From NCBI GenBank assembly GCA_022013695.1, contig JAKLPS010000025.1:1-64000 (forward strand): DNA of 64,000 bases. The letters run 5' to 3'. The stretch's first letter is position 1, and every line of letters starts with the position of its first letter. The notes under the pieces were generated by a model. The model was not told where the DNA came from. It searched no databases and was given only the letters and a program-made list of their open reading frames with translations. This DNA is from Weeksellaceae bacterium. GTDB lineage: Bacteria > Bacteroidota > Bacteroidia > Flavobacteriales > Weeksellaceae. Of the stretch, positions 1 through 64,000 are shown in pieces. The position numbers were made by a program, and so were the translations under genes.

Positions 1-93
1 ACCTCCAAAATCACATCTTTTACAATGATTCAATATCTCAATTTCTTTGTTTTCAAAAGAAGTTTGAACAAAATTAAAATGAATTTATCCTAA

Positions 94-477
94 ATGCACA
101 ACAGGTTATCAAAAATTATTATTGATGCTGGATTAAAAGTTCATCGTCAATTAGGAATGGGGCTTTATGAAACGGTTTATGAACAATGTTTGGAATTTGA
201 ATTGAAAAATAGAGGATTAATTGTAGAGAGACAAAAGTTTTTGTCAATAAACTATGAGGGAATGAAGGTGGATAATGCATTTAAAATTGATTTATTGGTT
301 GAAAATAAATTAGTGGTAGAAATAAAAGCGCAGGAAATTCTGACCGATTTTAATGCCGCTCAAGTTCTTAATTATTTAAAATTGGGAGGTTATAAATTAG
401 GATTACTATTGAATTTTAATTCCAAATTATTTAAAACAGGCATTAGAAGAATTATAAACGGATATTTAATAGACTGA
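94..477 (+). CDS. GxxExxY family protein
   Basis: A 127-residue protein of the GxxExxY family, small single-domain proteins related in fold to PDDEXK nucleases; their biological role is not established. The family motif is present as GLYETVY at about residues 23-29. A PDDEXK-like core follows, with D65 in KIDLLVENK and the strand LVVEIKAQE at about residues 73-81, so the nuclease-like acidic and lysine residues look intact. The start is fixed because an in-frame TAA (91-93) directly precedes the ATG. It sits just upstream of ftsQ and is AT-rich compared with the division genes, which suggests an insertion into the division cluster. The 93 bases before it hold nothing I recognise. Confidence 0.85.
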   Translation: MHNRLSKIIIDAGLKVHRQLGMGLYETVYEQCLEFELKNRGLIVERQKFLSINYEGMKVDNAFKIDLLVENKLVVEIKAQEILTDFNAAQVLNYLKLGGYKLGLLLNFNSKLFKTGIRRIINGYLID

Positions 478-485
478 AAGACTCC

Positions 486-545
486 TTTAAGCGAAGCGGC
501 TTTGTGAAACAAAAAAATTAAAAACTTCGAGCTCTTTGCGTTCAA
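486..545 (+). repeat. Dispersed intergenic repeat, copy 1
   Basis: Bases 488-510 match bases 59062-59084 at 20 of 23 positions (shared core TAAGCGAAGCG then CTTT). Both stretches are followed by an AT-rich tract and a segment resembling CTCTTTGCGTTC or GTCTTTGTGTTC. It occupies the gap between the GxxExxY gene and ftsQ. I infer a degenerate dispersed repeat; the boundaries are uncertain. Confidence 0.4.
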
Positions 546-559
546 AAAAAAGAAAGAAA

Positions 560-1579
560 ATGAAAAACAAGTGGAGAATATTGAAGATACTCATAACAGT
601 CGTCCTTTTTGGATTTCTGCTCAGTTTCTCCTTGAAGCGTTTCAACGATGCCAAGATGGAAAATGTCTCTATCCATATGATCCAAAGCAAAACGCCGGTC
701 TATTTTGTGGATGAAAAGGATATTAAAGAACTCGTAAAACAATATAATCCAACGAGGAAAATTGGGGACATCAATATTCCGGAATTGGAGAAAAAGATTA
801 ACCAAATCCCGTTTGTGGACAGCGCCAATGTTTATCTAAACCTGAACGGAAACCTGAATATTGACATCAAACAAAGGGTTCCGGCTTTCAGGCTTAATAA
901 AAACGCAAGAGATTTCTACGTCGACAGAAACGGGGTCGAATTCCCAATTTCAAACAACTTTTCGGTGCCCGTTATGCTCGTGATGGGCGATGTGCAAGCT
1001 TCGGAATATATAAAACTGGGGCAATTGGTCGAAAAGATTGACCGAGAGTCGTTTAGCAAAAAGTTTTTCATCGGAATTACCAAGGAAAAAGGAAATTATA
1101 ATTTGCTGACCAGCGAAGGACATTACAAGGTGGAAATCGGCGATCTCAATCATATCGATTTCAAAATAACCGGTTTCAAAACTTTTGTCGAAAAATACCT
1201 GATCAACCAGAATCCGGAAAAATATAAAAAGATCTCGCTGAAATACGACAATCAAATCGTGACCACGCTGAATCCTTATTTCAAAGAAAACGACAGCATC
1301 CTCAAAAATGCAAGCAAGATCGAAATCAAAAAACCAGAGGAAAAAGCCCAACAAAATTTGGCACTAGTTGCTCTAAAAAAAGAGTCGGCAACACAGAATT
1401 CAGAAGCAGAAAAGGACAATAAAACATCAGAAGCCAAAAAATCTGAACCTAAAATACAACCGCAGAAAATGCAAAAGCCACAAACGAAATCGGCACCAAA
1501 TAATACAGCCGCAAGGAAAAAAGAAATCGCTGCAAAAAAACCTGAGAAAAAGAACAAGACAAAAATAATCGTAGAATAA
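560..1579 (+). CDS. ftsQ: Cell division protein FtsQ
   Basis: Bitopic division protein that links the early Z-ring to septal peptidoglycan synthases in the inner membrane. After a short basic N-terminus there is one membrane segment (residues about 6-23), then a POTRA-like domain (about 36-110) containing IPFVDSANVYLN, and a FtsQ-type beta domain. The last 85 or so residues are a Lys/Glu/Gln/Ala-rich low-complexity tail, probably periplasmic and disordered. A TTG at 536 would add eight residues in frame; I chose the ATG at 560 because it has a purine-rich ribosome site (AAGAAAG) and gives a normal short cytoplasmic tail. ftsA and ftsZ follow on the same strand, the standard division-cluster order. 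Confidence 0.93.
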   Translation: MKNKWRILKILITVVLFGFLLSFSLKRFNDAKMENVSIHMIQSKTPVYFVDEKDIKELVKQYNPTRKIGDINIPELEKKINQIPFVDSANVYLNLNGNLNIDIKQRVPAFRLNKNARDFYVDRNGVEFPISNNFSVPVMLVMGDVQASEYIKLGQLVEKIDRESFSKKFFIGITKEKGNYNLLTSEGHYKVEIGDLNHIDFKITGFKTFVEKYLINQNPEKYKKISLKYDNQIVTTLNPYFKENDSILKNASKIEIKKPEEKAQQNLALVALKKESATQNSEAEKDNKTSEAKKSEPKIQPQKMQKPQTKSAPNNTAARKKEIAAKKPEKKNKTKIIVE

Positions 1580-1664
1580 ATGGAGCCGCGACTTGGCAAA
1601 TTAGCAAAAGCAGAAAGCAAAACCTTATTTAATCAAATTATTAAGAAAAAATCAAATCGAGCAT

Positions 1665-3044
1665 ATGGAAAATCAAGAGTATTCAGTAGGTCTGGACATT
1701 GGGACAACTAAGATTGTTGCCATTGTCGGAAGGCGAAACGCTCACGGGAAAATCGAAATTCTGGGCGTAGGAAAAGCAAAAAGTTTAGGCGTTCACAAAG
1801 GAATCGTGAACAACATCTCACAAACCATCAACTCCATCAAGTCTGCAGTGGCAGAAGCACAAACCAGCGCCGGCGTGCCTATTCATAAGGTGACGGTGGG
1901 CATTGCAGGCAAACACATCCGTTCTCTGCAGCATTCGGATTACATTATGAGAGATCATCCGGATCAATATATTACAGAAGAAGATATCGAAAAACTAAAA
2001 GACCAGGTGAAGAAGTTGGTGATGCTTCCGGGGGAAGAGATTATCCACGTTTTGCCTCAGGATTATAAAGTGGATTCCGAAGGCGAAATCCAAGAACCGA
2101 TCGGGATGCATGGCAAAAGATTGGAGGCCAATTTCCACGTGGTGGTGGGGCAGATGGGGTCTATCCGAAACATCGCAAGATGCGTTCGCGAGGCAGGTTT
2201 GGAGATGGAAGCCCTGACGCTGGAACCGCTAGCGTCCTCCGAGGCGGTTCTCACAAAAGAAGAAAAAGAAGCTGGCGTTGCGATTGTCGATATCGGTGGT
2301 GGAACGACGGATATTGCGATTTTCAAAGACAATATTATCCGTCATACTTGCGTGATACCTTACGGCGGCGGCATTATTACAGATGACATCAAGGAAGGAT
2401 GTTCGATTATCGAGAAACATGCAGAACAACTGAAAGTGAAATTCGGATCATCGGTTCCCGAACTTGAAAAAGATAGCACCTATGTTACCATTCCGGGCTT
2501 GCACGGCCGGCCAGACAAGGAAATTTCGTTGAAAGTTTTGGCTCAAATTATCAATGCCCGAGTGGAAGAAATTCTAGAAATGGTGAACACAGAATTGAAA
2601 GCCTACGGCGCTTTTGAGCAGAAGAAAAAACTCATTGCAGGCATCGTTTTGACGGGCGGTGGCTCGAATCTTAGAAATCTCCGCCAGTTAGCAAATTATA
2701 CCACCGGATTCGACAGCAGAATCGGTTTTGCTAATGAATATGTTGCGAATGATAAAAATCAATATCTCAAAGGGCCGGAGTTTGCAACTTCCATTGGACT
2801 ATTAATGGAAAGTCTGAAGATTAGAGATAAGAAATCCCCAGTCTTAGAAGAGGAAATCCTCGAAGAATTGAAACCTCAAATCGAAAATGAAATCCAAAAT
2901 CACCGTCCCGAAATTCAAACATCGCAACAGAATCAAACGGAGGAAATCGCAAGGCGGAAAGAAGAGGTCAAAAGAAACAGACCCACCTTCGGACAATCCA
3001 TTTTGGATAAGGTCAAAAAATTCTTTGAAGAAGTAGAAGAGTAA
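1665..3044 (+). CDS. ftsA: Cell division protein FtsA
   Basis: Actin-like ATPase that anchors FtsZ to the inner membrane and recruits the divisome. The phosphate-1 motif lies in GLDIGTTKI near the N-terminus, the phosphate-2 motif is DIGGGTTD at 209-216, and an adenosine-binding GIVLTGGGSNL follows at about residue 330. The C-terminus (FGQSILDKVKKFFEEVEE) is an amphipathic helix, the membrane-targeting sequence of the family. At 459 residues it is longer than the usual 420 or so, because of a charged linker (about 385-435) before that helix. It starts 85 nt after ftsQ and is followed 117 nt later by ftsZ. Confidence 0.97.
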   Translation: MENQEYSVGLDIGTTKIVAIVGRRNAHGKIEILGVGKAKSLGVHKGIVNNISQTINSIKSAVAEAQTSAGVPIHKVTVGIAGKHIRSLQHSDYIMRDHPDQYITEEDIEKLKDQVKKLVMLPGEEIIHVLPQDYKVDSEGEIQEPIGMHGKRLEANFHVVVGQMGSIRNIARCVREAGLEMEALTLEPLASSEAVLTKEEKEAGVAIVDIGGGTTDIAIFKDNIIRHTCVIPYGGGIITDDIKEGCSIIEKHAEQLKVKFGSSVPELEKDSTYVTIPGLHGRPDKEISLKVLAQIINARVEEILEMVNTELKAYGAFEQKKKLIAGIVLTGGGSNLRNLRQLANYTTGFDSRIGFANEYVANDKNQYLKGPEFATSIGLLMESLKIRDKKSPVLEEEILEELKPQIENEIQNHRPEIQTSQQNQTEEIARRKEEVKRNRPTFGQSILDKVKKFFEEVEE

Positions 3045-3058
3045 CGATAATAATCAAA

Positions 3059-3138
3059 TTGTAAAATCGTTGAAATGCATAACTAAAGAATAAACAATTT
3101 TACAAATCAGCAAATTAATTAAACCAACGATTTTACAA
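3059..3138 (+). promoter_or_regulatory. Inverted repeats with alternative pairings before ftsZ
   Basis: The 14-mer TTGTAAAATCGTTG (3059-3072) is perfectly complementary to CAACGATTTTACAA (3125-3138). The same 14-mer can also pair, with one mismatch, with AACAATTTTACAA at about 3094-3106. The right arm lies about 25 nt before the ftsZ start codon. The two exclusive pairings could act on ftsZ expression or on mRNA processing; this is inferred from complementarity only. Confidence 0.4.
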
Positions 3139-3161
3139 ATAAATTAAAAAAACAAATTACA

Positions 3162-5075
3162 ATGGACAATATAACGAATACACAAGGTTTTTCCTTTGAT
3201 CTGCCAAAAGGAAATTCTTCCATCATCAAGGTAATAGGTGTTGGAGGTGGCGGCAACAACGCTTTGAAACATATGTACGAAAAAGGAATCTACGGTGTCG
3301 ATTTCGTGATCTGTAACACCGATGCCCAAACTTTGGACAACAATCCAGTGTCGAACAAGGTGCAATTGGGAATCTCGATGACCGAAGGTCTGGGAGCCGG
3401 CGCCGACCCCGAAGTGGGAGAGAAAGCCGCCATCGAAAGCATAGACGAGATCAAAGCAGCGATGGGTCAAAATACCAAAATGGTCTTCATCACAGCAGGA
3501 ATGGGCGGCGGAACAGGCACTGGAGCCGCCCCTGTAATCGCAAAAATAGCAAAGGAAATGGGCATTCTCACCATTGGAATCGTAACCGTGCCTTTTAGTT
3601 TTGAGGGCAAACGAAGACTGGATCAGGCCGAGTTGGGTCTCGAAAAATTAAGAAATAATGTGGATTCTTTAATTGTTATTAATAATGACAAATTAAGACA
3701 GCAATTCGGAAATCTGGGTTTCAAACAAGGCTTCTCCAAAGCCGATGAGGTTTTGACCAACGCTGCCAAAGGAATGGCAGAAGTTATTACAGGCTATTTC
3801 GATGTTAATATCGACTTCCGCGATGCCAAATCTGTTCTTCAGAATTCTGGAACGGCTCTGATGTCTACCGGTGTGGCCGCAGGCGAGAAAAAAGCCGAAG
3901 AAGCAGTGAAAAAAGCATTGGATTCCCCATTGTTGAACGACAACAAAATCACGGGAGCGAAAAACGTTCTCTTGCTTATCAGAAGCGGTGTTTCTGAGGT
4001 GACGATGGATGAGATTGGCGTGATTATGGACTATATCCAGAAAGAAGCTGGGCATACGGCTGATATTATCTTTGGTGTTGGAACGGATGAGGAGTTGGGC
4101 GATTCCGTCAGCGTTTTGGTAATTGCAACGGGATTTTCCAACGATGATAAAAAACACACGGGGACAACGGAAACTATCAAATATTCTTTGGAAGACAGAC
4201 CCAATTCATTTTCCAGAAACAGAGAATCCCCATTCAAAAGCAGCTTTCAGGAAGAATCAAAAATGCCAACTGAAGCGGCAAAAAACTTTTTCCGCCTGGA
4301 AGATGAGGATGATTTCGGGAGTTCTAACTTCCCCGCCAATGCCTTAGCCGAAAGTTTGCTGGAAGAACCCCTCATCGAAATCGAAACCATCGGAAGCGAA
4401 GCTGCTCAGGATTATTCCAATCATTCGAGCGAAGGAAAGCAAGAATACAATCTGTTCACCTTCGACGAGGACATCACCGAAGAAGTAGATTTGGAATCGC
4501 AGGCCTTCACATTCGAAGTTGAGGACAAGCCGAAAGCATCTTTCGCAACCGAAAGCGTAGAAAAACCAGTGGAAGTCACCTTCACAATGAGTGAATATGA
4601 CGCTGAAGAAGAATTTCCCGTTATTGAAAAAGAAATCCTTTCGAACACTTCTTCTTCCCAAAATACAATAAACGAAGCGGTCGAAAATGAAAGTAATGAG
4701 GAGACATTAGAAGACGCACTACCCAATACCTTCTCATTTTTCGCAGATACCAACGAAAAAATTGTGGAAGAAAAAATTGTGGAAGAAGAGCTTGCGGAAC
4801 CAGCGCAGGAAACTGAAAGTGGTTTTACTTTTTTCAATAAAACTCCAGATGCTTCAAAGGCTTTGGATAGAAGAAACAAGTTGAAAGAATTCAATTCCCG
4901 CTACCAACAATTGGACAATGAGAATGTTTTCGAAACAGTTCCGGCTTTCAAAAGAAAGAACATCATCATTGATGGCGCCAATGCATCAGACCAAAACATC
5001 AACACATTTTTGTCTGATAACAATGGAAATATGCAACTGAGAGAAAATCGTTTTCTTAATAAAGATGTAGATTAA
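3162..5075 (+). CDS. ftsZ: Cell division protein FtsZ
   Basis: Tubulin-like GTPase that forms the Z-ring at the inner face of the cytoplasmic membrane. The GTP-binding signature GGGTGTG is at residues 115-121, preceded by the GVGGGGNNA loop (26-34), and the T7-loop region [18 protein letters not shown] is intact. The globular part ends near residue 325. A very long acidic linker (about 330-590, rich in Glu, Asp, Ser and Phe) then leads to a short conserved tail around VPAFKRKNI, which I take to be the FtsA-binding peptide. After this a further 50 residues continue to the end. At 637 residues it is far longer than the 380-400 of most bacteria; long linkers are known in Flavobacteriia. Confidence 0.97.
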
Positions 5076-5162
5076 ATCAATATAACAATTGTATAAAATG
5101 TACCAGTCTTACAATTTTCATAATGATAAATGTTAGATTGATACATTGTTAAATCAGAAATT

Positions 5163-5609
5163 ATGAGTTTAGAACTTACCATCAACGAGGCGATCAAAAC
5201 CGCGATGAGAGCGAAAGACAGAGTTGCTCTGGATTCTCTTCGTGCCGTGAAAGCGCAAATATTATTACTGAAAACAGAAGCCATCGGAGCGGAAGTCTCA
5301 ACGGAGCAGGAGATTGCGATTTTGCAAAGAATGATTAAGCAAAGAAAGGATTCCTATGACCAGTTTATGGCTCAGGGAAGAACAGATCTTGCGGAAGTGG
5401 AAGTAGCGCAGTCCAAAGTGATCGAGAAATTTCTTCCACAACAGCTTTCCGCAGAGGAATTAGAATCAGAAATCAAGAAAATTATTTCTGAAACTGGCGC
5501 AGCAAGCATCAAAGATTTAGGAAAAGTCATGGGCGTTGCTTCCAAAGCATTGGCTGGAAAATCGGACGGGAAGAGCATTTCCGAAATGGTGAGAAAATTA
5601 CTTACTTGA
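5163..5609 (+). CDS. GatB/YqeY domain-containing protein
   Basis: A 148-residue, mostly helical protein of the YqeY family, related to the tail domain of the GatB subunit of tRNA amidotransferases. Its own role is unclear; binding to tRNA or aminoacyl-tRNA is assumed from the GatB link. The family features LRAVKAQILLLKTE near residues 27-40, RKDSYDQFMAQGRTDL near 60-75 and the C-terminal GKVMGVASKALAGKSDGKSISE are all present. Length is typical. It is 87 nt downstream of ftsZ, and a clear terminator follows, so it may be the last gene of the division transcript. Confidence 0.92.
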   Translation: MSLELTINEAIKTAMRAKDRVALDSLRAVKAQILLLKTEAIGAEVSTEQEIAILQRMIKQRKDSYDQFMAQGRTDLAEVEVAQSKVIEKFLPQQLSAEELESEIKKIISETGAASIKDLGKVMGVASKALAGKSDGKSISEMVRKLLT

Positions 5610-5664
5610 AAGTCCGATTGCTAGGCAAACCTGGATATACAAAATAGGCATATCGATTTGATTG

Positions 5665-5700
5665 AAGCTCAAAACCTTTGGATTTTGAGCTTTTTATTTT
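5665..5700 (+). terminator. Rho-independent terminator after yqeY
   Basis: Stem AAGCTCAAAA (5665-5674) pairs with TTTTGAGCTT (5683-5692) over an 8-nt loop and runs into a T-rich tract to 5700. It separates yqeY from the next gene. Confidence 0.8.
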
Positions 5701-5746
5701 TCCCAATATTTTTTTATTAGATTTGAAGAATATTTGTATAAAAAGG

Positions 5747-6628
5747 ATGAATAAACGCTTTATTTTTCTCATTGGATTTTTTTCAACCACTTTATTTTCT
5801 TTTCAAGCTCAGATTCCGCTAGTTCATCACACCACCAATTGGTTTGGTCCGAATGCCAATCCTGTCCCGGAATTTACCGATGCAACTATTCCGGAAAAAA
5901 CAAATTTGACACTCTTGGGCGATGCCTACTTTGGACACGGCGACAATACCCAAAGTGTGAACGTGAAGATAGAAGTGCCACTGATTGCAAAAAAAGTGTC
6001 GGTCAAAGTTTGGATGGTGCCTTTCGAGAAATATAAGGTGAGTGACGAAGTTTTCCAGAGACGTAACATGCTGGTGGGAAAATCCGGAACGGCGAGTGGC
6101 GATTTTTATGTGCAGACTAGGATTTCTATAACGTCGGAGAGAGAATACAGACCAGCAATTATCTTCAATGCAACGCTCAAAACAGCCTCTGGAAGCAATT
6201 TTAAAGACAGGCGCTTTTTCAACACAGCAGGATATTATTTCGACACAGAGTTGGGCAAATCTCTGCATCTCGATACGGATATTTTGAAAGAAATTAGACT
6301 AGTTGCCAATCTTGGGTTCTTCTCTTGGGATGTGCAGACTCCGGGACTCAATGTGCAGGATGACGCCATCATGTACGGCGCAAAACTCATCCTCAAAAAT
6401 GACAAAATTGGCTGGGAAAACACCTATTCAGGATATTCTGGCTGGCTGAGAAGAGTTCCAGATTATGGTGACAAGCCTGTGGTCTTCGCGTCTAGATTTA
6501 GTTATTATCAACAAAGTTTTACCGCATTTCTGCAGTACCAGAACGGAATTCGCTACTTTCCGTATGATCAAATCAGAATCGGAGTCGATATTCCACTGGC
6601 TTTTCTAACACCCAATTTTTCCAAATAA
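5747..6628 (+). CDS. Secreted protein of unknown function
   Basis: A 293-residue protein with a clear N-terminal signal peptide (MNKRFIFLIGFFSTTLFSF then QAQ, cleavage near residue 21). No domain is recognised with confidence. The mature part is rich in aromatic residues and alternating beta-strand patterns and ends KF-rich near LAFLTPNFSK, which would fit an outer-membrane or periplasmic beta structure. The reading frame stays open upstream to an ATG at 5678, but that lies inside the preceding terminator. The ATG at 5747 has AAAAGG just before it and directly begins the signal peptide. A TAGATTTG box at 5718-5725 may be its promoter element. Confidence 0.7.
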   Translation: MNKRFIFLIGFFSTTLFSFQAQIPLVHHTTNWFGPNANPVPEFTDATIPEKTNLTLLGDAYFGHGDNTQSVNVKIEVPLIAKKVSVKVWMVPFEKYKVSDEVFQRRNMLVGKSGTASGDFYVQTRISITSEREYRPAIIFNATLKTASGSNFKDRRFFNTAGYYFDTELGKSLHLDTDILKEIRLVANLGFFSWDVQTPGLNVQDDAIMYGAKLILKNDKIGWENTYSGYSGWLRRVPDYGDKPVVFASRFSYYQQSFTAFLQYQNGIRYFPYDQIRIGVDIPLAFLTPNFSK

Positions 6629-6702
6629 CAAACCGCAGCGCAATAGATTTTCGGTATAATTTTAATAGAATGATTAGTCAGACAATCAATTACAATTTTG
6701 AT

Positions 6703-6710
6703 TAAATTTG
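6703..6710 (+). promoter_or_regulatory. TAnnTTTG promoter box for the bacilliredoxin gene
   Basis: TAAATTTG matches the Bacteroidota -7 element and lies 33 nt before the start codon. No convincing -33 TTG at the usual spacing. Confidence 0.5.
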
Positions 6711-6743
6711 CAACTCAACAATTAACCTCAAAAATATTTCGAT

Positions 6744-7154
6744 ATGTATCCAGCAGATTTAGTATTGCCAATGAAGGCAGAACTTACAGATAAAGGTTTT
6801 GAAGACCTTACAACACCCGAGCAAGTGGACTCCGCTCTAAAACAGGGAGGCACAACACTTCTTGTAATCAATTCCGTTTGCGGATGTGCCGCCGGAGCAG
6901 CCAGACCGGGCGTTCTATACTCTTTGACCGGAGATAAAAAGCCAGACCATTTGGTAACGGCATTTGCCGGATTCGATGGTGACGCCGTTGCAGAGGCAAG
7001 AAGGTTACTAGCGCCATTCCCTCCTAGTTCCCCTTGCGTTGCACTTTTCAAGGATGGTGAGTTGGTGCATATGTTGGAAAGACACCACATCGAAGGAAAT
7101 CCTGCGGGAGCCATTGCCGCGAACCTTCAGGCAGCCTTCGAGGAATACTGTTAA
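6744..7154 (+). CDS. BrxA/BrxB family bacilliredoxin
   Basis: A 136-residue thioredoxin-fold protein of the YphP/YqiW (DUF1094) family. Family members remove low-molecular-weight thiols such as bacillithiol from oxidised protein cysteines. The family-specific redox motif C-G-C is present at residues 46-48 in NSVCGCAAGAARPG. A further Cys lies in PPSSPCVALF, and the C-terminal residue is also Cys, as in many homologues. The family is cytoplasmic, and no signal peptide is seen. It stands alone between the secreted protein and prs and is closed by its own terminator. Bacillithiol synthesis genes are not in this window. Confidence 0.93.
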   Translation: MYPADLVLPMKAELTDKGFEDLTTPEQVDSALKQGGTTLLVINSVCGCAAGAARPGVLYSLTGDKKPDHLVTAFAGFDGDAVAEARRLLAPFPPSSPCVALFKDGELVHMLERHHIEGNPAGAIAANLQAAFEEYC

Positions 7155-7160
7155 AAACTA

Positions 7161-7191
7161 AAAACCAAAATAGAAATATTTTGGTTTTTTT
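7161..7191 (+). terminator. Terminator after the bacilliredoxin gene
   Basis: AAAACCAAAATA (7161-7172) pairs with TATTTTGGTTTT (7176-7187) over a 3-nt loop and continues into a run of T. Confidence 0.8.
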
Positions 7192-7225
7192 ATTTTGAAT
7201 GGTAGCAATAGATTTTATTATTTTT

Positions 7226-7233
7226 TAAATTTG
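7226..7233 (+). promoter_or_regulatory. TAnnTTTG promoter box for prs
   Basis: TAAATTTG ends 13 nt before the prs start codon, which predicts a very short 5' leader. A TTTG at 7194-7197 is too far away (28 nt) to be a standard -33 partner. Confidence 0.5.
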
Positions 7234-7246
7234 CAAAAAGCAGACG

Positions 7247-8188
7247 ATGTCAGAGCACCAACCAAGTTATCTATTTTCCACAAGAACGAGCCAGGAGTTG
7301 GCGGAAAAAATTGCACACAGTTATGGGCAAGCGCTTGGGAAAATTAATTTTCAACATTTCAGTGACGGAGAGTTTGAACCTGTTTTGGAACAATCTGTTC
7401 GCGGTGCCAGAGTTTTTCTCATTGGATCTACCTTTCCGCCCGCCGATAACCTTCTGGAATTGTTGTTAATGATCGATGCTGCAAAAAGAGCGTCTGCCAA
7501 GAACATCACAGTGGTTATTCCATATTACGGATTGGCTCGGCAGGATAGGAAGGACAAACCCCGAGCTCCAATTGGCGCCAAGCTGGTTGCGAATCTTTTG
7601 ACGGCAGCAGGCGCCACCAGGATTATGACGATGGATCTGCATGCAGATCAGATTCAAGGTTTCTTCGAAATTCCTGTAGATCATCTGTACGCTTCTACCA
7701 TTTTTGTAGATTATATCAAATCCCTAAAGCTGGATAATCTCACGATTGCTTCTCCAGATATGGGCGGAGCCAAGAGAGCTAAGAACTACGCGGGCCATTT
7801 GGGTGCAGATGTGGTCATTGCATACAAAGAAAGAAAAAAAGCAAATGTTATAGAAGAAATGTTCCTCATCGGCGATGTGAAGGATAAAAACGTCATCTTG
7901 ATCGACGATATGATCGACACCGCCGGCACACTTTGCAAAGCCGCAGACCTCTTGCTGGAAAAAGGAGCAAGATCTGTAAGGGCGATGGCGACGCACGGTG
8001 TACTGTCTGGGAAAGCTTACGCAAATATAGAAAATTCCCAATTGTTGGAAGTCATCGTCACAGACTCTATCCCGCTGAAAGAAGGTCTATCATCCAAAAT
8101 CAAAGTGCTATCCTGTGCCTCATTATTTGCTGATGTGATGAAAATGGTGCACGAGCACAAATCAATAAGTGACAAGTTTATTATTTAA
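7247..8188 (+). CDS. prs: Ribose-phosphate pyrophosphokinase
   Basis: Makes phosphoribosyl pyrophosphate from ribose 5-phosphate and ATP, the precursor for purines, pyrimidines, histidine, tryptophan and NAD. At 313 residues it is the usual length for class I enzymes. The flexible-loop arginine region (YYGLARQDRKDKPR, about 91-104), the metal-binding MDLHADQIQGFF (about 128-139) and the PRPP loop DDMIDTAGT at 220-228 are all intact. It lies directly upstream of rplY with a 43-nt gap, the usual bacterial order prs-rplY. A strong promoter box in that gap suggests rplY is also transcribed separately. The pth gene that often follows is not here. Confidence 0.97.
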   Translation: MSEHQPSYLFSTRTSQELAEKIAHSYGQALGKINFQHFSDGEFEPVLEQSVRGARVFLIGSTFPPADNLLELLLMIDAAKRASAKNITVVIPYYGLARQDRKDKPRAPIGAKLVANLLTAAGATRIMTMDLHADQIQGFFEIPVDHLYASTIFVDYIKSLKLDNLTIASPDMGGAKRAKNYAGHLGADVVIAYKERKKANVIEEMFLIGDVKDKNVILIDDMIDTAGTLCKAADLLLEKGARSVRAMATHGVLSGKAYANIENSQLLEVIVTDSIPLKEGLSSKIKVLSCASLFADVMKMVHEHKSISDKFII

Positions 8189-8198
8189 AAAAAATTAA

Positions 8199-8206
8199 TA
8201 TCTTTG
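8199..8206 (+). promoter_or_regulatory. TAnnTTTG promoter box for rplY
   Basis: TATCTTTG followed by CACCC is a strong match to the -7 element of Bacteroidota ribosomal-protein promoters, 25 nt before the rplY start codon. The -33 element is weak. Confidence 0.65.
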
Positions 8207-8231
8207 CACCCTTAAAATAATTTTTTACAAA

Positions 8232-8849
8232 ATGAAATCTATTACAATTCAAGGTACAAAAAGAGAAAGCGTGGGCAAAAAGTCTACTAAAGCTTTACGT
8301 GATGCTGAATTAGTCCCTTGTGTTGTTTACGGAGGTACAGAACCATTGAATTTTTCTGCTGAAGAAAGATCTTTCAAAGGTTTGGTATATACTCCTGAAG
8401 CACACACGGTATCTATTGAAGTTGACGGAAAAACGATTCCTGCTGTTCTTCAGGACATCCAGTTTCATCCAATTACAGACAAGATCCTTCACGCTGATTT
8501 CTATCAGTTGAGTGCAGACAAACCTGTTATTATGGAGGTGCCAGTACGAGTTACCGGCCGTTCCAAAGGTGTGGTGGCTGGTGGTGTGCTTAGGCAGACT
8601 TACAGAAAACTGAAAGTAAAAGCAATTCCTGCCAACTTGCCAGACGAGATCGTTGTGGATGTTACGCCACTCAAAATCGGTAACAAGCTTTACGTAGAAA
8701 GTCTTAAAACCGACAAATACACATTTATGCATCCAGACAATGCCGTAGTAGTTGCGGTTAAGATGTCTAGAAACGCCAGTAAAAATGCAGCAGCAACTGC
8801 GGATGATGAGGATGAAGCAGTTGTGGCGGAAGAAGCTTCTGCAGAATAA
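8232..8849 (+). CDS. rplY: 50S ribosomal protein L25 (general stress protein Ctc type)
   Basis: Ribosomal protein that binds 5S rRNA in the large subunit. At 205 residues it is the long CTC/TL5 form: an N-terminal L25 domain (about 1-92, starting [16 protein letters not shown]), a C-terminal beta domain (about 98-185), and an acidic Ala/Glu/Asp-rich tail. PCVVYGG in the N-terminal domain is the usual L25 signature. It follows prs and is closed by a terminator at 8877. The strong promoter box just upstream fits the high expression expected of a ribosomal protein. Confidence 0.96.
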
Positions 8850-8876
8850 CTAATATCTTATTCAAGAAAAATTAAG

Positions 8877-8907
8877 CTGTCTATTTTTAAAAAATAGGCG
8901 GTTTTTT
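8877..8907 (+). terminator. Terminator after rplY
   Basis: The stem GTCTATTTTT pairs with AAAAATAGGC (one G-T pair) and is followed by GG and seven T. Confidence 0.75.
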
Positions 8908-8942
8908 TATATTTGTAATCATTAATGCTTAAATTAATTTTT

Positions 8943-9761
8943 ATGAAAAAACTATTACTCGCTACTTTATTAGCATCGGCTATGGGGAATGCCCAAACTT
9001 CTATCTATACAGAGAGTTTTGAAGACATTACAGATTTACAAACTGCTGGCTGGACCCTTTACAACGACACCAATACACCCTACGGAACTTATGCATCACT
9101 ATTTACGAATGCTTGGGAAATAGTCTCTTGGGGCGGAGAAAGCGGCAATAAAGTTGCTACCTCCCCATCTTGGTTTACTGTAGTAGCGCCGGCAGACAGA
9201 TGGCTTGTTTCCCCAGCGATCACCATCCCTACAAACCATTCTGCAACACTTGAATTCTTTGCCAGATCTCACGATACAAGCCCTTTTGATGATGGTTTCA
9301 AATTAAAAATATCTACAACGAACACTGCTAAAACATCATTTTCGAACATCTTGTCTGTAGATCACGCCGTCGATGCTCCGATGGCGGATCAAACACCTTA
9401 TCAAGTAGATTTATCCGCCTATTCGGGAAAAACCGTTTTTTTAGCATGGGTTAATGATTACACCAACGGAAATTTACTTAGTATTGATGACATTGACGTT
9501 TCTACAACTCTATTGGCTGTAAACGATGCTGACAAAAGAAATTGGACAATCTATCCAAATCCTACAGCAGATTTTTTCACAATCGATAGTGCAAAAGATG
9601 TGACGGGTGTGAAGATTTATGATTTTTCAGGAAAAGTGGTGAAATCACTTTCAACCTTGGTTGATAACAAAGTTGATGTGTCTAATTTGGAAAATGGCAT
9701 TTATACAGTCTCTATAGAAACCAAATCTGGCACTCTGAGCAAAAAGATGATTAAGAAATAG
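8943..9761 (+). CDS. T9SS-secreted protein with choice-of-anchor J-like domain
   Basis: A 272-residue exported protein. The N-terminus MKKLLLATLLASAMGNAQ is a signal peptide. The middle part begins IYTESFED and contains W-rich strands with SPAITIP and FFARSHDT, the pattern of the cleaved-adhesin or choice-of-anchor J beta-sandwich found in secreted Bacteroidota proteins. The last 70 residues (from about 200) are a type A sorting domain: NWTIYPNPTADFFTI, then VKIYDFSGKVV, then GIYTVSI and a lysine-rich end. This directs the protein through the type IX secretion system, with removal of the domain at the surface. An ATG six codons upstream is possible, but the one chosen starts the signal peptide cleanly. 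Confidence 0.88.
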   Translation: MKKLLLATLLASAMGNAQTSIYTESFEDITDLQTAGWTLYNDTNTPYGTYASLFTNAWEIVSWGGESGNKVATSPSWFTVVAPADRWLVSPAITIPTNHSATLEFFARSHDTSPFDDGFKLKISTTNTAKTSFSNILSVDHAVDAPMADQTPYQVDLSAYSGKTVFLAWVNDYTNGNLLSIDDIDVSTTLLAVNDADKRNWTIYPNPTADFFTIDSAKDVTGVKIYDFSGKVVKSLSTLVDNKVDVSNLENGIYTVSIETKSGTLSKKMIKK

Positions 9762-9782
9762 GATCATAAAAACAATTGTAGC

Positions 9783-9813
9783 AAAGGCATTTCAAGCAGA
9801 GATGTCTTTTTTT
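9783..9813 (+). terminator. Terminator after the T9SS cargo gene
   Basis: AAAGGCAT (9783-9790) pairs with ATGTCTTT (9802-9809), allowing one G-T pair, and continues into a T run. Confidence 0.7.
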
Positions 9814-9834
9814 ATTTCCATTCCCAAAAATTGT

Positions 9835-9842
9835 TATATTTG
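9835..9842 (+). promoter_or_regulatory. TAnnTTTG box immediately before a GH3 gene
   Basis: TATATTTG ends only 6 nt before the ATG at 9849, so the transcript probably starts at or next to the start codon (leaderless). Confidence 0.5.
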
Positions 9843-9848
9843 TGAAGA

Positions 9849-11366
9849 ATGGCAACCAAAGCACTTTTCAATTCCGTGGTCAACTGGTTTATCCGTCAAA
9901 GGATAGATCAGATTGAACATTTCATCAAATATCCCGTCGAGACCCAAGAGGGTTTGCTTTTTTCCCAACTTTTCAATGCGGAGGAAACAGAGTACGGCGT
10001 GAAGTACGGTTTCAGCGGTATTTCCACGTACAAAGATTTTCGGAAAAAGGTTCCCATCGTATCCTACGAAGATTTTGAACCTTACATAGAAAGAGCAAGA
10101 CAGGGACAAAAAGACGTCTTCTGGCCAGGCGTCATAAAGCAATTTGCCAAATCATCTGGAACGACGAATGCCAAGAGCAAGTATATTCCCATCACTGCCG
10201 AGAGTTTGGAAGACTGCCACTACAAGGCTGGCAAAGACCTGATTTCTATTTATGTGAATAATCATCCAGAAAGTGAACTCTTCCAGCACAAAAACCTGAG
10301 ATTGGGCGGTAGCGCAGAGATGTATCAGGATTTCAATACCAAATTCGGAGATCTCTCTGCGATATTGATTGAGAATCTTCCCTTTTGGGTCGAGATTATC
10401 AATACACCGTGCAAAAAAACGTCGCTAATGTCCGAGTGGGAAAGCAAGATGAAAGCCATCATCAGCGAAGCAAAAAATGAGGACGTGGGAAGCCTAACTG
10501 GCGTTCCGAGCTGGATGATGGTGCTGCTGCAAAGGACTTTGCAGGAAACTGGGAAGGCTTCCATTTCAGAGTTGTGGCCCAATCTGGAGGTATTCTTTCA
10601 CGGCGGCATCAGTTTCAAACCCTACGACAATCAATACAAAGAAATCATTGGGAAAGATATCCGCTATTACGAGATCTACAATGCATCAGAAGGTTTTTTT
10701 GCCATCCAAGATCAATTGGGAAGCGATGAAATGCTGCTGATGCTGGATTACGGAATCTTCTACGAGTTTATTCCAATGGATCGCTATTTTGAAGGTTGTC
10801 GCAACGCCATTCCTATTCAAGAAGTGGAAATCAACAAGGATTATGCGCTTGTTGTGACAACGAATGGTGGCCTTTGGCGTTATTTGATTGGCGATACGGT
10901 GAAGTTTACCTCGGTCAATCCGTACCGAATCAAAATATCAGGCAGGACCAGACACTACATCAATGCCTTTGGCGAAGAACTAATGATAGACAATGTAGAA
11001 TCTGCGTTGAAGATTGCTTGCGAACAATTGGATGCCACCATCTCGGATTACACCGGTGCGCCCGTTTTTATGACCAACCGATCCAAAGGTTGCCACGAGT
11101 GGATCTTCGAATTCAACAAGCAGCCGGCCTGTCTTCAGGAATTTGCTAAAGTTTTTGACCGGTCATTAAAAACACTCAACTCCGATTACGAAGCCAAAAG
11201 ATACAACGATATTACGCTGAAGAGCCCCATCGTACATTCCGCAAAACCCAATCTTTTTTACGAATGGATGGCAAGCCGCGGCAAACTCGGTGGTCAGAAC
11301 AAAGTGCCAAGACTGAGCAACGACAGGCAGTATATCGATCCGCTATTGTCGTTGAATAAAAGTTGA
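9849..11366 (+). CDS. GH3 family acyl-adenylate-forming protein, copy 1
   Basis: A 505-residue protein of the GH3 family, named after plant enzymes that join carboxylic acids such as jasmonate and auxin to amino acids. They belong to the ANL adenylating superfamily. The nucleotide loop is SSGTTNAKSKYIPIT (about 106-120), the second adenylate motif is YYEIYNASEGFF (about 275-286), and the C-terminal hinge is KISGRTRHYINAFGEEL. All core ATP-binding motifs are therefore present. In Flavobacteriia the substrate is unknown. It is a single gene with its own promoter box. A second copy lies at 59215, sharing the same motifs and length, so this genome keeps at least two. Confidence 0.9.
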   Translation: MATKALFNSVVNWFIRQRIDQIEHFIKYPVETQEGLLFSQLFNAEETEYGVKYGFSGISTYKDFRKKVPIVSYEDFEPYIERARQGQKDVFWPGVIKQFAKSSGTTNAKSKYIPITAESLEDCHYKAGKDLISIYVNNHPESELFQHKNLRLGGSAEMYQDFNTKFGDLSAILIENLPFWVEIINTPCKKTSLMSEWESKMKAIISEAKNEDVGSLTGVPSWMMVLLQRTLQETGKASISELWPNLEVFFHGGISFKPYDNQYKEIIGKDIRYYEIYNASEGFFAIQDQLGSDEMLLMLDYGIFYEFIPMDRYFEGCRNAIPIQEVEINKDYALVVTTNGGLWRYLIGDTVKFTSVNPYRIKISGRTRHYINAFGEELMIDNVESALKIACEQLDATISDYTGAPVFMTNRSKGCHEWIFEFNKQPACLQEFAKVFDRSLKTLNSDYEAKRYNDITLKSPIVHSAKPNLFYEWMASRGKLGGQNKVPRLSNDRQYIDPLLSLNKS

Positions 11367-11412
11367 TTAAATTTTTGGATGTAGAATTACCAGAATACTT
11401 ATAAAATAGGAA

Positions 11413-13062
11413 TTATCCTATCAACTCTTTCGCCTGAGAAATCGCAGCTTCTGTAATTTTGGATCCAGAAATCAACTGTGCAATTTCCTGCAGTTTTTCA
11501 TCTTCGGATAGTTTCACGATGGTGGTTTTAGTCATGGCATTGTCATCAAATTTTACCACTTTGTAGTTTTCACGGCCTTTTGCTGCAACTTGCGCAAGAT
11601 GTGTGATGACGATCAATTGGAGATTCTGAGACATTTCTTGCATCAGTTTTCCCATTTCTTCCGCAATTCTTCCGGAGACGCCTGTGTCTATCTCGTCCAG
11701 GATCAAAGTCGGGAGCTCATTGTTTTGCGCCATTATTTTTTTGATGGCCAGCATCACCCGCGAGCGCTCGCCCCCAGAAACCGCGTTTTGGATGGGTTTC
11801 AAAGGAAAGCCAGAGTTCGCCCGAAATAAAATTTGAATATGATTTTTCCCAAGCAGATTGAATCGGTCGGCATCGCGCAAATCGATTTTGAGAGTGGCTT
11901 TTTCCAAGCCTAATTTAAAAAATATATCTTGAGCCTGTTTCTCCAACTCACCAGCGAATTTCGATCGCCTTTCGGATAATTTTTGGCTTAATAGAAGAAG
12001 ATCTTTTTCGATCAGGTGTAGATTCCTTTCTTTCTCATCAATTTGATTTTCAATGGTTTCCAAAGAATTTTGACCGGCTGCCAATGCTTCCCTGATTTCC
12101 AAAAGTCCCTGCACGTTGTTGACCTGATGCTTCAGAAAGAGCGCATTCAAGCGGTTGACAGCAGTGAGTAAGGATTGCAAAAGGTGGGGATCCATTTCTA
12201 GGCTTTCAGCAGTGCTTTCGATCTCGGAATTGATGTCTTTAAGCTCCAGATAAGTCGCCTCCAACCTCTGTCCCAGTTCCCGATAATCCGACGATATTGC
12301 TGAGAGCCGAGCCATTTTATTTTTAATGTCAAAAAGCCCAGGCAATAGTCCAAATTCTTCTTGACCCAGTTTTGAAAGAATTTCCGAAAGATTTTCCCCA
12401 ATTAGACCAGCATTTTCCTGAGTCTGCAATTGGTTCTGAATTTCGTCAAAATCCAAATCATACAGCTGCATTTCCTCCAATTCGGCCAAGAGAAAATTTT
12501 TGTAATCCGATTCTTTGTTGCTTTCAGCCAGCACAGACTTCAATCGTTCAATTTCTCTTTTTGTTATGTTATACTGCTCGTAATAGCTTTGATAATCAGC
12601 CAGTAGCGAATTATTTTTGGCCAGTCCGTCTAAAATTCCAAATTGGAAATGCTCCGTGAAAAGATCCGATGTTTCGAACTGCGAATGAATATCGATCAAT
12701 TTGGACGACAATTCTTTGAGAATGTCCAGGGTTACCGGCACATCATTTACGAAGGCTCGGGACTTCCCGCCATTAGAAATTTCTCTGCGGATGATGGTTT
12801 TTTCTTCGAAGTCCAGATCTTTTTCTTCAAAGAACTCTCGGAACTTGTCGCTGATTTGGAATTCGGTTTCAACGATGCTTTTGATGTCAGATTTGGCAAA
12901 GGATTTGGCGTCGGCTCTTTCGCCCATTAGCAAACGCAATGCGCCAAGAATGATGGATTTTCCTGCGCCGGTTTCTCCCGTGATGACTTGGAGGCCTTGC
13001 CCGAGATCGATCTCAAGCCTGTCGATCAGCGCAAAATTCTGAATAAAAATTCTTGAAAGCAT
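11413..13062 (-). CDS. recN: DNA repair protein RecN
   Basis: SMC-like ATPase acting in double-strand break repair. The Walker A motif is GETGAGKS at residues 29-36, a long coiled coil fills about 150-370, and the C-terminal half carries the ABC signature AVSGGERSRVMLA and Walker B LPTLILDEIDTGVSG. At 549 residues it is the normal size. It is the last gene of the minus-strand group bamD-rpoZ-coaBC-porD-recN, an arrangement common in Flavobacteriia, and starts 36 nt after the porD-like gene. No good terminator is seen in the 46 nt before the convergent GH3 gene. Confidence 0.96.
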   Translation of the reverse strand: MLSRIFIQNFALIDRLEIDLGQGLQVITGETGAGKSIILGALRLLMGERADAKSFAKSDIKSIVETEFQISDKFREFFEEKDLDFEEKTIIRREISNGGKSRAFVNDVPVTLDILKELSSKLIDIHSQFETSDLFTEHFQFGILDGLAKNNSLLADYQSYYEQYNITKREIERLKSVLAESNKESDYKNFLLAELEEMQLYDLDFDEIQNQLQTQENAGLIGENLSEILSKLGQEEFGLLPGLFDIKNKMARLSAISSDYRELGQRLEATYLELKDINSEIESTAESLEMDPHLLQSLLTAVNRLNALFLKHQVNNVQGLLEIREALAAGQNSLETIENQIDEKERNLHLIEKDLLLLSQKLSERRSKFAGELEKQAQDIFFKLGLEKATLKIDLRDADRFNLLGKNHIQILFRANSGFPLKPIQNAVSGGERSRVMLAIKKIMAQNNELPTLILDEIDTGVSGRIAEEMGKLMQEMSQNLQLIVITHLAQVAAKGRENYKVVKFDDNAMTKTTIVKLSEDEKLQEIAQLISGSKITEAAISQAKELIG

Positions 13063-13098
13063 CCGTTTAATTATTAATTGTGAATTGTCAATTAAGAA

Positions 13099-14004
13099 TT
13101 ATTTCCACTTATTCCATTTGCTATCGATATCTTTGGGCGCAAAGGTGCTCATCAAAGTTTTCAATTCGCTAATGTTGACCGATGCGTTGTTTCCAGAGTC
13201 GAAAATATTAAAAATCTCGGTGCTTTTGCTCTCCAGAAAGACATTGAAAGGGTAGTTCATTTGGAAATTGTTATCGTAAAACTTGAGTTGCATCAGCGAT
13301 TCGGCTATTGTTTTTTTGGCGGGTCCTTGATCTGCTTTTGCCAGATTGTCGAGTCCAGCACGATGATAGCTGTAGAAAACGGTTCGCAAAGTAGAGGTGT
13401 TTTCATTTTCCAGTCCCGAGATCAGCGCGCCGCGATTTCTCTGACTTTCGATTTGGTTCCAGCCTTCATAATTTTGATTCTGAGAGTTTTGAGCAATTTT
13501 ATACGCTTTGTCAAACCAGGGCTGTCCGCCCTTCAGCTGGAAACTGTCTCCGTCGTAGCCCAAAATCACATAAATGTAAAAGCTGATCACATCGATGAGG
13601 TTTTTCCCAGAAAACTGTCTTTCGTTGAAGACCAGATTTTCGTTTTCGTTGTATTCAAAAGAGAAATTGGTATCGTTGATGTTCATCAAAGGCGATTCAT
13701 ACTGTGCATTGAAAACCGGTCGGGTAGCCTGCACCACGAGCGTACCTTTGAAAGTGCTGTTGGTAGGGCGTTCCGAAATAACCATGGCAAAGTTGCATTT
13801 GATTTTTTCGAAGTTTTGAAGTTTTTTCCCCGTCCAGCTGGTATTATTGATGAAGTCTCGCAAAGATTTTTCCAAAGTTCGGAAAACCTGCGTGTTGCTT
13901 CCCGCAATCTGTTGAGAGTTGATCTGGACATTCGCCAAAAGTTCCTGCGAATAGGCAGTTTGGACAAAGAATAATGCGCCAATGATATAGAGTAGTTTTT
14001 TCAT
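13099..14004 (-). CDS. DUF4835 family protein (PorD-type)
   Basis: A 301-residue exported protein with signal peptide MKKLLYIIGALFFVQTAYS. The mature start QELLANVQINSQQIAGSN is typical of the DUF4835 family, which has been linked to the type IX secretion system under the name PorD; I state that name from memory and with caution. The protein is probably periplasmic. It has no catalytic motif that I can name. The neighbours bamD, coaBC and recN are the usual company of this family in Flavobacteriia, which supports the assignment. It starts 113 nt after the coaBC stop codon. Confidence 0.87.
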   Translation of the reverse strand: MKKLLYIIGALFFVQTAYSQELLANVQINSQQIAGSNTQVFRTLEKSLRDFINNTSWTGKKLQNFEKIKCNFAMVISERPTNSTFKGTLVVQATRPVFNAQYESPLMNINDTNFSFEYNENENLVFNERQFSGKNLIDVISFYIYVILGYDGDSFQLKGGQPWFDKAYKIAQNSQNQNYEGWNQIESQRNRGALISGLENENTSTLRTVFYSYHRAGLDNLAKADQGPAKKTIAESLMQLKFYDNNFQMNYPFNVFLESKSTEIFNIFDSGNNASVNISELKTLMSTFAPKDIDSKWNKWK

Positions 14005-14117
14005 TCGGGGATCAAAATGTTTGTAAATTTAGGGAAAACTTTGTCAATGTGAGTTACCGCTATTCTAAATTTCAGCGATAATATTACACGGATTAGAACG
14101 GAAAATGGTTGGGTTTC

Positions 14118-15311
14118 TTACAATTTTTGTTCAATAAAATCTAAGAGGTCTTTTGCAACCGCTTCTTTGGATTTCAAGGAAAATGATTGTTCTTCTGTCG
14201 GCGTGAAAATTTTCACCTTATTGGTGGCGTTTGCAAATCCCGCTCCTTCGTCCCGAAGCGAGTTTAGGACGATCATATCGAGATTTTTCTTGATTAATTT
14301 GTCCCTAGCATTTTCCTCTTCATTTTGCGTTTCCAAAGCGAAACCTACGAGAAACTGTTGGGCTTTTTTTTCGCCCATTGTTCGGAGAATGTCTTTATTT
14401 TTAATTAATTCGATGGTGAGTTCGTTGTCCTTTTTCTTGATTTTCTCCTTTGCTTTGACTTTCGGGGTGTAATCTGCAACGGCGGCGCTCATTATCGCAA
14501 CATCTGCATCTTCATAATACTTGAAAACCTCATCAAACATTTCTTGCGCAGACGTTACTTTGCAAAGTTTAATATTTTCATCTTCAACCTTCTGAGATGA
14601 TGGTCCGGAAATCAAAACCACTTTTGCTCCCCGTTTTGCAGCTTCTTTGGCCAAATCAAATCCCATTTTTCCGGAGGAATGATTGCCGACAAAGCGCACG
14701 GGATCAATATTTTCGTAAGTCGGACCAGCTGTTATTAAAAATTTCTTCCCTGCAAAAGTCTGCTTAGCATCAGAAAACTGATTTTCTAAAACTGATAATA
14801 TTGTTGCAGGTTCTGCTAGTCTGCCTTGTCCGGTAAGTCCGCTCGCCAATTCGCCAAATTCTGCCGGAATGATTGTATGTCCGAAACTTTCAGCCGTTTT
14901 TAAGTTTCTTGTAACGGCTGGATGAGCGTACATATCGAGATCCATTGCTGGAGCAATGATCACAGGGCACTTGGCAGACATATAAACAGCCATCAGAAAG
15001 TTGTCGCAGATTCCGACCGTAATTTTGGCCAAAGTATGGGCTGTGCAAGGTGCCATCAACATCAGATCTGCCCAAAGTGCCAGTTCCACGTGATTATTCC
15101 AAGTTTTGTTATCATCAAAAAAATCGGTATAAACGGAATGCTTGGACAGTGTAGAAAGCGTAAGCGGCGAGACGAAATCTTGCGCCGACTTTGTCAGTAC
15201 AATTTTGACCTCTGCGCCAGATTTTACAAGATCCCGCACCAGATAATTCATTTTGTAAGCAGCGATGCCTCCGGTTATTCCAAGGATTATCTTTTTGCCT
15301 TGCAAGCTCAT
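14118..15311 (-). CDS. coaBC: Bifunctional phosphopantothenoylcysteine decarboxylase/phosphopantothenate-cysteine ligase
   Basis: Carries out two steps of coenzyme A synthesis: ligation of cysteine to 4'-phosphopantothenate and decarboxylation of the product. The N-terminal flavoprotein half has GGIAAYK (about 11-17), the histidine in WNNHVELALWADLM and PAMDLDMY, where many bacteria have PAMN. The C-terminal half has ITAGPTYENIDPVRFVGN followed by SSGKMG, then AAVADYTPK and KKDILRTMGEKK-like segments. The frame stays open for 27 more codons upstream, but the ATG at 15311 matches the family N-terminus MSLQGKKIILGITGG. The terminator at 15356-15399 lies before it, so it probably has its own promoter; TACTTTCG near 15330 is a weak candidate. 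Confidence 0.95.
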   Translation of the reverse strand: MSLQGKKIILGITGGIAAYKMNYLVRDLVKSGAEVKIVLTKSAQDFVSPLTLSTLSKHSVYTDFFDDNKTWNNHVELALWADLMLMAPCTAHTLAKITVGICDNFLMAVYMSAKCPVIIAPAMDLDMYAHPAVTRNLKTAESFGHTIIPAEFGELASGLTGQGRLAEPATILSVLENQFSDAKQTFAGKKFLITAGPTYENIDPVRFVGNHSSGKMGFDLAKEAAKRGAKVVLISGPSSQKVEDENIKLCKVTSAQEMFDEVFKYYEDADVAIMSAAVADYTPKVKAKEKIKKKDNELTIELIKNKDILRTMGEKKAQQFLVGFALETQNEEENARDKLIKKNLDMIVLNSLRDEGAGFANATNKVKIFTPTEEQSFSLKSKEAVAKDLLDFIEQKL

Positions 15312-15355
15312 TTTGAGTTGTTTTTTGAACAACGAAAGTATTAATAATTTTGGTA

Positions 15356-15399
15356 ACAAAAAAACCGTCTTGCAAAAGGAAGGCTTGTGCAAGACGGTT
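15356..15399 (-). terminator. Terminator between rpoZ and coaBC
   Basis: A 12-bp perfect stem: AACCGTCTTGCA (15363-15374) pairs with TGCAAGACGGTT (15388-15399). On the minus strand a run of seven or more T follows. It splits the bamD operon into bamD-rpoZ and coaBC-porD-recN, or attenuates between them. Confidence 0.85.
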
Positions 15400-15422
15400 C
15401 TAATATTTTCAGATCTGGGAGA

Positions 15423-15746
15423 TTAGTTTTGCTCGTCAGTTTTTCTGTAGTAGATTTCATCATCCAGCCATTCTCTGATAGCGATGGAGGTTGGCTTAGG
15501 CATTTTTTCGTAATGTTTGGAGATTTCTATCTGCTCTCTGTTTTCAAAAACTTCCTCCAAAGTAGAGTTGTGCACCGCAAATTCATCGAGTTTACTATGC
15601 AGTTCTGTTCGGATTTCTCCGTTGATTTGCTCTGCTCTTTTGCCCATTATCACGATTGCTTCATAGATGCTGGCGACTTTTGCTTCGATTTTATCTTTGT
15701 CGTAAGTGATGGTACTTACTTCTGCTTTTGTATCTTTAAGGCTCAT
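15423..15746 (-). CDS. rpoZ: DNA-directed RNA polymerase omega subunit
   Basis: A 107-residue omega subunit of the Bacteroidota type, which helps fold and hold the beta' subunit in RNA polymerase. The central helix IYEAIVIMGKRAEQING is the omega signature, with the conserved basic residues after it; the C-terminal SIAIREWLDDEIYYRK is typical of this phylum's longer form. It follows bamD after a gap of 33 nt, so the two are very likely cotranscribed, and a strong terminator follows it. The function rests on family similarity and on the conserved bamD-rpoZ-coaBC order. Confidence 0.92.
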   Translation of the reverse strand: MSLKDTKAEVSTITYDKDKIEAKVASIYEAIVIMGKRAEQINGEIRTELHSKLDEFAVHNSTLEEVFENREQIEISKHYEKMPKPTSIAIREWLDDEIYYRKTDEQN

Positions 15747-15779
15747 TGGGCGAATTGTTTAGGGTTGCAAATATACGAA

Positions 15780-16772
15780 TTATCTTTTAAACTTGAAAGT
15801 GGCCTGTGGCTCTGGCGAATTGATCTTCGCACTATCTCTTCTAGCTTGGTCCGCAGAGTTTTCCATTTTCAGCTGATTTTTTTCCTGCTCTATTTCTTTC
15901 TTCTCGGTTTCTTTGGCGTCAGAATTTTTGACCTTCGCTTCATATTCGGCCTTTCTTTTCTCCACCTCAGCTTGCAAAGCGGCAAACTTCACTTTTTCCG
16001 CATCCAATTTTACAGAAAGATCGTCTGCGGTTTTAGAATATTCAGAATTGGGAAGTTCGTTAGCAATTCTTTTGGTATAAGAGGCTGCAGCATTCAGCCG
16101 TTCTTTTTTGAGGTCATAAACAGAATTGACGGCCAGTTCATATTTAGACTTCATAATGATATCGTAGATCTTGGGTCTCAGTTTGGTGGCTGGGAAATCC
16201 TCCAGCACGTTCTCAAAAGCCACGGTGGCGGCTTTATATTCGCCCATTTTGTAATACTGCTTGGCGTTTTCGAACGCTTTGAATTCCAACTTGTAAGTTA
16301 ATTCATCCACCAATTGGTTGATGTTTTTGGAACGTTCCGAGTCCGGATAGTCGTTTAGAAAGTTCTGTAACTCTGTGATGGCAGATTCTGTATTGCTCTG
16401 GTCCAGATTGTACTGCAAAGAGCCTTCGTAATAACACAACGCAGATAAGTAGGCCGCTTCTTCTTTTCTGGTGTCTTGTGGAAAACTGATCACAAAATTT
16501 TTGAATTGGTTGGCTGCCAATTTGTAGTTTTTGTCATAATAGTTGGCGTACGCAGAGTTGAAAACCACGTTGGGCGCATCATCTGTTCCCGCTACCAGAT
16601 TGGGCAATCTATCATATAGCGCCAAGGCATCGGACCATTTTTTCTTTGCAAATTTTTCGTTAGCCACTTTTAAGATAAAATCTTTATCGGCGCTCTTCAT
16701 AGCCCGGTCCATTTCGGTTTTGCAAGACAGCAAAATCACGGACAACAGCAATAAACTAATATATTTCTTCAT
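15780..16772 (-). CDS. bamD: Outer membrane protein assembly factor BamD
   Basis: Outer-membrane lipoprotein of the BAM complex, which inserts beta-barrel proteins. The signal MKKYISLLLLSVILLSC has a lipobox with the lipidated Cys at residue 17. TPR-like repeats fill about 25-240 (for example FAKKKWSDALALYDRLP, and AYANYYDKNYKLAANQFKNF). A coiled, Lys/Glu-rich segment (about 255-310) and a short basic end complete it; this tail makes it longer (330 residues) than the 245 of E. coli. It is the first gene of the operon and has a clear promoter box upstream. Confidence 0.93.
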   Translation of the reverse strand: MKKYISLLLLSVILLSCKTEMDRAMKSADKDFILKVANEKFAKKKWSDALALYDRLPNLVAGTDDAPNVVFNSAYANYYDKNYKLAANQFKNFVISFPQDTRKEEAAYLSALCYYEGSLQYNLDQSNTESAITELQNFLNDYPDSERSKNINQLVDELTYKLEFKAFENAKQYYKMGEYKAATVAFENVLEDFPATKLRPKIYDIIMKSKYELAVNSVYDLKKERLNAAASYTKRIANELPNSEYSKTADDLSVKLDAEKVKFAALQAEVEKRKAEYEAKVKNSDAKETEKKEIEQEKNQLKMENSADQARRDSAKINSPEPQATFKFKR

Positions 16773-16815
16773 AATTCCCGCCAGAAAAATCTGACCCTTG
16801 ATTGTAATTAATTTG

Positions 16816-16823
16816 CAAAAATA
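16816..16823 (-). promoter_or_regulatory. TAnnTTTG promoter box for bamD
   Basis: On the minus strand TATTTTTG followed by C, 43 nt before the bamD start codon. It is the only clear -7 box upstream of the bamD-rpoZ group. No -33 TTG at standard spacing. Confidence 0.5.
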
Positions 16824-16969
16824 AAACTTTTTTTCCCAAAACTTTTTTTTTATGAAAGATTAACGTTTTCTTTTGCCGGAAGTTACACTAGAGGAAAGCA
16901 GATCGGCTCAATCGCTATATCTAAAGCCTAATATGTGAGTTCTAACTTCAGACATCTCAAGAAATAGTG

Positions 16970-16977
16970 TATTTTTG
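16970..16977 (+). promoter_or_regulatory. TAnnTTTG promoter box for lepA
   Basis: TATTTTTG followed by C, 19 nt before the lepA start codon. Confidence 0.5.
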
Positions 16978-16996
16978 CAAATTACAAGAATTTTAA

Positions 16997-18793
16997 ATGA
17001 AAAACATCAGGAATTTCTGCATCATTGCACATATCGATCACGGTAAAAGTACTTTGGCAGATCGTCTTTTAGAATATACCAACACCGTTACCCAAAGAGA
17101 GTTGCAGGCACAAACTCTGGATGATATGGATCTGGAAAAAGAACGCGGAATCACCATCAAGTCGCACGCCATCCAAATGGATTATGAACTGAATGGTGAA
17201 CACTATATTTTAAATTTGATTGACACCCCAGGTCACGTGGATTTTTCCTACGAGGTTTCTCGTTCTATCGCGGCTTGCGAGGGGGCGCTTTTGATTGTAG
17301 ATGCAGCGCAAAGCATTCAGGCGCAGACGATTAGCAATTTATATTTGGCTCTAGAAAACGATCTGGAAATCATTCCCATTCTTAATAAAATAGATCTTCC
17401 ATCTGCCAATCCAGAAGAAGTGACCGACGAGATTATGGGACTTTTGGGCTGTAAATACGAAGATGTTCTGAGAGTTTCCGGAAAAACCGGCGAAGGCGTT
17501 CACCATTTGTTGGAGGAGATTGTCAAAAGAGTTCCGCCACCCGTTGGCGATCCAAAAGCGCCGCTTCAGGCATTGATTTTTGACTCTGTTTATAATCCTT
17601 TTCGAGGAATCGAAGCCTATTTCAAGGTCGTGAACGGCAGCATTTCTAAAAACGAAAAAATCAAATTCTTCGCCACCGGTAAAGAATACGGCGCCGATGA
17701 AGTTGGCACTTTGAAACTAAAGCAAGTTCCGAAAAACACAATAGAATGTGGCGATGTAGGTTACATTATTTCCGGGATCAAAGATGCTCGGGAAGTAAAG
17801 GTAGGCGATACGATTACCTCTTTCGTGAATCCAGCTTCTGAAGCCATCGACGGTTTTGAAGAAGTAAAGCCAATGGTTTTTGCCGGAATCTATCCCATTG
17901 AATCTGAGGATTTTGAGGAATTAAGATTTTCATTAGAAAAGTTAAGACTGAATGACGCTTCTTTGGTTTTCGAGCCGGAAAGCTCTGCGGCACTTGGTTT
18001 TGGTTTCCGTTGCGGATTCCTGGGAATGCTTCACATGGAAATCGTTCAGGAACGTTTGGATCGCGAATTCAATATGGATGTAATTACGACGGTTCCCAAT
18101 GTTTCGTACCACGGCTATTCCAAGAAAGATCCCGAAACCGCTATCCTCATCAACAATCCTTCGGAAATGATTGACCCCAATCTTTTGGATCGAGTAGAAG
18201 AACCTTATATCAAAGCCGCAATTATTACCAAATCCGACTTTGTTGGTGCAGTGATGACGCTTTGTATAGAGAAAAGAGGCGAGATCGTGGGTCAAAGTTA
18301 TTTGACGGCTGACAGAGTAGAATTGACTTTCAATATGCCATTGGCAGAAGTTGTTTTCGATTTTTATGACCGACTAAAGTCTATTTCAAAAGGTTACGCT
18401 TCATTTGATTATTCTCCGATCGGAATGCGTGCCTCGAAGTTGGTAAAAATGGATATTCTCATCAATGGCGATATGGTAGATGCTTTATCTTCATTGATTC
18501 ACGATTCTAATGCTTACCACATCGGTAAAAAAATGTGTGAGAAATTGCGTGAATTGATTCCCAGACAACAGTTTGATATTGCTGTTCAGGCGGCTTTGGG
18601 AGCGAAAGTTATTGCCAGAGAAACCATCAAAGCTTTGAGAAAAGACGTTACTGCAAAATGTTACGGAGGTGATATTTCCAGAAAACGTAAACTTCTTGAA
18701 AAGCAGAAAGAAGGTAAAAAGAAAATGAAGCAGATTGGTAGAGTAGAAATCCCGCAGTCAGCTTTTATGGCTGTTTTGAAATTAAATGACTAA
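16997..18793 (+). CDS. lepA: Elongation factor 4 (LepA)
   Basis: Ribosome-associated translational GTPase thought to act on stalled or back-translocating ribosomes. At 598 residues it is full length. The G1 loop AHIDHGKST is at 11-19, G2 lies in RGITIKSH, G3 is DTPGHVDF (about 76-83) and G4 NKID (about 130). The LepA-specific C-terminal domain is present with [26 protein letters not shown] near the end. It is a single gene with its own promoter box and terminator, divergent from bamD. Confidence 0.97.
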
Positions 18794-18820
18794 AATTAAT
18801 TTGATTTAATTAAAATATAA

Positions 18821-18847
18821 TCCACAGAATTTTCTGTGGATTTTTTT
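18821..18847 (+). terminator. Terminator after lepA
   Basis: TCCACAGAA (18821-18829) pairs with TTCTGTGGA (18832-18840) and is followed by seven T. It lies between the convergent lepA and the lipoprotein gene. Confidence 0.85.
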
Positions 18848-19643
18848 ATTCATAACGTCTATTTCTTTGATTCTGAATGATTTTATCATCAATCGAAATT
18901 TCAAATTCTTTTGAGGAAGCATTGTAGAATTTCATTTTGGCCTTTTGTTTTGTTCCGGATTTAAAATACGGATAGGCATAAATTAAAATATCATTTGGCT
19001 TGAGTTCAATATAGGAATAAATAGCACCAGTCATTCCACAAATCATATAGTTACTGTTTCTTACAAAATAGAACCTATCTAAACTGTCTTCATAAATATA
19101 TAATGCTGCACTTTTTGATTCGGTCGGAATTCTTAAAATTTTATCAGAAATATTTTTAATAAAAACGGGAAAAGCAAAATACTTCTTTATAGCTTTTGTA
19201 TCATAATTTTCTTTGCATAAAGGAATCGTATCACTTTCTTTAACGATGATTTGAAGATTTTTATTTGATAATGAATCTATATAATCATAATTTTTAGAAT
19301 ACAAAAATGGAAATTCTTCAGTTCTGAAAAAATAATTTGTTTGAAATTGTAAAGAATCTTTCAATTTTTTAATGCGAATTGAATGTTCTTCAAACGATTC
19401 AGATATACTTGGAGGCGGAGGCGGTGGAGATAGAAGATTTTCGTAATATTTAACTTCAATATTAGGTTTTATTTTTCCAATGTAAAACAAATTTCCCCCA
19501 CCTTCATTACCATCTTCATCAAATTCTTGAGTTTTCATCTTCGTATCTTTCGGATAATTCAAAACAATATCATCCGCAAAAGGTTTTTCCTCTTTGCAAG
19601 CAATTAAAAATGTGAGAATCAAAACAAAAGAAAATGATTTCAT
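18846..19643 (-). CDS. Putative lipoprotein of unknown function
   Basis: A 265-residue protein with a lipoprotein signal peptide (MKSFSFVLILTFLIAC, lipidated Cys at 16), so probably anchored in the inner or outer membrane facing the periplasm. I recognise no domain. A short proline run (PPPPPPS) lies near residue 75, and the rest is rich in Lys, Ile, Tyr and Ser, with many predicted strands in the C-terminal half. The gene is clearly AT-richer than lepA and the M14 peptidase on either side, as often seen for lineage-specific genes. It is monocistronic, divergent from the peptidase gene. Confidence 0.7.
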   Translation of the reverse strand: MKSFSFVLILTFLIACKEEKPFADDIVLNYPKDTKMKTQEFDEDGNEGGGNLFYIGKIKPNIEVKYYENLLSPPPPPPSISESFEEHSIRIKKLKDSLQFQTNYFFRTEEFPFLYSKNYDYIDSLSNKNLQIIVKESDTIPLCKENYDTKAIKKYFAFPVFIKNISDKILRIPTESKSAALYIYEDSLDRFYFVRNSNYMICGMTGAIYSYIELKPNDILIYAYPYFKSGTKQKAKMKFYNASSKEFEISIDDKIIQNQRNRRYE

Positions 19644-19699
19644 TAATGAGTTTTCTCAAAGATATTAATTATTTATCTTCGTTCTAATATTCTTTAAAA

Positions 19700-21415
19700 A
19701 TGAAAAACCTCTCAATCCTTTTCCTACTAATCTCAACTTTCACATTCTCCCAATCCTTCCAAACCCCGTTCGAAAAAGGCAACGGCAATCAAACCGTCAC
19801 GTTTGACGAAATGAGAAATTATTATCAAAAACTCGATAAGGAATTTGAAAGCATCACTTTTCAGACAAAAGGCGAAGATGACAACGGCGCACCAATGGAT
19901 GTTGTGATTTTCAATCCTACAAAACAAAGTTTCGAAGAAGCGAGAAAAGGGAAATCTGTTTTGTTCGTGAACAACGGCATCCACCCAGGCGAACCGGACG
20001 GCATTGATGCGACAATGATATTGATGCGAGACTTGGCAACTGGAAAAATCAAAGCACCGAAAAATGTAATCATCGCGTCAATCGCAAGTTACAACATCAG
20101 CGGAATGATGAACCGAGGCAGTTTCTCCAGAGCCAATCAAAATGGTCCGGAAGAATATGGTTTTCGTGGAAATGCTAGAAATTATGATTTGAACCGAGAT
20201 TTCATCAAAACAGATTCAAAAAATTCCAGAAGTTTCCAGCAGATTTTTCAGTGGCTGAAACCGGATGTTTTCATAGACAATCACGTGAGTAACGGCGCAG
20301 ATTATCAATACACTTTTACATATATTTCGACCAACAAAGAACGATTGGGAAATGTTCTCGGCAATTATTTCAATGGCGAAATGCAGAAAACGCTTCTGAA
20401 AAATATGGAGGAAAAAGGCATTATTTCTGTGCCTTATGTCAACATTCACGGCGATGTTCCGGATGGCGGTTTTCCAGCTTTCGTCGATTCTCCGAGATAT
20501 GCGACAGGTTACACAACGCTGTTCAATTCCATCGGGACGGTTGTGGAAACGCATATGCTGAAGCCGTACAAAGACCGCGTGAAAGTGACTTATGATTATA
20601 TGGTTGATAACATCAATTATATCGATGAAAATTATAAAACCATTCAGCAAAAACGAGCGGAAAATCTGAAACAGTACAAAGTAGGAAGCCAATATTCGAT
20701 TGCCTGGAAACTCGATTCTGCAAAATACGAAACGATTGATTTCAAAGGTTTTGAAGCGAAATACAAACCAAGCGACATTTCCGGAAAAACGAGACTTTGG
20801 TACGACAGAAAATCGCCGTTTTCCAATCCCGTGAAATATTACAACAATTATGTTCCGGCAAAAGAAGTCACAATCCCCAAATATTACGTCATCCCACAAT
20901 CCGGATGGAAAGTGATTGATTTACTGAAACTTAACCAAATAAAAATGATTCCTTTAAAACAAGATTCTGCAATTTCGGTGGAAAGTTACAGAATCAAAGA
21001 TTTCAAAACCGTTGCCAATCCTTACGAAGGTCATTATCTGCATTATGACACATTTGTGACCAAAGATTCCGGCAAAATGAAGTTCCGAGCTGGCGATTTG
21101 CTGGTTCCATTGAATCAGGATGGCGTGAAATTTCTATTGGAAACTTTGGAGCCCGAAGCGGTGGATTCTTATTTCAACTGGAATTTCTTTGATGCGATGT
21201 TGGGACAGAAGGAATATTATTCGCCTTATGTTTTCGAAGATACAGCGGCCAAACTTCTAAAAGAAAACAAAGCTTTGAAAACCGCCTTCGAAATGGAGAA
21301 AGCCATCAATCCAAAATTTGCAAACGACGGCGAGGCGCAACTGGATTGGGTTTACAAACATTCCGAATATTACGAGAAAACGCATCGGCTTTATCCTGTT
21401 TTCAGGATTAATTGA
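19700..21415 (+). CDS. M14 family zinc carboxypeptidase
   Basis: A 571-residue secreted metallopeptidase. The signal peptide MKNLSILFLLISTFTFSQS is followed by the catalytic domain. Zinc ligands fit H95 and E98 in GIHPGEPDG and H195 in IDNHVSNG; the substrate-binding NARNYDLNRDF is at about 158-168. These match the M14 carboxypeptidase layout (HxxE, NR, H). The catalytic Glu should lie near VVETHMLKPY (about 280) or later; I cannot settle which. The C-terminal 250 residues form a family-specific extension. It probably acts in the periplasm or outside the cell on peptides. It starts 56 nt from the divergent lipoprotein gene. Confidence 0.88.
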   Translation: MKNLSILFLLISTFTFSQSFQTPFEKGNGNQTVTFDEMRNYYQKLDKEFESITFQTKGEDDNGAPMDVVIFNPTKQSFEEARKGKSVLFVNNGIHPGEPDGIDATMILMRDLATGKIKAPKNVIIASIASYNISGMMNRGSFSRANQNGPEEYGFRGNARNYDLNRDFIKTDSKNSRSFQQIFQWLKPDVFIDNHVSNGADYQYTFTYISTNKERLGNVLGNYFNGEMQKTLLKNMEEKGIISVPYVNIHGDVPDGGFPAFVDSPRYATGYTTLFNSIGTVVETHMLKPYKDRVKVTYDYMVDNINYIDENYKTIQQKRAENLKQYKVGSQYSIAWKLDSAKYETIDFKGFEAKYKPSDISGKTRLWYDRKSPFSNPVKYYNNYVPAKEVTIPKYYVIPQSGWKVIDLLKLNQIKMIPLKQDSAISVESYRIKDFKTVANPYEGHYLHYDTFVTKDSGKMKFRAGDLLVPLNQDGVKFLLETLEPEAVDSYFNWNFFDAMLGQKEYYSPYVFEDTAAKLLKENKALKTAFEMEKAINPKFANDGEAQLDWVYKHSEYYEKTHRLYPVFRIN

Positions 21416-21457
21416 TAAGCTGTTCCAAAATGGAACAAGTGGGAAGATTTAGATTTT

Positions 21458-21593
21458 GGGCAGCAATTTCCGCCTTCCGCTCCCAAACCTAACGGAGTGG
21501 TTCGACCAAGTCAATCTTTTTTGCTCAAGTTTTCAGTTTAAATAGAACTTGAAGTCAAAGCAAAAAAGGATTTCCGCTCACATCGGGCTGCGG
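21458..21593 (+). repeat. Dispersed hairpin element, copy 1
   Basis: Intergenic element sharing ordered blocks with 60785-60896 (reverse strand): an ATTTCC block, TCCGCTC, ATCTTTTTTG, then CAAAAAAGGAT, CCGCT and ATCGGGCT. The middle forms a hairpin: AATCTTTTTTGCT (21513-21525) with AGCAAAAAAGGATT (21559-21572), and inside it CAAGTT (21526-21531) with AACTTG (21546-21551). The core sequence differs between copies while the flanks are conserved. The rest of the 307-nt gap holds the pepT promoter. Confidence 0.55.
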
Positions 21594-21671
21594 TTACAGT
21601 TTACAACAACTTTTCGAAAATCAATTCCCTCTGCAGTTATCAATCAACTCCCCAACTCTCAAGACGAATTG

Positions 21672-21703
21672 TTTGTCGTTCACTCCATAAATATATAACT
21701 TTG
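21672..21703 (+). promoter_or_regulatory. Promoter of pepT
   Basis: TTTG (21672-21675), a 20-nt spacer and TAACTTTG (21696-21703): a complete match to the Bacteroidota -33/-7 consensus, 19 nt before the start codon. Confidence 0.7.
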
Positions 21704-21722
21704 CGCAGATATAGCAAAGTAT

Positions 21723-22973
21723 ATGGAAAACATCCAATTAGACGGCTTTTGGAAGGAAAAACTCCTGAACAGATTTATCACATACATCAAAATATTTTCT
21801 ACCAGCGATGCAGAAAGTGAGACGACGCCTTCTACAGAAAGACAATGGGATATAGCTAATTATCTCTACAAAGAATTACAAGAACTCGGTTTGGAAGATG
21901 TAAGCATCGATGAGAAAGCCTATGTTTTTGGATTCATTCCTTCTAATATTAACGAAAAAGTTCCTCAAATTGGATTCATCGCCCATTACGATTCTTCTCC
22001 CGATTTCAATGGCGATCATGTAAATCCGAAGATTTGGGAAGACTATGACGGCAAGGATTTGTTATTAAATAAAGAAACTGGATTCACTTTATCTTCAACC
22101 AAATTTGAAGATCTCAAAAAATATATCGGGCAAACCATCATCACAACAGACGGAACAAGCTTGTTAAGTGCTGATGACAAAGCCGGCATTGCAGAAATCG
22201 TAACAGCAGCAGAATTTCTTTTGGCAAATCCTCAAATCAAACACGGAAGAATCTCAATAGGTTTTAATCCGGATGAAGAAATAGGAAGAGGCGCGCATCA
22301 TTTTGATGTGGAGAAATTTGCAGCAGAATGGGCTTACACGATGGATGGTGGCGAAATTGGAGAATTGGAATATGAAAATTTCAATGCCGCTGCTGCAGTT
22401 GTCGAGATCTACGGATTGTCCGTACATCCAGGTTATTCATTCGGTAAAATGCTAAATGCGGGGTTGGTAGCTTCAGAGTTCATCAATTCATTACCAGAAA
22501 ATGAAACGCCAGCAACAACAAAAGGTTTTGAAGGTTTCTTTCACCTGACGGATTTTGAAGGCGATGTTTCCGAAGCCAAACTTCAATATATTATTAGAGA
22601 TCACGATGATCGGAAATTTGAAGACAGAAAAAAACTAATTATGGAAAAAGTAGAAGCCATCAATCTAAAATATGGCGAGAAAACCGCCGAATTAGAGATC
22701 AAGCCGCAATATCTTAATATGAAAAAACACTTCGAAGGAAAAATGCACATTATCGATATTGCCGAACAAGCGATGAAAAATGCGGGTGTTGACCCGAAAA
22801 TAAAAGCCATCCGCGGCGGAACAGACGGCGCACAACTATCTTATATGGGATTGCCTTGCCCTAATATTTTTGCTGGCGGACACAACTTCCACGGTCCATA
22901 CGAATTTGTACCTTTGGAAAGTATGTTGGCGGCGGTGAGGGTAATCGTTCATATTTCGCAGTTAATAAAATAA
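21723..22973 (+). CDS. pepT: Peptidase T (tripeptide aminopeptidase)
   Basis: Cytoplasmic M20 zinc aminopeptidase that removes the N-terminal residue from tripeptides. The zinc-binding sites are visible: IAHYDSSPD (about 82-90), LLSADDKAGIAE (about 148-159) and NPDEEIGRGAHHFD (about 182-195). The C-terminal GGTDGAQLSYMGLPCPN and GGHNFHGPYE close the active site. The 416 residues are the usual length. It has a clean promoter and is followed 29 nt later by sufE, so limited readthrough into the sufE-glycosyltransferase group is possible. Confidence 0.95.
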   Translation: MENIQLDGFWKEKLLNRFITYIKIFSTSDAESETTPSTERQWDIANYLYKELQELGLEDVSIDEKAYVFGFIPSNINEKVPQIGFIAHYDSSPDFNGDHVNPKIWEDYDGKDLLLNKETGFTLSSTKFEDLKKYIGQTIITTDGTSLLSADDKAGIAEIVTAAEFLLANPQIKHGRISIGFNPDEEIGRGAHHFDVEKFAAEWAYTMDGGEIGELEYENFNAAAAVVEIYGLSVHPGYSFGKMLNAGLVASEFINSLPENETPATTKGFEGFFHLTDFEGDVSEAKLQYIIRDHDDRKFEDRKKLIMEKVEAINLKYGEKTAELEIKPQYLNMKKHFEGKMHIIDIAEQAMKNAGVDPKIKAIRGGTDGAQLSYMGLPCPNIFAGGHNFHGPYEFVPLESMLAAVRVIVHISQLIK

Positions 22974-23002
22974 TTGATTTATTAATAAAAAAAATTTTCT
23001 GA

Positions 23003-23422
23003 ATGACAATCAAAGAAAAACAAAAGGAACTAATAGAAGAATTCGCCTTTCTGGAAGATTGGGAGCAGAAATATGAATATATTATCGATCTTGGAAAAGA
23101 ACTGAAAGGCCTTCCCCAGGAAAAAAAAGTCGATGAAAACTTGATCCGCGGCTGCCAGTCAAAAGTTTGGATCGACGCAGAATATAAGGATGGAAAATTA
23201 TTTTTCCAGGCAGATTCCGACGGCATCTTGCCCAAAGGAATTGTTTCGCTTTTGGTGAGGATTTACAGCGGGCATTCTACTCAAGAAATCTTGGATTCCG
23301 ACTTTGAATTTATATCCGAAATAGGATTGCAGGAATTCCTTTCACCATCACGAGCCAACGGGCTGATGGCCATGACCAAGCAGATAAAATTTTATGCTGT
23401 TGCATTTCAACTAAAGAAGTAG
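23003..23422 (+). CDS. sufE: SufE family cysteine desulfuration protein
   Basis: Accepts persulfide sulfur from the desulfurase SufS and passes it to the SufBCD scaffold for Fe-S cluster assembly. The acceptor is Cys51 in LIRGCQSKVW, the family signature. At 139 residues it is typical. It lies away from any other suf gene in this window; a SufT-like gene is at 56771. Its stop codon directly abuts the GTG start of the next gene, so the two are translationally linked. Confidence 0.95.
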   Translation: MTIKEKQKELIEEFAFLEDWEQKYEYIIDLGKELKGLPQEKKVDENLIRGCQSKVWIDAEYKDGKLFFQADSDGILPKGIVSLLVRIYSGHSTQEILDSDFEFISEIGLQEFLSPSRANGLMAMTKQIKFYAVAFQLKK

Positions 23423-24388
23423 GTGAAGACAATTTTAGCATATCGTTTTTCCGCATTCGGTGATGTCGCGATGACTGTCCCGGTCTGCATCGAATTTTTG
23501 GAACAGAATCCTGATGTAGAAATCATATTTATCAGCAGAGAGCATTTTCGCGATGTTTTTGACGGCCACCCCAGATTGATGTTCAAAGGAATCAGTTTCG
23601 ATGATTACAAAGGCGTCTTTGGAATCCGGAAATTGACCAGACAGTTGATCCGTGATTTCAAACCAGATTATGTGGCAGATCTGCACGATGTCATCCGTAC
23701 AAAGATGGTGACATCGATCTTCAAAAGACATCGGTACAAAGTCTATAAAATCGATAAAGGAAAGGCTGAAAAAGAAGTACTTACAGACATTTGGAATCTG
23801 CAAAAAAGGCCACTGAAAAGAACGGTAGAACGTTATGCAGACGTTTTCAGAAAGATGGGATTTCCTCTAGAATTATCCTATCAGTATCGCAGTAGATCGC
23901 AAAATAAACAGGGGATCGGATTCGCTCCATTTGCCCAACACAAGGGCAAAATGATGCCCTTGGAAAAATCCTTTGAGCTGGCAAGAATCTTGGCCAAATC
24001 ACAGAAAGTTTATTTTTTTGGAGGAGGAGAAGAAGAAGATGAAATATTGCGCAACTGGGAAAGCCAAATTCCGAATACTTTTAGTCTTTCGGGAAAGTTG
24101 ACTTTGAAAGAAGAACTTCAGCAAATTTCGGAATTAAAAACGATGATTTCCATGGATTCCGCCAATATGCATCTGGCAAGCCTCGTCGGCACGCGGTGCA
24201 TTTCGGTTTGGGGTTCTACCCATTATTTTGCTGGTTTTTTGGGTTATGGCCAAAGTGAAGCAGATGTGGTGCATGTCAAAGATCTTTCCTGCAGGCCTTG
24301 CTCGGTTTTTGGTGATAAGCCATGTTTCCGAGGCGATTATGCCTGTCTGAATGAGCTTAATATTCAGAAAATTATCGACAAACTATGA
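23423..24388 (+). CDS. Glycosyltransferase family 9 protein
   Basis: A 321-residue GT9 (heptosyltransferase-type, GT-B fold) enzyme, probably acting in lipopolysaccharide core or other surface glycan synthesis at the inner face of the membrane. The N-terminal RFSAFGDVAMTVPV, the central IGFAPFAQHKGKMMP (nucleotide-sugar site) and the C-terminal ISMDSANMHLASLVGT with SVWGSTHYFAGF match the family. The Cys-rich end (DLSCRPCSVFGDKPC) is common in GT9 proteins. It begins with GTG directly after the sufE stop and overlaps the next gene by 4 nt. Confidence 0.9.
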   Translation: MKTILAYRFSAFGDVAMTVPVCIEFLEQNPDVEIIFISREHFRDVFDGHPRLMFKGISFDDYKGVFGIRKLTRQLIRDFKPDYVADLHDVIRTKMVTSIFKRHRYKVYKIDKGKAEKEVLTDIWNLQKRPLKRTVERYADVFRKMGFPLELSYQYRSRSQNKQGIGFAPFAQHKGKMMPLEKSFELARILAKSQKVYFFGGGEEEDEILRNWESQIPNTFSLSGKLTLKEELQQISELKTMISMDSANMHLASLVGTRCISVWGSTHYFAGFLGYGQSEADVVHVKDLSCRPCSVFGDKPCFRGDYACLNELNIQKIIDKL

Positions 24389-25290
24389 AACTGAGCATCT
24401 GTATTCCCATTTATGACTATGATGTCAATGAATTAGTTAATGATCTGCTGAATCAAATCGACCAAAAGGATTTGGAGGCCGATATAATTTTGATTGATGA
24501 CGCTTCTGACTCCACTTTCATTGCTATTAATAAAAATTTGGAAGGCAAAGTAAGTCAGTTTATTTATCTAGAAAATAATGTTGGCCGATCTAAAGTTCGG
24601 AATCTTTTTCTAAAATATTCTCAAGCCGAGTATTTGTTGTTTTTAGATTGTGATGGCAAAATCATTACTGAAAATTTTCTTAGTCATTATTTTGAATTTA
24701 TAGAAACCCATCACCCCGATGTGATTTACGGCGGGAGAAAAGCGAGCGAATTAAGACCCTCGGTCGAATACGGCTTGCGCTGGAAATTCGCAACAGAAAG
24801 AGAAAATTTACCCGTTCATAAGCGGCAGAAAGAAGAATATTTGGATTTTCAAACCAATAATTTTGTGGTAAGGAAATCAATTCTGGAGAAAATTCCATTC
24901 AATGAGGCAATTACGGATTATGGCTACGAAGACCTCGTCTTTTCGCAGGATTTGCAAAGCCATAAAATCAAAATCAATCACATAGATAATCCTATTTTTA
25001 ACAACGGAGTGGAGACCAACTCGGTCTTTGTAAATAAAGCAGATCAATCTGCAAAAAGCCTTGCACAACTCATAGGAAAAGACAAAAACTTTGAAAGAGT
25101 CTCACAAATCAAATTAGCAAAAGCCTACCTGCTGATGAAGAAGACGAGAACGTTGTTCCTTTACGAATTGATTTACAGACTGTTGAAACCATATCTGCAG
25201 AAAAAACTGCTGACAGGGAAATCCTCGCTGCGAACTTTAGATTTTTACAAGTTAGGGCAGCTTATTGGTTATATGAATAAGCAGAAGTAG
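24385..25290 (+). CDS. Glycosyltransferase family 2 protein
   Basis: A 301-residue GT-A glycosyltransferase for surface polysaccharide or glycolipid. The N-terminal LSICIPIYDYD, the nucleotide-binding IILIDDASDS (about 35-44), the YLLFLDCDGKI variant of the DxD region (about 90-100) and the later GYEDLVFSQDL (an ED motif) follow the family pattern. The start overlaps the GT9 gene by 4 nt, which implies coupled expression. The 3' end overlaps the convergent VanZ gene by 29 nt. Confidence 0.88.
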   Translation: MKLSICIPIYDYDVNELVNDLLNQIDQKDLEADIILIDDASDSTFIAINKNLEGKVSQFIYLENNVGRSKVRNLFLKYSQAEYLLFLDCDGKIITENFLSHYFEFIETHHPDVIYGGRKASELRPSVEYGLRWKFATERENLPVHKRQKEEYLDFQTNNFVVRKSILEKIPFNEAITDYGYEDLVFSQDLQSHKIKINHIDNPIFNNGVETNSVFVNKADQSAKSLAQLIGKDKNFERVSQIKLAKAYLLMKKTRTLFLYELIYRLLKPYLQKKLLTGKSSLRTLDFYKLGQLIGYMNKQK

Positions 25291-25729
25291 CAGATTCGTA
25301 GTTGAGTTCGATTCCCAAATCAGCAAATTTAAGGATTGTCGCTATTCTCAAACCGAAATATCCGATTAGCAATCCAAAGGTATTAAGAAAAACATCATCT
25401 ACATCGGCGGTTCCTCTCGCCGTGTAATATTGTGTCAGTTCTATCATCGAAATTCCACAAACAAATACGAAGAAAAGCAAAGGTAAACTGTTAAGCTTTT
25501 TGATGAGCAATCCCAACCAACCAAACGGTACGAAAACCAATATGTTGCCCACAATATTCACCATAAAGGTTTCTGAAAAAAACGAGTTGTAGCGAAGAAA
25601 ATAGGTAATGCTTTGAAGTGGATTCAACTGTAGAAATCCAAATTCGGGATGCCTGCCACAACCGTAAAACATCATATATAACAAAAAAATAGTGTAAAAA
25701 GGGATTAACACTGCATAATATCTTCTCAT
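25262..25729 (-). CDS. VanZ family membrane protein
   Basis: A 155-residue membrane protein of the VanZ family with about four hydrophobic segments (roughly 8-25, 57-77, 80-98, 115-135). The conserved core FMVNIVGNILVFVPFGWLG and the later ELTQYYTARGTADVDDVFLNT (split Asp-rich motif) match. VanZ of enterococci raises teicoplanin resistance, but most relatives have no known role, and there is no van operon here. AAGGAATC lies before the start as a ribosome site. Its last 29 nt overlap the GT2 gene on the other strand. Confidence 0.9.
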   Translation of the reverse strand: MRRYYAVLIPFYTIFLLYMMFYGCGRHPEFGFLQLNPLQSITYFLRYNSFFSETFMVNIVGNILVFVPFGWLGLLIKKLNSLPLLFFVFVCGISMIELTQYYTARGTADVDDVFLNTFGLLIGYFGLRIATILKFADLGIELNYESATSAYSYNQ

Positions 25730-25886
25730 AAGATTCCTTTTTTGGGATTGGTAATAAACAAGAATTTTCTACCCCATAGATTTGTGTTAAATATTTATTC
25801 CCAAGACTTATCAAAAATCTGACCCTTAATCGAAAATTAAGCGCTTGTTTAAATTTTTTATGAAAGTTTAACAGATGTATTAAGTC

Positions 25887-25906
25887 AGCGTTAAGGAATT
25901 AACGCT
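25887..25906 (-). terminator. Stem-loop downstream of tRNA-Val(GAC)
   Basis: Perfect 8-bp stem AGCGTTAA with TTAACGCT over a 4-nt loop, 12 nt after the tRNA 3' end. It has no T run, so it may be a weak terminator or a 3' processing signal. Confidence 0.4.
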
Positions 25907-25918
25907 CCTTTAAGAAAG

Positions 25919-25993
25919 TGGGCAGTACAGGATTCGAACCAGTGACCTCTGCGATGTCAACGCAACGCTCTAAACCAACTGAGCTAACTGCCC
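25919..25993 (-). tRNA. tRNA-Val (GAC)
   Basis: A 75-nt cloverleaf on the minus strand. The acceptor stem GGGCAGT pairs with ACTGCCC, the T arm GGTTCGAATCC is canonical, and the anticodon loop TTGACAT gives anticodon GAC (valine). The CCA end is not encoded. Confidence 0.95.
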
Positions 25994-26016
25994 ATTCTAC
26001 TTGTAAAAAAGCTATA

Positions 26017-26045
26017 CAAAAAAATCTCTCAGCTTTTTGAGAGAT
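26017..26045 (-). terminator. Terminator between tRNA-Val(TAC) and tRNA-Val(GAC)
   Basis: On the minus strand AATCTCTCA pairs with TGAGAGATT and runs into at least six T (A run at 26017-26024 on the plus strand). The stem starts directly after the encoded CCA of the upstream tRNA. Confidence 0.8.
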
Positions 26046-26048
26046 TGG

Positions 26049-26123
26049 TGGGCCCTGAGGGATTCGAACCCCCGACCCTCTGGGTGTAAACCAGATGCTC
26101 TGAACCAACTGAGCTAAGAGCCC
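26049..26123 (-). tRNA. tRNA-Val (TAC), first of two
   Basis: A 75-nt cloverleaf on the minus strand with acceptor GGGCTCT/AGGGCCC and anticodon loop TTTACAC, giving anticodon TAC (valine). CCA is encoded (26046-26048). Its sequence is identical to the copy at 26158-26232. Confidence 0.95.
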
Positions 26124-26157
26124 CGAAATTTTTTGAAAGGCTTTCGTATCCTTTTGG

Positions 26158-26232
26158 TGGGCCCTGAGGGATTCGAACCCCCGACCCTCTGGGTGTAAAC
26201 CAGATGCTCTGAACCAACTGAGCTAAGAGCCC
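26158..26232 (-). tRNA. tRNA-Val (TAC), second of two
   Basis: Identical to the tRNA at 26049-26123, including the encoded CCA (26155-26157). It is the upstream member of the minus-strand tRNA array, separated from the next copy by 31 nt, so both are probably processed from one transcript. Confidence 0.95.
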
Positions 26233-26270
26233 GCAACGGCTTCCCGTTTTGAGTGGTGCAAATATACACA

Positions 26271-27515
26271 TTATAAATAACGCCGCAAATTTTTTTCCAA
26301 AAATTCGCCCACTACAAAGTTGCTACCGCCGACGAAAATCATCTCTCCTGCCTTACTTTGACGTTTCGCAGAAAGATAACCATCTTGCACTTTTTGAAAA
26401 ATCTGATAAGAAATTTCCGACTTCTTCAGCAGCTCTTCATACGTTTCTGGATTTCTGCCACGGATGCCTGCCGGTTTTACGAAGTAATAGTCAGCATTCT
26501 TGGGCAGAATATCCAAAACTTCATCTATTTTTTTATCATTTACGAAGCCTAAAACAATGTGCTTGTGCTGTGGATAGTCATTTAATTGATTGAAAACTTC
26601 TTCCAAGCCATCTTTATTATGTCCGGTATCGCAGATCGTCAAGGGTTTTTGCGAAAACTCAAACCAGCGGCCGAGGAAGTGGGTGTTTTTGTAAACATTT
26701 AAAAGACCAACGCTTACATTTTCGTCGGTTATTTTCAGATCTTGCTTTCTCAGTTCATCCACCAAAGCCAATACCACTCGGATATTCTTTTTTTGATATT
26801 TTCCTTTGAGATCAGACTCCAAAGAACTGTTAATCAGCGTTGCATCAATGAATTTGGACTTCCATTCTGTGGCTTTTTTAAGGATAATTTCTTTTACAGA
26901 ATCTTTTTCATCACCGGAAATTACAGGAATATTTTCTTTAATGATTCCCGCTTTTTCCGCAGCAATTTCCTCAATCGTTTCGCCCAAAAGATCCTGATGG
27001 TCAAGCTGGACATTCGTAATCGCAGAAACTAAAGGCTGGATGATGTTCGTAGAGTCCAATCGTCCGCCCAAGCCAACTTCAATGATTGCATAATCAACAT
27101 TTTGCAGATGAAAATATTCGAAAGCCATTATGGTGGTGAATTCAAAAAAAGAAGGCTGAATTTCGCTCGGTAATTCTTTCAGTTTCAAGATGAAATTATA
27201 AACAAATTCTTGGTCACAATTTTCTCCATTAACTTTGATTCTTTCGGTAAAATCTACCAAATGCGGAGAGTTGTAGAGCCCAATTCTATACCCCGATTCC
27301 TGAAGAATAGATGCCAACATATTGCTCGTGGAGCCCTTCCCGTTGGTTCCGCCGATGTGAATGGTTTTGATTTTGTCCTGTGGATTTCCGAAAAAGTCGC
27401 ACAATTTCGTAATATTACCAAGGCCCGGTTTATAAGCCGATGCACCATCTCTCTGATAATTGGGAGCTTGCGCAAAAAGCCATTCGACCGCTTCGTTATA
27501 ATCTCGTGAGGTCAT
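26271..27515 (-). CDS. folC: Bifunctional folylpolyglutamate synthase/dihydrofolate synthase
   Basis: Mur-ligase-family enzyme that makes dihydrofolate from dihydropteroate and glutamate and adds further glutamates to folates. The P-loop is HIGGTNGKGSTS (about 52-63). LYNSPHLVDFTERI is the folate-site loop, and IIEVGLGGRLDSTN, the metal and ATP region at about 140-153, follows. The C-terminal domain contains ICDTGHNKDGLEEV. At 414 residues it is normal. It lies 43 nt after the small TonB-like gene on the same strand, so it is probably transcribed with it, and upstream of the tRNA array. Confidence 0.95.
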   Translation of the reverse strand: MTSRDYNEAVEWLFAQAPNYQRDGASAYKPGLGNITKLCDFFGNPQDKIKTIHIGGTNGKGSTSNMLASILQESGYRIGLYNSPHLVDFTERIKVNGENCDQEFVYNFILKLKELPSEIQPSFFEFTTIMAFEYFHLQNVDYAIIEVGLGGRLDSTNIIQPLVSAITNVQLDHQDLLGETIEEIAAEKAGIIKENIPVISGDEKDSVKEIILKKATEWKSKFIDATLINSSLESDLKGKYQKKNIRVVLALVDELRKQDLKITDENVSVGLLNVYKNTHFLGRWFEFSQKPLTICDTGHNKDGLEEVFNQLNDYPQHKHIVLGFVNDKKIDEVLDILPKNADYYFVKPAGIRGRNPETYEELLKKSEISYQIFQKVQDGYLSAKRQSKAGEMIFVGGSNFVVGEFLEKNLRRYL

Positions 27516-27558
27516 AATACGAAAAAGAATTATATATAATTTTAAGAATCAAAAAACG

Positions 27559-28209
27559 CTAAAAAACAATCGTATAAGTTCCCTGAGAAACATTTTGGGA
27601 CTTCTTGGCTTTCACATATTTTTTAAGCCAAATCACAGCAGCCGTGATATTGCAAGGATCTTTGATGCCGCTACTTCTGCCGGCATTTGTCACGTTTCCG
27701 TCCTTGTCGATGGTTATGAACATTGCCAGCTGGCCTTTGGTTTTACAATTGTGCGCCGGCAATTTTCCCGCTTTTCCCATTGTTCCGGGGATGAAAGCGG
27801 TCATGACTCTATCTTTTCCAATTTTGGTAATTTTGTCGCCCTTAGAATCTGTCGTCGAAGCTTTATTTTTATCGTCTTTCGTGCTTGTTTTGTTGTTTTC
27901 AGCGGCAGCGCTTTCGGCTTTAGCAACGGTTTTATTTTCTTCTTTTACCGGCACAATTTCTTGGGCTAAGGGAACGGTATCTGACGGTAAAACTTCAACC
28001 TCCGGAACATAGATTTCCGGTTGTAGGACCGAGTCTTTTTTAGGTTCTGTTGCCGGTTTTGGAGTTACAATAACGACTGGTTTTGGTTTTTCAGGCGTTT
28101 TGTAATAAAGCGAATTGAAGGAAAATAACAGTACAAAAAACATAAGCGCCACCACATAAAATGCAGCCGGCAATCCTGATAATTTTTTGGTTTTCCTTCG
28201 GAATTTCAT
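27559..28209 (-). CDS. TonB-like protein with Cys-paired C-terminal domain (small copy)
   Basis: A 216-residue protein: a basic N-terminus, one membrane segment (about 14-34), a Pro/Lys/Glu-rich periplasmic spacer (about 38-130) and a C-terminal domain starting TAFIPGTMG (137-145). The layout is that of energy transducers which carry proton-motive force to outer-membrane receptors. The C-terminal domain holds two cysteines, C155 and C186, 31 residues apart, and ends YTIVF. The larger TonB-like protein at 28998 has the same FIPGTMG start, the same 31-residue Cys spacing and the same end. It lies 55 nt after the exbB-like gene, in the place where exbD is usually found; it is not an ExbD, since its membrane segment has no aspartate. 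Confidence 0.75.
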   Translation of the reverse strand: MKFRRKTKKLSGLPAAFYVVALMFFVLLFSFNSLYYKTPEKPKPVVIVTPKPATEPKKDSVLQPEIYVPEVEVLPSDTVPLAQEIVPVKEENKTVAKAESAAAENNKTSTKDDKNKASTTDSKGDKITKIGKDRVMTAFIPGTMGKAGKLPAHNCKTKGQLAMFITIDKDGNVTNAGRSSGIKDPCNITAAVIWLKKYVKAKKSQNVSQGTYTIVF

Positions 28210-28264
28210 TTATAAAAATTTCTAAAATGATTATCAGTCTGACTTCTAAAAGCCTATTTCTTAC

Positions 28265-28903
28265 TTAAGCCGGCTTGTTGATGATGTCCAAAAACTCATT
28301 GGTATGAAACTGAATTTTCATCAATAAATAATCCACTTTTGCAACCAAAATATTATGAAAAATATAAGATAAAAGACCGACGCAAAGTCCAACAGCCCCG
28401 GGTGCCAAAGCATTGTAAAAATCTGCTGCCAGATGATTCTGAGAAATTATCGTTTGTCCTTTTGAGAGCGCCCCAAAGGTAGAAGTCAAAATCAAAACAC
28501 TCCCTAGAAGGCCTAGCATCGGGGCTGCGCCAGAAAGTGTTGCCAGAAATCCGATATTTTTTTCAGCTTTTTGCATTTCTATTTGAGCTTGAGTTTCCAT
28601 CGCATTTGCAATTTCGCCGACAGGTCTTCCAAGTCGCGAGAGCCCTTTTTCCACGCTTCTGGACTCGGGAGAATTATCCCGTCTGCAAAAGTCGACAGCC
28701 GCTTGGACTCTGCCATCATTCAAAAGATCGTTCACGTTTTTCAGTAAGTAAGGATCCACCCGATTTTCCCGGTTAAGTCCATATATTTTTAGCCCAAAAA
28801 AGACAACTGAAGCAATTCCAGAAAATAGTAAAACAATGATCACCGCAACGCTTAACAAGCCTCCACCCAACAAGAATTCCCAAATAGAAGGTTGATTTGC
28901 CAT
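28265..28903 (-). CDS. MotA/TolQ/ExbB proton channel family protein
   Basis: A 212-residue inner-membrane protein with three hydrophobic segments (about 14-38, 117-142, 165-188), the TolQ/ExbB topology. LSGAAPMLGLLGSVLILTSTF matches the central helix of the family (split here at G and S), and ALAPGAVGLCVGLLSY matches the third. The channel-lining threonines of E. coli ExbB appear replaced by Ser and Gly (see findings). In standard systems this subunit forms a pentamer around ExbD and drives TonB. Here no exbD is present next to it; TonB-like genes lie on both sides. A TAnnTTTG box upstream suggests its own promoter. Confidence 0.85.
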   Translation of the reverse strand: MANQPSIWEFLLGGGLLSVAVIIVLLFSGIASVVFFGLKIYGLNRENRVDPYLLKNVNDLLNDGRVQAAVDFCRRDNSPESRSVEKGLSRLGRPVGEIANAMETQAQIEMQKAEKNIGFLATLSGAAPMLGLLGSVLILTSTFGALSKGQTIISQNHLAADFYNALAPGAVGLCVGLLSYIFHNILVAKVDYLLMKIQFHTNEFLDIINKPA

Positions 28904-28930
28904 AGTTTATTTCTAATTTTTTAACTGTTT

Positions 28931-28938
28931 CAAATTTA
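28931..28938 (-). promoter_or_regulatory. TAnnTTTG promoter box for the exbB-like gene
   Basis: TAAATTTG on the minus strand, 27 nt before the start codon. With the weak terminator at 28979-29003 it separates this gene from the upstream tonB. Confidence 0.5.
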
Positions 28939-28978
28939 TGAATAACTAAGGGATTAATCAGAAGAGATTACTGAAAAT

Positions 28979-29003
28979 AAAAAAAACGCCTTCATTTTTA
29001 GAA
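28979..29003 (-). terminator. Weak terminator after the large tonB-like gene
   Basis: A short minus-strand stem (GTCTTC with GAAGGC) overlaps the stop codon and is followed by eight T. Confidence 0.45.
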
Positions 29004-29927
29004 GACAATTTTATAGGTTCCCTTGGAAGATACCGATGATGCTTCCGCTTTTACATATTGCCTTACCCACGCTATCGCGGTAGTCATCACACAAGGATCC
29101 GACGTGCCGCTCAGGCGCTTAGCAGAAATTACTTTGCCCGCTTTGTCCACGGTGTACACAATACTAATGCTTCCGGTGGCAGTGCAGTCGTGCTTCGGTT
29201 GTGCGCCGCCACGTCCCATTGTGCCAGGAATAAAACTGATCAATTTTCTATCCACGCCAATCTGGCTGTTCCCGTCGCCATCTCCGCCGAGTGGATCGCC
29301 GTAGTTTCCCGTTGCTGTTCCGTTTCCCTGTGCGCCAGATTTCGTTCCTCGTCCTTTCAGAAGGTTTCCGATTGCGGCATTGCCTCGGCCGTCTCCGCTG
29401 GCGTTTTCTTTTTTGATGGTGCTTTTTGAATTGGTTTTGCTGGCAGTGTTTTTTGTGGAATTAGCAATTGCGGGCGAATTGTTTTTCTCCATCGTTTTTG
29501 TGCTCGCAACGGGCGGATTTTTAGTTCTCGTTGGTATTGGGACGGTATTTTCGGGAGTTTCTTTGTCGATTTTTTCTTTGGATACTTTTGCTACTTCTGG
29601 CTCAGCTTCTTTTGCTTCCCTTTTTTCGATATTTGGAGCTGGACTTCCGTCTTCTTGCTTTGGTTCTTCCAGTCCCTTTCCGTTTCTGTTATCCCCATAA
29701 TTGATGCGCATCTCGGTCAGTTGCACCGGTATGATGGTTTCGCTACTCACGGCTGTTATCTTTTTTGATTTGATCAAAGAAGCCGGAAGAAAAAACAAGA
29801 CTGAAAAAATGAAAATGCCAACAACCAAGGCCTTTGTAAGGGTAAAATTGTAATGTTTGCGAAACGCGTAAGCGCCATAAGCTTTATGCCGGTCTTCGAA
29901 AATAATATCATCCAGATCCTGATACAT
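28998..29927 (-). CDS. TonB-like energy transducer with Cys-paired C-terminal domain (large copy)
   Basis: A 309-residue protein. The N-terminus has IIFEDRHKAYGAYAFRKHY (about 8-26), the usual cytoplasmic start of Bacteroidota TonB proteins, then one membrane segment (about 32-51). A long Glu/Lys/Pro-rich, then Gly/Asn-rich spacer (about 80-225) leads to the C-terminal domain from SFIPGTMG (231-238), with C248 and C279 and end YKIVF. It is presumed to couple inner-membrane energy to outer-membrane receptors. The C-terminal domain matches that of the small copy at 27559 in start, Cys spacing and end. It is first in the minus-strand group and has its own promoter box. Confidence 0.85.
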   Translation of the reverse strand: MYQDLDDIIFEDRHKAYGAYAFRKHYNFTLTKALVVGIFIFSVLFFLPASLIKSKKITAVSSETIIPVQLTEMRINYGDNRNGKGLEEPKQEDGSPAPNIEKREAKEAEPEVAKVSKEKIDKETPENTVPIPTRTKNPPVASTKTMEKNNSPAIANSTKNTASKTNSKSTIKKENASGDGRGNAAIGNLLKGRGTKSGAQGNGTATGNYGDPLGGDGDGNSQIGVDRKLISFIPGTMGRGGAQPKHDCTATGSISIVYTVDKAGKVISAKRLSGTSDPCVMTTAIAWVRQYVKAEASSVSSKGTYKIVF

Positions 29928-29948
29928 AGGAAATATTTGTTTGCGTTA

Positions 29949-29956
29949 CAAATTTA
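29949..29956 (-). promoter_or_regulatory. TAnnTTTG promoter box for the large tonB-like gene
   Basis: TAAATTTG on the minus strand, 21 nt before the start codon. Confidence 0.5.
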
Positions 29957-30000
29957 ATTTTATAACGATTCGTCTATATAAATATTACTTTTGCAGGCAA

Positions 30001-30459
30001 TTAGTCGTCCACTTCTATCTCGTCTGGCCGGAAGTGGCACTTGAGCTTGAAGGGGATTGGATCTCCGGCGCCAGTATAGAAATCGGTAATCTGACCCGTC
30101 CAGCAAAGCTGAAGGTCACCGTCTTCATTAGTGTCGAATTTCAGCTCATTATCAAAAAGAAACGCTTCCTCGTCGTCAAAAAGATCTACTTCTGTAAAGA
30201 CTTCATCCGCAGTATCGTCGATCAAAAAAGTGTGCCCTTTCAAGTCGGGACTGGCAACGGGAAACTCGATGACATCTAATGACAGTTGTGGGAATTGGTA
30301 CTGCAAAGAATCATCATCCACGTGATCCAGCGCATCATCGGTGATGATCTCTACTTCCAGAAAATTTTGCGCGTTGATGTAAACAGACTTGCAGTAGGTG
30401 TTTTTGATAAAATATTTCAGAGTTTCCTCTGGGTGGTAGATCTTTAATATTCCTTTCAT
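30001..30459 (-). CDS. Conserved-looking acidic protein of unknown function
   Basis: A 152-residue, strongly acidic protein (many Asp and Glu, for example DDEEAF and the end RPDEIEVDD) with no signal peptide or membrane segment, so probably cytoplasmic. I do not recognise a domain. Codon use and base composition match the neighbouring housekeeping genes, and the frame is clean, so I regard it as a real gene. It is a single gene with 73 nt to the tonB-like gene downstream and a 267-nt intergenic region upstream. Confidence 0.7.
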   Translation of the reverse strand: MKGILKIYHPEETLKYFIKNTYCKSVYINAQNFLEVEIITDDALDHVDDDSLQYQFPQLSLDVIEFPVASPDLKGHTFLIDDTADEVFTEVDLFDDEEAFLFDNELKFDTNEDGDLQLCWTGQITDFYTGAGDPIPFKLKCHFRPDEIEVDD

Positions 30460-30650
30460 TATTAAGGACGGTCAATTATAAAGTGATTTTCGTAAATGTG
30501 TTGAACAAAGATAAAAAATAGAATGAATGTGAAAAATTTTTAGCATTTATTTTTTCATTAATCCTACAAATTCTTAAAATTGTTCATATTTAATTAATTT
30601 CAAAATGAAAACCTTAAGTGGGGAGGTATTCATATTTTCAAATGTACAAC

Positions 30651-30680
30651 TTGCTATTCAACAAAAACTTAGTATTTTTG
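30651..30680 (+). promoter_or_regulatory. Promoter of the M1 peptidase gene
   Basis: TTG (30651-30653), a 19-nt spacer and TATTTTTG (30673-30680), matching the Bacteroidota consensus, 46 nt before the start codon. Confidence 0.65.
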
Positions 30681-30726
30681 AAGAAATTACGTTGAACAAA
30701 CCTTCAAGGTTTAATTTATAATCTTT

Positions 30727-32586
30727 ATGAAAAAAACTGCTTTTTCTTTGTTTTTCATCGTTTTCTCACTACTCATTTCCGCCCAGCAAAACGCTTACTA
30801 TCAGCAATATGCAAAATATAAAATGGATATTGACGTGGATGCTGCCAACTTTACTTATCAAGGAAAACAGACGTTGCAATACCAGAATAATTCGCCGGAC
30901 GAGCTGAAAGTTGCCTATTTTCATTTGTATTGGAATGCTTTCAAATCAGGTTCTATGATGGATCAGCGCGTGCAGTCTCAAGGTGCAAATGCCGACGGGA
31001 GACTGGCTAAAAGAGTAGGGAATACCTTTGTATCCAGATTGGCTTCGATTCCGAAGGAGGAAGAAGGTGCACAGAACATCCGCTGGATCAAGCAAAACGG
31101 AAAGGATTTGAAATTCGAGATTCAGGGAACGGTGATGAAGGTTTATTTGGCAGATGCTATCAAGCCCAATTCTTCCACCACTTTCACAATGGAATGGGAC
31201 GCCACAATCCCAATGCAGATCCGAAGAAGCGGACGCAATAACCGCGAAGGTGTGGATATGACAATGACGCAATGGTACCCGAAAATCGCCGAATATGATT
31301 ATGACGGCTGGGCAGCTTTCGATTATGTTGGAAGAGAATTTCACGCTCCGTTTTCGGATTTTGAAGTGAATATCAAAATCGATAAAGACTACATCATCGG
31401 AGCCGGCGGAAATCTGGAAAACCCTGCAGAAGTGAAGGGTTACGACAGCAACACAAGCATCAAACAAGATATTTCCAACAAAGTAACCTGGAAATGGACG
31501 GCGAAAAACATCCTCGATTTTGCCTGGGCTGCAGATAGAGATTATTCGGTTGAAAATTTCCCAATTTTGGATGGGCCGACGGTTTTCTTGGTTTATCAAA
31601 AATCTGAGAAAACAAAATATTGGTCGGATTTAAAACCCTATCTCACAAAGTATTACCAATTGATGAACGCTACTTTCGGCCGTTACAAATGGCCCAGCTA
31701 TTCCTTCATCCAAGGAGGCGACGGCGGAATGGAGTACGGAATGTGCACCATGGTTCTGGGCCAGGCAACAACTTTGGAAGGTCTTTGCGGACTGATGTTC
31801 CACGAAGGTGCGCATTCTTGGTTTCAACAGATGCTGGCGACCAACGAAAGCGTAAGACCCTGGATGGATGAAGGTTTCACGCAATATGCAGAAGATTTTG
31901 TCTCGTATAGATTGTTTCCGCCCAAAGAATCTCAACCCAATCCATTTGTTGCAGCAATTAAGGCCTACGCTAATTTTGCAAAATCGGGAAAAGAGGAACC
32001 AGCCGTATGGTTGGCAGACCATCATGATAACGGTTCGGCTTATACTTATGCAAGTTACATCAAGGGTGAATTGTTTTTGGTGGAATTGGGTTACATCGTT
32101 GGTGAGGAAAATCTGAACAGAATTATGCTGAAATATTACGACGAATGGGCGATGAATCATCCAACGGAAAGAGATTTTATTCACATGGCGCAAGTGGTGA
32201 CGGGAATGGACTTAAAATGGTTTCAGCATTATTGGATCAACACCACAAAAACCATTGATTACGGCATCAAGAATGTGAAATATGACCCGGAATCTACAAC
32301 CGTCACTTTGGTCAATAAAGGCGGCGTTCCAATGCCAATCGATTTTAGTATTTTGACCAAAGATAAAAAGATCATCAATTATAACATTCCATTGAATCTG
32401 ACAAGAACTTGGAAAACGAAAGATATCTACGGAAACATTCAGACTTTACCGTTTTGGGCTTGGACCCAGCAAGAATATACCTTCACCATTCCATACATCA
32501 AAACTCAGTTAAATGCTATCGGAATTGATTTCAGTCATCGTTTAGCAGATGTAAATCCGGAGGATAATTATTTGGAAGTGAAGTAA
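30727..32586 (+). CDS. M1 family metallopeptidase
   Basis: A 619-residue secreted aminopeptidase-like zinc enzyme. A signal peptide (MKKTAFSLFFIVFSLLISA) precedes a beta domain and the gluzincin catalytic domain. The zinc motif HEGAH is at 359-363 and the third ligand E382 follows at the canonical 18-residue spacing in WMDEGFTQYAED. The GGMEYGM segment before it is the usual substrate-binding G-x-M-E-x motif. It probably acts in the periplasm or outside the cell on peptides for nutrition. It has a full promoter upstream. No terminator is evident before coaX, 108 nt downstream; that gap is AT-rich with two TGTAACATT repeats. Confidence 0.93.
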   Translation: MKKTAFSLFFIVFSLLISAQQNAYYQQYAKYKMDIDVDAANFTYQGKQTLQYQNNSPDELKVAYFHLYWNAFKSGSMMDQRVQSQGANADGRLAKRVGNTFVSRLASIPKEEEGAQNIRWIKQNGKDLKFEIQGTVMKVYLADAIKPNSSTTFTMEWDATIPMQIRRSGRNNREGVDMTMTQWYPKIAEYDYDGWAAFDYVGREFHAPFSDFEVNIKIDKDYIIGAGGNLENPAEVKGYDSNTSIKQDISNKVTWKWTAKNILDFAWAADRDYSVENFPILDGPTVFLVYQKSEKTKYWSDLKPYLTKYYQLMNATFGRYKWPSYSFIQGGDGGMEYGMCTMVLGQATTLEGLCGLMFHEGAHSWFQQMLATNESVRPWMDEGFTQYAEDFVSYRLFPPKESQPNPFVAAIKAYANFAKSGKEEPAVWLADHHDNGSAYTYASYIKGELFLVELGYIVGEENLNRIMLKYYDEWAMNHPTERDFIHMAQVVTGMDLKWFQHYWINTTKTIDYGIKNVKYDPESTTVTLVNKGGVPMPIDFSILTKDKKIINYNIPLNLTRTWKTKDIYGNIQTLPFWAWTQQEYTFTIPYIKTQLNAIGIDFSHRLADVNPEDNYLEVK

Positions 32587-32694
32587 TAATGTAACATTGT
32601 AATAATTTAGTAATTTATCAATGACAACCGAATTTTTAGATTTTCAAATATGGGTAAACTGTAACATTTTTTAAATTGGTAAATTAGAAATTTA

Positions 32695-33453
32695 ATGAAT
32701 TCTATCGTCATCAACATCGGCAACACCAACATCCGGTTCGGATTGTTCAACAATGATAACTGCGACATCTCGTGGGTCATCAATACAAAACCTTACAAAA
32801 CGACGGACGAACTGTATGTCCAGATCTTGATGCTCTACCAAACGTATAGAATTGATCCTCAGCAGATAGAAAAGATCATTGTCGGATCTGTAGTTCCTCA
32901 GTTGACGAAAGTCCTAAGCAGCAGCATCAAAAAAATTCATAGCAAGCTTCCAATCATTGTGGACAGAAATAGCAAATCGGCTGTCAAGCCCAAGTCCAAA
33001 CAAATGGGAACCGATATTTATGCGAATCTTGTAGCGGCTCATAATCTCTATCCCGGAAAAAAGAAGATCGTGATCGATTTTGGAACGGCTCTTACGGTGA
33101 GCTGCCTGGATGAAAAAGGCGAAACGCTCGGCGTTATCATCGCACCCGGAATTGTGACGGCGCTGAACAGTTTGGTTCACGAGACCGCACAGTTGCCGGA
33201 AATCGAATTGGTGAAGCCCAAAACGGTTTTAGGATTGGATACCGTTTCCTGTATGCAAAGCGGAATGGTCTATGGCTATCTTGGTATGGTAGAAGGCTTT
33301 ATTGATCGGATAAATAATGAGGTCAACGATGATTGTTTCGTCATCGCAACTGGCGGGGTGAGCCACGTTTACAAACCTTTGACAAGTAAAATTAATATCG
33401 GCGACAAACTGCATACTTTAAAAGGTCTTTATTTTCTCGGAAAAGATCTGTAA
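32695..33453 (+). CDS. coaX: Type III pantothenate kinase
   Basis: Phosphorylates pantothenate, the first step of coenzyme A synthesis, and complements coaBC at 14118. The phosphate-binding NIGNTNIRFGLF (about 6-17), GTDIYANLVAAHN (about 103-115) with its catalytic Asp, and IDFGTALTVSCL (about 126-137) are all present, as expected for the acetate-kinase/Hsp70 fold of type III enzymes. At 252 residues it is typical. Its stop codon directly abuts the stop codon of the convergent tadA gene with no base between them. Confidence 0.95.
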   Translation: MNSIVINIGNTNIRFGLFNNDNCDISWVINTKPYKTTDELYVQILMLYQTYRIDPQQIEKIIVGSVVPQLTKVLSSSIKKIHSKLPIIVDRNSKSAVKPKSKQMGTDIYANLVAAHNLYPGKKKIVIDFGTALTVSCLDEKGETLGVIIAPGIVTALNSLVHETAQLPEIELVKPKTVLGLDTVSCMQSGMVYGYLGMVEGFIDRINNEVNDDCFVIATGGVSHVYKPLTSKINIGDKLHTLKGLYFLGKDL

Positions 33454-33885
33454 CTATCTTTTATTTTTAAAGAAATCTTTCACGATTTGTGAACATTCAT
33501 TCTCCATAATTCCGGTTACCACTTCCGTTTTGGGATGGAGCGATAAGCCTTTGTTCATAAAGCCTCTGTGCTCGTCCTTGGCACCAATCACAACTTTCGA
33601 GATTTGAGACCAATGGAGCGCGCCGGCGCACATTACGCAAGGTTCCAAGGTGACATAAAGCGTACAATTCTGAAGATATTTGCCGCCAAGATAATTGGCA
33701 GCAGATGTGATGGCCTGCATTTCGGCATGAGCGGTTACATCGTTCAAAGTTTCGGTTAGATTATGGGATTTTGCGATCACTCGGTTATTTGCAATGACAA
33801 CGCAGCCGATCGGGACTTCATCTTTTTCCAGCGCCAATTCAGCTTCCTGAAAGGCCATTTTCATAAAGTATTCGTCGGTGAACAT
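33454..33885 (-). CDS. tadA: tRNA-specific adenosine deaminase
   Basis: Cytidine-deaminase-fold zinc enzyme that converts adenosine 34 to inosine in tRNA-Arg(ACG). The zinc and proton-shuttle motif HAE is at residues 53-55, and PCVMC at 82-86 provides the other two zinc ligands. At 143 residues it fits TadA. Other nucleoside deaminases of this fold are hard to exclude by eye, but the N-terminal DEYFMKMAFQEAELAL and the KDEHRG segment favour TadA. It lies 2 nt after the Rrf2 regulator gene on the same strand, so the two are likely cotranscribed. Confidence 0.9.
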   Translation of the reverse strand: MFTDEYFMKMAFQEAELALEKDEVPIGCVVIANNRVIAKSHNLTETLNDVTAHAEMQAITSAANYLGGKYLQNCTLYVTLEPCVMCAGALHWSQISKVVIGAKDEHRGFMNKGLSLHPKTEVVTGIMENECSQIVKDFFKNKR

Positions 33886-33887
33886 TA

Positions 33888-34313
33888 TTACAAGGCAAGA
33901 TTTTCAGATCGTGTCATATCCGCAATGCTTGTATCCAGAACTGGAAGCATATGATCCCGGACGTTAATCAGTAATTTTCTGATGCTGCAAGTTGCTTCGT
34001 CTGTGCAATCGCTGCATTTTTCATAAAAATTGAGCGAGGCGCAAGGTAACATCGCAACAGGGCCATCCACGATTCTGATCACATCCAAAACTTTTATGTC
34101 CGCTGGGTTTTTCATAAAAGTGTAACCGCCTTCGGCACCTCTTTCGCTTTTCAGAATGTTATTGTGTTTCAGTTCGCGAAGGATCTGCTCGAGGAATTTG
34201 AGCGGAATACGTTCATTCTCCGATATTTTTTTTGCAGAAAACAAAGAGGAATTGTCTTTCCTATTCAGGAAAAGCAAAGTTTTGATGGCGTATTTGACTC
34301 TTTTAGAAAGCAT
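33888..34313 (-). CDS. Rrf2 family transcriptional regulator
   Basis: A 141-residue regulator with the Rrf2 winged helix: MLSKRVKYAIKTLLFL begins it, and the recognition part is about IPLKFLEQILRELKHNNIL (43-61), followed by RGAEGGY, the wing. A cysteine cluster follows in the sensor region (LPCASLNFYEKCSDC then ATC, about residues 90-110), the place where IscR/NsrR-type members hold an Fe-S cluster. It may therefore sense iron-sulfur status or a reactive species. Its targets are unknown; the nearest gene is tadA, 2 nt downstream. The four Cys are more than the three of IscR. Confidence 0.9.
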   Translation of the reverse strand: MLSKRVKYAIKTLLFLNRKDNSSLFSAKKISENERIPLKFLEQILRELKHNNILKSERGAEGGYTFMKNPADIKVLDVIRIVDGPVAMLPCASLNFYEKCSDCTDEATCSIRKLLINVRDHMLPVLDTSIADMTRSENLAL

Positions 34314-34364
34314 ACGGTAAAATTAATCAAAAAATTCAAACTCAGAAATATATTAAAATCCAAT

Positions 34365-34403
34365 ACAAAAAAAGCCGCCTTGTTACGAGAACAGGGCGGC
34401 TTT
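34365..34403 (-). terminator. Terminator after the fadL-GDSL operon
   Basis: AAAGCCGCCTTGTT (34371-34384) pairs with AACAGGGCGGCTTT (34390-34403) with a small mismatch, and a T run follows on the minus strand. Confidence 0.85.
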
Positions 34404-34424
34404 GTCATTGATCTTAATCTTAAC

Positions 34425-35954
34425 TTAAGGAAAAGTAACTCCGCTGTACGCGTTTGGATTTACCATAGGAAGATTGGATCTGTATTTTAAGTTGATTGCC
34501 TTCAGAAATTCGTTGGCTACTATGGAATATCCACGTCCGGTCAAGTGAACGCCGTCTAGAGAGAAGGCGCCGCCGGTGATAAATTTGGTGGTGTATCTTA
34601 CGCCATCCCATTGTATTCCGGATGCAGAATTCAATTCTACCATTTTAGCATTCATATTGACAAATGCCAATCCATAAGATGTAGCCAGGCTTGCGATAGA
34701 TGCATTATAGGCGTCCACCGCTGTTTTTACACTTGCAGTCTCTGCTTTTGTTAAAACATATTGGTTATCTAAAGGGTAAGAAACACCATTCACGTTTATA
34801 CTTGCAGGCGCGCTAGGATTCGTGCTGGCAATTACGGAACTCGCAGTTAGTAACACATAATCCTCCGCAGTTGCTTGTCTAGCCTGCCCATATATTTGGC
34901 CAAATGCACCTGCAGTAGCCGCTCCTAAAGAAGGTGTAAGAGCCGCTGTAAGCTGAGCTGACAGATTGGTGAGTGATGTGTCTTTGATCAAGACGGGATT
35001 AGCAGAAGTTGCGGATAATAGCTTTATCCTACTTCCAGCTCCGAAGGCTGTCAAGGCTTGGTTAAGAGGACCATATAAGCTTGCGTTAAGGGTAGCAAGG
35101 TTAGCTCCTAAAGCTGCTGGCGTCAATGCGTTATAAGGAACAGTGGTGAAAAAAGGAATAGAAGTCACGTAAGGAATGTTTGCAACAATACCCTTCGTAG
35201 ATCCAGCCGCTTTCAAAGCATCCAATACCGCTTGGATAGATCCTGCCACGACATTCGGGTCCGAGATATCATTTGGTCCGTAAGATGCTGGGTTCAAATT
35301 TCCTTTTTGATCAACTCCCGATCCGCCGCTGGATGCATAGCTCAGAACATCATTATTACCGATCCACAGCGAGAAGAAAGTTGGCTTCTGTGCGGCCGCA
35401 TCTCCTGCAACGGTCGATGTACTGCTGGTGGAAAACCTAACATAATAAGGGTTTGCTGTGCCGGTTAAAATTCCGTTCACATCTCCATAACCAGGCGCTA
35501 CCAAGTGAAAAGATTTCGCGCCAGGAACGCCCATATTATTAATTGTTCCGGTGAGTTTTGTTGCAACATTAGTCGTAGGTGTTGCAGCCACGTTTTTCAA
35601 AATGGGACTTCCGTTGGAGAAAGATGCAATATAAAGTTTGGTTGCCTGGATCACCGTTGATCCCAAGACCATTCCTCCGTTGTTATCAGCCATCAAAGGT
35701 TGTCTAAAATCTCCGCCTCCTGCACGTTTCATCTGCGTGGCAATGAGGTTAGGATAAGATTCATTTTGCCCGTCAATATATAGTGCATTGTCTCGGAAAC
35801 CGGAGGTCAAGGAGTTGCCTATAGAGATATACTTGGCAAAATTGGCATCTCCGGAGGTTACAACCACATCTTCCGTGCTATTATCGAAATCTGTCTTGCA
35901 GCTTACCGCAAATAAAAGTGAAGCGGCTATTGTTGATATAAATATCTTTTTCAT
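34425..35954 (-). CDS. SGNH/GDSL hydrolase family lipoprotein
   Basis: A 509-residue exported hydrolase. The signal MKKIFISTIAASLLFAVSC ends in a lipobox (Cys19). The SGNH block I is YISIGNSLTSGF (about 43-54), with Ser in GNSLT in place of GDS. SLWIGNNDVLSY (about 195) provides block III with the Asn, and DGVHLTGRGYSIVANEF near the C-terminus (about 476-492) has the catalytic Asp and His. The long inserted region (about 225-430) is Ala/Ser/Thr-rich. It may be an outer-membrane lipase or esterase. It lies 15 nt downstream of the fadL-like gene, and the pair suggests uptake and hydrolysis of lipids. Confidence 0.88.
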   Translation of the reverse strand: MKKIFISTIAASLLFAVSCKTDFDNSTEDVVVTSGDANFAKYISIGNSLTSGFRDNALYIDGQNESYPNLIATQMKRAGGGDFRQPLMADNNGGMVLGSTVIQATKLYIASFSNGSPILKNVAATPTTNVATKLTGTINNMGVPGAKSFHLVAPGYGDVNGILTGTANPYYVRFSTSSTSTVAGDAAAQKPTFFSLWIGNNDVLSYASSGGSGVDQKGNLNPASYGPNDISDPNVVAGSIQAVLDALKAAGSTKGIVANIPYVTSIPFFTTVPYNALTPAALGANLATLNASLYGPLNQALTAFGAGSRIKLLSATSANPVLIKDTSLTNLSAQLTAALTPSLGAATAGAFGQIYGQARQATAEDYVLLTASSVIASTNPSAPASINVNGVSYPLDNQYVLTKAETASVKTAVDAYNASIASLATSYGLAFVNMNAKMVELNSASGIQWDGVRYTTKFITGGAFSLDGVHLTGRGYSIVANEFLKAINLKYRSNLPMVNPNAYSGVTFP

Positions 35955-35969
35955 AATGATTCTGTTTTT

Positions 35970-37205
35970 TTAAAATGCGTTGTAAGATAGTCCTAAACCA
36001 AAGTAGAATATGTCTGCTTTAGCCTGCCCGTATAAATTGTAATAGGTGTTATTTACCTTTCTGCTTTCAGGCATGGCGTAGGCTCCGGAAATATCGACAC
36101 TGAGTTTGTTAAATTTCAAACCGATACCTCCTGTAATAACATAGTTGTCAAATGAGGGCGTTTCTGGAATGAAGTTTTCATCCGTGTATGGAGACTCGTC
36201 GAAGTACCAGCCCAATCTTCCGGCAATCATATCTGTAATCATATACTGCGTTCCCACACGGAAAGTTCTCGAATTTTTGAAGTTTTTAGGAACCACCGAA
36301 ATTGTAGGATCGGCCTGGTTGCCAACTGGGGCACTGCCAAAGTCCAAAGTCAGCTTATTATATCTTGCCCATCCGTGATAATTGAAATCCGCAGAGATTA
36401 ACCATTTTGGGGTCACTTTATAAGTCGCTCCCAAAGTAATCTCATCTACTAAAGGCAGCGTTGCTTTGAAAGAATCTACACCACCAGTGGCGGCTAAACC
36501 GATATTGGGGTATAGGGCTGGTGAAATATTGAAAGTCGCTTTTCCTTCCTTCGCTTTCATATCGACGGGCGAACGGTAAGCCACACTCACATCCCATTTG
36601 CTGTCTGGTTGGAAATAGAAACCAAATCCAAAGCCGTTTCCTGTAGCTTGGTCATCATACAAATTTAAATCTCCTCCCAATTGGGTTACTCTTTTTGTCC
36701 AATCTATTTTACCTTTTGCATAGATATAGCTTGCTCCAAAAGAAGCCCACGGTGCCAGCTTTACAGAAATCATCGGTTGGAAGAATAAACCTTTCAACTC
36801 TAATCGTTCTACAATTTCTGCACCTTCCCATCCCGTTGGCCATTCTATGGTGCTTCCGAACGGTGTACTGAAACTAAAACCAACGGAAAGCTGATCAAAT
36901 ACTTTGTATGCCACAGCGGCGTATACTGGCGTTCCCAAAGGGCTGTCTGTCTCAGTCTGTTGCAAAGTGCTTGTGTTTTGGAAAGTTATCTTGTTAGAAA
37001 CTCCAAAACCGCCTGCTGCTACACTGAGTTTTGCAGGTATAAAAGAAATACCCGCTGGATTGAAGAATGCAACGCTTGCATCTTCTGCGTGAGCGCTGGT
37101 ATGAGCCATCGCAAGCTGCTTAACGCCTTGAAGAGATACTCGGAATCCTCCCGCGTATGCCGTTACACCGGCTGATAAAGCCATGGTTATCAAAATTCTT
37201 TTCAT
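35970..37205 (-). CDS. OmpP1/FadL family outer membrane transporter
   Basis: A 411-residue outer-membrane beta-barrel of the FadL family, which takes up long-chain fatty acids and other hydrophobic compounds. The signal peptide MKRILITMALSAGVTAYA is followed by GGFRVSLQGVKQLAMAHTS, the N-terminal hatch region, with the HAEDASVAFFNPAG motif (about 40-53) that marks the family. The protein ends GLGLSYNAF, with the C-terminal Phe needed for barrel insertion. It is the first gene of a two-gene operon with the GDSL lipoprotein. A promoter box and a large dyad lie upstream, shared with divergent ricT. Confidence 0.93.
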   Translation of the reverse strand: MKRILITMALSAGVTAYAGGFRVSLQGVKQLAMAHTSAHAEDASVAFFNPAGISFIPAKLSVAAGGFGVSNKITFQNTSTLQQTETDSPLGTPVYAAVAYKVFDQLSVGFSFSTPFGSTIEWPTGWEGAEIVERLELKGLFFQPMISVKLAPWASFGASYIYAKGKIDWTKRVTQLGGDLNLYDDQATGNGFGFGFYFQPDSKWDVSVAYRSPVDMKAKEGKATFNISPALYPNIGLAATGGVDSFKATLPLVDEITLGATYKVTPKWLISADFNYHGWARYNKLTLDFGSAPVGNQADPTISVVPKNFKNSRTFRVGTQYMITDMIAGRLGWYFDESPYTDENFIPETPSFDNYVITGGIGLKFNKLSVDISGAYAMPESRKVNNTYYNLYGQAKADIFYFGLGLSYNAF

Positions 37206-37224
37206 ATAATTATTATTAATGTTC

Positions 37225-37232
37225 CAAATTTA
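37225..37232 (-). promoter_or_regulatory. TAnnTTTG promoter box for the fadL-like gene
   Basis: TAAATTTG on the minus strand, 19 nt before the start codon. Confidence 0.5.
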
Positions 37233-37418
37233 TAATTATTTTGATAACATTGATAAAAAAACATAAAAAATGTTAAACATTGCTATTCTAAGAATAATTG
37301 TTTGATAAGATGATTTTTTTAAGTATTTGATTATTAATTTTTTACATTATTTATAAGCATCATTTTTTTTGCAACTTAAGATTAAACATTGGAAACCAAA
37401 AGATCAAAATTAGTATCA

Positions 37419-37472
37419 ATTGGTGTTATTTATATCACAATTAAAGCTTTATTAATGTGATAAATCACCAAT
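37419..37472. promoter_or_regulatory. Large dyad between the fadL-like gene and ricT
   Basis: An imperfect palindrome: ATTGGTG...TATCACA on the left (37419-37439) mirrors TGTGATA...CACCAAT on the right (37456-37472). The centre TAAAGCTTTA is itself a 10-bp palindrome. It lies in the 379-nt AT-rich region between divergent genes, where I see no further gene, and could be an operator or a hairpin. Confidence 0.45.
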
Positions 37473-37551
37473 ATTAATATTATATTAACTAAAAATTAAC
37501 AAAAAAGCATTTTTAAAAAATATATTCAGCAAGCGTAAATGAAATTTATAT

Positions 37552-37559
37552 TAACTTTG
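37552..37559 (+). promoter_or_regulatory. TAnnTTTG promoter box for ricT
   Basis: TAACTTTG followed by C, 25 nt before the start codon. Confidence 0.55.
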
Positions 37560-37584
37560 CAATCAGACAAAAAAAAACAAAAAT

Positions 37585-38961
37585 ATGAGTTGTGGATGCA
37601 AAACATCCGGCGATTCTTCCCATTCTTGCGGTACCAAGAGTGCCAGTGGGTGCAGTAGTGTAGATACTTGTGGTAATAGTTATAAATTAAGTGTTTTCGA
37701 CTGGCTTTCTGACGTTAATCCGTCGGGTTCCAAAAGTTCAGAGTATGTAGAGGTTCGTTTTAAGAATGAACGTAAATTATATTACAAAAACGTTAATAAC
37801 CTGCCTCTGCATATCGGAAGTATCATTGCTGTAGAATCTAGTCCGGGTCACGATATCGGTGTGGTAAGCCTTTCTGGAGAACTGGTGAAAATCCAGATGA
37901 AGAAGAAAAATGTACACGAAGACACTATTCAAAAAGTCTATCGGCTCGCTAATCAAAAGGATGTGGAAACATGGCAGGATCTTAGTAATAAGGAAAATGC
38001 CATCAAAGTCGATGCTAGAAAGATCGCTTATGGTCTCAATCTGGAGATGAAGATTACAGATGTGGAGTATCAGGGAGATGGTTCCAAAGTTACTTTCTAC
38101 TACACCGCAGACAGCCGGATAGATTTCCGTGTTTTGATTAAAGAATATGCTTCTGTTTTCCGCACCAAAATTGATATGAAGCAAATTGGCTTCCGCCAAG
38201 AATCTGCTAAGGTGGGAGGCATCGGTTCTTGTGGTCGAGAACTCTGCTGCTCCACCTGGCTTACAGATTTCCGATCTGTCAATACCAATGCAGCAAGATA
38301 TCAGCAGTTGAGCATCAATCCTCAAAAATTAGCCGGCCAATGTGGCAAACTTAAATGTTGTCTTAATTACGAGTTGGATACCTATCTGGATGTGCTGAGA
38401 GATTTCCCATCATCCAATACCGTCCTTAATACAGAGAAAGGAAGAGCCTTTTGCATCAAAATTGATGTTTTCAAAAAGAAAATGTGGTTTGCTTATGTAG
38501 AAAACTCAATGGCGTGGTACGATATAGACATCTATGAAGTGCAAAAGATGATCGCAATTAACAAAAAAGGTGAGAAATCTCAAGCTTTGGAAGACCTGAA
38601 AGTGGTGGAAAACAGAATGGTGACCTCCGACCTTATACAGGAAAACAGCGTGGACCGTTTTGAGAAAAAGAACAGAAAACCCAGTCCTCACAACAACAGC
38701 AGCCGAGACAGAAATACAAGGCAGCAAGACAACAGAAATCCAAAACAGCAAGATAATCGAGCGGCCAGACAAACGGATTCTAGAAGTCCAAGACCGCAGG
38801 ATGCCGAACAAAGGGCAAATGAGCAAGGACCTAAGCAGAATATAAACACAAATCCCAAAACGCAGTCCGCCGATCATCAGCCTGCGGAAAATAAAACGCA
38901 TAAAAAACCGTTCAAAAAAACGAAAAAGAAATTTCCACCGAAAAATGAAGGTAATCCCTAA
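37585..38961 (+). CDS. ricT: RicT-type PSP1 domain protein
   Basis: A 458-residue protein of the PSP1/RicT (YaaT) family. In Bacillus RicT is part of the Ric complex with Fe-S clusters that affects RNA maturation and sporulation. The PSP1 domain spans about 45-310, with VGGIGSCGRELCCSTWL and GQCGKLKCCLNYELDTY, two cysteine-rich stretches typical of the family. The N-terminus has extra cysteines (C3, C5, C15, C23, C29) not needed for PSP1. The last 110 residues are a disordered tail rich in Asn, Gln, Arg and Pro. It overlaps gldH by 17 nt, the common flavobacterial arrangement. Confidence 0.9.
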   Translation: MSCGCKTSGDSSHSCGTKSASGCSSVDTCGNSYKLSVFDWLSDVNPSGSKSSEYVEVRFKNERKLYYKNVNNLPLHIGSIIAVESSPGHDIGVVSLSGELVKIQMKKKNVHEDTIQKVYRLANQKDVETWQDLSNKENAIKVDARKIAYGLNLEMKITDVEYQGDGSKVTFYYTADSRIDFRVLIKEYASVFRTKIDMKQIGFRQESAKVGGIGSCGRELCCSTWLTDFRSVNTNAARYQQLSINPQKLAGQCGKLKCCLNYELDTYLDVLRDFPSSNTVLNTEKGRAFCIKIDVFKKKMWFAYVENSMAWYDIDIYEVQKMIAINKKGEKSQALEDLKVVENRMVTSDLIQENSVDRFEKKNRKPSPHNNSSRDRNTRQQDNRNPKQQDNRAARQTDSRSPRPQDAEQRANEQGPKQNINTNPKTQSADHQPAENKTHKKPFKKTKKKFPPKNEGNP

Positions 38962-39442
38962 ATCGATAACTTTTGCAAGCGTTTTTTTATCCTTGATTTC
39001 CTGCCAAGATCCCAACGAGCAGGTCGAGATGAATAATGTAGACAGCCATTGGAAAAAAAACGATGCGCAGAAATTTGATTTTGAAGTAAAAGATGCTCAA
39101 GACCACAAAAATCTGATGATCGTTGTCCGGAATAACAATGATTATCCATACAGCAATCTAAGACTCATCGCAAACATAGAGCATGATAAAAAGATCATCG
39201 CTACCGATACACTGAATTACGTTTTGGCAAAACCAAACGGCGAGTGGATTGGGTCAGGTTTTGGCGATACCAAAGAGATTATTTTCCAATACAAGATGGA
39301 TTGCAAATTTCCACAAAACGGTAAATATTCCTTCAAATTGGTTCAGGCCATGAGAAGAAATATCTTGCCCGGAATAGAAGATATAGGAATTAAAATTCAA
39401 AACCTTAAGCCATCATTTATTAATGGAAAACAAGACAACTGA
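38945..39442 (+). CDS. gldH: Gliding motility lipoprotein GldH
   Basis: A 165-residue lipoprotein needed for gliding in Flavobacterium johnsoniae and kept in many non-gliding Flavobacteriia. The lipobox is LISC with Cys20. The mature part has the family pattern WKKNDAQKFDFEV, RNNNDYPYSNLRL and NGEWIGSGFGDTKE. It probably sits in the periplasm, linked to the T9SS/gliding apparatus; T9SS use is supported by the sorting-domain protein at 8943. It overlaps ricT upstream by 17 nt and the PBP1A gene downstream by 20 nt, so the three are translated from one message. Confidence 0.92.
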   Translation: MKVIPKSITFASVFLSLISCQDPNEQVEMNNVDSHWKKNDAQKFDFEVKDAQDHKNLMIVVRNNNDYPYSNLRLIANIEHDKKIIATDTLNYVLAKPNGEWIGSGFGDTKEIIFQYKMDCKFPQNGKYSFKLVQAMRRNILPGIEDIGIKIQNLKPSFINGKQDN

Positions 39443-41780
39443 ACACAAAACCTTTCCGCTACCAAAAAAGAAAAAAGACCAATCTGCTGTCCAAAAATGG
39501 ATCAAATTTGTCTGGATAGGATTTCTTGTGGTAGTTTTGGGAATTGCGGCCACATTTTTCGCCGTTTCCCAAGGTTTTGTTGGCGATATGCCTGATGTGA
39601 AGGAGTTGGAAAATCCCGATATCTACGTGGCATCAGAAATATATTCATCGGATAACGTTCTTTTGGGAAAATTCGAAAAGGAAAAAACGCGACCGGTGAC
39701 TTACAGCCAGTTGCCACCATTCCTCGTCTATGCGCTGCAGGCAAAAGAGGATGAACGCTTCAAAGAACACTCCGGAATCGACCTCAAGTCTATTCTGCGA
39801 GCCATCCTTTTTGGTGGCGAACGAGGCGGCGGATCTACTATTACACAGCAACTTGCAAAATTATTATTTACGGCAGAACCATCCAGAAACCCTATTTTAA
39901 GGCTTAGGCAAAAACTGAAAGAATGGTGCGTCGCTGTTAGTCTGGAAAAGCGCTATACAAAGGAAGAAATCGTTGCTTTATATTTCAATAAAATGGATTT
40001 CCTTTTTAATGCGAAAGGAATCGAAATGGCGTCCAGAGTTTATTTCAACAAATCTACCAGTCAATTGACTTTGCCGGAAGCGGCCACATTTGTTGCAATG
40101 CTGGAAGCACCGCGAAGAAATAATCCTTACAGAAACCCCGAGAGAGCCAAAGTCCGCAGAGATGTGGTTCTAAAACAAATGCTGGATACCGGTTATATCA
40201 CTAATGCAACCTACGAAAAAGCGGTGGCAACACCCATCGTTGTAGATTTCCACGAGATCAAAACCGTGGAAGACGGATTTTCTTCTTATTATAAATATTA
40301 TCTGAGGAAAGAAATTCAGCAATATCTCGATGCCTATGAGAAAGAAACCGGCAAAGAACTGAATCTTTACAAAAACGGTTTGAAAATCTACGTTACCTTA
40401 GATTCCAGAATGCAGCATTATGCAGAAGAAGCCATCAAAGAGCATTTGACCAGTCTGCAAAGGAGTTTCGACGCCGAGATGAGACGCAATCCCAACCGGC
40501 CTTATTATTATCTGTCTAAATCTCAAGTTAATTCTTTGATGATGGCATCGGTAAGGAGAACAGGCCGATACAAGCAACTGAAAGCCGAAGGAATGCCGGA
40601 GGATTCCATTATGATGGAGTTCCATACGCCGGTGAAAATGTCCAGATTTACTTGGGCGGGCGAAGAAGAAGTGGAGATGTCGCCTTGGGATTCTATCCGC
40701 TATCATAAGCAGATTGCACAGGCAGGACTGATGTCTATGGAGCCGGCAACTGGCGATGTCAAAGCTTGGGTTGGAGGCATCAACTGGGATCACTTCCAGT
40801 ACGACCACGTAAAACAAGGGAAACGGCAGGTAGGCTCTACCTTCAAACCATTTGTGTACGCCACGGCGATCATGCACCTTGGGATGACGCCTTGCTCCAC
40901 AGTTTCCAATGCCAGTTTTAATAAAGGAACTTACCACGTTCGAGGAAATGGTGGAATGCTGACTTTGAAAGATGCTTTAGCCAATTCTCAAAACCCCGTA
41001 GCGTTGCGCTTGGCCGAAATGTCTGGAACGCAGAATGTCATCCAAACAGCAAGAGATCTTGGCGTAACAACCGATATTTCCACCAGTTTGCCAATGGCAT
41101 TAGGGACTTCAGATATCACAATTTACGAAATGCTGGGGGCGTACAGCACGTTTGCCAATTTCGGAAATTATACCAAACCAGAAATGATTTGGAGGATTGA
41201 GGATGCCAACGGACGTGTCATCAAAGAAGTGAAGCCGGCGGTAAAAGAAGTGATGAACGAGATGTATGCTTACACGATGATCGATCTGATGAAAGGCGTT
41301 ACGGAATACGGTACTGCTTCTGGCGAATTAAGACGACGAGGAATTCCGGCCAGTGTAGAAATCGCTGGTAAAACCGGCACCACGCAGAACAACTCCGACG
41401 GTTGGTTTATGGGAATCGTTCCAAAACTGGCTACGGGAGTCTGGGTCGGCTGGGAAGACAGAGCCACCCACTTCTGGAGCACCGGAGAAGGGCAGGGCGC
41501 CAAAATGGGGCTGCCAATCTGGGCTATTTTTATGAAAAAAGTGTTTGCAAACAAAGCCCTGAATATAAAACCAGAAGAAAAATTCATCAAACCAGCCAAT
41601 TGGACAGGCAGTTGCTCGGATCTCAATAATCTGAGAAACGGATATGGCGACGAAGGCGGATACCAGTCCATCGATGAGCTCAAAAATCCGAAAAAGATAG
41701 TTCCTGACCAAGGTGTGAAAAAAGATGATCGCTCCAACGAAGCTCTCAATACAGGAGAGGATGTGGACTTTAACAAATAA
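39423..41780 (+). CDS. Class A penicillin-binding protein 1A
   Basis: A 785-residue bifunctional peptidoglycan synthase. A short cytoplasmic tail and one membrane segment (about 27-50) lead to the GT51 glycosyltransferase domain, with EDERFKEHSG (about 110-119) containing its catalytic Glu and GGSTITQQLAKLL. The transpeptidase domain has S472-TFK (the SxxK motif), S522-Q-N524 and KTGTT at 650-654, so both activities look intact. It is usually annotated as PBP1A (mrcA/ponA-like). It overlaps gldH by 20 nt and ends at a strong terminator. Confidence 0.94.
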   Translation: MENKTTEHKTFPLPKKKKDQSAVQKWIKFVWIGFLVVVLGIAATFFAVSQGFVGDMPDVKELENPDIYVASEIYSSDNVLLGKFEKEKTRPVTYSQLPPFLVYALQAKEDERFKEHSGIDLKSILRAILFGGERGGGSTITQQLAKLLFTAEPSRNPILRLRQKLKEWCVAVSLEKRYTKEEIVALYFNKMDFLFNAKGIEMASRVYFNKSTSQLTLPEAATFVAMLEAPRRNNPYRNPERAKVRRDVVLKQMLDTGYITNATYEKAVATPIVVDFHEIKTVEDGFSSYYKYYLRKEIQQYLDAYEKETGKELNLYKNGLKIYVTLDSRMQHYAEEAIKEHLTSLQRSFDAEMRRNPNRPYYYLSKSQVNSLMMASVRRTGRYKQLKAEGMPEDSIMMEFHTPVKMSRFTWAGEEEVEMSPWDSIRYHKQIAQAGLMSMEPATGDVKAWVGGINWDHFQYDHVKQGKRQVGSTFKPFVYATAIMHLGMTPCSTVSNASFNKGTYHVRGNGGMLTLKDALANSQNPVALRLAEMSGTQNVIQTARDLGVTTDISTSLPMALGTSDITIYEMLGAYSTFANFGNYTKPEMIWRIEDANGRVIKEVKPAVKEVMNEMYAYTMIDLMKGVTEYGTASGELRRRGIPASVEIAGKTGTTQNNSDGWFMGIVPKLATGVWVGWEDRATHFWSTGEGQGAKMGLPIWAIFMKKVFANKALNIKPEEKFIKPANWTGSCSDLNNLRNGYGDEGGYQSIDELKNPKKIVPDQGVKKDDRSNEALNTGEDVDFNK

Positions 41781-41790
41781 AAAATAATAG

Positions 41791-41814
41791 CCCGCATTTC
41801 TGATGCGGGTTTTT
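41791..41814 (+). terminator. Terminator after the PBP1A gene
   Basis: CCCGCAT (41791-41797) pairs with ATGCGGG (41803-41809) over a 5-nt loop, followed by five T. Confidence 0.9.
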
Positions 41815-41821
41815 CATACCG

Positions 41822-43363
41822 ATGAACCTCGATCTCATTACTCAAAAATTCACCAAAATATTTCCGGGAGATTTCTCGGGAAATACGATGCAGAGGCAAA
41901 CACCCGACGTGATGTTTTGCACCGTCAAACCTGCACATTTTAATGATGCCGAATTAATCGATTTTAATGAAAAATTATCGGAAGAAATTGGACTTGGAAA
42001 AATCGAGGATCAAACTGACAAAGATTTTCTTGTCGCGCAGAATCTTCCGGAAAACATAGAAACTTACGCCACCGCTTATGCCGGCCATCAGTTCGGAAAT
42101 TGGGCGGGCCAGTTGGGTGACGGAAGAGTAATTTTCGCAGGAGAAATTATTAACGAAAATCGTCAAACCGAAATCCAATGGAAAGGAGCCGGCGCAACGC
42201 CATATTCCAGAAATGCAGATGGACGAGCCGTTTTGCGTTCCTCGATTCGGGAATATCTGATGAGCGAGGCGATGTATCATCTCGGCATTCCCACAACGCG
42301 CGCTTTGAGTTTGTCCAAAACTGGCGAAGATGTGATTCGTGATATTCAATATTCGGGGAATCCGCAAAAGGAGCAAGGCGCAGTTGTAGTAAGAACTTCG
42401 GAATCTTTCCTCAGATTTGGACATTTCGAATTGCTGTCTGCCAGAAAACAAAATGAACTTTTGAAGCAATTAGCAGATTATAGCATTAAAAATTTCTTTC
42501 CGGAAGTTCGATCAGAAAATCACGCTACAAAATATATCGACTGGTTCCAAGCCATTTGCGACCGCACTTTGAGGATGATTATCCATTGGTATCGCGTTGG
42601 GTTTGTTCACGGTGTGATGAATACCGATAATATGTCAATTCTAGGTTTAACGATCGACTACGGCCCGTTTTCTATGATGGATGGTTACGATCTGGAATTC
42701 ACACCCAACACAACTGATTTGCCGGGAAGACGATACGCTTTTGGGAAGCAAGGTCAGATTGCACATTGGAATCTGGCAACTTTGGCAAATGCTATTTTCC
42801 CTTTAATTAGTGATGCTGAGGTTTTGGAGAAAATTCTGGATGATTTCGGAAAACAATTTTGGGTAAAGCACGACCAAATGCTCGCCCAAAAATTTGGTTT
42901 CGATGAGATTATGAATGAAGATGAGCTGTTCTTCACAGAATGGCAGCAGATGATGCAGGATTTAACTTTAGACTACACTTTATTTTTCCAACAGCTCGAA
43001 AAACCTGTTTCTGAAATTAAAACTGATGATTTCAAAGATGCTTTTTATCGAAATCTTAATGAAAATGAATTGAAAAAATTATCAGATTTCATCGAAAAAT
43101 ATGGGCAAAGAAAACTTAAGAATAAAATCTCGGAATCGGAATCTTTGGAATTAATGTCAAAGACAAATCCGAAATTCGTGCTCAGAAATTATCTTTTGTT
43201 CGAAGCCATTCAGGCGGCGGAAAATGGGAATTATGAGATGTTCTTCAAACTAAAGGCAGCGTTGGAAAATCCTTACACAAACCTCTACCCGGAATTCAAT
43301 AAAAAACGGCCTTCGAAGTACGATAATCAGACGGGAAGCAGTCAGTTGTCTTGTAGTTCTTAG
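41822..43363 (+). CDS. selO: Protein adenylyltransferase SelO (YdiU family)
   Basis: A 513-residue pseudokinase-fold enzyme that transfers AMP to Ser, Thr or Tyr of target proteins, linked to the redox stress response. The nucleotide-binding part has WAGQLGDGRVIFAGE (about 95-109) and WKGAGATPYSRNADGRAVL (about 120-138). The catalytic loop is HGVMNTDNMSI (about 261-271), and the metal-binding DYGPF follows at about 278. The conserved C-terminal Cys of selenocysteine relatives may correspond to the Cys in the last residues LSCSS. It begins only 8 nt after the upstream terminator, so its promoter must lie within or before that terminator, or it depends on readthrough. Confidence 0.94.
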   Translation: MNLDLITQKFTKIFPGDFSGNTMQRQTPDVMFCTVKPAHFNDAELIDFNEKLSEEIGLGKIEDQTDKDFLVAQNLPENIETYATAYAGHQFGNWAGQLGDGRVIFAGEIINENRQTEIQWKGAGATPYSRNADGRAVLRSSIREYLMSEAMYHLGIPTTRALSLSKTGEDVIRDIQYSGNPQKEQGAVVVRTSESFLRFGHFELLSARKQNELLKQLADYSIKNFFPEVRSENHATKYIDWFQAICDRTLRMIIHWYRVGFVHGVMNTDNMSILGLTIDYGPFSMMDGYDLEFTPNTTDLPGRRYAFGKQGQIAHWNLATLANAIFPLISDAEVLEKILDDFGKQFWVKHDQMLAQKFGFDEIMNEDELFFTEWQQMMQDLTLDYTLFFQQLEKPVSEIKTDDFKDAFYRNLNENELKKLSDFIEKYGQRKLKNKISESESLELMSKTNPKFVLRNYLLFEAIQAAENGNYEMFFKLKAALENPYTNLYPEFNKKRPSKYDNQTGSSQLSCSS

Positions 43364-43427
43364 TAGTGTTTTTGAGAGAAATGTAAGTAATAATTTTCTA
43401 TCTTTGTTATCATCAATCTTTAGCACA

Positions 43428-43625
43428 ATGAATTTAGCATCTGAAAAAAGTGAAATCATAAAGTGGGTCAATTCTCTGGAAAGTCCTGCAGTTATTGAAG
43501 AAATTAATAAAATCAGAAACAGAAAGTCTTTTGATTTTGAGAAGGAATGGGAAAGAGGTATTTCCGGTGAGGAACTGAAAAAGCGCACTAAAGAATACTC
43601 AAAAACCTTGCCTTGGAAAAAATAA
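43428..43625 (+). CDS. Putative antitoxin of a RelE-like pair
   Basis: A 65-residue charged, mostly helical protein with no recognised DNA-binding motif. It is called an antitoxin because it directly precedes, and overlaps by 13 nt, a RelE/ParE-like toxin gene, the standard order of type II systems. The C-terminal KRTKEYSKTLPWKK is basic and could be the toxin-wrapping part. The frame is open for 8 codons upstream (ATG at 43404), but the ATG at 43428 gives the more usual length. It lies in the accessory patch with the Fic protein. Confidence 0.65.
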   Translation: MNLASEKSEIIKWVNSLESPAVIEEINKIRNRKSFDFEKEWERGISGEELKKRTKEYSKTLPWKK

Positions 43626-43936
43626 TTATCCAGTATTTACCTGAGGTTGAAGATTATTTGAATGAATTATCATATTTGCTTTTTCACAAGGAATACTTTG
43701 GATTTATAGAAAATGCCTTTGCTTATGTTGAGGAAATTGTTGATTTCATTGAGTACAATCTTCCAATTTTCCCCTTCAAGAAAACGCCTGAAAGTCTATC
43801 CCATCTCGGTTCGAAATATATTTTCTACAAAGCCAATCACACCACGACTTGGTATGTATTCTTTGAAAATGTCGAAAATCGATATCTCGTTACTTTTATT
43901 ACCAACAGCCATTCTGAGATTGTTCAGCATCTTTAG
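43613..43936 (+). CDS. RelE/ParE-like toxin
   Basis: A 107-residue protein with a RelE/ParE-fold pattern: helix VEDYLNELSYLLFHKEYFGF and a second long helix, then the strands KYIFYKANHTTTWYVFFE and RYLVTFITNSH, typical of the fold's beta-sheet end. In this family the toxin cuts ribosome-bound mRNA or inhibits gyrase; the eye cannot tell which, and the usual catalytic Arg/Tyr/His set is only partly visible (His and Tyr near the end). It overlaps the antitoxin-like gene by 13 nt. A hairpin at 43979 follows. Confidence 0.7.
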   Translation: MEKIIIQYLPEVEDYLNELSYLLFHKEYFGFIENAFAYVEEIVDFIEYNLPIFPFKKTPESLSHLGSKYIFYKANHTTTWYVFFENVENRYLVTFITNSHSEIVQHL

Positions 43937-43978
43937 AAAAAAAGAAACTTTATTTTAAAGTGAAATTTTGTCATTTCG

Positions 43979-43999
43979 AAGTATTTTTGAAAAATACTT
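43979..43999. terminator. Hairpin between the convergent toxin and fic genes
   Basis: AAGTATTTTT and AAAAATACTT form a 10-bp perfect stem around a single base loop centre. It lacks a long T run but sits between convergent genes, so it may stop transcription from both sides. Confidence 0.5.
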
Positions 44000-44029
44000 G
44001 ATTTTGAAATTGCTGAACAATACTTCAAT

Positions 44030-45130
44030 TTAAAGATTCAGCTGATACCGCACATTTCTTCCTTCACCTTGTTGCAACAAAATTTCCTTAACCGTCAGGT
44101 CCTGCAGATCTCGAGTGGCTGTGGCGCGAGAAACTTTGGTGATAGACACATATTTTTTAGCGGTCAGTCCGCCCTCAAAACCGCGAGTTCCAAATTCAAA
44201 CATTTTCATAAGGGCTTTGGTTTGGCGCTCATTCATTTGAGGCTTGTGCCGATCCAAAAATTTACTTTTATTAAGTGTCAGCAAAATAGTCTGTTTGGCC
44301 TGTTTCTGGGCTTCCAAAACTACAGATGAAAAGTAGAAGATCCAGTCTGTAATTTCTAAGGTTCTTTGGGCGGATTTCAAAGCGTTGTAATATTGCCTCT
44401 TATCTTTTTCAATAGTGCCGGAAAGGCTTATCAAAAACGGCATTCCAAAAGATTCCGAAAGGCATTTTTGGGAAATCGCCCTGCCAATTCGTCCATTTCC
44501 GTCTTCGAAGGGATGGATGCTTTCGAAATATAAATGAGAGAGGGCTGTTTTGACAAGAATATTTTTGACATCCGCCGTAGAAACTTTAAAATTATTGTAC
44601 CACTGGACGAAATTTTCCATTTCTTGGGGTATCAGTTCTGAAGGCGGCGCTTCGAAATGAACCACTTCTCTTCCCAACGCTCCGGAAACAATTTGCATAG
44701 GCTCTTTACCTGTTCTATATTCTCCAGCCTTTATGTATGGAACATTCTGCATTAATAGATGATGCCAATTTTTCAGAAGCATTTCAGAAAATTCATCTTT
44801 GTAGGATTGCTGTACCGCAATCATCAGAGCAGCAATGCCTTGGGATTTTTTGTCTCGGATTTTGGGCAGCTCATCAGTCATTCCCAATTGCTTTTTTATC
44901 GAAGACATCACATCTTGTCTGCTGAAAAATTCTCCTTCTATTTCCGAGGTTTTAACGGCTTCAGAAATCATAAATTCTAACATCGCTTCTTGCCGCACGG
45001 GTTCTGGAAAGGAATCCGCCAAACCTTTCATTTCACCTGTTTCCAGCGAAAAATTTATGATTAATGAGTCGAGCACAGCGTCGTCATAAGTGAAATTTGC
45101 CCAATTTGGTAACTGCCAATTATAATGCAT
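44030..45130 (-). CDS. Fic family protein with N-terminal inhibitory helix and C-terminal winged helix
   Basis: A 366-residue Fic protein. Fic enzymes usually transfer AMP from ATP to a hydroxyl of a target protein. The N-terminal region fits DUF4172/Fic_N. The inhibitory-helix motif [ST]xxxE[GN] is at T61-G66 (TSEIEG), placing it in class II, which blocks its own active site. The Fic core HPFEDGNGRIGR at 206-217 is intact, so it should be active once released. The C-terminal 80 residues (about 285-366) look like a winged helix (ATATRDLQDL as recognition helix). Upstream are two copies of a 9-11-9 palindrome around a promoter box, suggesting autoregulation. Its target is unknown. Confidence 0.92.
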   Translation of the reverse strand: MHYNWQLPNWANFTYDDAVLDSLIINFSLETGEMKGLADSFPEPVRQEAMLEFMISEAVKTSEIEGEFFSRQDVMSSIKKQLGMTDELPKIRDKKSQGIAALMIAVQQSYKDEFSEMLLKNWHHLLMQNVPYIKAGEYRTGKEPMQIVSGALGREVVHFEAPPSELIPQEMENFVQWYNNFKVSTADVKNILVKTALSHLYFESIHPFEDGNGRIGRAISQKCLSESFGMPFLISLSGTIEKDKRQYYNALKSAQRTLEITDWIFYFSSVVLEAQKQAKQTILLTLNKSKFLDRHKPQMNERQTKALMKMFEFGTRGFEGGLTAKKYVSITKVSRATATRDLQDLTVKEILLQQGEGRNVRYQLNL

Positions 45131-45158
45131 GAGGCGATTAAATTAAATTATTGCCTCA
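45130..45158 (-). promoter_or_regulatory. Operator copy 1 at the fic start codon
   Basis: TGAGGCGAT (45130-45138), 11 nt, ATTGCCTCA (45150-45158). The right half is exact and the left half has one change from perfect symmetry. It overlaps the first base of the start codon and the end of the -7 promoter box. Confidence 0.7.
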
Positions 45159-45164
45159 AATATA
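45157..45164 (-). promoter_or_regulatory. TAnnTTTG promoter box for fic
   Basis: TATATTTG on the minus strand, 26 nt before the start codon and between the two operator copies. A TTG at 45188-45190 is a possible -33 element, with a 23-nt spacer. Confidence 0.55.
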
Positions 45165-45173
45165 ATAGTTTTT

Positions 45174-45202
45174 TGAGGCAATTAGCACAATTAATTGCCT
45201 CA
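45174..45202 (-). promoter_or_regulatory. Operator copy 2 upstream of fic
   Basis: TGAGGCAAT (45174-45182), 11 nt, ATTGCCTCA (45194-45202): a perfect 9-bp inverted repeat with the same spacing as copy 1. The two centres are 44 bp apart, about four helical turns. Confidence 0.75.
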
Positions 45203-45279
45203 TTTCTTTTTTTTCGGTTTTACTTTCGATGTAAATGAGGTACAGCGACGAATTTATCTTAAGTTTTAAGTTTAAGCTT

Positions 45280-45287
45280 TATTTTTG
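45280..45287 (+). promoter_or_regulatory. TAnnTTTG box overlapping the start of a membrane protein gene
   Basis: TATTTTTG followed by C. Transcription from it would begin near 45293, so the translated start must be downstream (TTG at 45297 or 45303). Confidence 0.5.
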
Positions 45288-46580
45288 CAGAAATATTTGA
45301 TTTTGAAACTGCCTAACAAAATAATTTCTTTCCTGAAAATCGTTTTCCCTTCTACAAAGATCGAAGCTTTTGTTTTTCTCTTTTTTGTGATCGGATATGG
45401 CGCCAATGCGTGCTTTATTGCGGAGCATTTCAGAATTATTTATGACAATAGAATCCCGTGGGATGCCTATTTCAGTTTTGACAACCGCGCGATTATCCAG
45501 ACTGGCGGCGGTTTTGAGCGGCATCCGCTTTCCAATTATTTTTTTGATCAAATTCGCGCGTTTGCCCTTTGGATTTCCGGAAATCGTTACGATTCGGTAT
45601 TTCGTTTGGTTTTGGCGTTATTGTCAACTTTAGTGATAAGTTTAGCCAACGTTCAGATTTTCAAATATCTCAATAATATTATCCGAATTCCATTGAAAAT
45701 CAGTCTATTGATTCTATTTTTCTATGGCTTGTTTGTGACGAATATTCTCTTGTCCTTCACGCCGGAAACCTATACTTATACTTTATTTTTTCTGTCGATA
45801 TTCAATTATTATGCGGCAAAGAAAATCAATGAAGAGAAAACGATGTCGTTTGGAGCTGCGATTATCGGTTCTGTTTTTATCGGTGGACTTACGATTACGA
45901 ATATTGTAAAAGTTTACATTCCGTTTCTCTTTGAGAAAAAAATCTTCTGGAACTGGCGGAAAATCGGACGTGCAGTTTCGAAAATCGCAGCTTCTATCGC
46001 TGTTTTCGTGTTTTTGTTTTTGTTGAGATTGGATTTTAATTTTCAAAATTTCCTGAACAAAACGGAAGAGCAGTATGAGAAATTTTCTACGCCAAAGGTG
46101 ACGCCGCTTTGGGATATGATTGCGTCTTGGTTTCTTGGCGGCCCTATTCTGTTTCCGGGTTTTGTCATCAGAGATTATCACAGCAGAGACAAAAGTTTTT
46201 ACTACAAAGCCTTGTTTATGGATGTTTACTCGTCCGTCGTGTCTTATATTTTTGTCGGAATTATTTTGTTGATGATTATCTGGAGCATTTTCAAAAATTT
46301 TAGAAACCGGCTGGTTTGGATCCTAGTCATTTCTTTTTCGGCAGATATACTCATTCATTGCGTTTTGAAATTCGGTCTTCATACCTCTTATATTTACGGC
46401 GGCCATTTCGTTTTCGTTTATCCGTTGTTGTTGGGCTGGCTGTTTTTCAGTTTTAAAGAGAAGACTTTGCCCTTGACATTTTTGTACGGAACATTGCTGA
46501 TCCTCACCGTTTATCTTGGTTTTAATAATTTGTACCGCTTGACAGAGTTTTATCAATTCTTAGAAACTTACTACCAATAA
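45285..46580 (+). CDS. Multi-spanning membrane protein of unknown function (DUF6080-like)
   Basis: A protein of about 425-431 residues with roughly ten hydrophobic segments, for example AFVFLFFVIGYGANACFI, and paired segments near 85-135, 190-250 and 310-420. It resembles polytopic GT-C-type or DUF6080 proteins; the family name is from memory and tentative. The first loop contains GGGFERHPLSNYFFDQIRAFA. There is no ATG anywhere near the N-terminus, so it must start with TTG (45285, 45297 or 45303). The first is the 5' limit; because it overlaps the promoter box, 45303 is my preferred start. Directly after the stop codon comes a MITE-like element. Confidence 0.7.
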   Translation: MQKYLILKLPNKIISFLKIVFPSTKIEAFVFLFFVIGYGANACFIAEHFRIIYDNRIPWDAYFSFDNRAIIQTGGGFERHPLSNYFFDQIRAFALWISGNRYDSVFRLVLALLSTLVISLANVQIFKYLNNIIRIPLKISLLILFFYGLFVTNILLSFTPETYTYTLFFLSIFNYYAAKKINEEKTMSFGAAIIGSVFIGGLTITNIVKVYIPFLFEKKIFWNWRKIGRAVSKIAASIAVFVFLFLLRLDFNFQNFLNKTEEQYEKFSTPKVTPLWDMIASWFLGGPILFPGFVIRDYHSRDKSFYYKALFMDVYSSVVSYIFVGIILLMIIWSIFKNFRNRLVWILVISFSADILIHCVLKFGLHTSYIYGGHFVFVYPLLLGWLFFSFKEKTLPLTFLYGTLLILTVYLGFNNLYRLTEFYQFLETYYQ

Positions 46581-46587
46581 AGTTTGT

Positions 46588-46772
46588 AGAGCATGTTTAA
46601 AAATCAGAAAAAATCCTTAAACCACAAAAGTCAAAACAATAGAAAATCTTTCAAAGAGCAAAAAAAGCTAATTTTTTGAAGCATTGTCCCTTTTTTGAAC
46701 TTTTGATAAACTTAAGGAAGAATATCGCTTTTGTGACTTTTGTGGTTTTTGAAAGAAATTTAAACAGGCTCT
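46588..46772. mobile_element. MITE-like element with inverted termini and near-perfect 8-bp flanking repeats
   Basis: The ends are AGAGCATGTTTAAA (46588-46601) and TTTAAACAGGCTCT (46759-46772), complementary except for one base. A second complementary block follows inward: AACCACAAAAGTCA near 46619-46632 and TGACTTTTGTGGTT near 46733-46746. The element is flanked by AAGTTTGT (46580-46587) and AAGTTTAT (46773-46780), an 8-bp direct repeat with one mismatch that looks like a target-site duplication. It has no open frame of note. Confidence 0.6.
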
Positions 46773-46790
46773 AAGTTTATGTTAAAAATC

Positions 46791-46832
46791 AAAAAAATAT
46801 CCGCCTCGTAACCATAACAAGCGGATTTTTTA
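46791..46832. terminator. Bidirectional terminator before the SPOR gene
   Basis: ATCCGC (46799-46804) pairs with GCGGAT (46821-46826), with further weak pairing inside. T runs follow on both strands. It serves the convergent membrane-protein and SPOR-domain genes. Confidence 0.7.
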
Positions 46833-46862
46833 TTGACAAGAGAATTAAATTTTGTCTAATTT

Positions 46863-47369
46863 CTACTTCGCCTCTACACAAAAAACAGCGTACGGAATTA
46901 CCGTAGCCGAGGGATAAACTTTTTTGACATGTCGAAGATCATCTGCCGCACTATTTTTCGAGAAGTAGCTGCCGGCAAGGATTTTATAATTAGGTCTCAG
47001 AGAAGCATCTTTCTCCACTTTCAGATTTCTGAAGCTATTTCGGAATTCTGAGCTTATCTTGGACGCTTCTTCATTGCTTTTTACGATAACTACTTGGATT
47101 TTGAATCCCATAATTTTGGGGTTTTTTCTGCAGATCTCCGACGTAGTTAATTCTCTGCTGGCGACCAGAATTTTTGTCGGTTCCTTGCCAGATTCTCCGT
47201 CTCGGTTGCAATTACCTTCTACCTTTTCCAAAGCTTCATTGATGCGTTTGTCCAGCGAGAACGAAAGCTCGGTTCCCGAGAGGGTGTCTTTTTTCACAAT
47301 GTATTGAGCATCAATCTGGTAAAAAGAAAACACGGTTGCAATGATGAAAAGCTTAAGCAGATTGTTCAT
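46863..47369 (-). CDS. SPOR domain-containing exported protein
   Basis: A 168-residue protein with signal peptide MNNLLKLFIIATVFSFYQIDA. The C-terminal 80 residues (GFKIQVVIVKSNEEASKISSEF to the end, with YKILAGSYFSKNSAADDL) fit the SPOR fold, which binds glycan strands lacking stem peptides at the septum. The middle contains two Cys (GNCNRDGE and EICRKNP), perhaps a disulfide. It is divergent from actA with 188 nt between, a neighbourhood common in related genomes. It may act at the division site or in the cell wall; the role is inferred from the domain only. Confidence 0.85.
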   Translation of the reverse strand: MNNLLKLFIIATVFSFYQIDAQYIVKKDTLSGTELSFSLDKRINEALEKVEGNCNRDGESGKEPTKILVASRELTTSEICRKNPKIMGFKIQVVIVKSNEEASKISSEFRNSFRNLKVEKDASLRPNYKILAGSYFSKNSAADDLRHVKKVYPSATVIPYAVFCVEAK

Positions 47370-47509
47370 TTACTATTTATTTTCAGCAAATTTATAATAA
47401 ATTGAATGAAACGCAAACGCACTTATTTAGAACGTTTACAAATTAATTGGATTTAACAAAAAGCATTCGATAAGGTCGTCTTAATTTTCGTCAATATGCT
47501 ATTTTTGCG

Positions 47510-47517
47510 GAACTGAA
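47510..47517 (+). promoter_or_regulatory. TAnnTTTG promoter box for the act operon
   Basis: TATTTTTG followed by C, 40 nt before the actA start codon. No TTG at the ideal -33 position. Confidence 0.5.
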
Positions 47518-47557
47518 TGTAAAAGTCAATAGAATTTACTAACCCAAGATTATATAA

Positions 47558-48928
47558 ATGATTAGTTGGAGAAAGCATTACAAAAAGGGTCTGATAGCAA
47601 TTAGTTTATTGTTGTCAACCGGCGCTTCCGTTTATGCACAAGGCGATCCGAAAAAGGGACAGGATCTGTTCAAAGCAAACTGTACCGCTTGTCACGCCTT
47701 GGACAAAAAAATCGTAGGGCCTGCACTTGGCGGAGTTGTTGAGAAAGTCAAAAAAGATGGTAAGGATGTGGACTGGCTTCACAAGTGGATCACCAATAAT
47801 GAGAAGCTAAGAGCATCTGGCGACGCCTACGCAAACAAGATCTATGAGGATAATGGAAAAGTTGCGATGCTCGTTTTCGAAGGTAAGCTTTCCGATAAAG
47901 ATATTGATGATATCCTGGCCTACACCACCAACCCACCAAAAGAAGAGCCCGCGGCCGATGCAAAAGCCGATGGCGCAGTAGCTAATGACACCGCATCTAT
48001 AGAAGCTGAAAAAGCCCAACAGCTCAATTCTAAAATTGTAATTGCGGCTTTGATTGCGATTGCAGGCTTGCTAGTGTGGCTATTGGTGAAGATTCGTCAG
48101 CTCGTCAAACTCCAGCAGTCTCCGGAATTGGCCGAACTTGACTCCACGCGAGTGACTTCCTTCTCCGCAATGTATGAAAAATACAGCTATGTCGGCAAAG
48201 GACTTGTAGGCCTATTAGCTCTATTCGCGGTCTATGGCATCTGGAACTGGATGATGTGGATTGGCGTTTACAAAGGATATGCACCGGAGCAACCGATCTA
48301 TTTCTCCCATAAGATCCACGCCGGCGACAATAAAATCGATTGCCAACTTTGTCATTCCAGTGCAAAATATGGTAAAGTTTCGGAAATTCCTTCCCTGAAT
48401 GTCTGTATGAACTGTCACCGCACGATTTCTGAGTACAAAGGCAAATACCTCGAGCCCGGAAAAGACAGAGAATTCTACACCGGCGAGATTCAAAAAATAT
48501 ATGCCCACGCAGGATGGGATGCAGACAAGCAAGCGTACACCGGCAAAACAGAACCTGTGGAGTGGACAAGGATTCACAATATGCCGGATTTTGTTTACTT
48601 CAATCACTCGCAACACGTCGTCGCAGGTGAGCAAGCCATCATCAACGGTTTCAATGCGAAACAAAAAGACGCGGCCAACAAAATAGATGTGGTTTGCAAA
48701 GCGTGTCACGGAAAAATCGATACCATGAACGTCGTTCAAATGGCCAATAACTTCACAATGGGCTGGTGCATAGAATGTCACCGAACTACAGAAGTGGATA
48801 TGAACAACGGTTACAATAAAGAATACTTCAAAAATCTGCATGAAAAGTTGAAAAAACAATATGGTGAAGGAAGCAAAATAACCGTAGATGCAATTGGAGG
48901 TCTCGAGTGTGGTAAATGTCATTATTAA
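47558..48928 (+). CDS. actA: Alternative complex III subunit ActA (multiheme cytochrome c)
   Basis: A 456-residue cytochrome of alternative complex III, which oxidises menaquinol and reduces a c-type cytochrome or oxidase. The signal peptide (to about 28) precedes a mono-heme cytochrome c domain with CTACH at 42-46. A membrane segment (about 145-165) and a second one (about 218-240) follow. The C-terminal half carries five more CxxCH motifs: CQLCH, CMNCH, CKACH, CIECH and the terminal CGKCH, giving six hemes. The N-terminal mono-heme fusion is typical of Bacteroidota ActA. It is first in actABCDEF, with gaps of 7-21 nt or overlaps between genes. Confidence 0.94.
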   Translation: MISWRKHYKKGLIAISLLLSTGASVYAQGDPKKGQDLFKANCTACHALDKKIVGPALGGVVEKVKKDGKDVDWLHKWITNNEKLRASGDAYANKIYEDNGKVAMLVFEGKLSDKDIDDILAYTTNPPKEEPAADAKADGAVANDTASIEAEKAQQLNSKIVIAALIAIAGLLVWLLVKIRQLVKLQQSPELAELDSTRVTSFSAMYEKYSYVGKGLVGLLALFAVYGIWNWMMWIGVYKGYAPEQPIYFSHKIHAGDNKIDCQLCHSSAKYGKVSEIPSLNVCMNCHRTISEYKGKYLEPGKDREFYTGEIQKIYAHAGWDADKQAYTGKTEPVEWTRIHNMPDFVYFNHSQHVVAGEQAIINGFNAKQKDAANKIDVVCKACHGKIDTMNVVQMANNFTMGWCIECHRTTEVDMNNGYNKEYFKNLHEKLKKQYGEGSKITVDAIGGLECGKCHY

Positions 48929-48949
48929 TAATAAAAATTAGAAGTATCA

Positions 48950-51900
48950 ATGGCTTCAAAAAAAATACAATTCAGAAGTATTCACGAACTAAAAGACCCA
49001 AGCCTGAACGGCAAGTTGGCGCTTAAAGAGTTTCAAAACGAAATTCCGGTAGATGAATTCTTGGAAGATGCCGGCAACTCGGGGACTTCTCGAAGAGATT
49101 TCCTGAAATTATTGGGTTTCTCCACGGCTGCTGTTACTTTAGCTGCCTGCGAAGCGCCGGTCATCAAGACGATTCCGTATGTTGTAAAACCGCACGACAT
49201 CATTCCGGGCATTCCCAATTATTACGCATCAACATATTTCGATGGATTCGATTTTGCCAGCGTTTTGGTAAAAACAAGAGAAGGGCGGCCTATCAAAATA
49301 GAACCAAATCCTGCGGCAGGTTCTTTGGGAAAAACCAACGCGAGAGCTCAGGCCAGCGTGCTTTCTCTTTATGATAATGATAAAGTGAAGTTGCCAAGCT
49401 TGAACGGAGATGAGCAAACTGATTTTAGTAAAATTGACGATTTTGTTTTAAAAGGTTTAGCTGAATCTCAGGCTGCTGGTAAAAAGATTGTGGTATTATC
49501 TCACTCTTTTCCCAGCCCAACTTTCAAAAAGCTATTTGGAGATTTCAAAACTAAATATCCTTCGGCCGAACTTATTACCTACGACGCCTTTCCTTACGCT
49601 GCAGCATTAGACGCGGCTCAGGAAGTTTTCGGACAAAGAGCCTTGCCGGTTTACGACCTTAGCACTTCTCAATTGGTCGTTTCTTTCAACGCCGATTTCT
49701 TAGGAGATTACAATGCGTCGAGCTTAGAAGTTTCGTATGCCGCGGCAAGAAAGCCAGGTCCCGAGATGTTGAGACACATCCAAGTAGAGTCCAACTTGAG
49801 TTTGACCGGCGCAAATGCCGATTCCAGATACCGATTGAAGCCAAGCGCAGTTTTCAAAACCTTAGTAGAGGTTTATAATGGACTGAACGGTGGAACTTCT
49901 GATAAAACAGCTTCTGAAATTGTAAAAGAACTTCAGGCAAAAGGCGAAAAAGCGGTTGTTTTGGCTGATGGTTCAAAAGCGGCTTACGTTTTAGCCCATT
50001 TAATTAATCAAAAATTAGGATCTAAAGCTTTCACGGGCAAAGCCAATTTCCGCAAAGAATACGACAATGCAAGATTCAACGAATTCTTATCGTGGTTGAA
50101 TAGCGGGCAAGTTGGCGTTCTGATTTCTAACAATGTCAACCCTATTTATTCTCACGCCAAAGGAGAATCTCTAAAAGCAGCGTTGTCCAAAGTGCCTTAC
50201 TCTGTAGCAATTACAGATAAGAAAAACGAAATGTACAAAGCTTCTAAAGCGGTCATTCCTTATGCACATTGGTTAGAATCTTGGGGCGATATCGCTCCGC
50301 AAACTGGTGCTTATTCATTGATGCAACCAACGATCCAAAAAATATATACGTCGCGACAGGTTGAAGAATCTCTTTTGGTTTGGATCAATGGGAAAAACAG
50401 TCCGGCTAATAACTACTATGAATATCTTAAAGCAAATGCTTTAACGCTTAATGAAGGGAAAACTTTCAACAAGACTTTATATAATGGTTTCACGACTGGT
50501 GGCCTTTCTGCAGGATTGGCTTACACAGGTGGAAATGCGGCGCAAGCTATCGCAGAATTAAGCGCTTTCAAACCTACTCCATTAGAATTACAACTTTATA
50601 CCAAGCCGGCAATTGGCGACGGAACACAATCTAACAACCCTTGGTTGATGGAGCTTCCGGATCCTATTTCCAGATTGTCTTGGGACAACTATCTTACGAT
50701 TTCTCCAAAAGATGCTGAGGCAATGGGTCTCGAAAATAGCCTTAATGCTAGAATGCAACTCGACGGAGACTTGGTTAGCTTGACGGTAAACGGAGTTACC
50801 TTAAAAGATGTTCCTGTTTTTATACAACCGGGACAGGCAGAAGGATCTTTGGGTCTTGCTTTAGGTTATGGGAAGAAAAATTCCGGAAAAGTAGCGGAAA
50901 CAGGTATCAATGCCTATCCTCTATTCGATGGGTACAACACAGTTCTTAGCAATGTAAAAATTGAAAAAACCGGAGAAGATTATGAATTTGCAGGAATGCA
51001 ACTTCAAAATACCGTGATGGGGCGTTATGAAATCGCTAAAGAAGTTTCTTTGGAAGATTTCATCAACAAACCTACCGATGAGTGGAACGCGCCACTGGCT
51101 ATGCACACCATCGGAGGCGAGCTTCCATTAGGGAAAGTAGATCTTTGGGATGCTTTTGATGATACAGACGGTCCTCACTTCAATTTGTCAGTAGATCTTA
51201 ACTCTTGCACAGGTTGCGGCGCTTGCGTAGTGGCTTGTCAGGCCGAAAATAACGTGGCAGTAGTTGGTAAAGATGAAATCAGAATGTCCAGAGATATGTA
51301 TTGGTTGAGAATTGACCGGTATTATTCTGCCATAGAAAAGATCGAAACCAAGGAGCAACTCGACAGAGGTCTTAATGCCGCGCAGCTTTATGGTGGTCCT
51401 TTTACAGAAGGTGTTTTGAATCATCCGGCGGATAATCCGGATGTCATCTTCCAGCCAGTGATGTGCCAGCATTGTAATCACGCGCCTTGCGAAACAGTTT
51501 GTCCAGTGGCAGCAACCTCGCACGGGAAACAAGGCCAAAATCAAATGGCGTACAACAGATGTATCGGTACAAGATACTGTGCGAACAACTGTCCTTATAA
51601 AGTTCGACGATTCAATTGGTTCAATTATGCCTTGAATGACAAGTTCGATTTCCATATGAATAATGACTTGGGAAGAATGGTTCTCAACCCAGATGTGGTT
51701 ACCCGAACAAGAGGGGTGATGGAAAAATGTTCTATGTGCATCCAGCTGACTCAGAACACTATTCTGGAAGCGAAGAAGGAGGGCAGAAGAGTGGTTGACG
51801 GAGAGTTCCAGACAGCGTGTTCCAAAGCTTGTTCTACGGGTTCGTTGAAATTTGGAGATATGAATGATGTGGCTTCAGAAGTTCGCAGCTTGTTCAACAG

Positions 51901-52000
51901 CAACCGAAAATATGTATTGCTAGAAGAGATTGGCACGAAGCCCAACGTTTTCTACCATACCAAAATCAGAAACAGAAAAGAAAGTTTAAATAATAAATAG
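48950..52000 (+). CDS. actB: Alternative complex III subunit ActB (molybdopterin-oxidoreductase-like, iron-sulfur)
   Basis: A 1016-residue periplasmic subunit. The N-terminus has a twin-arginine motif (SRRDFLKLLGF, about 47-57) followed by a lipobox-like LAAC. The first 720 residues resemble molybdopterin oxidoreductases, but in this family no molybdenum cofactor is bound. The C-terminal part is an iron-sulfur electron-transfer domain: CTGCGACVVAC (about 751-761), CQHCNHAPCETVCP and CIGTRYCANNCP, then CSMC and CSKAC. These fit three 4Fe-4S and one 3Fe-4S cluster. It starts 21 nt after actA. Confidence 0.94.
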   Translation: MASKKIQFRSIHELKDPSLNGKLALKEFQNEIPVDEFLEDAGNSGTSRRDFLKLLGFSTAAVTLAACEAPVIKTIPYVVKPHDIIPGIPNYYASTYFDGFDFASVLVKTREGRPIKIEPNPAAGSLGKTNARAQASVLSLYDNDKVKLPSLNGDEQTDFSKIDDFVLKGLAESQAAGKKIVVLSHSFPSPTFKKLFGDFKTKYPSAELITYDAFPYAAALDAAQEVFGQRALPVYDLSTSQLVVSFNADFLGDYNASSLEVSYAAARKPGPEMLRHIQVESNLSLTGANADSRYRLKPSAVFKTLVEVYNGLNGGTSDKTASEIVKELQAKGEKAVVLADGSKAAYVLAHLINQKLGSKAFTGKANFRKEYDNARFNEFLSWLNSGQVGVLISNNVNPIYSHAKGESLKAALSKVPYSVAITDKKNEMYKASKAVIPYAHWLESWGDIAPQTGAYSLMQPTIQKIYTSRQVEESLLVWINGKNSPANNYYEYLKANALTLNEGKTFNKTLYNGFTTGGLSAGLAYTGGNAAQAIAELSAFKPTPLELQLYTKPAIGDGTQSNNPWLMELPDPISRLSWDNYLTISPKDAEAMGLENSLNARMQLDGDLVSLTVNGVTLKDVPVFIQPGQAEGSLGLALGYGKKNSGKVAETGINAYPLFDGYNTVLSNVKIEKTGEDYEFAGMQLQNTVMGRYEIAKEVSLEDFINKPTDEWNAPLAMHTIGGELPLGKVDLWDAFDDTDGPHFNLSVDLNSCTGCGACVVACQAENNVAVVGKDEIRMSRDMYWLRIDRYYSAIEKIETKEQLDRGLNAAQLYGGPFTEGVLNHPADNPDVIFQPVMCQHCNHAPCETVCPVAATSHGKQGQNQMAYNRCIGTRYCANNCPYKVRRFNWFNYALNDKFDFHMNNDLGRMVLNPDVVTRTRGVMEKCSMCIQLTQNTILEAKKEGRRVVDGEFQTACSKACSTGSLKFGDMNDVASEVRSLFNSNRKYVLLEEIGTKPNVFYHTKIRNRKESLNNK

Positions 52001-52007
52001 GTAAAAA

Positions 52008-53405
52008 ATGTCAGGACATTACGAAGCTCCGATAAGGGAACCTTTAATTATTGGTCACAAGACTTATCACGATATCTCAGAGGATATCGCAAGACCTATC
52101 GAAGAACGCGCAGGAAAATTATGGTGGGCAGCATTGTATGCCGCTTTAGTCCTGTTTGTTTACGGATTTGGTTGTATTGCATACACCATTGGAACCGGGA
52201 TTGGTGCTTGGGGACTAAACCGAACAATCAACTGGGGTTGGGATATTACCAATTTTGTTTGGTGGGTAGGTATCGGTCACGCAGGAACTTTAATTTCTGC
52301 AGTATTATTATTATTTAGACAAAGATGGAGAATGTCCGTCAACCGTTCGGCAGAGGCGATGACCATTTTCGCTGTCGTGCAGGCCGCTCTTTTTCCCGTC
52401 ATTCACATGGGTAGAGTTTGGGTTGGATATTGGGTTTTCCCTTTGCCAAACCAGTTTGGTTCTCTGTGGGTCAACTTCAACTCACCACTCCTTTGGGATG
52501 TGTTTGCGATTTCTACTTATTTCTCCGTATCAGTCGTATTCTGGTTTATGGGATTGATTCCTGACTTTGCGATGATTAGAGACCGGGCTAAAACACCTTT
52601 CAATAAAAAAATATATACCATTCTGGCATTCGGCTGGGGCGGGAAAGCGAAACACTGGCAAAGATTCGAAGAACTATCTTTGGTACTTGCAGGCTTGGCA
52701 ACACCTCTTGTATTTTCTGTACATACGACCGTATCCTTTGACTTTGCAACCTCCGTCATCAAGGGTTGGCACTCAACAATCTATCCGCCTTATTTCGTGG
52801 CCGGCGCTATTTTCTCCGGATTTGCAATGGTGCAGACCCTATTGCTTGTAACGAGAAAAGTCTGCCATTTAGAAGATTACATCACGAGGTATCATATAGA
52901 AATTATGAACATCGTTATCATTGTAACTGGTGGAATGGTGACTGTGGCCTATGCTACCGAGTATTTCATAGGTTGGTATTCCGGATCAAGATTCGAAGAT
53001 TTTACTTATTTATCTCCAGGAGCTGCAACAGGACCTTATTGGTGGGCTTTCTGGGCATTAATTATTTGCAACTTGGTGATCCCGGCAACATTCTGGTTCA
53101 AAAAGGTAAGAACCAATATATTCTGGACATTTGTTATCGCTCTGATCATTAACATCGGAATGTGGTTTGAGCGTTTCGATATCATCGTCATCAACTTGTC
53201 TAGAGATTATTTACCATCTTCTTGGACGATGTTTAAACCCACAATTATAGACGTTGGCGTTTATCTTGGAACGATTGGATTCTTCTCTACACTGTTTTTG
53301 TTATATGCAAGAACCTTCCCGGTAATTGCGCAAGCAGAGTTGAAGACTATTTTGAAAATTTCTGGTGAAACTTATAAAGCAAAAGAAGGAGATGAGCACC
53401 ACTAA
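52008..53405 (+). CDS. actC: Alternative complex III subunit ActC (NrfD-like)
   Basis: A 465-residue inner-membrane subunit of the NrfD/PsrC family with about ten membrane segments, expected to hold a quinol-binding site and a proton path. GRVWVGYWVFPLPNQ follows the third segment, and WWVGIGHAGTLISAVLLL marks the second. It starts 7 nt after actB and overlaps actD by 14 nt. ActC and ActF are the two related membrane subunits of the complex. Confidence 0.94.
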   Translation: MSGHYEAPIREPLIIGHKTYHDISEDIARPIEERAGKLWWAALYAALVLFVYGFGCIAYTIGTGIGAWGLNRTINWGWDITNFVWWVGIGHAGTLISAVLLLFRQRWRMSVNRSAEAMTIFAVVQAALFPVIHMGRVWVGYWVFPLPNQFGSLWVNFNSPLLWDVFAISTYFSVSVVFWFMGLIPDFAMIRDRAKTPFNKKIYTILAFGWGGKAKHWQRFEELSLVLAGLATPLVFSVHTTVSFDFATSVIKGWHSTIYPPYFVAGAIFSGFAMVQTLLLVTRKVCHLEDYITRYHIEIMNIVIIVTGGMVTVAYATEYFIGWYSGSRFEDFTYLSPGAATGPYWWAFWALIICNLVIPATFWFKKVRTNIFWTFVIALIINIGMWFERFDIIVINLSRDYLPSSWTMFKPTIIDVGVYLGTIGFFSTLFLLYARTFPVIAQAELKTILKISGETYKAKEGDEHH

Positions 53406-53913
53406 AATTATATACGGACTTTACGGCGACGATGATGATTTGTTGCACGGCGTCAAAGCCTTTAGAGACAAAGGAATCAGCATAAATGAAGTTTATACAC
53501 CTTTTCCTGTTCACGGATTAGATACCGCTTTGGGTTTGAAGAAAACCCGAATTTCGGATGCCGCATTTATCTATGCGTGCTACGGCGTTGCCCTGGGGAT
53601 TACTTTGACCGCGTGGATTATGAATCACGACTGGCCTCAGAATATCGGTGGTAAACCATCATTTGACTGGGCTCACAATATGCCGGCATTCTTAGATCCA
53701 ATATTTGAATTAATGGTTTTTTGCTCTGCCCACTTGATGTCGCTTACATTCCTTGCAAGAAACAAAATGTATCCTGGCGCGAAACCTCAAAATCCGGATC
53801 CAAGAACGACGGATGACAAATTTATGATGGAGTTCATCTCTGACGATGTCGAAACAATCAAACAACTGTTGATCGATACAGGTGTTGAAGAAATAACAGT
53901 TAAAGATGCTTAA
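53392..53913 (+). CDS. actD: Alternative complex III subunit ActD (DUF3341)
   Basis: A 173-residue membrane subunit with an N-terminal cytoplasmic domain (starting TKIIYGLYGDDDDLLHGVKA) and two membrane segments (about 60-80 and 103-122). It matches the DUF3341 family, which is specific to alternative complex III. The start is set at the ATG inside the end of actC, which has AAGAAGGAG just upstream. An earlier in-frame start would extend the overlap and add a non-family N-terminus. Confidence 0.92.
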   Translation: MSTTKIIYGLYGDDDDLLHGVKAFRDKGISINEVYTPFPVHGLDTALGLKKTRISDAAFIYACYGVALGITLTAWIMNHDWPQNIGGKPSFDWAHNMPAFLDPIFELMVFCSAHLMSLTFLARNKMYPGAKPQNPDPRTTDDKFMMEFISDDVETIKQLLIDTGVEEITVKDA

Positions 53914-53914
53914 G

Positions 53915-54640
53915 ATGAAGAATAATATTTTAAAAATTACGGCAATCTTTGGTTTAACTACTGTTTTACTAAATTCTTGCGGTGGTCCAAAAGATAATCC
54001 ACCTTTGGTATATTTCCCAGATATGTATTTCCCAGTAGCTTATGATCCTCTGATGAAAGCGAAAGATGCTTATTCTGACCACGAAAATGAAATACCCGCT
54101 TTTGCTGCCAGAAATGGAGAAACAGGGCTGTCTCCCGTCGAAGGAAGTGTTTCGCAAAACAAAGACGGAATCGTAAGTGAAGAGACTCTTCCTAAAAATG
54201 TAGATGAATATAATGCAGGATACGACGCATCAAAATTGGTAAAAGCCGCTCCTCTGAAACCAGAAAATCTTGAAAAGGATATGGCGAGAGGAAAAGTCCT
54301 CTTTGATCACACTTGTTCCGCTTGTCACGGCACTGGTGGCGACGGACAAGGGCCAATCGTTAAAAGCGGCGCGTACTCTGGCGTTCCCGTCTACGCAGAT
54401 AGAGACATCACCATTGGATCCATTCACTATGTTTTGACAAATGGTAGAAATGCGATGGGATCTTACGCAGGACAGTTAAACGTTGGGGATCGATGGCGAG
54501 TGGCTTTATACGTTTATAACACCTTCAAAGCACCAAGTCTTGCCAAGTCTGCTGCACCCGCCGCTCCCGCAACGGCAACTCCGACAGATAAAACTTCTAC
54601 TGCAGCAGCTGCACCAGAAGCCAAAACCAATGCTAAATAA
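53915..54640 (+). CDS. actE: Alternative complex III subunit ActE (monoheme cytochrome c lipoprotein)
   Basis: A 241-residue lipoprotein cytochrome c. The lipobox is LLNSC (Cys22 counted from this start). The single heme motif CSACHGTGGDGQGP lies at about residue 130. The axial Met is probably in GRNAMGSYAGQL. The C-terminal 35 residues are Ala/Pro/Thr-rich and probably flexible. An ATG three codons upstream overlaps actD; the one used here fits the family start better. Confidence 0.92.
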   Translation: MKNNILKITAIFGLTTVLLNSCGGPKDNPPLVYFPDMYFPVAYDPLMKAKDAYSDHENEIPAFAARNGETGLSPVEGSVSQNKDGIVSEETLPKNVDEYNAGYDASKLVKAAPLKPENLEKDMARGKVLFDHTCSACHGTGGDGQGPIVKSGAYSGVPVYADRDITIGSIHYVLTNGRNAMGSYAGQLNVGDRWRVALYVYNTFKAPSLAKSAAPAAPATATPTDKTSTAAAAPEAKTNAK

Positions 54641-54652
54641 AAAAAGAAAAAA

Positions 54653-55990
54653 ATGTATAGTTTTTCACCAAAATTAAAATTGTATTCTATCATACTCATC
54701 GTTGTAGGAGTTGTTTTATTCGGTATTGGTTATGCTCTTAACCACGGATTGGACGATGCTGCGATTTCTCATTGGATGGAGTCTGTTCATTCAAAAGGTC
54801 ACGATATGCCCTCCAACTCGAGCGAATTAGTCGGTCCGCAGGATCACGAAGCCCATTTGGAGCACGCGAAACTGCAAGTTCATAATCAACCGCTGGCAGC
54901 CGTCCATACATTTGCAGTATTCTTTTTTGCAATCAGCTGTTGTGCGCTGTTCTTTTACAGCATCCAGCACGCCGCTCATGCCGGTTGGTCTATTATAGTC
55001 ACCCGTGTGATGGAGGCAGTGGCTTCATTCATTCCTTATGGAGGAGTACTCCTGATTATCTTAACAGTTTTGAACATCACCCATCACGGGCATCTATTCC
55101 ATTGGATGGATCCTAATCTTACCGATCCTAATTCTCCCCAATTTGATATTATTTTGTACGAGAAAGCACAGCGGTTTCTTAATACGCCATTTTATTTAGT
55201 CAGAACTTTGATCTATACTTTTGGAGCCTCATTCTTTGTTTGGAAATTAAAAAACTTGTCAAAAAAAGTAGATGAGAATAAAGGTGACAGAAAAATCTAT
55301 GCGCGTCTCTACAGTTGGAGCGTCGGTTACATCGCCTTCTTTGGGTTTGCATCGGCAGCCTGGGCTTGGGATTGGTTGATGTCTATTGATCCTCACTGGT
55401 ACTCAACACTTTACATTTGGTACTCTATGGTGAGCTGCTTGTCAACTGCTGTTGCGTGCATCATTTTGGTAAGCGTTTATATTAAGAAAAAGGGTGTTTA
55501 TCCTCAATTTAATAATAATCACCTTCACGATTTGGCGAAGTTCTTGTTCGCAACCAGTATGTTGTGGAGCTACCTTTGGTTCTGCCAATTTATGTTATAT
55601 TGGTATGCCAACGTACCAGAAGAGATCAACTATTTCTTTGGCAGATTTGAGTACTATCGTCCGACTTTTCTACCGATGTTGATTATCAATTTCCTAGTGC
55701 CACTATTGGTTTTGGTAAGCAGCAGCATCAAGAGAAATTACAAAGTAGTCACTTTTATGGCATGCCTTGTCATTTTTGGGCACGCTGTAGATTATTTTAA
55801 TATGGTAATGCCGGGAACTGTAGGACCTTATTGGGTCAATACTTCCATGCTATTGCTCGTTTTAGGCGCTTTCCTTTTCATTGCTGGTATTTTTGTTTTT
55901 GCGGTAATGACGGCTCTTTCGAAACTAAAACTGATGCCAACAGGCAATCCATTCTTCCACGAGTCGGAGATCTACGAATATCCTTTCTAA
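54653..55990 (+). CDS. actF: Alternative complex III subunit ActF
   Basis: A 445-residue NrfD-like inner-membrane subunit with about ten membrane segments, paired with ActC in the membrane arm. The His-rich first loop (HWMESVHSKGHDMP and HEAHLEHAKLQVHNQP) is typical, and SAAWAWDWLMSIDPHWYSTLY in the middle (split by the family Trp motifs) is the strongest match. It starts 12 nt after actE and is followed by a strong terminator. No cytochrome oxidase gene follows, unlike the act-cox arrangement known from several other Bacteroidota. Confidence 0.93.
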   Translation: MYSFSPKLKLYSIILIVVGVVLFGIGYALNHGLDDAAISHWMESVHSKGHDMPSNSSELVGPQDHEAHLEHAKLQVHNQPLAAVHTFAVFFFAISCCALFFYSIQHAAHAGWSIIVTRVMEAVASFIPYGGVLLIILTVLNITHHGHLFHWMDPNLTDPNSPQFDIILYEKAQRFLNTPFYLVRTLIYTFGASFFVWKLKNLSKKVDENKGDRKIYARLYSWSVGYIAFFGFASAAWAWDWLMSIDPHWYSTLYIWYSMVSCLSTAVACIILVSVYIKKKGVYPQFNNNHLHDLAKFLFATSMLWSYLWFCQFMLYWYANVPEEINYFFGRFEYYRPTFLPMLIINFLVPLLVLVSSSIKRNYKVVTFMACLVIFGHAVDYFNMVMPGTVGPYWVNTSMLLLVLGAFLFIAGIFVFAVMTALSKLKLMPTGNPFFHESEIYEYPF

Positions 55991-56013
55991 GTAAATTTGG
56001 AACCGAAATTATA

Positions 56014-56043
56014 AAAACCCAGCAGAAATGTTGGGTTTTTTTA
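56014..56043 (+). terminator. Terminator after actF
   Basis: AAAACCCA pairs with TTGGGTTTT and runs into a T tract, closing the act operon. Confidence 0.85.
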
Positions 56044-56073
56044 TTAATTTTAATCAAATAAAAACAAAAACAA

Positions 56074-56769
56074 ATGATCCACAAACTTCCGATCGAAAAT
56101 ATTTTATTCCTCGATATCGAAACTGTTCCACAGATTGACAGTTGGCATAACCTCCATCCCACCACACAATACCTTTGGGACAAGAAAACCAAACTTCAGA
56201 GAAAAGATGAAGTAGAAGCTTCCGATTTCTACGAACAGCGGGCAGGAATCATGGCAGAATTTGGAATGATTATCTGCATATCAATCGGAATGATGGATAA
56301 TAATTCCGGAAGGCTGAAGATCAAAACATTCTCAGGAGAGGAGAAGGGTTTATTAATTTCATTTTGTGAATTATTCAACAGTCCTAGGATGAATAATGTG
56401 ATTCTTTGTGCTCACAACGGCAAAGAATTTGATTTTCCTTATATTGCTAGACGGCTTTTGGTTCACGGCATTCAGCCGCCACTACCTTTTCAAATGTTCG
56501 GAAAGAAACCGTGGGAAATTCCCCATATCGACACGATGGAACTCTGGAAATTCGGAGATTGGAAGAGTTATGTCTCTTTGGAACTTTTAGCTCACATCTT
56601 TGGAATTCCAACGCCGAAAGACGATATAGAGGGAAGCATGGTTGCCGATATATACTACAAAGACGGCGATATAGATAGAATCATTCACTATTGTGAGAAA
56701 GATGTCCTAACTTTGGCCAATATTTTCCGGCGAATGCGACAGGAAGATCTCTTAAAAAGATTAGAATAA
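56074..56769 (+). CDS. 3'-5' exonuclease, DEDDy type (PolB exonuclease-like)
   Basis: A 231-residue RNase H-fold exonuclease. Exo I is FLDIETVP (D14 and E16), Exo II is AHNGKEFDFPYI (about 112-123), and Exo III is HYCEKDVLTLA near 210-220, where Tyr-x3-Asp marks the DEDDy class. The family is the predicted exonuclease related to the proofreading domain of family-B DNA polymerases, without the polymerase. Cytoplasmic; its substrate is not known. It begins after the act terminator and its stop codon is one base from the start of the next gene, so they are likely cotranscribed. Confidence 0.88.
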   Translation: MIHKLPIENILFLDIETVPQIDSWHNLHPTTQYLWDKKTKLQRKDEVEASDFYEQRAGIMAEFGMIICISIGMMDNNSGRLKIKTFSGEEKGLLISFCELFNSPRMNNVILCAHNGKEFDFPYIARRLLVHGIQPPLPFQMFGKKPWEIPHIDTMELWKFGDWKSYVSLELLAHIFGIPTPKDDIEGSMVADIYYKDGDIDRIIHYCEKDVLTLANIFRRMRQEDLLKRLE

Positions 56770-56770
56770 A

Positions 56771-57097
56771 ATGAAACTGACAGACGATCAAATTGCTGAT
56801 ATCGGCGAAGAAATCATCAAAGAACTGAAAACCGTTTTCGACCCAGAAATCCCAGTTGACATTTATGAATTGGGATTGGTTTACGATGTTCAGATTTCCG
56901 ATGATGCCGATGTTCTTGTAACGATGACACTTACCTCGCCCAATTGCCCCGTTGCAGAAACCTTACCAGTGGAAGTGGAGGACAAAGTGCGCAGTGTCGA
57001 AGGCGTTAAATCTGCCAAAATAGACCTCACTTTTGAGCCCACTTGGACCAAAGATATGATGAGTGAAGAAGCCAGATTTGAGTTGGGAATGTTATAA
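56771..57097 (+). CDS. SufT-like MIP18 family iron-sulfur assembly protein
   Basis: A 108-residue MIP18/DUF59 protein. Members help mature Fe-S proteins or load metal clusters on targets. The family signatures FDPEIPVDIYELGLVY (about 23-38) and TLTSPNCPVAETLP with its conserved Cys (about 60-73) are intact, as is the C-terminal FEPTWTKDMMSEEAR. In Bacteroidota this gene often belongs to the SUF system; here it is apart from sufE (23003) and next to the exonuclease gene. Confidence 0.92.
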   Translation: MKLTDDQIADIGEEIIKELKTVFDPEIPVDIYELGLVYDVQISDDADVLVTMTLTSPNCPVAETLPVEVEDKVRSVEGVKSAKIDLTFEPTWTKDMMSEEARFELGML

Positions 57098-57127
57098 AAT
57101 CAGATGTTAGGGCGAAAACCTTTTCAA

Positions 57128-57532
57128 CTAATTTAAATATTCGAACAATAATATTTTCTTAACATCAGGATGCAAACTGAGATAGACAGCGCTGTTTTTC
57201 ACAGTATCCTCAATGAATTCCTTCTCTTCCAACGAGTACGAAAAAGGAAATTTGAAAACACAAAAAATCTCGCCAATCCTCCTCGGTTCAAAGTACATCG
57301 TTTTTTTTAGATCACAGGTTGCGCCCGTGATATTCACATTTCTGTCTTTTCCAAAAAGTACTAGAGCCGCAAAGGCACTTTGGGCCAAAGCCGTTGCAAA
57401 AATGTCGGTAGGAGAAAAATGGTCTCTTACCATAAAGTTATTAGAAGGAACGTAAGTTGTAAAAACGTCCGCAGACGCTTCGTGCACAGATTCAATCTTG
57501 AAATCGCCTAAATAAGTTGTTTTTGAGGTCAT
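57128..57532 (-). CDS. OsmC family protein lacking both catalytic cysteines
   Basis: A 134-residue OsmC/Ohr-fold protein. Relatives are peroxidases that detoxify organic hydroperoxides with two cysteines. The frame around the first is clear (FSPTDIFATALAQSAF, 39-54), but where homologues read ATALGSCM this one has Ser52. The second region reads NSAVYLSLHPDV (113-124) where homologues have KCPVHKSLHPDV, so Ser114 replaces Cys. The only Cys residues are C73 and C91, at non-catalytic places. It probably binds a ligand or has another role. Convergent with the SufT-like gene; the next gene upstream on its strand is the HMG-CoA lyase, 117 nt away. Confidence 0.85.
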   Translation of the reverse strand: MTSKTTYLGDFKIESVHEASADVFTTYVPSNNFMVRDHFSPTDIFATALAQSAFAALVLFGKDRNVNITGATCDLKKTMYFEPRRIGEIFCVFKFPFSYSLEEKEFIEDTVKNSAVYLSLHPDVKKILLFEYLN

Positions 57533-57649
57533 AACGATGTGTTTTTAATTATTTTTTCTGTATTAAATTTACATCTTTTTTTCGAAAGTGGAAATTTGAT
57601 GTATGAATATTTATTAAAATATGATTTTATTTCCCTTTGTGATGAAATT

Positions 57650-58498
57650 CTAAAAATGAAAAATATCTTTTGCCATATTATAGGCGCTTTCAAAATGAAG
57701 CAAATTCTGCCGGATATCCAATTTTTCGGATGACATAAACGTAAAAACCTTCTCAGTCGGCATATTTCCAACCAAATCATCATTCGCCATTGGACAGCCT
57801 CCGATTCCTTTGATCGCACTGTCAAATCTTCTGCAGCCCTCGTCATAAGCGGCTTTCAGTTTGATGTAAGAATCTTCGTAACGGTTGTGAAAATGCGCTC
57901 CAAAATCGATAGTAGGATATTTGACAGGAATCTTATTGAACAAAATCGAAATTTTTTCCACGTTGCCAACGCCAGTTGTGTCGGAAAGTAAAATATTTTT
58001 TATTCCAATTTCTTCAAAACGTTTTGCCCAGAAATCCACATCTTCCCATTTCCAGCTTTCGCCGTACGGATTTCCGAAAGCCATAGAAAAGTACAGATTC
58101 AGTTGCCGACTTTCAGATTTTGCTAATTCCCAGATTTTTACCACTTCAGAAAATGCTTCCTCTCGGCTTTTGTTCGTATTTCTATGCTGAAAAGTCTCCG
58201 AAATCGAAAAAGGGAAGCCCAAAATATCAACCTGAGCGTGGCTTAGCGCTTTCTCTGCACCGCGAAGATTCGCAACAATCACAGAAAGTTTGGTATTAGA
58301 AAGCGATTTGTCAATTTCATCCAGCACAGTGCCCGAGTCCGCCATTTGAGGCATCGTTCGCGGGTTTACGAAGCTTCCGCAATCCAGCACATCAAAACCG
58401 ACTTCCATTAATCTATTAATGTAGTCAATTTTCGTTTGCGTCGGGATCATCTCTCCCCAGCCTTGCATGGCGTCTCTAGGACATTCGGTTAAGAACAT
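57650..58498 (-). CDS. mvaB: Hydroxymethylglutaryl-CoA lyase
   Basis: Splits HMG-CoA into acetoacetate and acetyl-CoA in leucine degradation. A 282-residue TIM-barrel of the DRE-TIM family. TECPRDAMQGW at the N-terminus contains the catalytic Arg and Asp, GAHFHNRYEDS holds the metal-binding His pair, and GIGGCPMANDDLVGNMPTE carries the signature catalytic Cys. Length is a little below the 300 of most homologues at the N-terminus, but the family core is complete. It has no partner genes of the leucine pathway here. Confidence 0.94.
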   Translation of the reverse strand: MFLTECPRDAMQGWGEMIPTQTKIDYINRLMEVGFDVLDCGSFVNPRTMPQMADSGTVLDEIDKSLSNTKLSVIVANLRGAEKALSHAQVDILGFPFSISETFQHRNTNKSREEAFSEVVKIWELAKSESRQLNLYFSMAFGNPYGESWKWEDVDFWAKRFEEIGIKNILLSDTTGVGNVEKISILFNKIPVKYPTIDFGAHFHNRYEDSYIKLKAAYDEGCRRFDSAIKGIGGCPMANDDLVGNMPTEKVFTFMSSEKLDIRQNLLHFESAYNMAKDIFHF

Positions 58499-59061
58499 TT
58501 ATTTGTTTTTTTAATTTATTAGGGCAGCTTTCCCCGTAGTTTATGCTAAACTTGTTGAAGGGCTCCCAATTTTTTTGGCGCACGGCTTATAATTAATTAA
58601 ATCTTTGACTATGCGAAAAAATTTCCACTCCTTTAGGTCTGTCAGAATAAAATATGATTGATAAAAATTAAATCTAGAAAAGAAAAAAGCACAGAATTAA
58701 ACTTTCCTCTGGCTGACAAAAACCCAAGCCTTGTTTGGAATTAAATGCTTTTCTTTCATTGAATTCAAATAGAACTTAGGTATTTTAAGCCCAATTTAAG
58801 ACTTTGAATTGAACGAAAGTTTCTCTTTTTTTTTGTTTAATTGATAAATTCAAAATTATGAAAAAAACTGCGAAATAATTTTTTTTGTCTATAAAAATAA
58901 AGTTGCGATGAAGATTTTACATAAAAAATGGACACAATAAAAATACAATGATATCATCCGACAGAATCTCTGCAGATTTGTTTAGATTTTTGCAAAATGA
59001 TAGATATCTCCAAAAATGTAATTTGCAAAATCTGTGAGAAACCTGAAATTACAAATTTCTG

Positions 59062-59145
59062 TAAGCGAAGCGTCTTTCTGAACCTAAATACAGTCTATTT
59101 TCAAGAAAATCTTTGTGGTCTTTGTGTTCCCCTTTGCAATCTTAA
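59062..59145 (+). repeat. Dispersed intergenic repeat, copy 2
   Basis: Matches 488-510 at 20 of 23 bases, then a diverged AT-rich tract and GTCTTTGTGTTC. The ends are uncertain. Confidence 0.4.
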
Positions 59146-59186
59146 AATATCTAACTTCTAACCTCTATTATATAAAAGAATACTTA

Positions 59187-59194
59187 TAAATTTG
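59187..59194 (+). promoter_or_regulatory. TAnnTTTG promoter box for the second GH3 gene
   Basis: TAAATTTG, 20 nt before the start codon. Confidence 0.5.
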
Positions 59195-59214
59195 ACTACC
59201 GAAAATTTTTATTG

Positions 59215-60714
59215 ATGCTGGATTTTATCAAGAAAAATATTGCACTCATCTGGGCCAAAAAACATACCGCCAAAACAAAAGACTTCAAAAATAATGCGGT
59301 CAAGAATCAGGAAGAATTGTTGCTTTCCCTCATCAAAACGGGCGAGAAAACCTTATTCGGAAGAGAACATCAATTCGAAAATATAAAAAATGTTGGGGAT
59401 TTTCAAAGTCAAATCCCCATCGCAGATTACGAAGACCTGAAGCCTTACATCGAGAAAATCAAAAAAGGACAATCCAAAATCCTTTGGTCGGGGTTGCCCG
59501 AATATTTTGCAAAAACTTCCGGAACCACTTCTGGTGCCAAATATATTCCGATTTCCAAAGAAGCAATGCCTTACCAGATTGCGGCCGCTCAAAGTGCAAT
59601 CTTTCATTACATCGCTCAAAAAAACAACGCCGATTTTGTAACCGGAAAAATGATTTTCCTGCAAGGTTCGCCCGAGTTGGAAGAAATCAACGGCATCAAA
59701 GTCGGGAGACTTTCCGGAATCGTAGCGCATCACATCCCCAATTATCTCCAAAAAAACCGACTGCCAAGCTGGGAAACCAATTGCATCGAGGATTGGGAAA
59801 CCAAGATCGATATAATCGTAGAGGAAACCGAGAACGAAAATATGACCCTGATTTCCGGGATTCCGCCCTGGCTAATAATGTATTTCGAGAAGTTGATTGA
59901 CAAACACGGGAGAAAAATCACAGAGATTTTCCCGAACCTTCAACTCATAATTACCGGTGGCGTCAATTACGAACCCTATCGCGACAAGATGAACGAATTG
60001 CTGGGGAAACCGGTCGATATCATTCAGACTTTTCCGGCGTCGGAGGGTTTTTTTGCTTTTCAGGACGATTATACCAAAGAAGGATTGTTGCTGCTGACCA
60101 ATCACGGGATTTTCTACGAATTTGTACCACTGGAGCAATATGGCAAACCCAATGCAGAAAGACTGACGCTGAAAAATGTGGAACTGAACAGAGATTATGC
60201 TTTGATTTTGACGACCAATTCTGGCCTTTGGGCTTATTCCATCGGCGATGTGGTGCGTTTTATTGATAAAAATCCTTACCGAATTCTGGTTTCCGGAAGA
60301 ACGAAACATTACACTTCCGCGTTTGGCGAGCACGTGATTGCGTTTGAAGTGGAAGAAGCTTTGAAAGCGACTGTCGAGAAATGTCCTGCTCAGATTACGG
60401 AGTTCCATCTGGCTCCGCAAGTGAATCCGGCGGAAGGTTTGCCCTGCCACGAATGGTTCATCGAATTTGAAAAAGAACCTGATCATTTTGATAATTTTAA
60501 ATCTGAATTGGATTTGCAATTGAGAAGGCGAAACACCTATTACGACGATCTGATTTCCGGAAATATTCTTCGGCCGCTAATGATTACGAAATTGAAAAAA
60601 AATGCGTTTCAGGATTATGCAAAATCTGAAGGAAAATTAGGGGGACAAAATAAAATCCCGAGATTGGCAAATGATCGGAAGATTGGGGATTTTTTGTCGA
60701 AGTTTAAATTATAA
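59215..60714 (+). CDS. GH3 family acyl-adenylate-forming protein, copy 2
   Basis: A 499-residue GH3 protein, paralogous to the one at 9849. The ATP loop is TSGTTSGAKYIPIS (about 103-116), the second motif is IIQTFPASEGFFAFQ (about 268-282), and the hinge is LVSGRTKHYTSAFGEHV. LTTNSGLWAYSIGDVVRF matches LVVTTNGGLWRYLIGDTVKF of copy 1, so the two share the whole fold. The core motifs are closer to the classical ones (TSGTTSG) than in copy 1. The substrate is unknown. A TTG one codon upstream is in frame, but the ATG is preferred. Confidence 0.9.
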   Translation: MLDFIKKNIALIWAKKHTAKTKDFKNNAVKNQEELLLSLIKTGEKTLFGREHQFENIKNVGDFQSQIPIADYEDLKPYIEKIKKGQSKILWSGLPEYFAKTSGTTSGAKYIPISKEAMPYQIAAAQSAIFHYIAQKNNADFVTGKMIFLQGSPELEEINGIKVGRLSGIVAHHIPNYLQKNRLPSWETNCIEDWETKIDIIVEETENENMTLISGIPPWLIMYFEKLIDKHGRKITEIFPNLQLIITGGVNYEPYRDKMNELLGKPVDIIQTFPASEGFFAFQDDYTKEGLLLLTNHGIFYEFVPLEQYGKPNAERLTLKNVELNRDYALILTTNSGLWAYSIGDVVRFIDKNPYRILVSGRTKHYTSAFGEHVIAFEVEEALKATVEKCPAQITEFHLAPQVNPAEGLPCHEWFIEFEKEPDHFDNFKSELDLQLRRRNTYYDDLISGNILRPLMITKLKKNAFQDYAKSEGKLGGQNKIPRLANDRKIGDFLSKFKL

Positions 60715-60784
60715 CTGAAGAGAACTTCTGGAATGACCCAACTGGTTTTTTATCTTTTGCTGTTAATTTTTTGTATAAACCCAT

Positions 60785-60896
60785 AGCCCTGATAGCAGCG
60801 GCATCCTTTTTTGGCATTGCGGTGAAAACGTGGAAAAGATGTTGAACGTGGATCGCAATGCCAAAAAAGATAGAGCGGATAGCAGGAAATAGCTCC
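60785..60896 (-). repeat. Dispersed hairpin element, copy 2
   Basis: On the minus strand it reads, in order, an ATTTCC block, TCCGCTC, ATCTTTTTTG, a loop, CAAAAAAGGAT, CCGCT and ATCAGGGCT, as in the copy at 21458-21593. The stem GGCATTGC (60813-60820) with GCAATGCC (60855-60862) is extended by T6/A6. The loop contains AACGTGG twice. It lies in the 268-nt gap between the GH3 and MFS genes. Confidence 0.55.
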
Positions 60897-60970
60897 TGAA
60901 AAATACCCTTAAAAAAAATAAAATAGCGGATGGATTTTGAAAAATCAACAGATAATTACTCACTTTCCAC

Positions 60971-60978
60971 TACTTTTG
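60971..60978 (+). promoter_or_regulatory. TAnnTTTG box immediately before the MFS gene
   Basis: TACTTTTG followed by C. It ends 4 nt before the ATG, so a leaderless transcript is expected. Confidence 0.5.
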
Positions 60979-60982
60979 CAAG

Positions 60983-62218
60983 ATGATTTCGTTCACGCCG
61001 CTCCGGGTTCTAGACAACATAGAGTTTAGGCATCTTTTATCGGGCAGATTTTTTCTCATCATTGCATTCCGGATGCTGGCAACGCTGCTCGGCTGGTGGG
61101 TTTATCAATTGACGAGGGATCCATTTTCCATTGGTTTGATTGGTCTTTCGGAGGTGATTCCGGCGGTTTCCTGCGCGCTGTATGCCGGACACGTGATCGA
61201 CATGAATGAGAAGAAGCGCTTGCTGCTGATTTGCAATTATGCCTATGTTTTTCTGATAAGTTTGCTTTTGATTCCGGCGTTTCTGGGTCATAGGCTGCAG
61301 TGGACGGGTCACGAGATTACGTATTTTATCTACGTCGTTATTTTCTTCACGGGGATTTGCCGGGCATTTATCGGGCCGCTGGTTCCGAGTATGATTCCGA
61401 GAATTGTGAAGCAGGAGAACTTGCCGTACGCCGTGACGCTGAACCAAGCTACTTTTCTGATTGCATCGGTCTCCGGGCACGCGTTATGTGGTTTTCTGAT
61501 TGCTTTGATTACTATTAAGTGGACTTTGGTGGTGATTGTCGGCTGTATGCTTTTGGCGTCTTTATTTTTCGGGACGGTCAACAGGCAGTTTTCGGAGAAT
61601 AAAAATCAGGATGTGAATGTTTTCGAGAGTATGAAGGAAGGGCTTTCCTACATTTATAAAACCAAAGAAATCTTTGCGGCGCAGATGCTGGATATGTTTG
61701 CGGTGCTTTTTGGTGGTGCGGTGGCGATGATTCCGGTTTTTGCGAGCGATATTCTGAAAGTGGGTTCCGAAGGTTTTGGATTGCTGAATGCGGCTTCGGA
61801 TATCGGTTCGATGTTGATTATCATTACGCTTTCATTGGTTCCGTTGAGGAGGAATCAAGGGATGATTTTGCTCTTTGTGGCTGCCGGATTTGGGCTGTGC
61901 ATCATCGGCTTCGGATTGTCGAAAATGTATTGGCTCTCGTTTGCGTTCTTGGTTTTGAGCGGAATGTTGGACGGCATCAGCGTTGTAATCAGAGGAACTA
62001 TTGTACAGCTGAAAACGCCGGAGGAAATCCGTGGAAGAGTTTTGAGCGTAAATTCAATTTTTATAATGTCCAGTAACGAGTTGGGGCAATTTGAAAGTGG
62101 ATTGGCGGCGAAACTGATGGGCGTTGTCCGGTCCGTGGTTTTTGGTGGCGCGATGACGGTTTTGACGGCTTTGGTTATCGGCGCGACTTCTAAGAAATTG
62201 AGGAAGATGGAGTATTAA
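60983..62218 (+). CDS. MFS transporter
   Basis: A 411-residue major facilitator with about twelve membrane segments. The first half starts with RHLLSGRFFLIIAFRMLATLLGWWVYQLT (interrupted here at the first helix end), and the loop GHVIDMNEKKRLLLIC after the third helix is the motif-A region. It resembles the EntS/bacterial exporter branch, but substrate cannot be read from sequence. AT content is lower than in its neighbours, with GC-rich codons in places. Single gene after copy 2 of the hairpin element. Confidence 0.88.
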   Translation: MISFTPLRVLDNIEFRHLLSGRFFLIIAFRMLATLLGWWVYQLTRDPFSIGLIGLSEVIPAVSCALYAGHVIDMNEKKRLLLICNYAYVFLISLLLIPAFLGHRLQWTGHEITYFIYVVIFFTGICRAFIGPLVPSMIPRIVKQENLPYAVTLNQATFLIASVSGHALCGFLIALITIKWTLVVIVGCMLLASLFFGTVNRQFSENKNQDVNVFESMKEGLSYIYKTKEIFAAQMLDMFAVLFGGAVAMIPVFASDILKVGSEGFGLLNAASDIGSMLIIITLSLVPLRRNQGMILLFVAAGFGLCIIGFGLSKMYWLSFAFLVLSGMLDGISVVIRGTIVQLKTPEEIRGRVLSVNSIFIMSSNELGQFESGLAAKLMGVVRSVVFGGAMTVLTALVIGATSKKLRKMEY

Positions 62219-62268
62219 ATGGCTTTTGGCGATTGGCTAACTGCTTTTGGCTTTAAATATTATGTTCT

Positions 62269-62835
62269 ATGAAAAGCGTTTTCACTTTTATTAAATCGAT
62301 TTTCGTTGGTCTGATTGTTTGGTTTTTAATCCATTCGATTTATATCACGATTGATGGACTTAATGATAAAAATAAAAACGCAGATGTTGCAATTGTTCTT
62401 GGAAATAAAGTAAATGAAGACGGAACTTTGTCCGAAAGATTGAAAGCGCGACTTGATAAAAGTTTGGAATTATTCAATCAAAAAAGAGTCAGAACAATTA
62501 TTGTCAGCGGTGGATTGGGCAAAGAAGGTTTTTGGGAAGGAAAGATAATGCAGGGATATTTAATTAATAATAAAATTCCAGCTAAGAAAATATTAGTTGA
62601 TAACTTCGGAAATGATACCGAGAAAACGGTGGAGAATTCGATAAGAATGATGGATAGTTTGAATTTCAAAAGTGCAATTTCTGTTTCTCAATATTTTCAT
62701 CAGACAAGAACCAAGAAATTATTCAGAAAGAAAGGTTTTGAGAATATCGAAAGTGCAAGTCCGGACTATTTTGAGTTGAGGGATTTCTACTCCATATTTA
62801 GAGAGTTTGTGGCTTATTATAAAGAGGCCCTTTGA
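62269..62835 (+). CDS. YdcF family protein (DUF218)
   Basis: A 188-residue protein with one N-terminal membrane segment (about 7-27) and a DUF218 domain outside it. The domain signatures are VAIVLGNKVNEDGTLSERL (about 39-57), IIVSGGLGKEG and the ENSIRMMDSL region, with ISVSQYFHQTRTKKLF near the C-terminus. The family includes SanA/ElyC of E. coli, which act in envelope integrity and lipid-carrier metabolism; a similar role is inferred. No neighbours suggest a pathway. Confidence 0.9.
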   Translation: MKSVFTFIKSIFVGLIVWFLIHSIYITIDGLNDKNKNADVAIVLGNKVNEDGTLSERLKARLDKSLELFNQKRVRTIIVSGGLGKEGFWEGKIMQGYLINNKIPAKKILVDNFGNDTEKTVENSIRMMDSLNFKSAISVSQYFHQTRTKKLFRKKGFENIESASPDYFELRDFYSIFREFVAYYKEAL

Positions 62836-62880
62836 TAGTCAATATTTTCAATTCGATATAAAACAAAAGTTTAAACAAAT

Positions 62881-63078
62881 CTCCGTTGGTTTGAAACAAG
62901 TCTGTTTGTAACCAAAGAAGAACTCCGGAAGTGTCCCGCAAGTTGTTTGAAACAAAATGCAATCGCAGGAAGTTTAAAACAAGGTTGTTTGTAACCAGCG
63001 GAGGACGCCGAAAGTCTCCCGCAAGTTGTTTGAAACAAAATGCAGTCGCAGGAGGTTTAAAACAAGGTTGTTTGTAAC
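62881..63078. repeat. 83-bp tandem repeat, about 2.4 copies
   Basis: The unit starting TCCCGCAAGTTG recurs at 62934 and 63017. TGTTTGTAAC recurs at 62903, 62986 and 63069, always 83 bp apart. The second (partial) copy differs from the first at 2 of 62 bases; the upstream copy is more diverged. Inside each unit GTTTGAAAC, GTTTAAAAC and GTTTGTAAC alternate, and AAACAAGGTTGTTT is a perfect short palindrome. No gene is seen in it. Confidence 0.75.
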
Positions 63079-63099
63079 AAAATGCAAATTAGTTAGGCA

Positions 63100-63127
63100 A
63101 TAAAAAAGGAAGCAGATTTTGCTTCCT
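63100..63127 (-). terminator. Terminator after the YoeB pair
   Basis: On the minus strand AAGGAAGCA pairs with TGCTTCCTT and is followed by T4ATT. The stem is 9 bp. Confidence 0.8.
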
Positions 63128-63138
63128 TGATTTTTGTT

Positions 63139-63396
63139 TTAATAGTGACCTTTTAGAGATTCGATATAAATAATTTCGTCAATTACTTCATAAACAATTC
63201 TGTGTTCCATATTGATTCTTCTGCTCCAAGAACCACTCAAACTGTATTTCAAAGGTTCTGGTTTGCCCATTCCTTCAAACGGATTTTGTTGAATGCTTTT
63301 TAAGATGTCAGAAATTTTCTTTTGAATAAATTTATTTCCGGACTTTCTCCAAAATTCTAGATCCTTTTCGGCTTGTTTGGTAAATTCTATTTCCAT
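63139..63396 (-). CDS. Txe/YoeB family toxin
   Basis: An 85-residue type II toxin that cuts mRNA at the ribosome. FTKQAEKDLEFWRKSG and the C-terminal EHRIVYEVIDEIIYIESLKGHY (split by family blocks) match YoeB; the catalytic Glu, the Arg in EHRIVYEV and His84 next to the terminal Tyr are all present, so it should be active. It overlaps the antitoxin gene by 10 nt. E. coli YoeB is 84 residues. Confidence 0.93.
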   Translation of the reverse strand: MEIEFTKQAEKDLEFWRKSGNKFIQKKISDILKSIQQNPFEGMGKPEPLKYSLSGSWSRRINMEHRIVYEVIDEIIYIESLKGHY

Positions 63397-63581
63397 AGAT
63401 CTTTGAGAGCGATCTTTTTGGTTTCACCATTTGAGATTTCTTTTCTTGATTTTTCAATCTTGGAAACAAAATCTTTGTTGTAAGCATCTTCATTCTCGAC
63501 GAAATCTACTTCCATCGCTTTAAGAATGGTCTTAATTTTCGCCAGTTCTTTTTTGTTTTTTGGATTTATAGTAATTGTCAT
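63387..63581 (-). CDS. DUF2683 family antitoxin
   Basis: A 64-residue partner of the YoeB toxin, first gene of the pair on the minus strand. It begins MTITINPKNKKELAKIKTIL and has a charged middle with EDAYNKDFVSKIEKSRKE, the pattern of small Bacteroidota antitoxins (DUF2683). There is no clear DNA-binding motif. The 10-nt overlap with the toxin ensures coupled translation. Confidence 0.85.
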   Translation of the reverse strand: MTITINPKNKKELAKIKTILKAMEVDFVENEDAYNKDFVSKIEKSRKEISNGETKKIALKDLWK

Positions 63582-63613
63582 CTTTAAATTTGCATTAAAA
63601 TTAATAAAAATAT

Positions 63614-64000
63614 TTATATCAAACTCCTGATTTTGGCAATCATATCATCGCCCAATTTATCGGCTTCTTCCTGAGAAAAAGCCTCCGTGTAAATTCTGAT
63701 AATCGGTTCTGTATTCGATTTTCTGAGGTGAACCCAATTTTTCGGGAAATCGATTTTGACACCGTCAACCGTTGAGATTTCTTCGTTTTTATATTCTTCC
63801 TGAACTTTCGTTAATAAAGCATCAACGTGGATATCCCGAGTCAGTTCGATTTTCTTTTTGCCCATAAAATAACTTGGATAAGTCGCTCTCAATTCCGAAA
63901 CTGTTTTGTTTTCTTTGGCCAAATGTGTCAAGAATAATGCAATGCCAACCAAAGAATCACGACCGTAATGCAGCTCTGGATAGATGATGCCTCCGTTTCC
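63614..64000 (-). CDS. glmM: Phosphoglucosamine mutase, C-terminal part (runs off the window)
   Basis: The last 128 codons of an alpha-D-phosphohexomutase; the gene continues beyond base 64000. The visible part starts NGGIIYPELHYGRDSLVGIALF, split at GRDS, the sugar-binding loop with the Glu and Gly-rich turn, and ends with the phosphate-binding loop RKSNTEPIIRIYTEA. This fits GlmM, which makes glucosamine 1-phosphate for peptidoglycan and LPS, but phosphomannomutases are very similar and cannot be excluded from this part alone. It lies 33 nt upstream of the antitoxin gene on the same strand. Confidence 0.85.
   Translation of the reverse strand, partial: GNGGIIYPELHYGRDSLVGIALFLTHLAKENKTVSELRATYPSYFMGKKKIELTRDIHVDALLTKVQEEYKNEEISTVDGVKIDFPKNWVHLRKSNTEPIIRIYTEAFSQEEADKLGDDMIAKIRSLI

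Follow-up and report, generated by a model that had tools for sequence, protein, structure and literature searches.

A DUF4172-Fic-winged-helix gene with two putative operators at its own promoter and start codon

The fic gene, its protein and its surroundings

The DNA analysed is a stretch of 64 kb, referred to as the window throughout. On its minus strand it carries a fic gene preceded by two closely similar 9-11-9 palindromes. The features on which the analysis rests are as follows.

44030..45130, minus strand: fic gene, encoding a 366-aa DUF4172-Fic-winged-helix protein (open reading frame, Pfam matches, AlphaFold model)
44879..45124, minus strand: DUF4172 domain (Pfam match)
44933..44950, minus strand: inhibitory helix TSEIEG, residues 61-66, class II type (sequence; I64 and E65 invariant)
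44480..44515, minus strand: Fic catalytic motif HPFEDGNGRIGR, residues 206-217 (sequence)
44090..44128, minus strand: recognition helix, residues 335-347, opening with R335 and A336 (DSSP of the model; co-variation with operator letters)
44051..44068, minus strand: wing turn, residues 355-360, between model strands 351-354 and 361-364; tracks half-site positions 7-9
45130..45158, minus strand: putative operator site 1 (proximal), 9-11-9 palindrome TGAGGCGAT-N11-ATTGCCTCA, exact coordinates
45157..45164, minus strand: TATATTTG, candidate -7 box of the Bacteroidota type (sequence), named from TAnnTTTG, the -7 box consensus of Bacteroidota
45174..45202, minus strand: putative operator site 2 (distal), 9-11-9 palindrome TGAGGCAAT-N11-ATTGCCTCA, exact coordinates
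41822-43363, plus strand: SelO gene, neighbour of fic (Pfam SelO, 405.9 bits, 'protein adenylyltransferase')
43404-43625 and 43613-43936, plus strand: two small overlapping ORFs downstream of fic, in a toxin-antitoxin-like arrangement

The Fic protein lies well over the curated Pfam cut-offs for DUF4172 (81.7 bits versus 25) and the Fic domain (64.7 bits versus 24), and under those for DIP2311-like_C (20.6 versus 27) and Fic_N (15.1 versus 26.7). Its HPFx[DE]GNGRxxR motif is intact and the N-terminal inhibitory (S/T)xxxE(G/N) helix is present, the latter motif being used as given in passages of PMC9755527 and its class II designation following passages of PMC10628234. In an AlphaFold model built from 56 sequences (mean pLDDT 93.3), the C-terminus folds as a winged helix comprising helices 324-331 and 335-347 and strands 351-354 and 361-364; the closest solved structure to this model is 8CIL (Foldseek TM 0.88). 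Sequence and model thus bear out an earlier note on this DNA, which had described an intact Fic core, a TSEIEG helix and a C-terminal winged helix, and on its DUF4172 domain, Fic motif with inhibitory helix, and winged helix with 8CIL fold the protein groups with the CbFic2-like (DUF4172-Fic-wHTH) proteins. A whole-genome search found a single DUF4172 match, and a relative with 99% identity occurs in Chryseobacterium sp. SC28.

The two palindromes are TGAGGCRAT-N11-ATTGCCTCA sites of 9-11-9 geometry with centres 44 bp apart, exactly as the earlier note had described them. It had further set both on the same helix face; a fixed phase is indeed kept, but exact alignment is not, as 44 bp corresponds to 4.2 turns at 10.5 bp. 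Similarly, the TATATTTG box, said to sit between the sites, does so only in part, since it runs into site 1 and shares its first two bases; site 2 sits 10 bp further upstream of the box. Site 1 does touch the start codon, base 45130 being common to the site and to codon 45130-45128; read along the coding strand, the site finishes with the A of ATG. No -33 box was identified at the usual distance in the window. Scanning the 64-kb window with up to three mismatches returned seven strand-matches, versus 0.10 expected, at four places, and the two places other than sites 1 and 2 are weak (50716-50744 with two mismatches, 31265-31293 with three). The entire 2.6 Mb genome yielded the identical four places at up to three mismatches, and zero matches to a reversed control pattern. 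Sites 1 and 2 are therefore the sole good copies in the genome.

The fic gene occupies a variable gap (43937-45279) between the SelO gene and a DUF6080 gene. On either side of it, at 43984-44020 and 45283-45319, stand 37-nt direct repeats (81%) of the 5' end of DUF6080. Among genus relatives, this gap is about 40 bp in L252, L254, and L260, contains two small ORFs and no fic in L253, L258, L265, and L267, and contains fic without the two small ORFs in L256; L268 also has the two small ORFs without fic, SelO being absent from the stretch covered. The window's own two small ORFs (43404-43625, 43613-43936) have no Pfam match over cut-off. The closeness of two AMPylases, SelO and Fic, is probably chance, since fic-less relatives likewise have SelO close to DUF6080. 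We considered and rejected the divergent DUF6080 gene as the one served by the operators: DUF6080 was found in 22 of 23 genus genomes and fic beside it in only 3 of these 22 (1500 bp upstream), so the operators belong to fic.

Conservation, placement and spacing of the paired sites

Orthologues were gathered at several taxonomic depths. A family sample returned any Fic-like match (E 0.001) in 149 of 296 genomes, most of these not being DUF4172 orthologues. Further samples at E 1e-40 gave matches in 35/395 genomes of the order, 8/23 of the genus, and 82/345 of the class, a phylum sample at E 1e-30 in 35/345, and a scan of named genomes added its best 80 loci; each sample contributed loci up to a fixed maximum. 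This left 184 loci with a fic ORF, two of which lacked a start codon and were dropped (L117, L156); the remaining 182 were reduced to 177 distinct proteins by removing duplicates and upstreams shorter than 130 bp.

The earlier note had named arms not conserved upstream of orthologous DUF4172-Fic genes as a possible refutation. They are conserved: a 9-11-9 palindrome with at least 8/9 complementary arm positions was found within 130 bp upstream in 147 of the 177 orthologues, versus about 5.4 in shuffles, and in 4 of 174 when a control stretch 170-300 bp upstream was searched. When spacers of 0-30 were scanned across orthologues the maximum fell at 11, with neighbouring odd spacers also high because they share the centre. 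Our first site finder caught an inner pseudo-palindrome in some loci, the window's included, and was replaced by one that scores two sites jointly through the likeness of their four half-sites (threshold 21, centre distances 30-62 bp). With this model a matching pair (score >=21) was present in 133/177 orthologues against 0.2 expected from shuffles; 44/177 training and 26/59 held-out genes missed the threshold. Across 49 loci of the window's geometry, information per position was 1.33 bits in the arms, 0.53 in the spacers, and 0.13 in the outer flanks. The set includes 74 loci from named genomes, drawn from the best 80, and 58 of them carried such an operator. The genomes with operators of this kind belong to Bacteroidota, Nitrospirota, Verrucomicrobiota, Acidobacteriota, Planctomycetota, a Thermodesulfobacteriales MAG, and Alpha-, Beta-, and Gammaproteobacteria.

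Placement on the promoter recurs among these loci. A TAnnTTTG box was present in 65 of the 133 operator-bearing loci and, in 52 of these 65, began 6 bp upstream of site 1, so that the final TG of the box is shared with the operator. In 80/133 orthologues with a paired operator the site nearer the gene begins at -28 relative to the ATG, and hence the A of ATG is its last base; the proximal site of TGC-type members starts at -39 to -47 in 22/31.

Centre distances were collected from 166 paired operators, training and held-out genes combined, and fell at 33-34 bp (40 pairs), 41 bp (2), 44-45 bp (100), and 52-55 bp (24). The three main classes, which include 164/166 pairs, thus step by approximately one helical turn, and phase concentration peaks, broadly, at 10.5 bp (0.909 versus 0.894 at 10 and 11). 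TGA-type members have spacings of 44-45 bp and TGC-type members 33-34 or 52-55 bp, the phase therefore being preserved with one turn less or more. A preserved phase would be the requirement expected for contact between two bound dimers, and the stepped spacings are accordingly in line with the cooperative binding that the earlier note had proposed and that we likewise infer, here as cooperation of two dimers. Within one site the arm centres are 20 bp apart, arithmetically about 68 angstrom, which fits the 70.2 angstrom given between the DNA-reading helices of the CccR dimer in passages of PMC9755527, even though the spacer in the footprint of CccR itself is longer.

As a control we scanned upstream of 20 distant Fic genes, none of which matched DUF4172 at E 0.001; for L286, L288, and L290, which have no ATG in the first 60 codons, the open-frame start was used. 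A 9-11-9 site was found in 5/20 and the pair threshold was passed by 6/20, placing the control far below the DUF4172 set and above shuffles; it is not a clean negative. Inverted repeats of other geometry were seen upstream of the non-DUF4172 Fic genes L285, L277-L279, L280, L283, L284, and L291, the arms of the L285 repeat being about 25 bp as judged by eye. Self-operators may be common among Fic-HTH proteins as a wider habit. The genome of the window encodes a second Fic protein (G000:C9:27714-28565, L272, a 379-aa open frame) with a Fic domain, a MarR-like HTH, and no DUF4172, upstream of which no 9-11-9 site was found.

Thirteen listed genomes carried two family members, and in five of these both genes had operators at threshold. 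The paralogues' operators differed in G849 (TGCAAC, TGCGGT), G681 (TGCGGT, TGCGGA), G1115 (TGCAAC, TGCGGT), and G560 (TGAGGC versus a TGCGG-type site in shifted register), and were identical in G132; in this small sample the remaining eight genomes had at least one gene without an operator at threshold.

Residue 335 and the letters of the operator

Half-sites varied by clade and included TGAGGC, TGAGCC, TGAGTTATA, TGAGCTATA, TGAGCGATA, TGCGGAGAA, TGCGGTGAT, TGCAACGAA, and others. Following the earlier note's suggestion that the arms be compared with the recognition helix, we found that arm letters co-vary with residue 335, the residue that opens this helix in the AlphaFold model. For the residue tests L023, L024, and L072, in which the wHTH is wholly or partly absent, were left out, reducing 133 proteins to 130. 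Among these, residues 335/336 KA went with core AGCC in 46/46, QD with CGGA in 9/9, PD with CGGA in 4/4, TD with CGGT in 8/9, KD with C[AG]AC in 4/4, PA with A[GT]CG in 6/6, and AS with AGCT in 7/8. Proteins with RA, that of the window included, were mixed (30 genes; AGGC, AGTT, AGGT, AGCT, ATGC, and ATTT), and residue 335 is therefore not the whole code. Wings of the form xGR were associated with [GA]A[AT] at half-site positions 7-9, as were one KAR and one SGP, and other wings (RR, LK, LR, RK, and HR) with ATA, once ATT.

Because relatives share both residues and operator letters, we drew a tree from residues 1-285 alone and compared 81 path-disjoint pairs on it. These covered 162 proteins (L195, with its shifted register, was left out), and 23 pairs had different core letters. 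R335 was changed in 16/23 different-core pairs versus 4/58 same-core pairs (p 2.3e-8), ranking first among the 366 residues. It also ranked first for co-change along branches (12/30 core changes, p 2e-6), followed by K60 and then A336. Since different-core pairs were more distant (median N-terminal identity 0.64 versus 0.83 for same-core pairs), the paired test was redone within identity strata; R335 was still first (z 4.41), a value reached by any residue in 0 of 2000 permutations. A position-by-position tree test was weaker, with A336 first for position 3, R335 third for position 5, and R335 outside the eight residues listed for position 6, at which mutual information, a measure that ignores relatedness, ranked R335 first.

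A residue-to-base rule was written before further orthologues were examined and then applied to 60 held-out regions, a set that omits, among others, G045, G682, G793, G825, G831, G630, G1050, and G1127. One region lacked a start (L244), leaving 59 usable, 33 of which had a paired operator; three of the 33 (L218, L239, and L249) carried residue pairs outside the rule, and 30 were scored. The rule was correct for 27 of these 30 genes. As the held-out genes were nearly all of TGC type, the test bears mainly on how residue 335 selects base 6, T or S going with T, Q, P, or A with A, and K with C. The three misses were L195, where the register is shifted (an inner pairing, by judgement), L242, whose disputed position shows four different letters, and L248, a true miss.

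Predicted autorepression, rival readings and known systems

We hold it to be highly probable that both palindromes are operators of the Fic protein itself, which would shut off its own promoter. Autorepression through the protein's own winged helix, the simplest reading put forward in the earlier note, is very likely because the operators are conserved, phased, co-varying with residue 335, and predictable on held-out genes, and the overlap with promoter box and start codon points the same way. We infer actual binding, cooperativity, and repression by the Fic protein from these sequence patterns. With a Fic dimer bound, each 9-bp arm would receive one of its C-terminal winged helices, the arm centres being 20 bp apart, and two such dimers would sit at a fixed helical phase, probably touching. 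Jointly the two dimers would mask the -7 box together with the DNA immediately upstream of it, the expected transcription start, and the start codon. Filled sites would block the promoter and start region, with release once the Fic protein becomes scarce.

The palindromes by themselves cannot name their binding protein, and another regulator might bind them with Fic merely its target. We consider this very improbable, as the arm letters follow a residue in Fic's own recognition helix, the sites stay with fic across phyla and are kept where fic is located elsewhere in a same-genus genome (G078; operator of L009), and the genome has no other good site. Slightly more room is left for a Fic protein that binds as an activator, or that mainly sets its own enzyme state with little repression, which we regard as quite improbable: passages of PMC10628234 describe DNA binding that alters the enzyme activity and dimerisation of CbFic2, but the overlap of site 1 with the -7 box and start codon fits blocking, and CccR represses according to passages of PMC9755527.

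Site 1 might instead form an RNA hairpin at the start codon that controls translation; in many orthologues its end would fall at the ATG, given the site start at -28 in 80/133. Such a hairpin is nonetheless hard to credit, since site 2, with the same arms, is located beyond the promoter box on its upstream side, the RNA fold hardly beats shuffles (z -0.89; 39/200 shuffles at least as good), TGC-type proximal sites begin at -39 to -47 in 22/31, and the letters track a DNA-reading helix. We give next to no weight to chance palindromes or to site 2 as a terminator for the other strand; TTTCTTTTTT follows site 2 on the plus strand and the site was listed as terminator-like, yet the pair is conserved in 133/177 orthologues with its arms changing together.

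Beyond autorepression by the Fic protein, we suggest, as an idea that is itself unlikely to hold, that a DUF4172-Fic gene might form a one-gene circuit whose operator also belongs to the enzyme switch, a "DNA antitoxin". Two dimers on their own operators would stay in the dimeric, deAMPylating state that is reported for CbFic2 on DNA, loss of or attack on host DNA would free AMPylating monomers and derepress the gene, and the code of residues 335/336 and the wing would separate the operators of paralogues. A concrete operator and a residue-to-base code make the role of DNA binding in Fic-wHTH enzymes directly testable; the code partly predicts the operator from protein sequence, and the family supplies naturally diverged repressor-operator pairs.

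Self-repression by a Fic enzyme has a precedent in CccR. Among the papers listed from the open-licence PMC literature none gave an operator of a DUF4172 Fic protein, and new relative to them are the family-wide double operator, the fixed position that it takes over promoter and start codon in several phyla, its phasing, and a recognition code that can be read in part. Type II toxin-antitoxin autoregulation, e.g., Phd-Doc, also involves a Fic-fold enzyme, whose level a dimeric repressor adjusts by acting on palindromes; in the window a single polypeptide unites the enzyme, the inhibitory helix, and the putative repressor. The SoFic/Sofic anti-phage proteins, as described in passages of PMC12249575, combine a Fic domain with a C-terminal domain and form a dimer. 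The PADLOC SoFic model matches the window's protein at 1e-51, a Fic domain with a C-terminal domain likewise, but the NCBIfam SoFic equivalog is far under cut-off (60 versus 550 bits).

CbFic2 of Coxiella burnetii (PDB 8CIL) has the same domain order as the window's protein (phmmer 207.5 bits, Foldseek TM 0.88). According to passages of PMC10628234 its HTH binds DNA, random DNA having been used, and a shift to a deAMPylating dimer is proposed; these passages give neither an operator nor autorepression, unlike the candidate operators of the window. For CccR of Yersinia pseudotuberculosis, the passages of PMC9755527 describe autorepression by a dimer bound to palindromes close to the -35/-10 elements of the cccR promoter, with a 3.3-fold rise in the deletion and a need for the dimer. 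CccR is a secreted effector, and its operator is one inverted repeat with a 26-bp spacer, in contrast to two 9-11-9 sites 44 bp apart in the window. By that published description, CccR resembles the window's protein in being a class II Fic protein with a C-terminal HTH and palindromes at its own promoter, and a palindromic operator at its own promoter, with predicted binding and repression, is likewise found for the fic gene described here.
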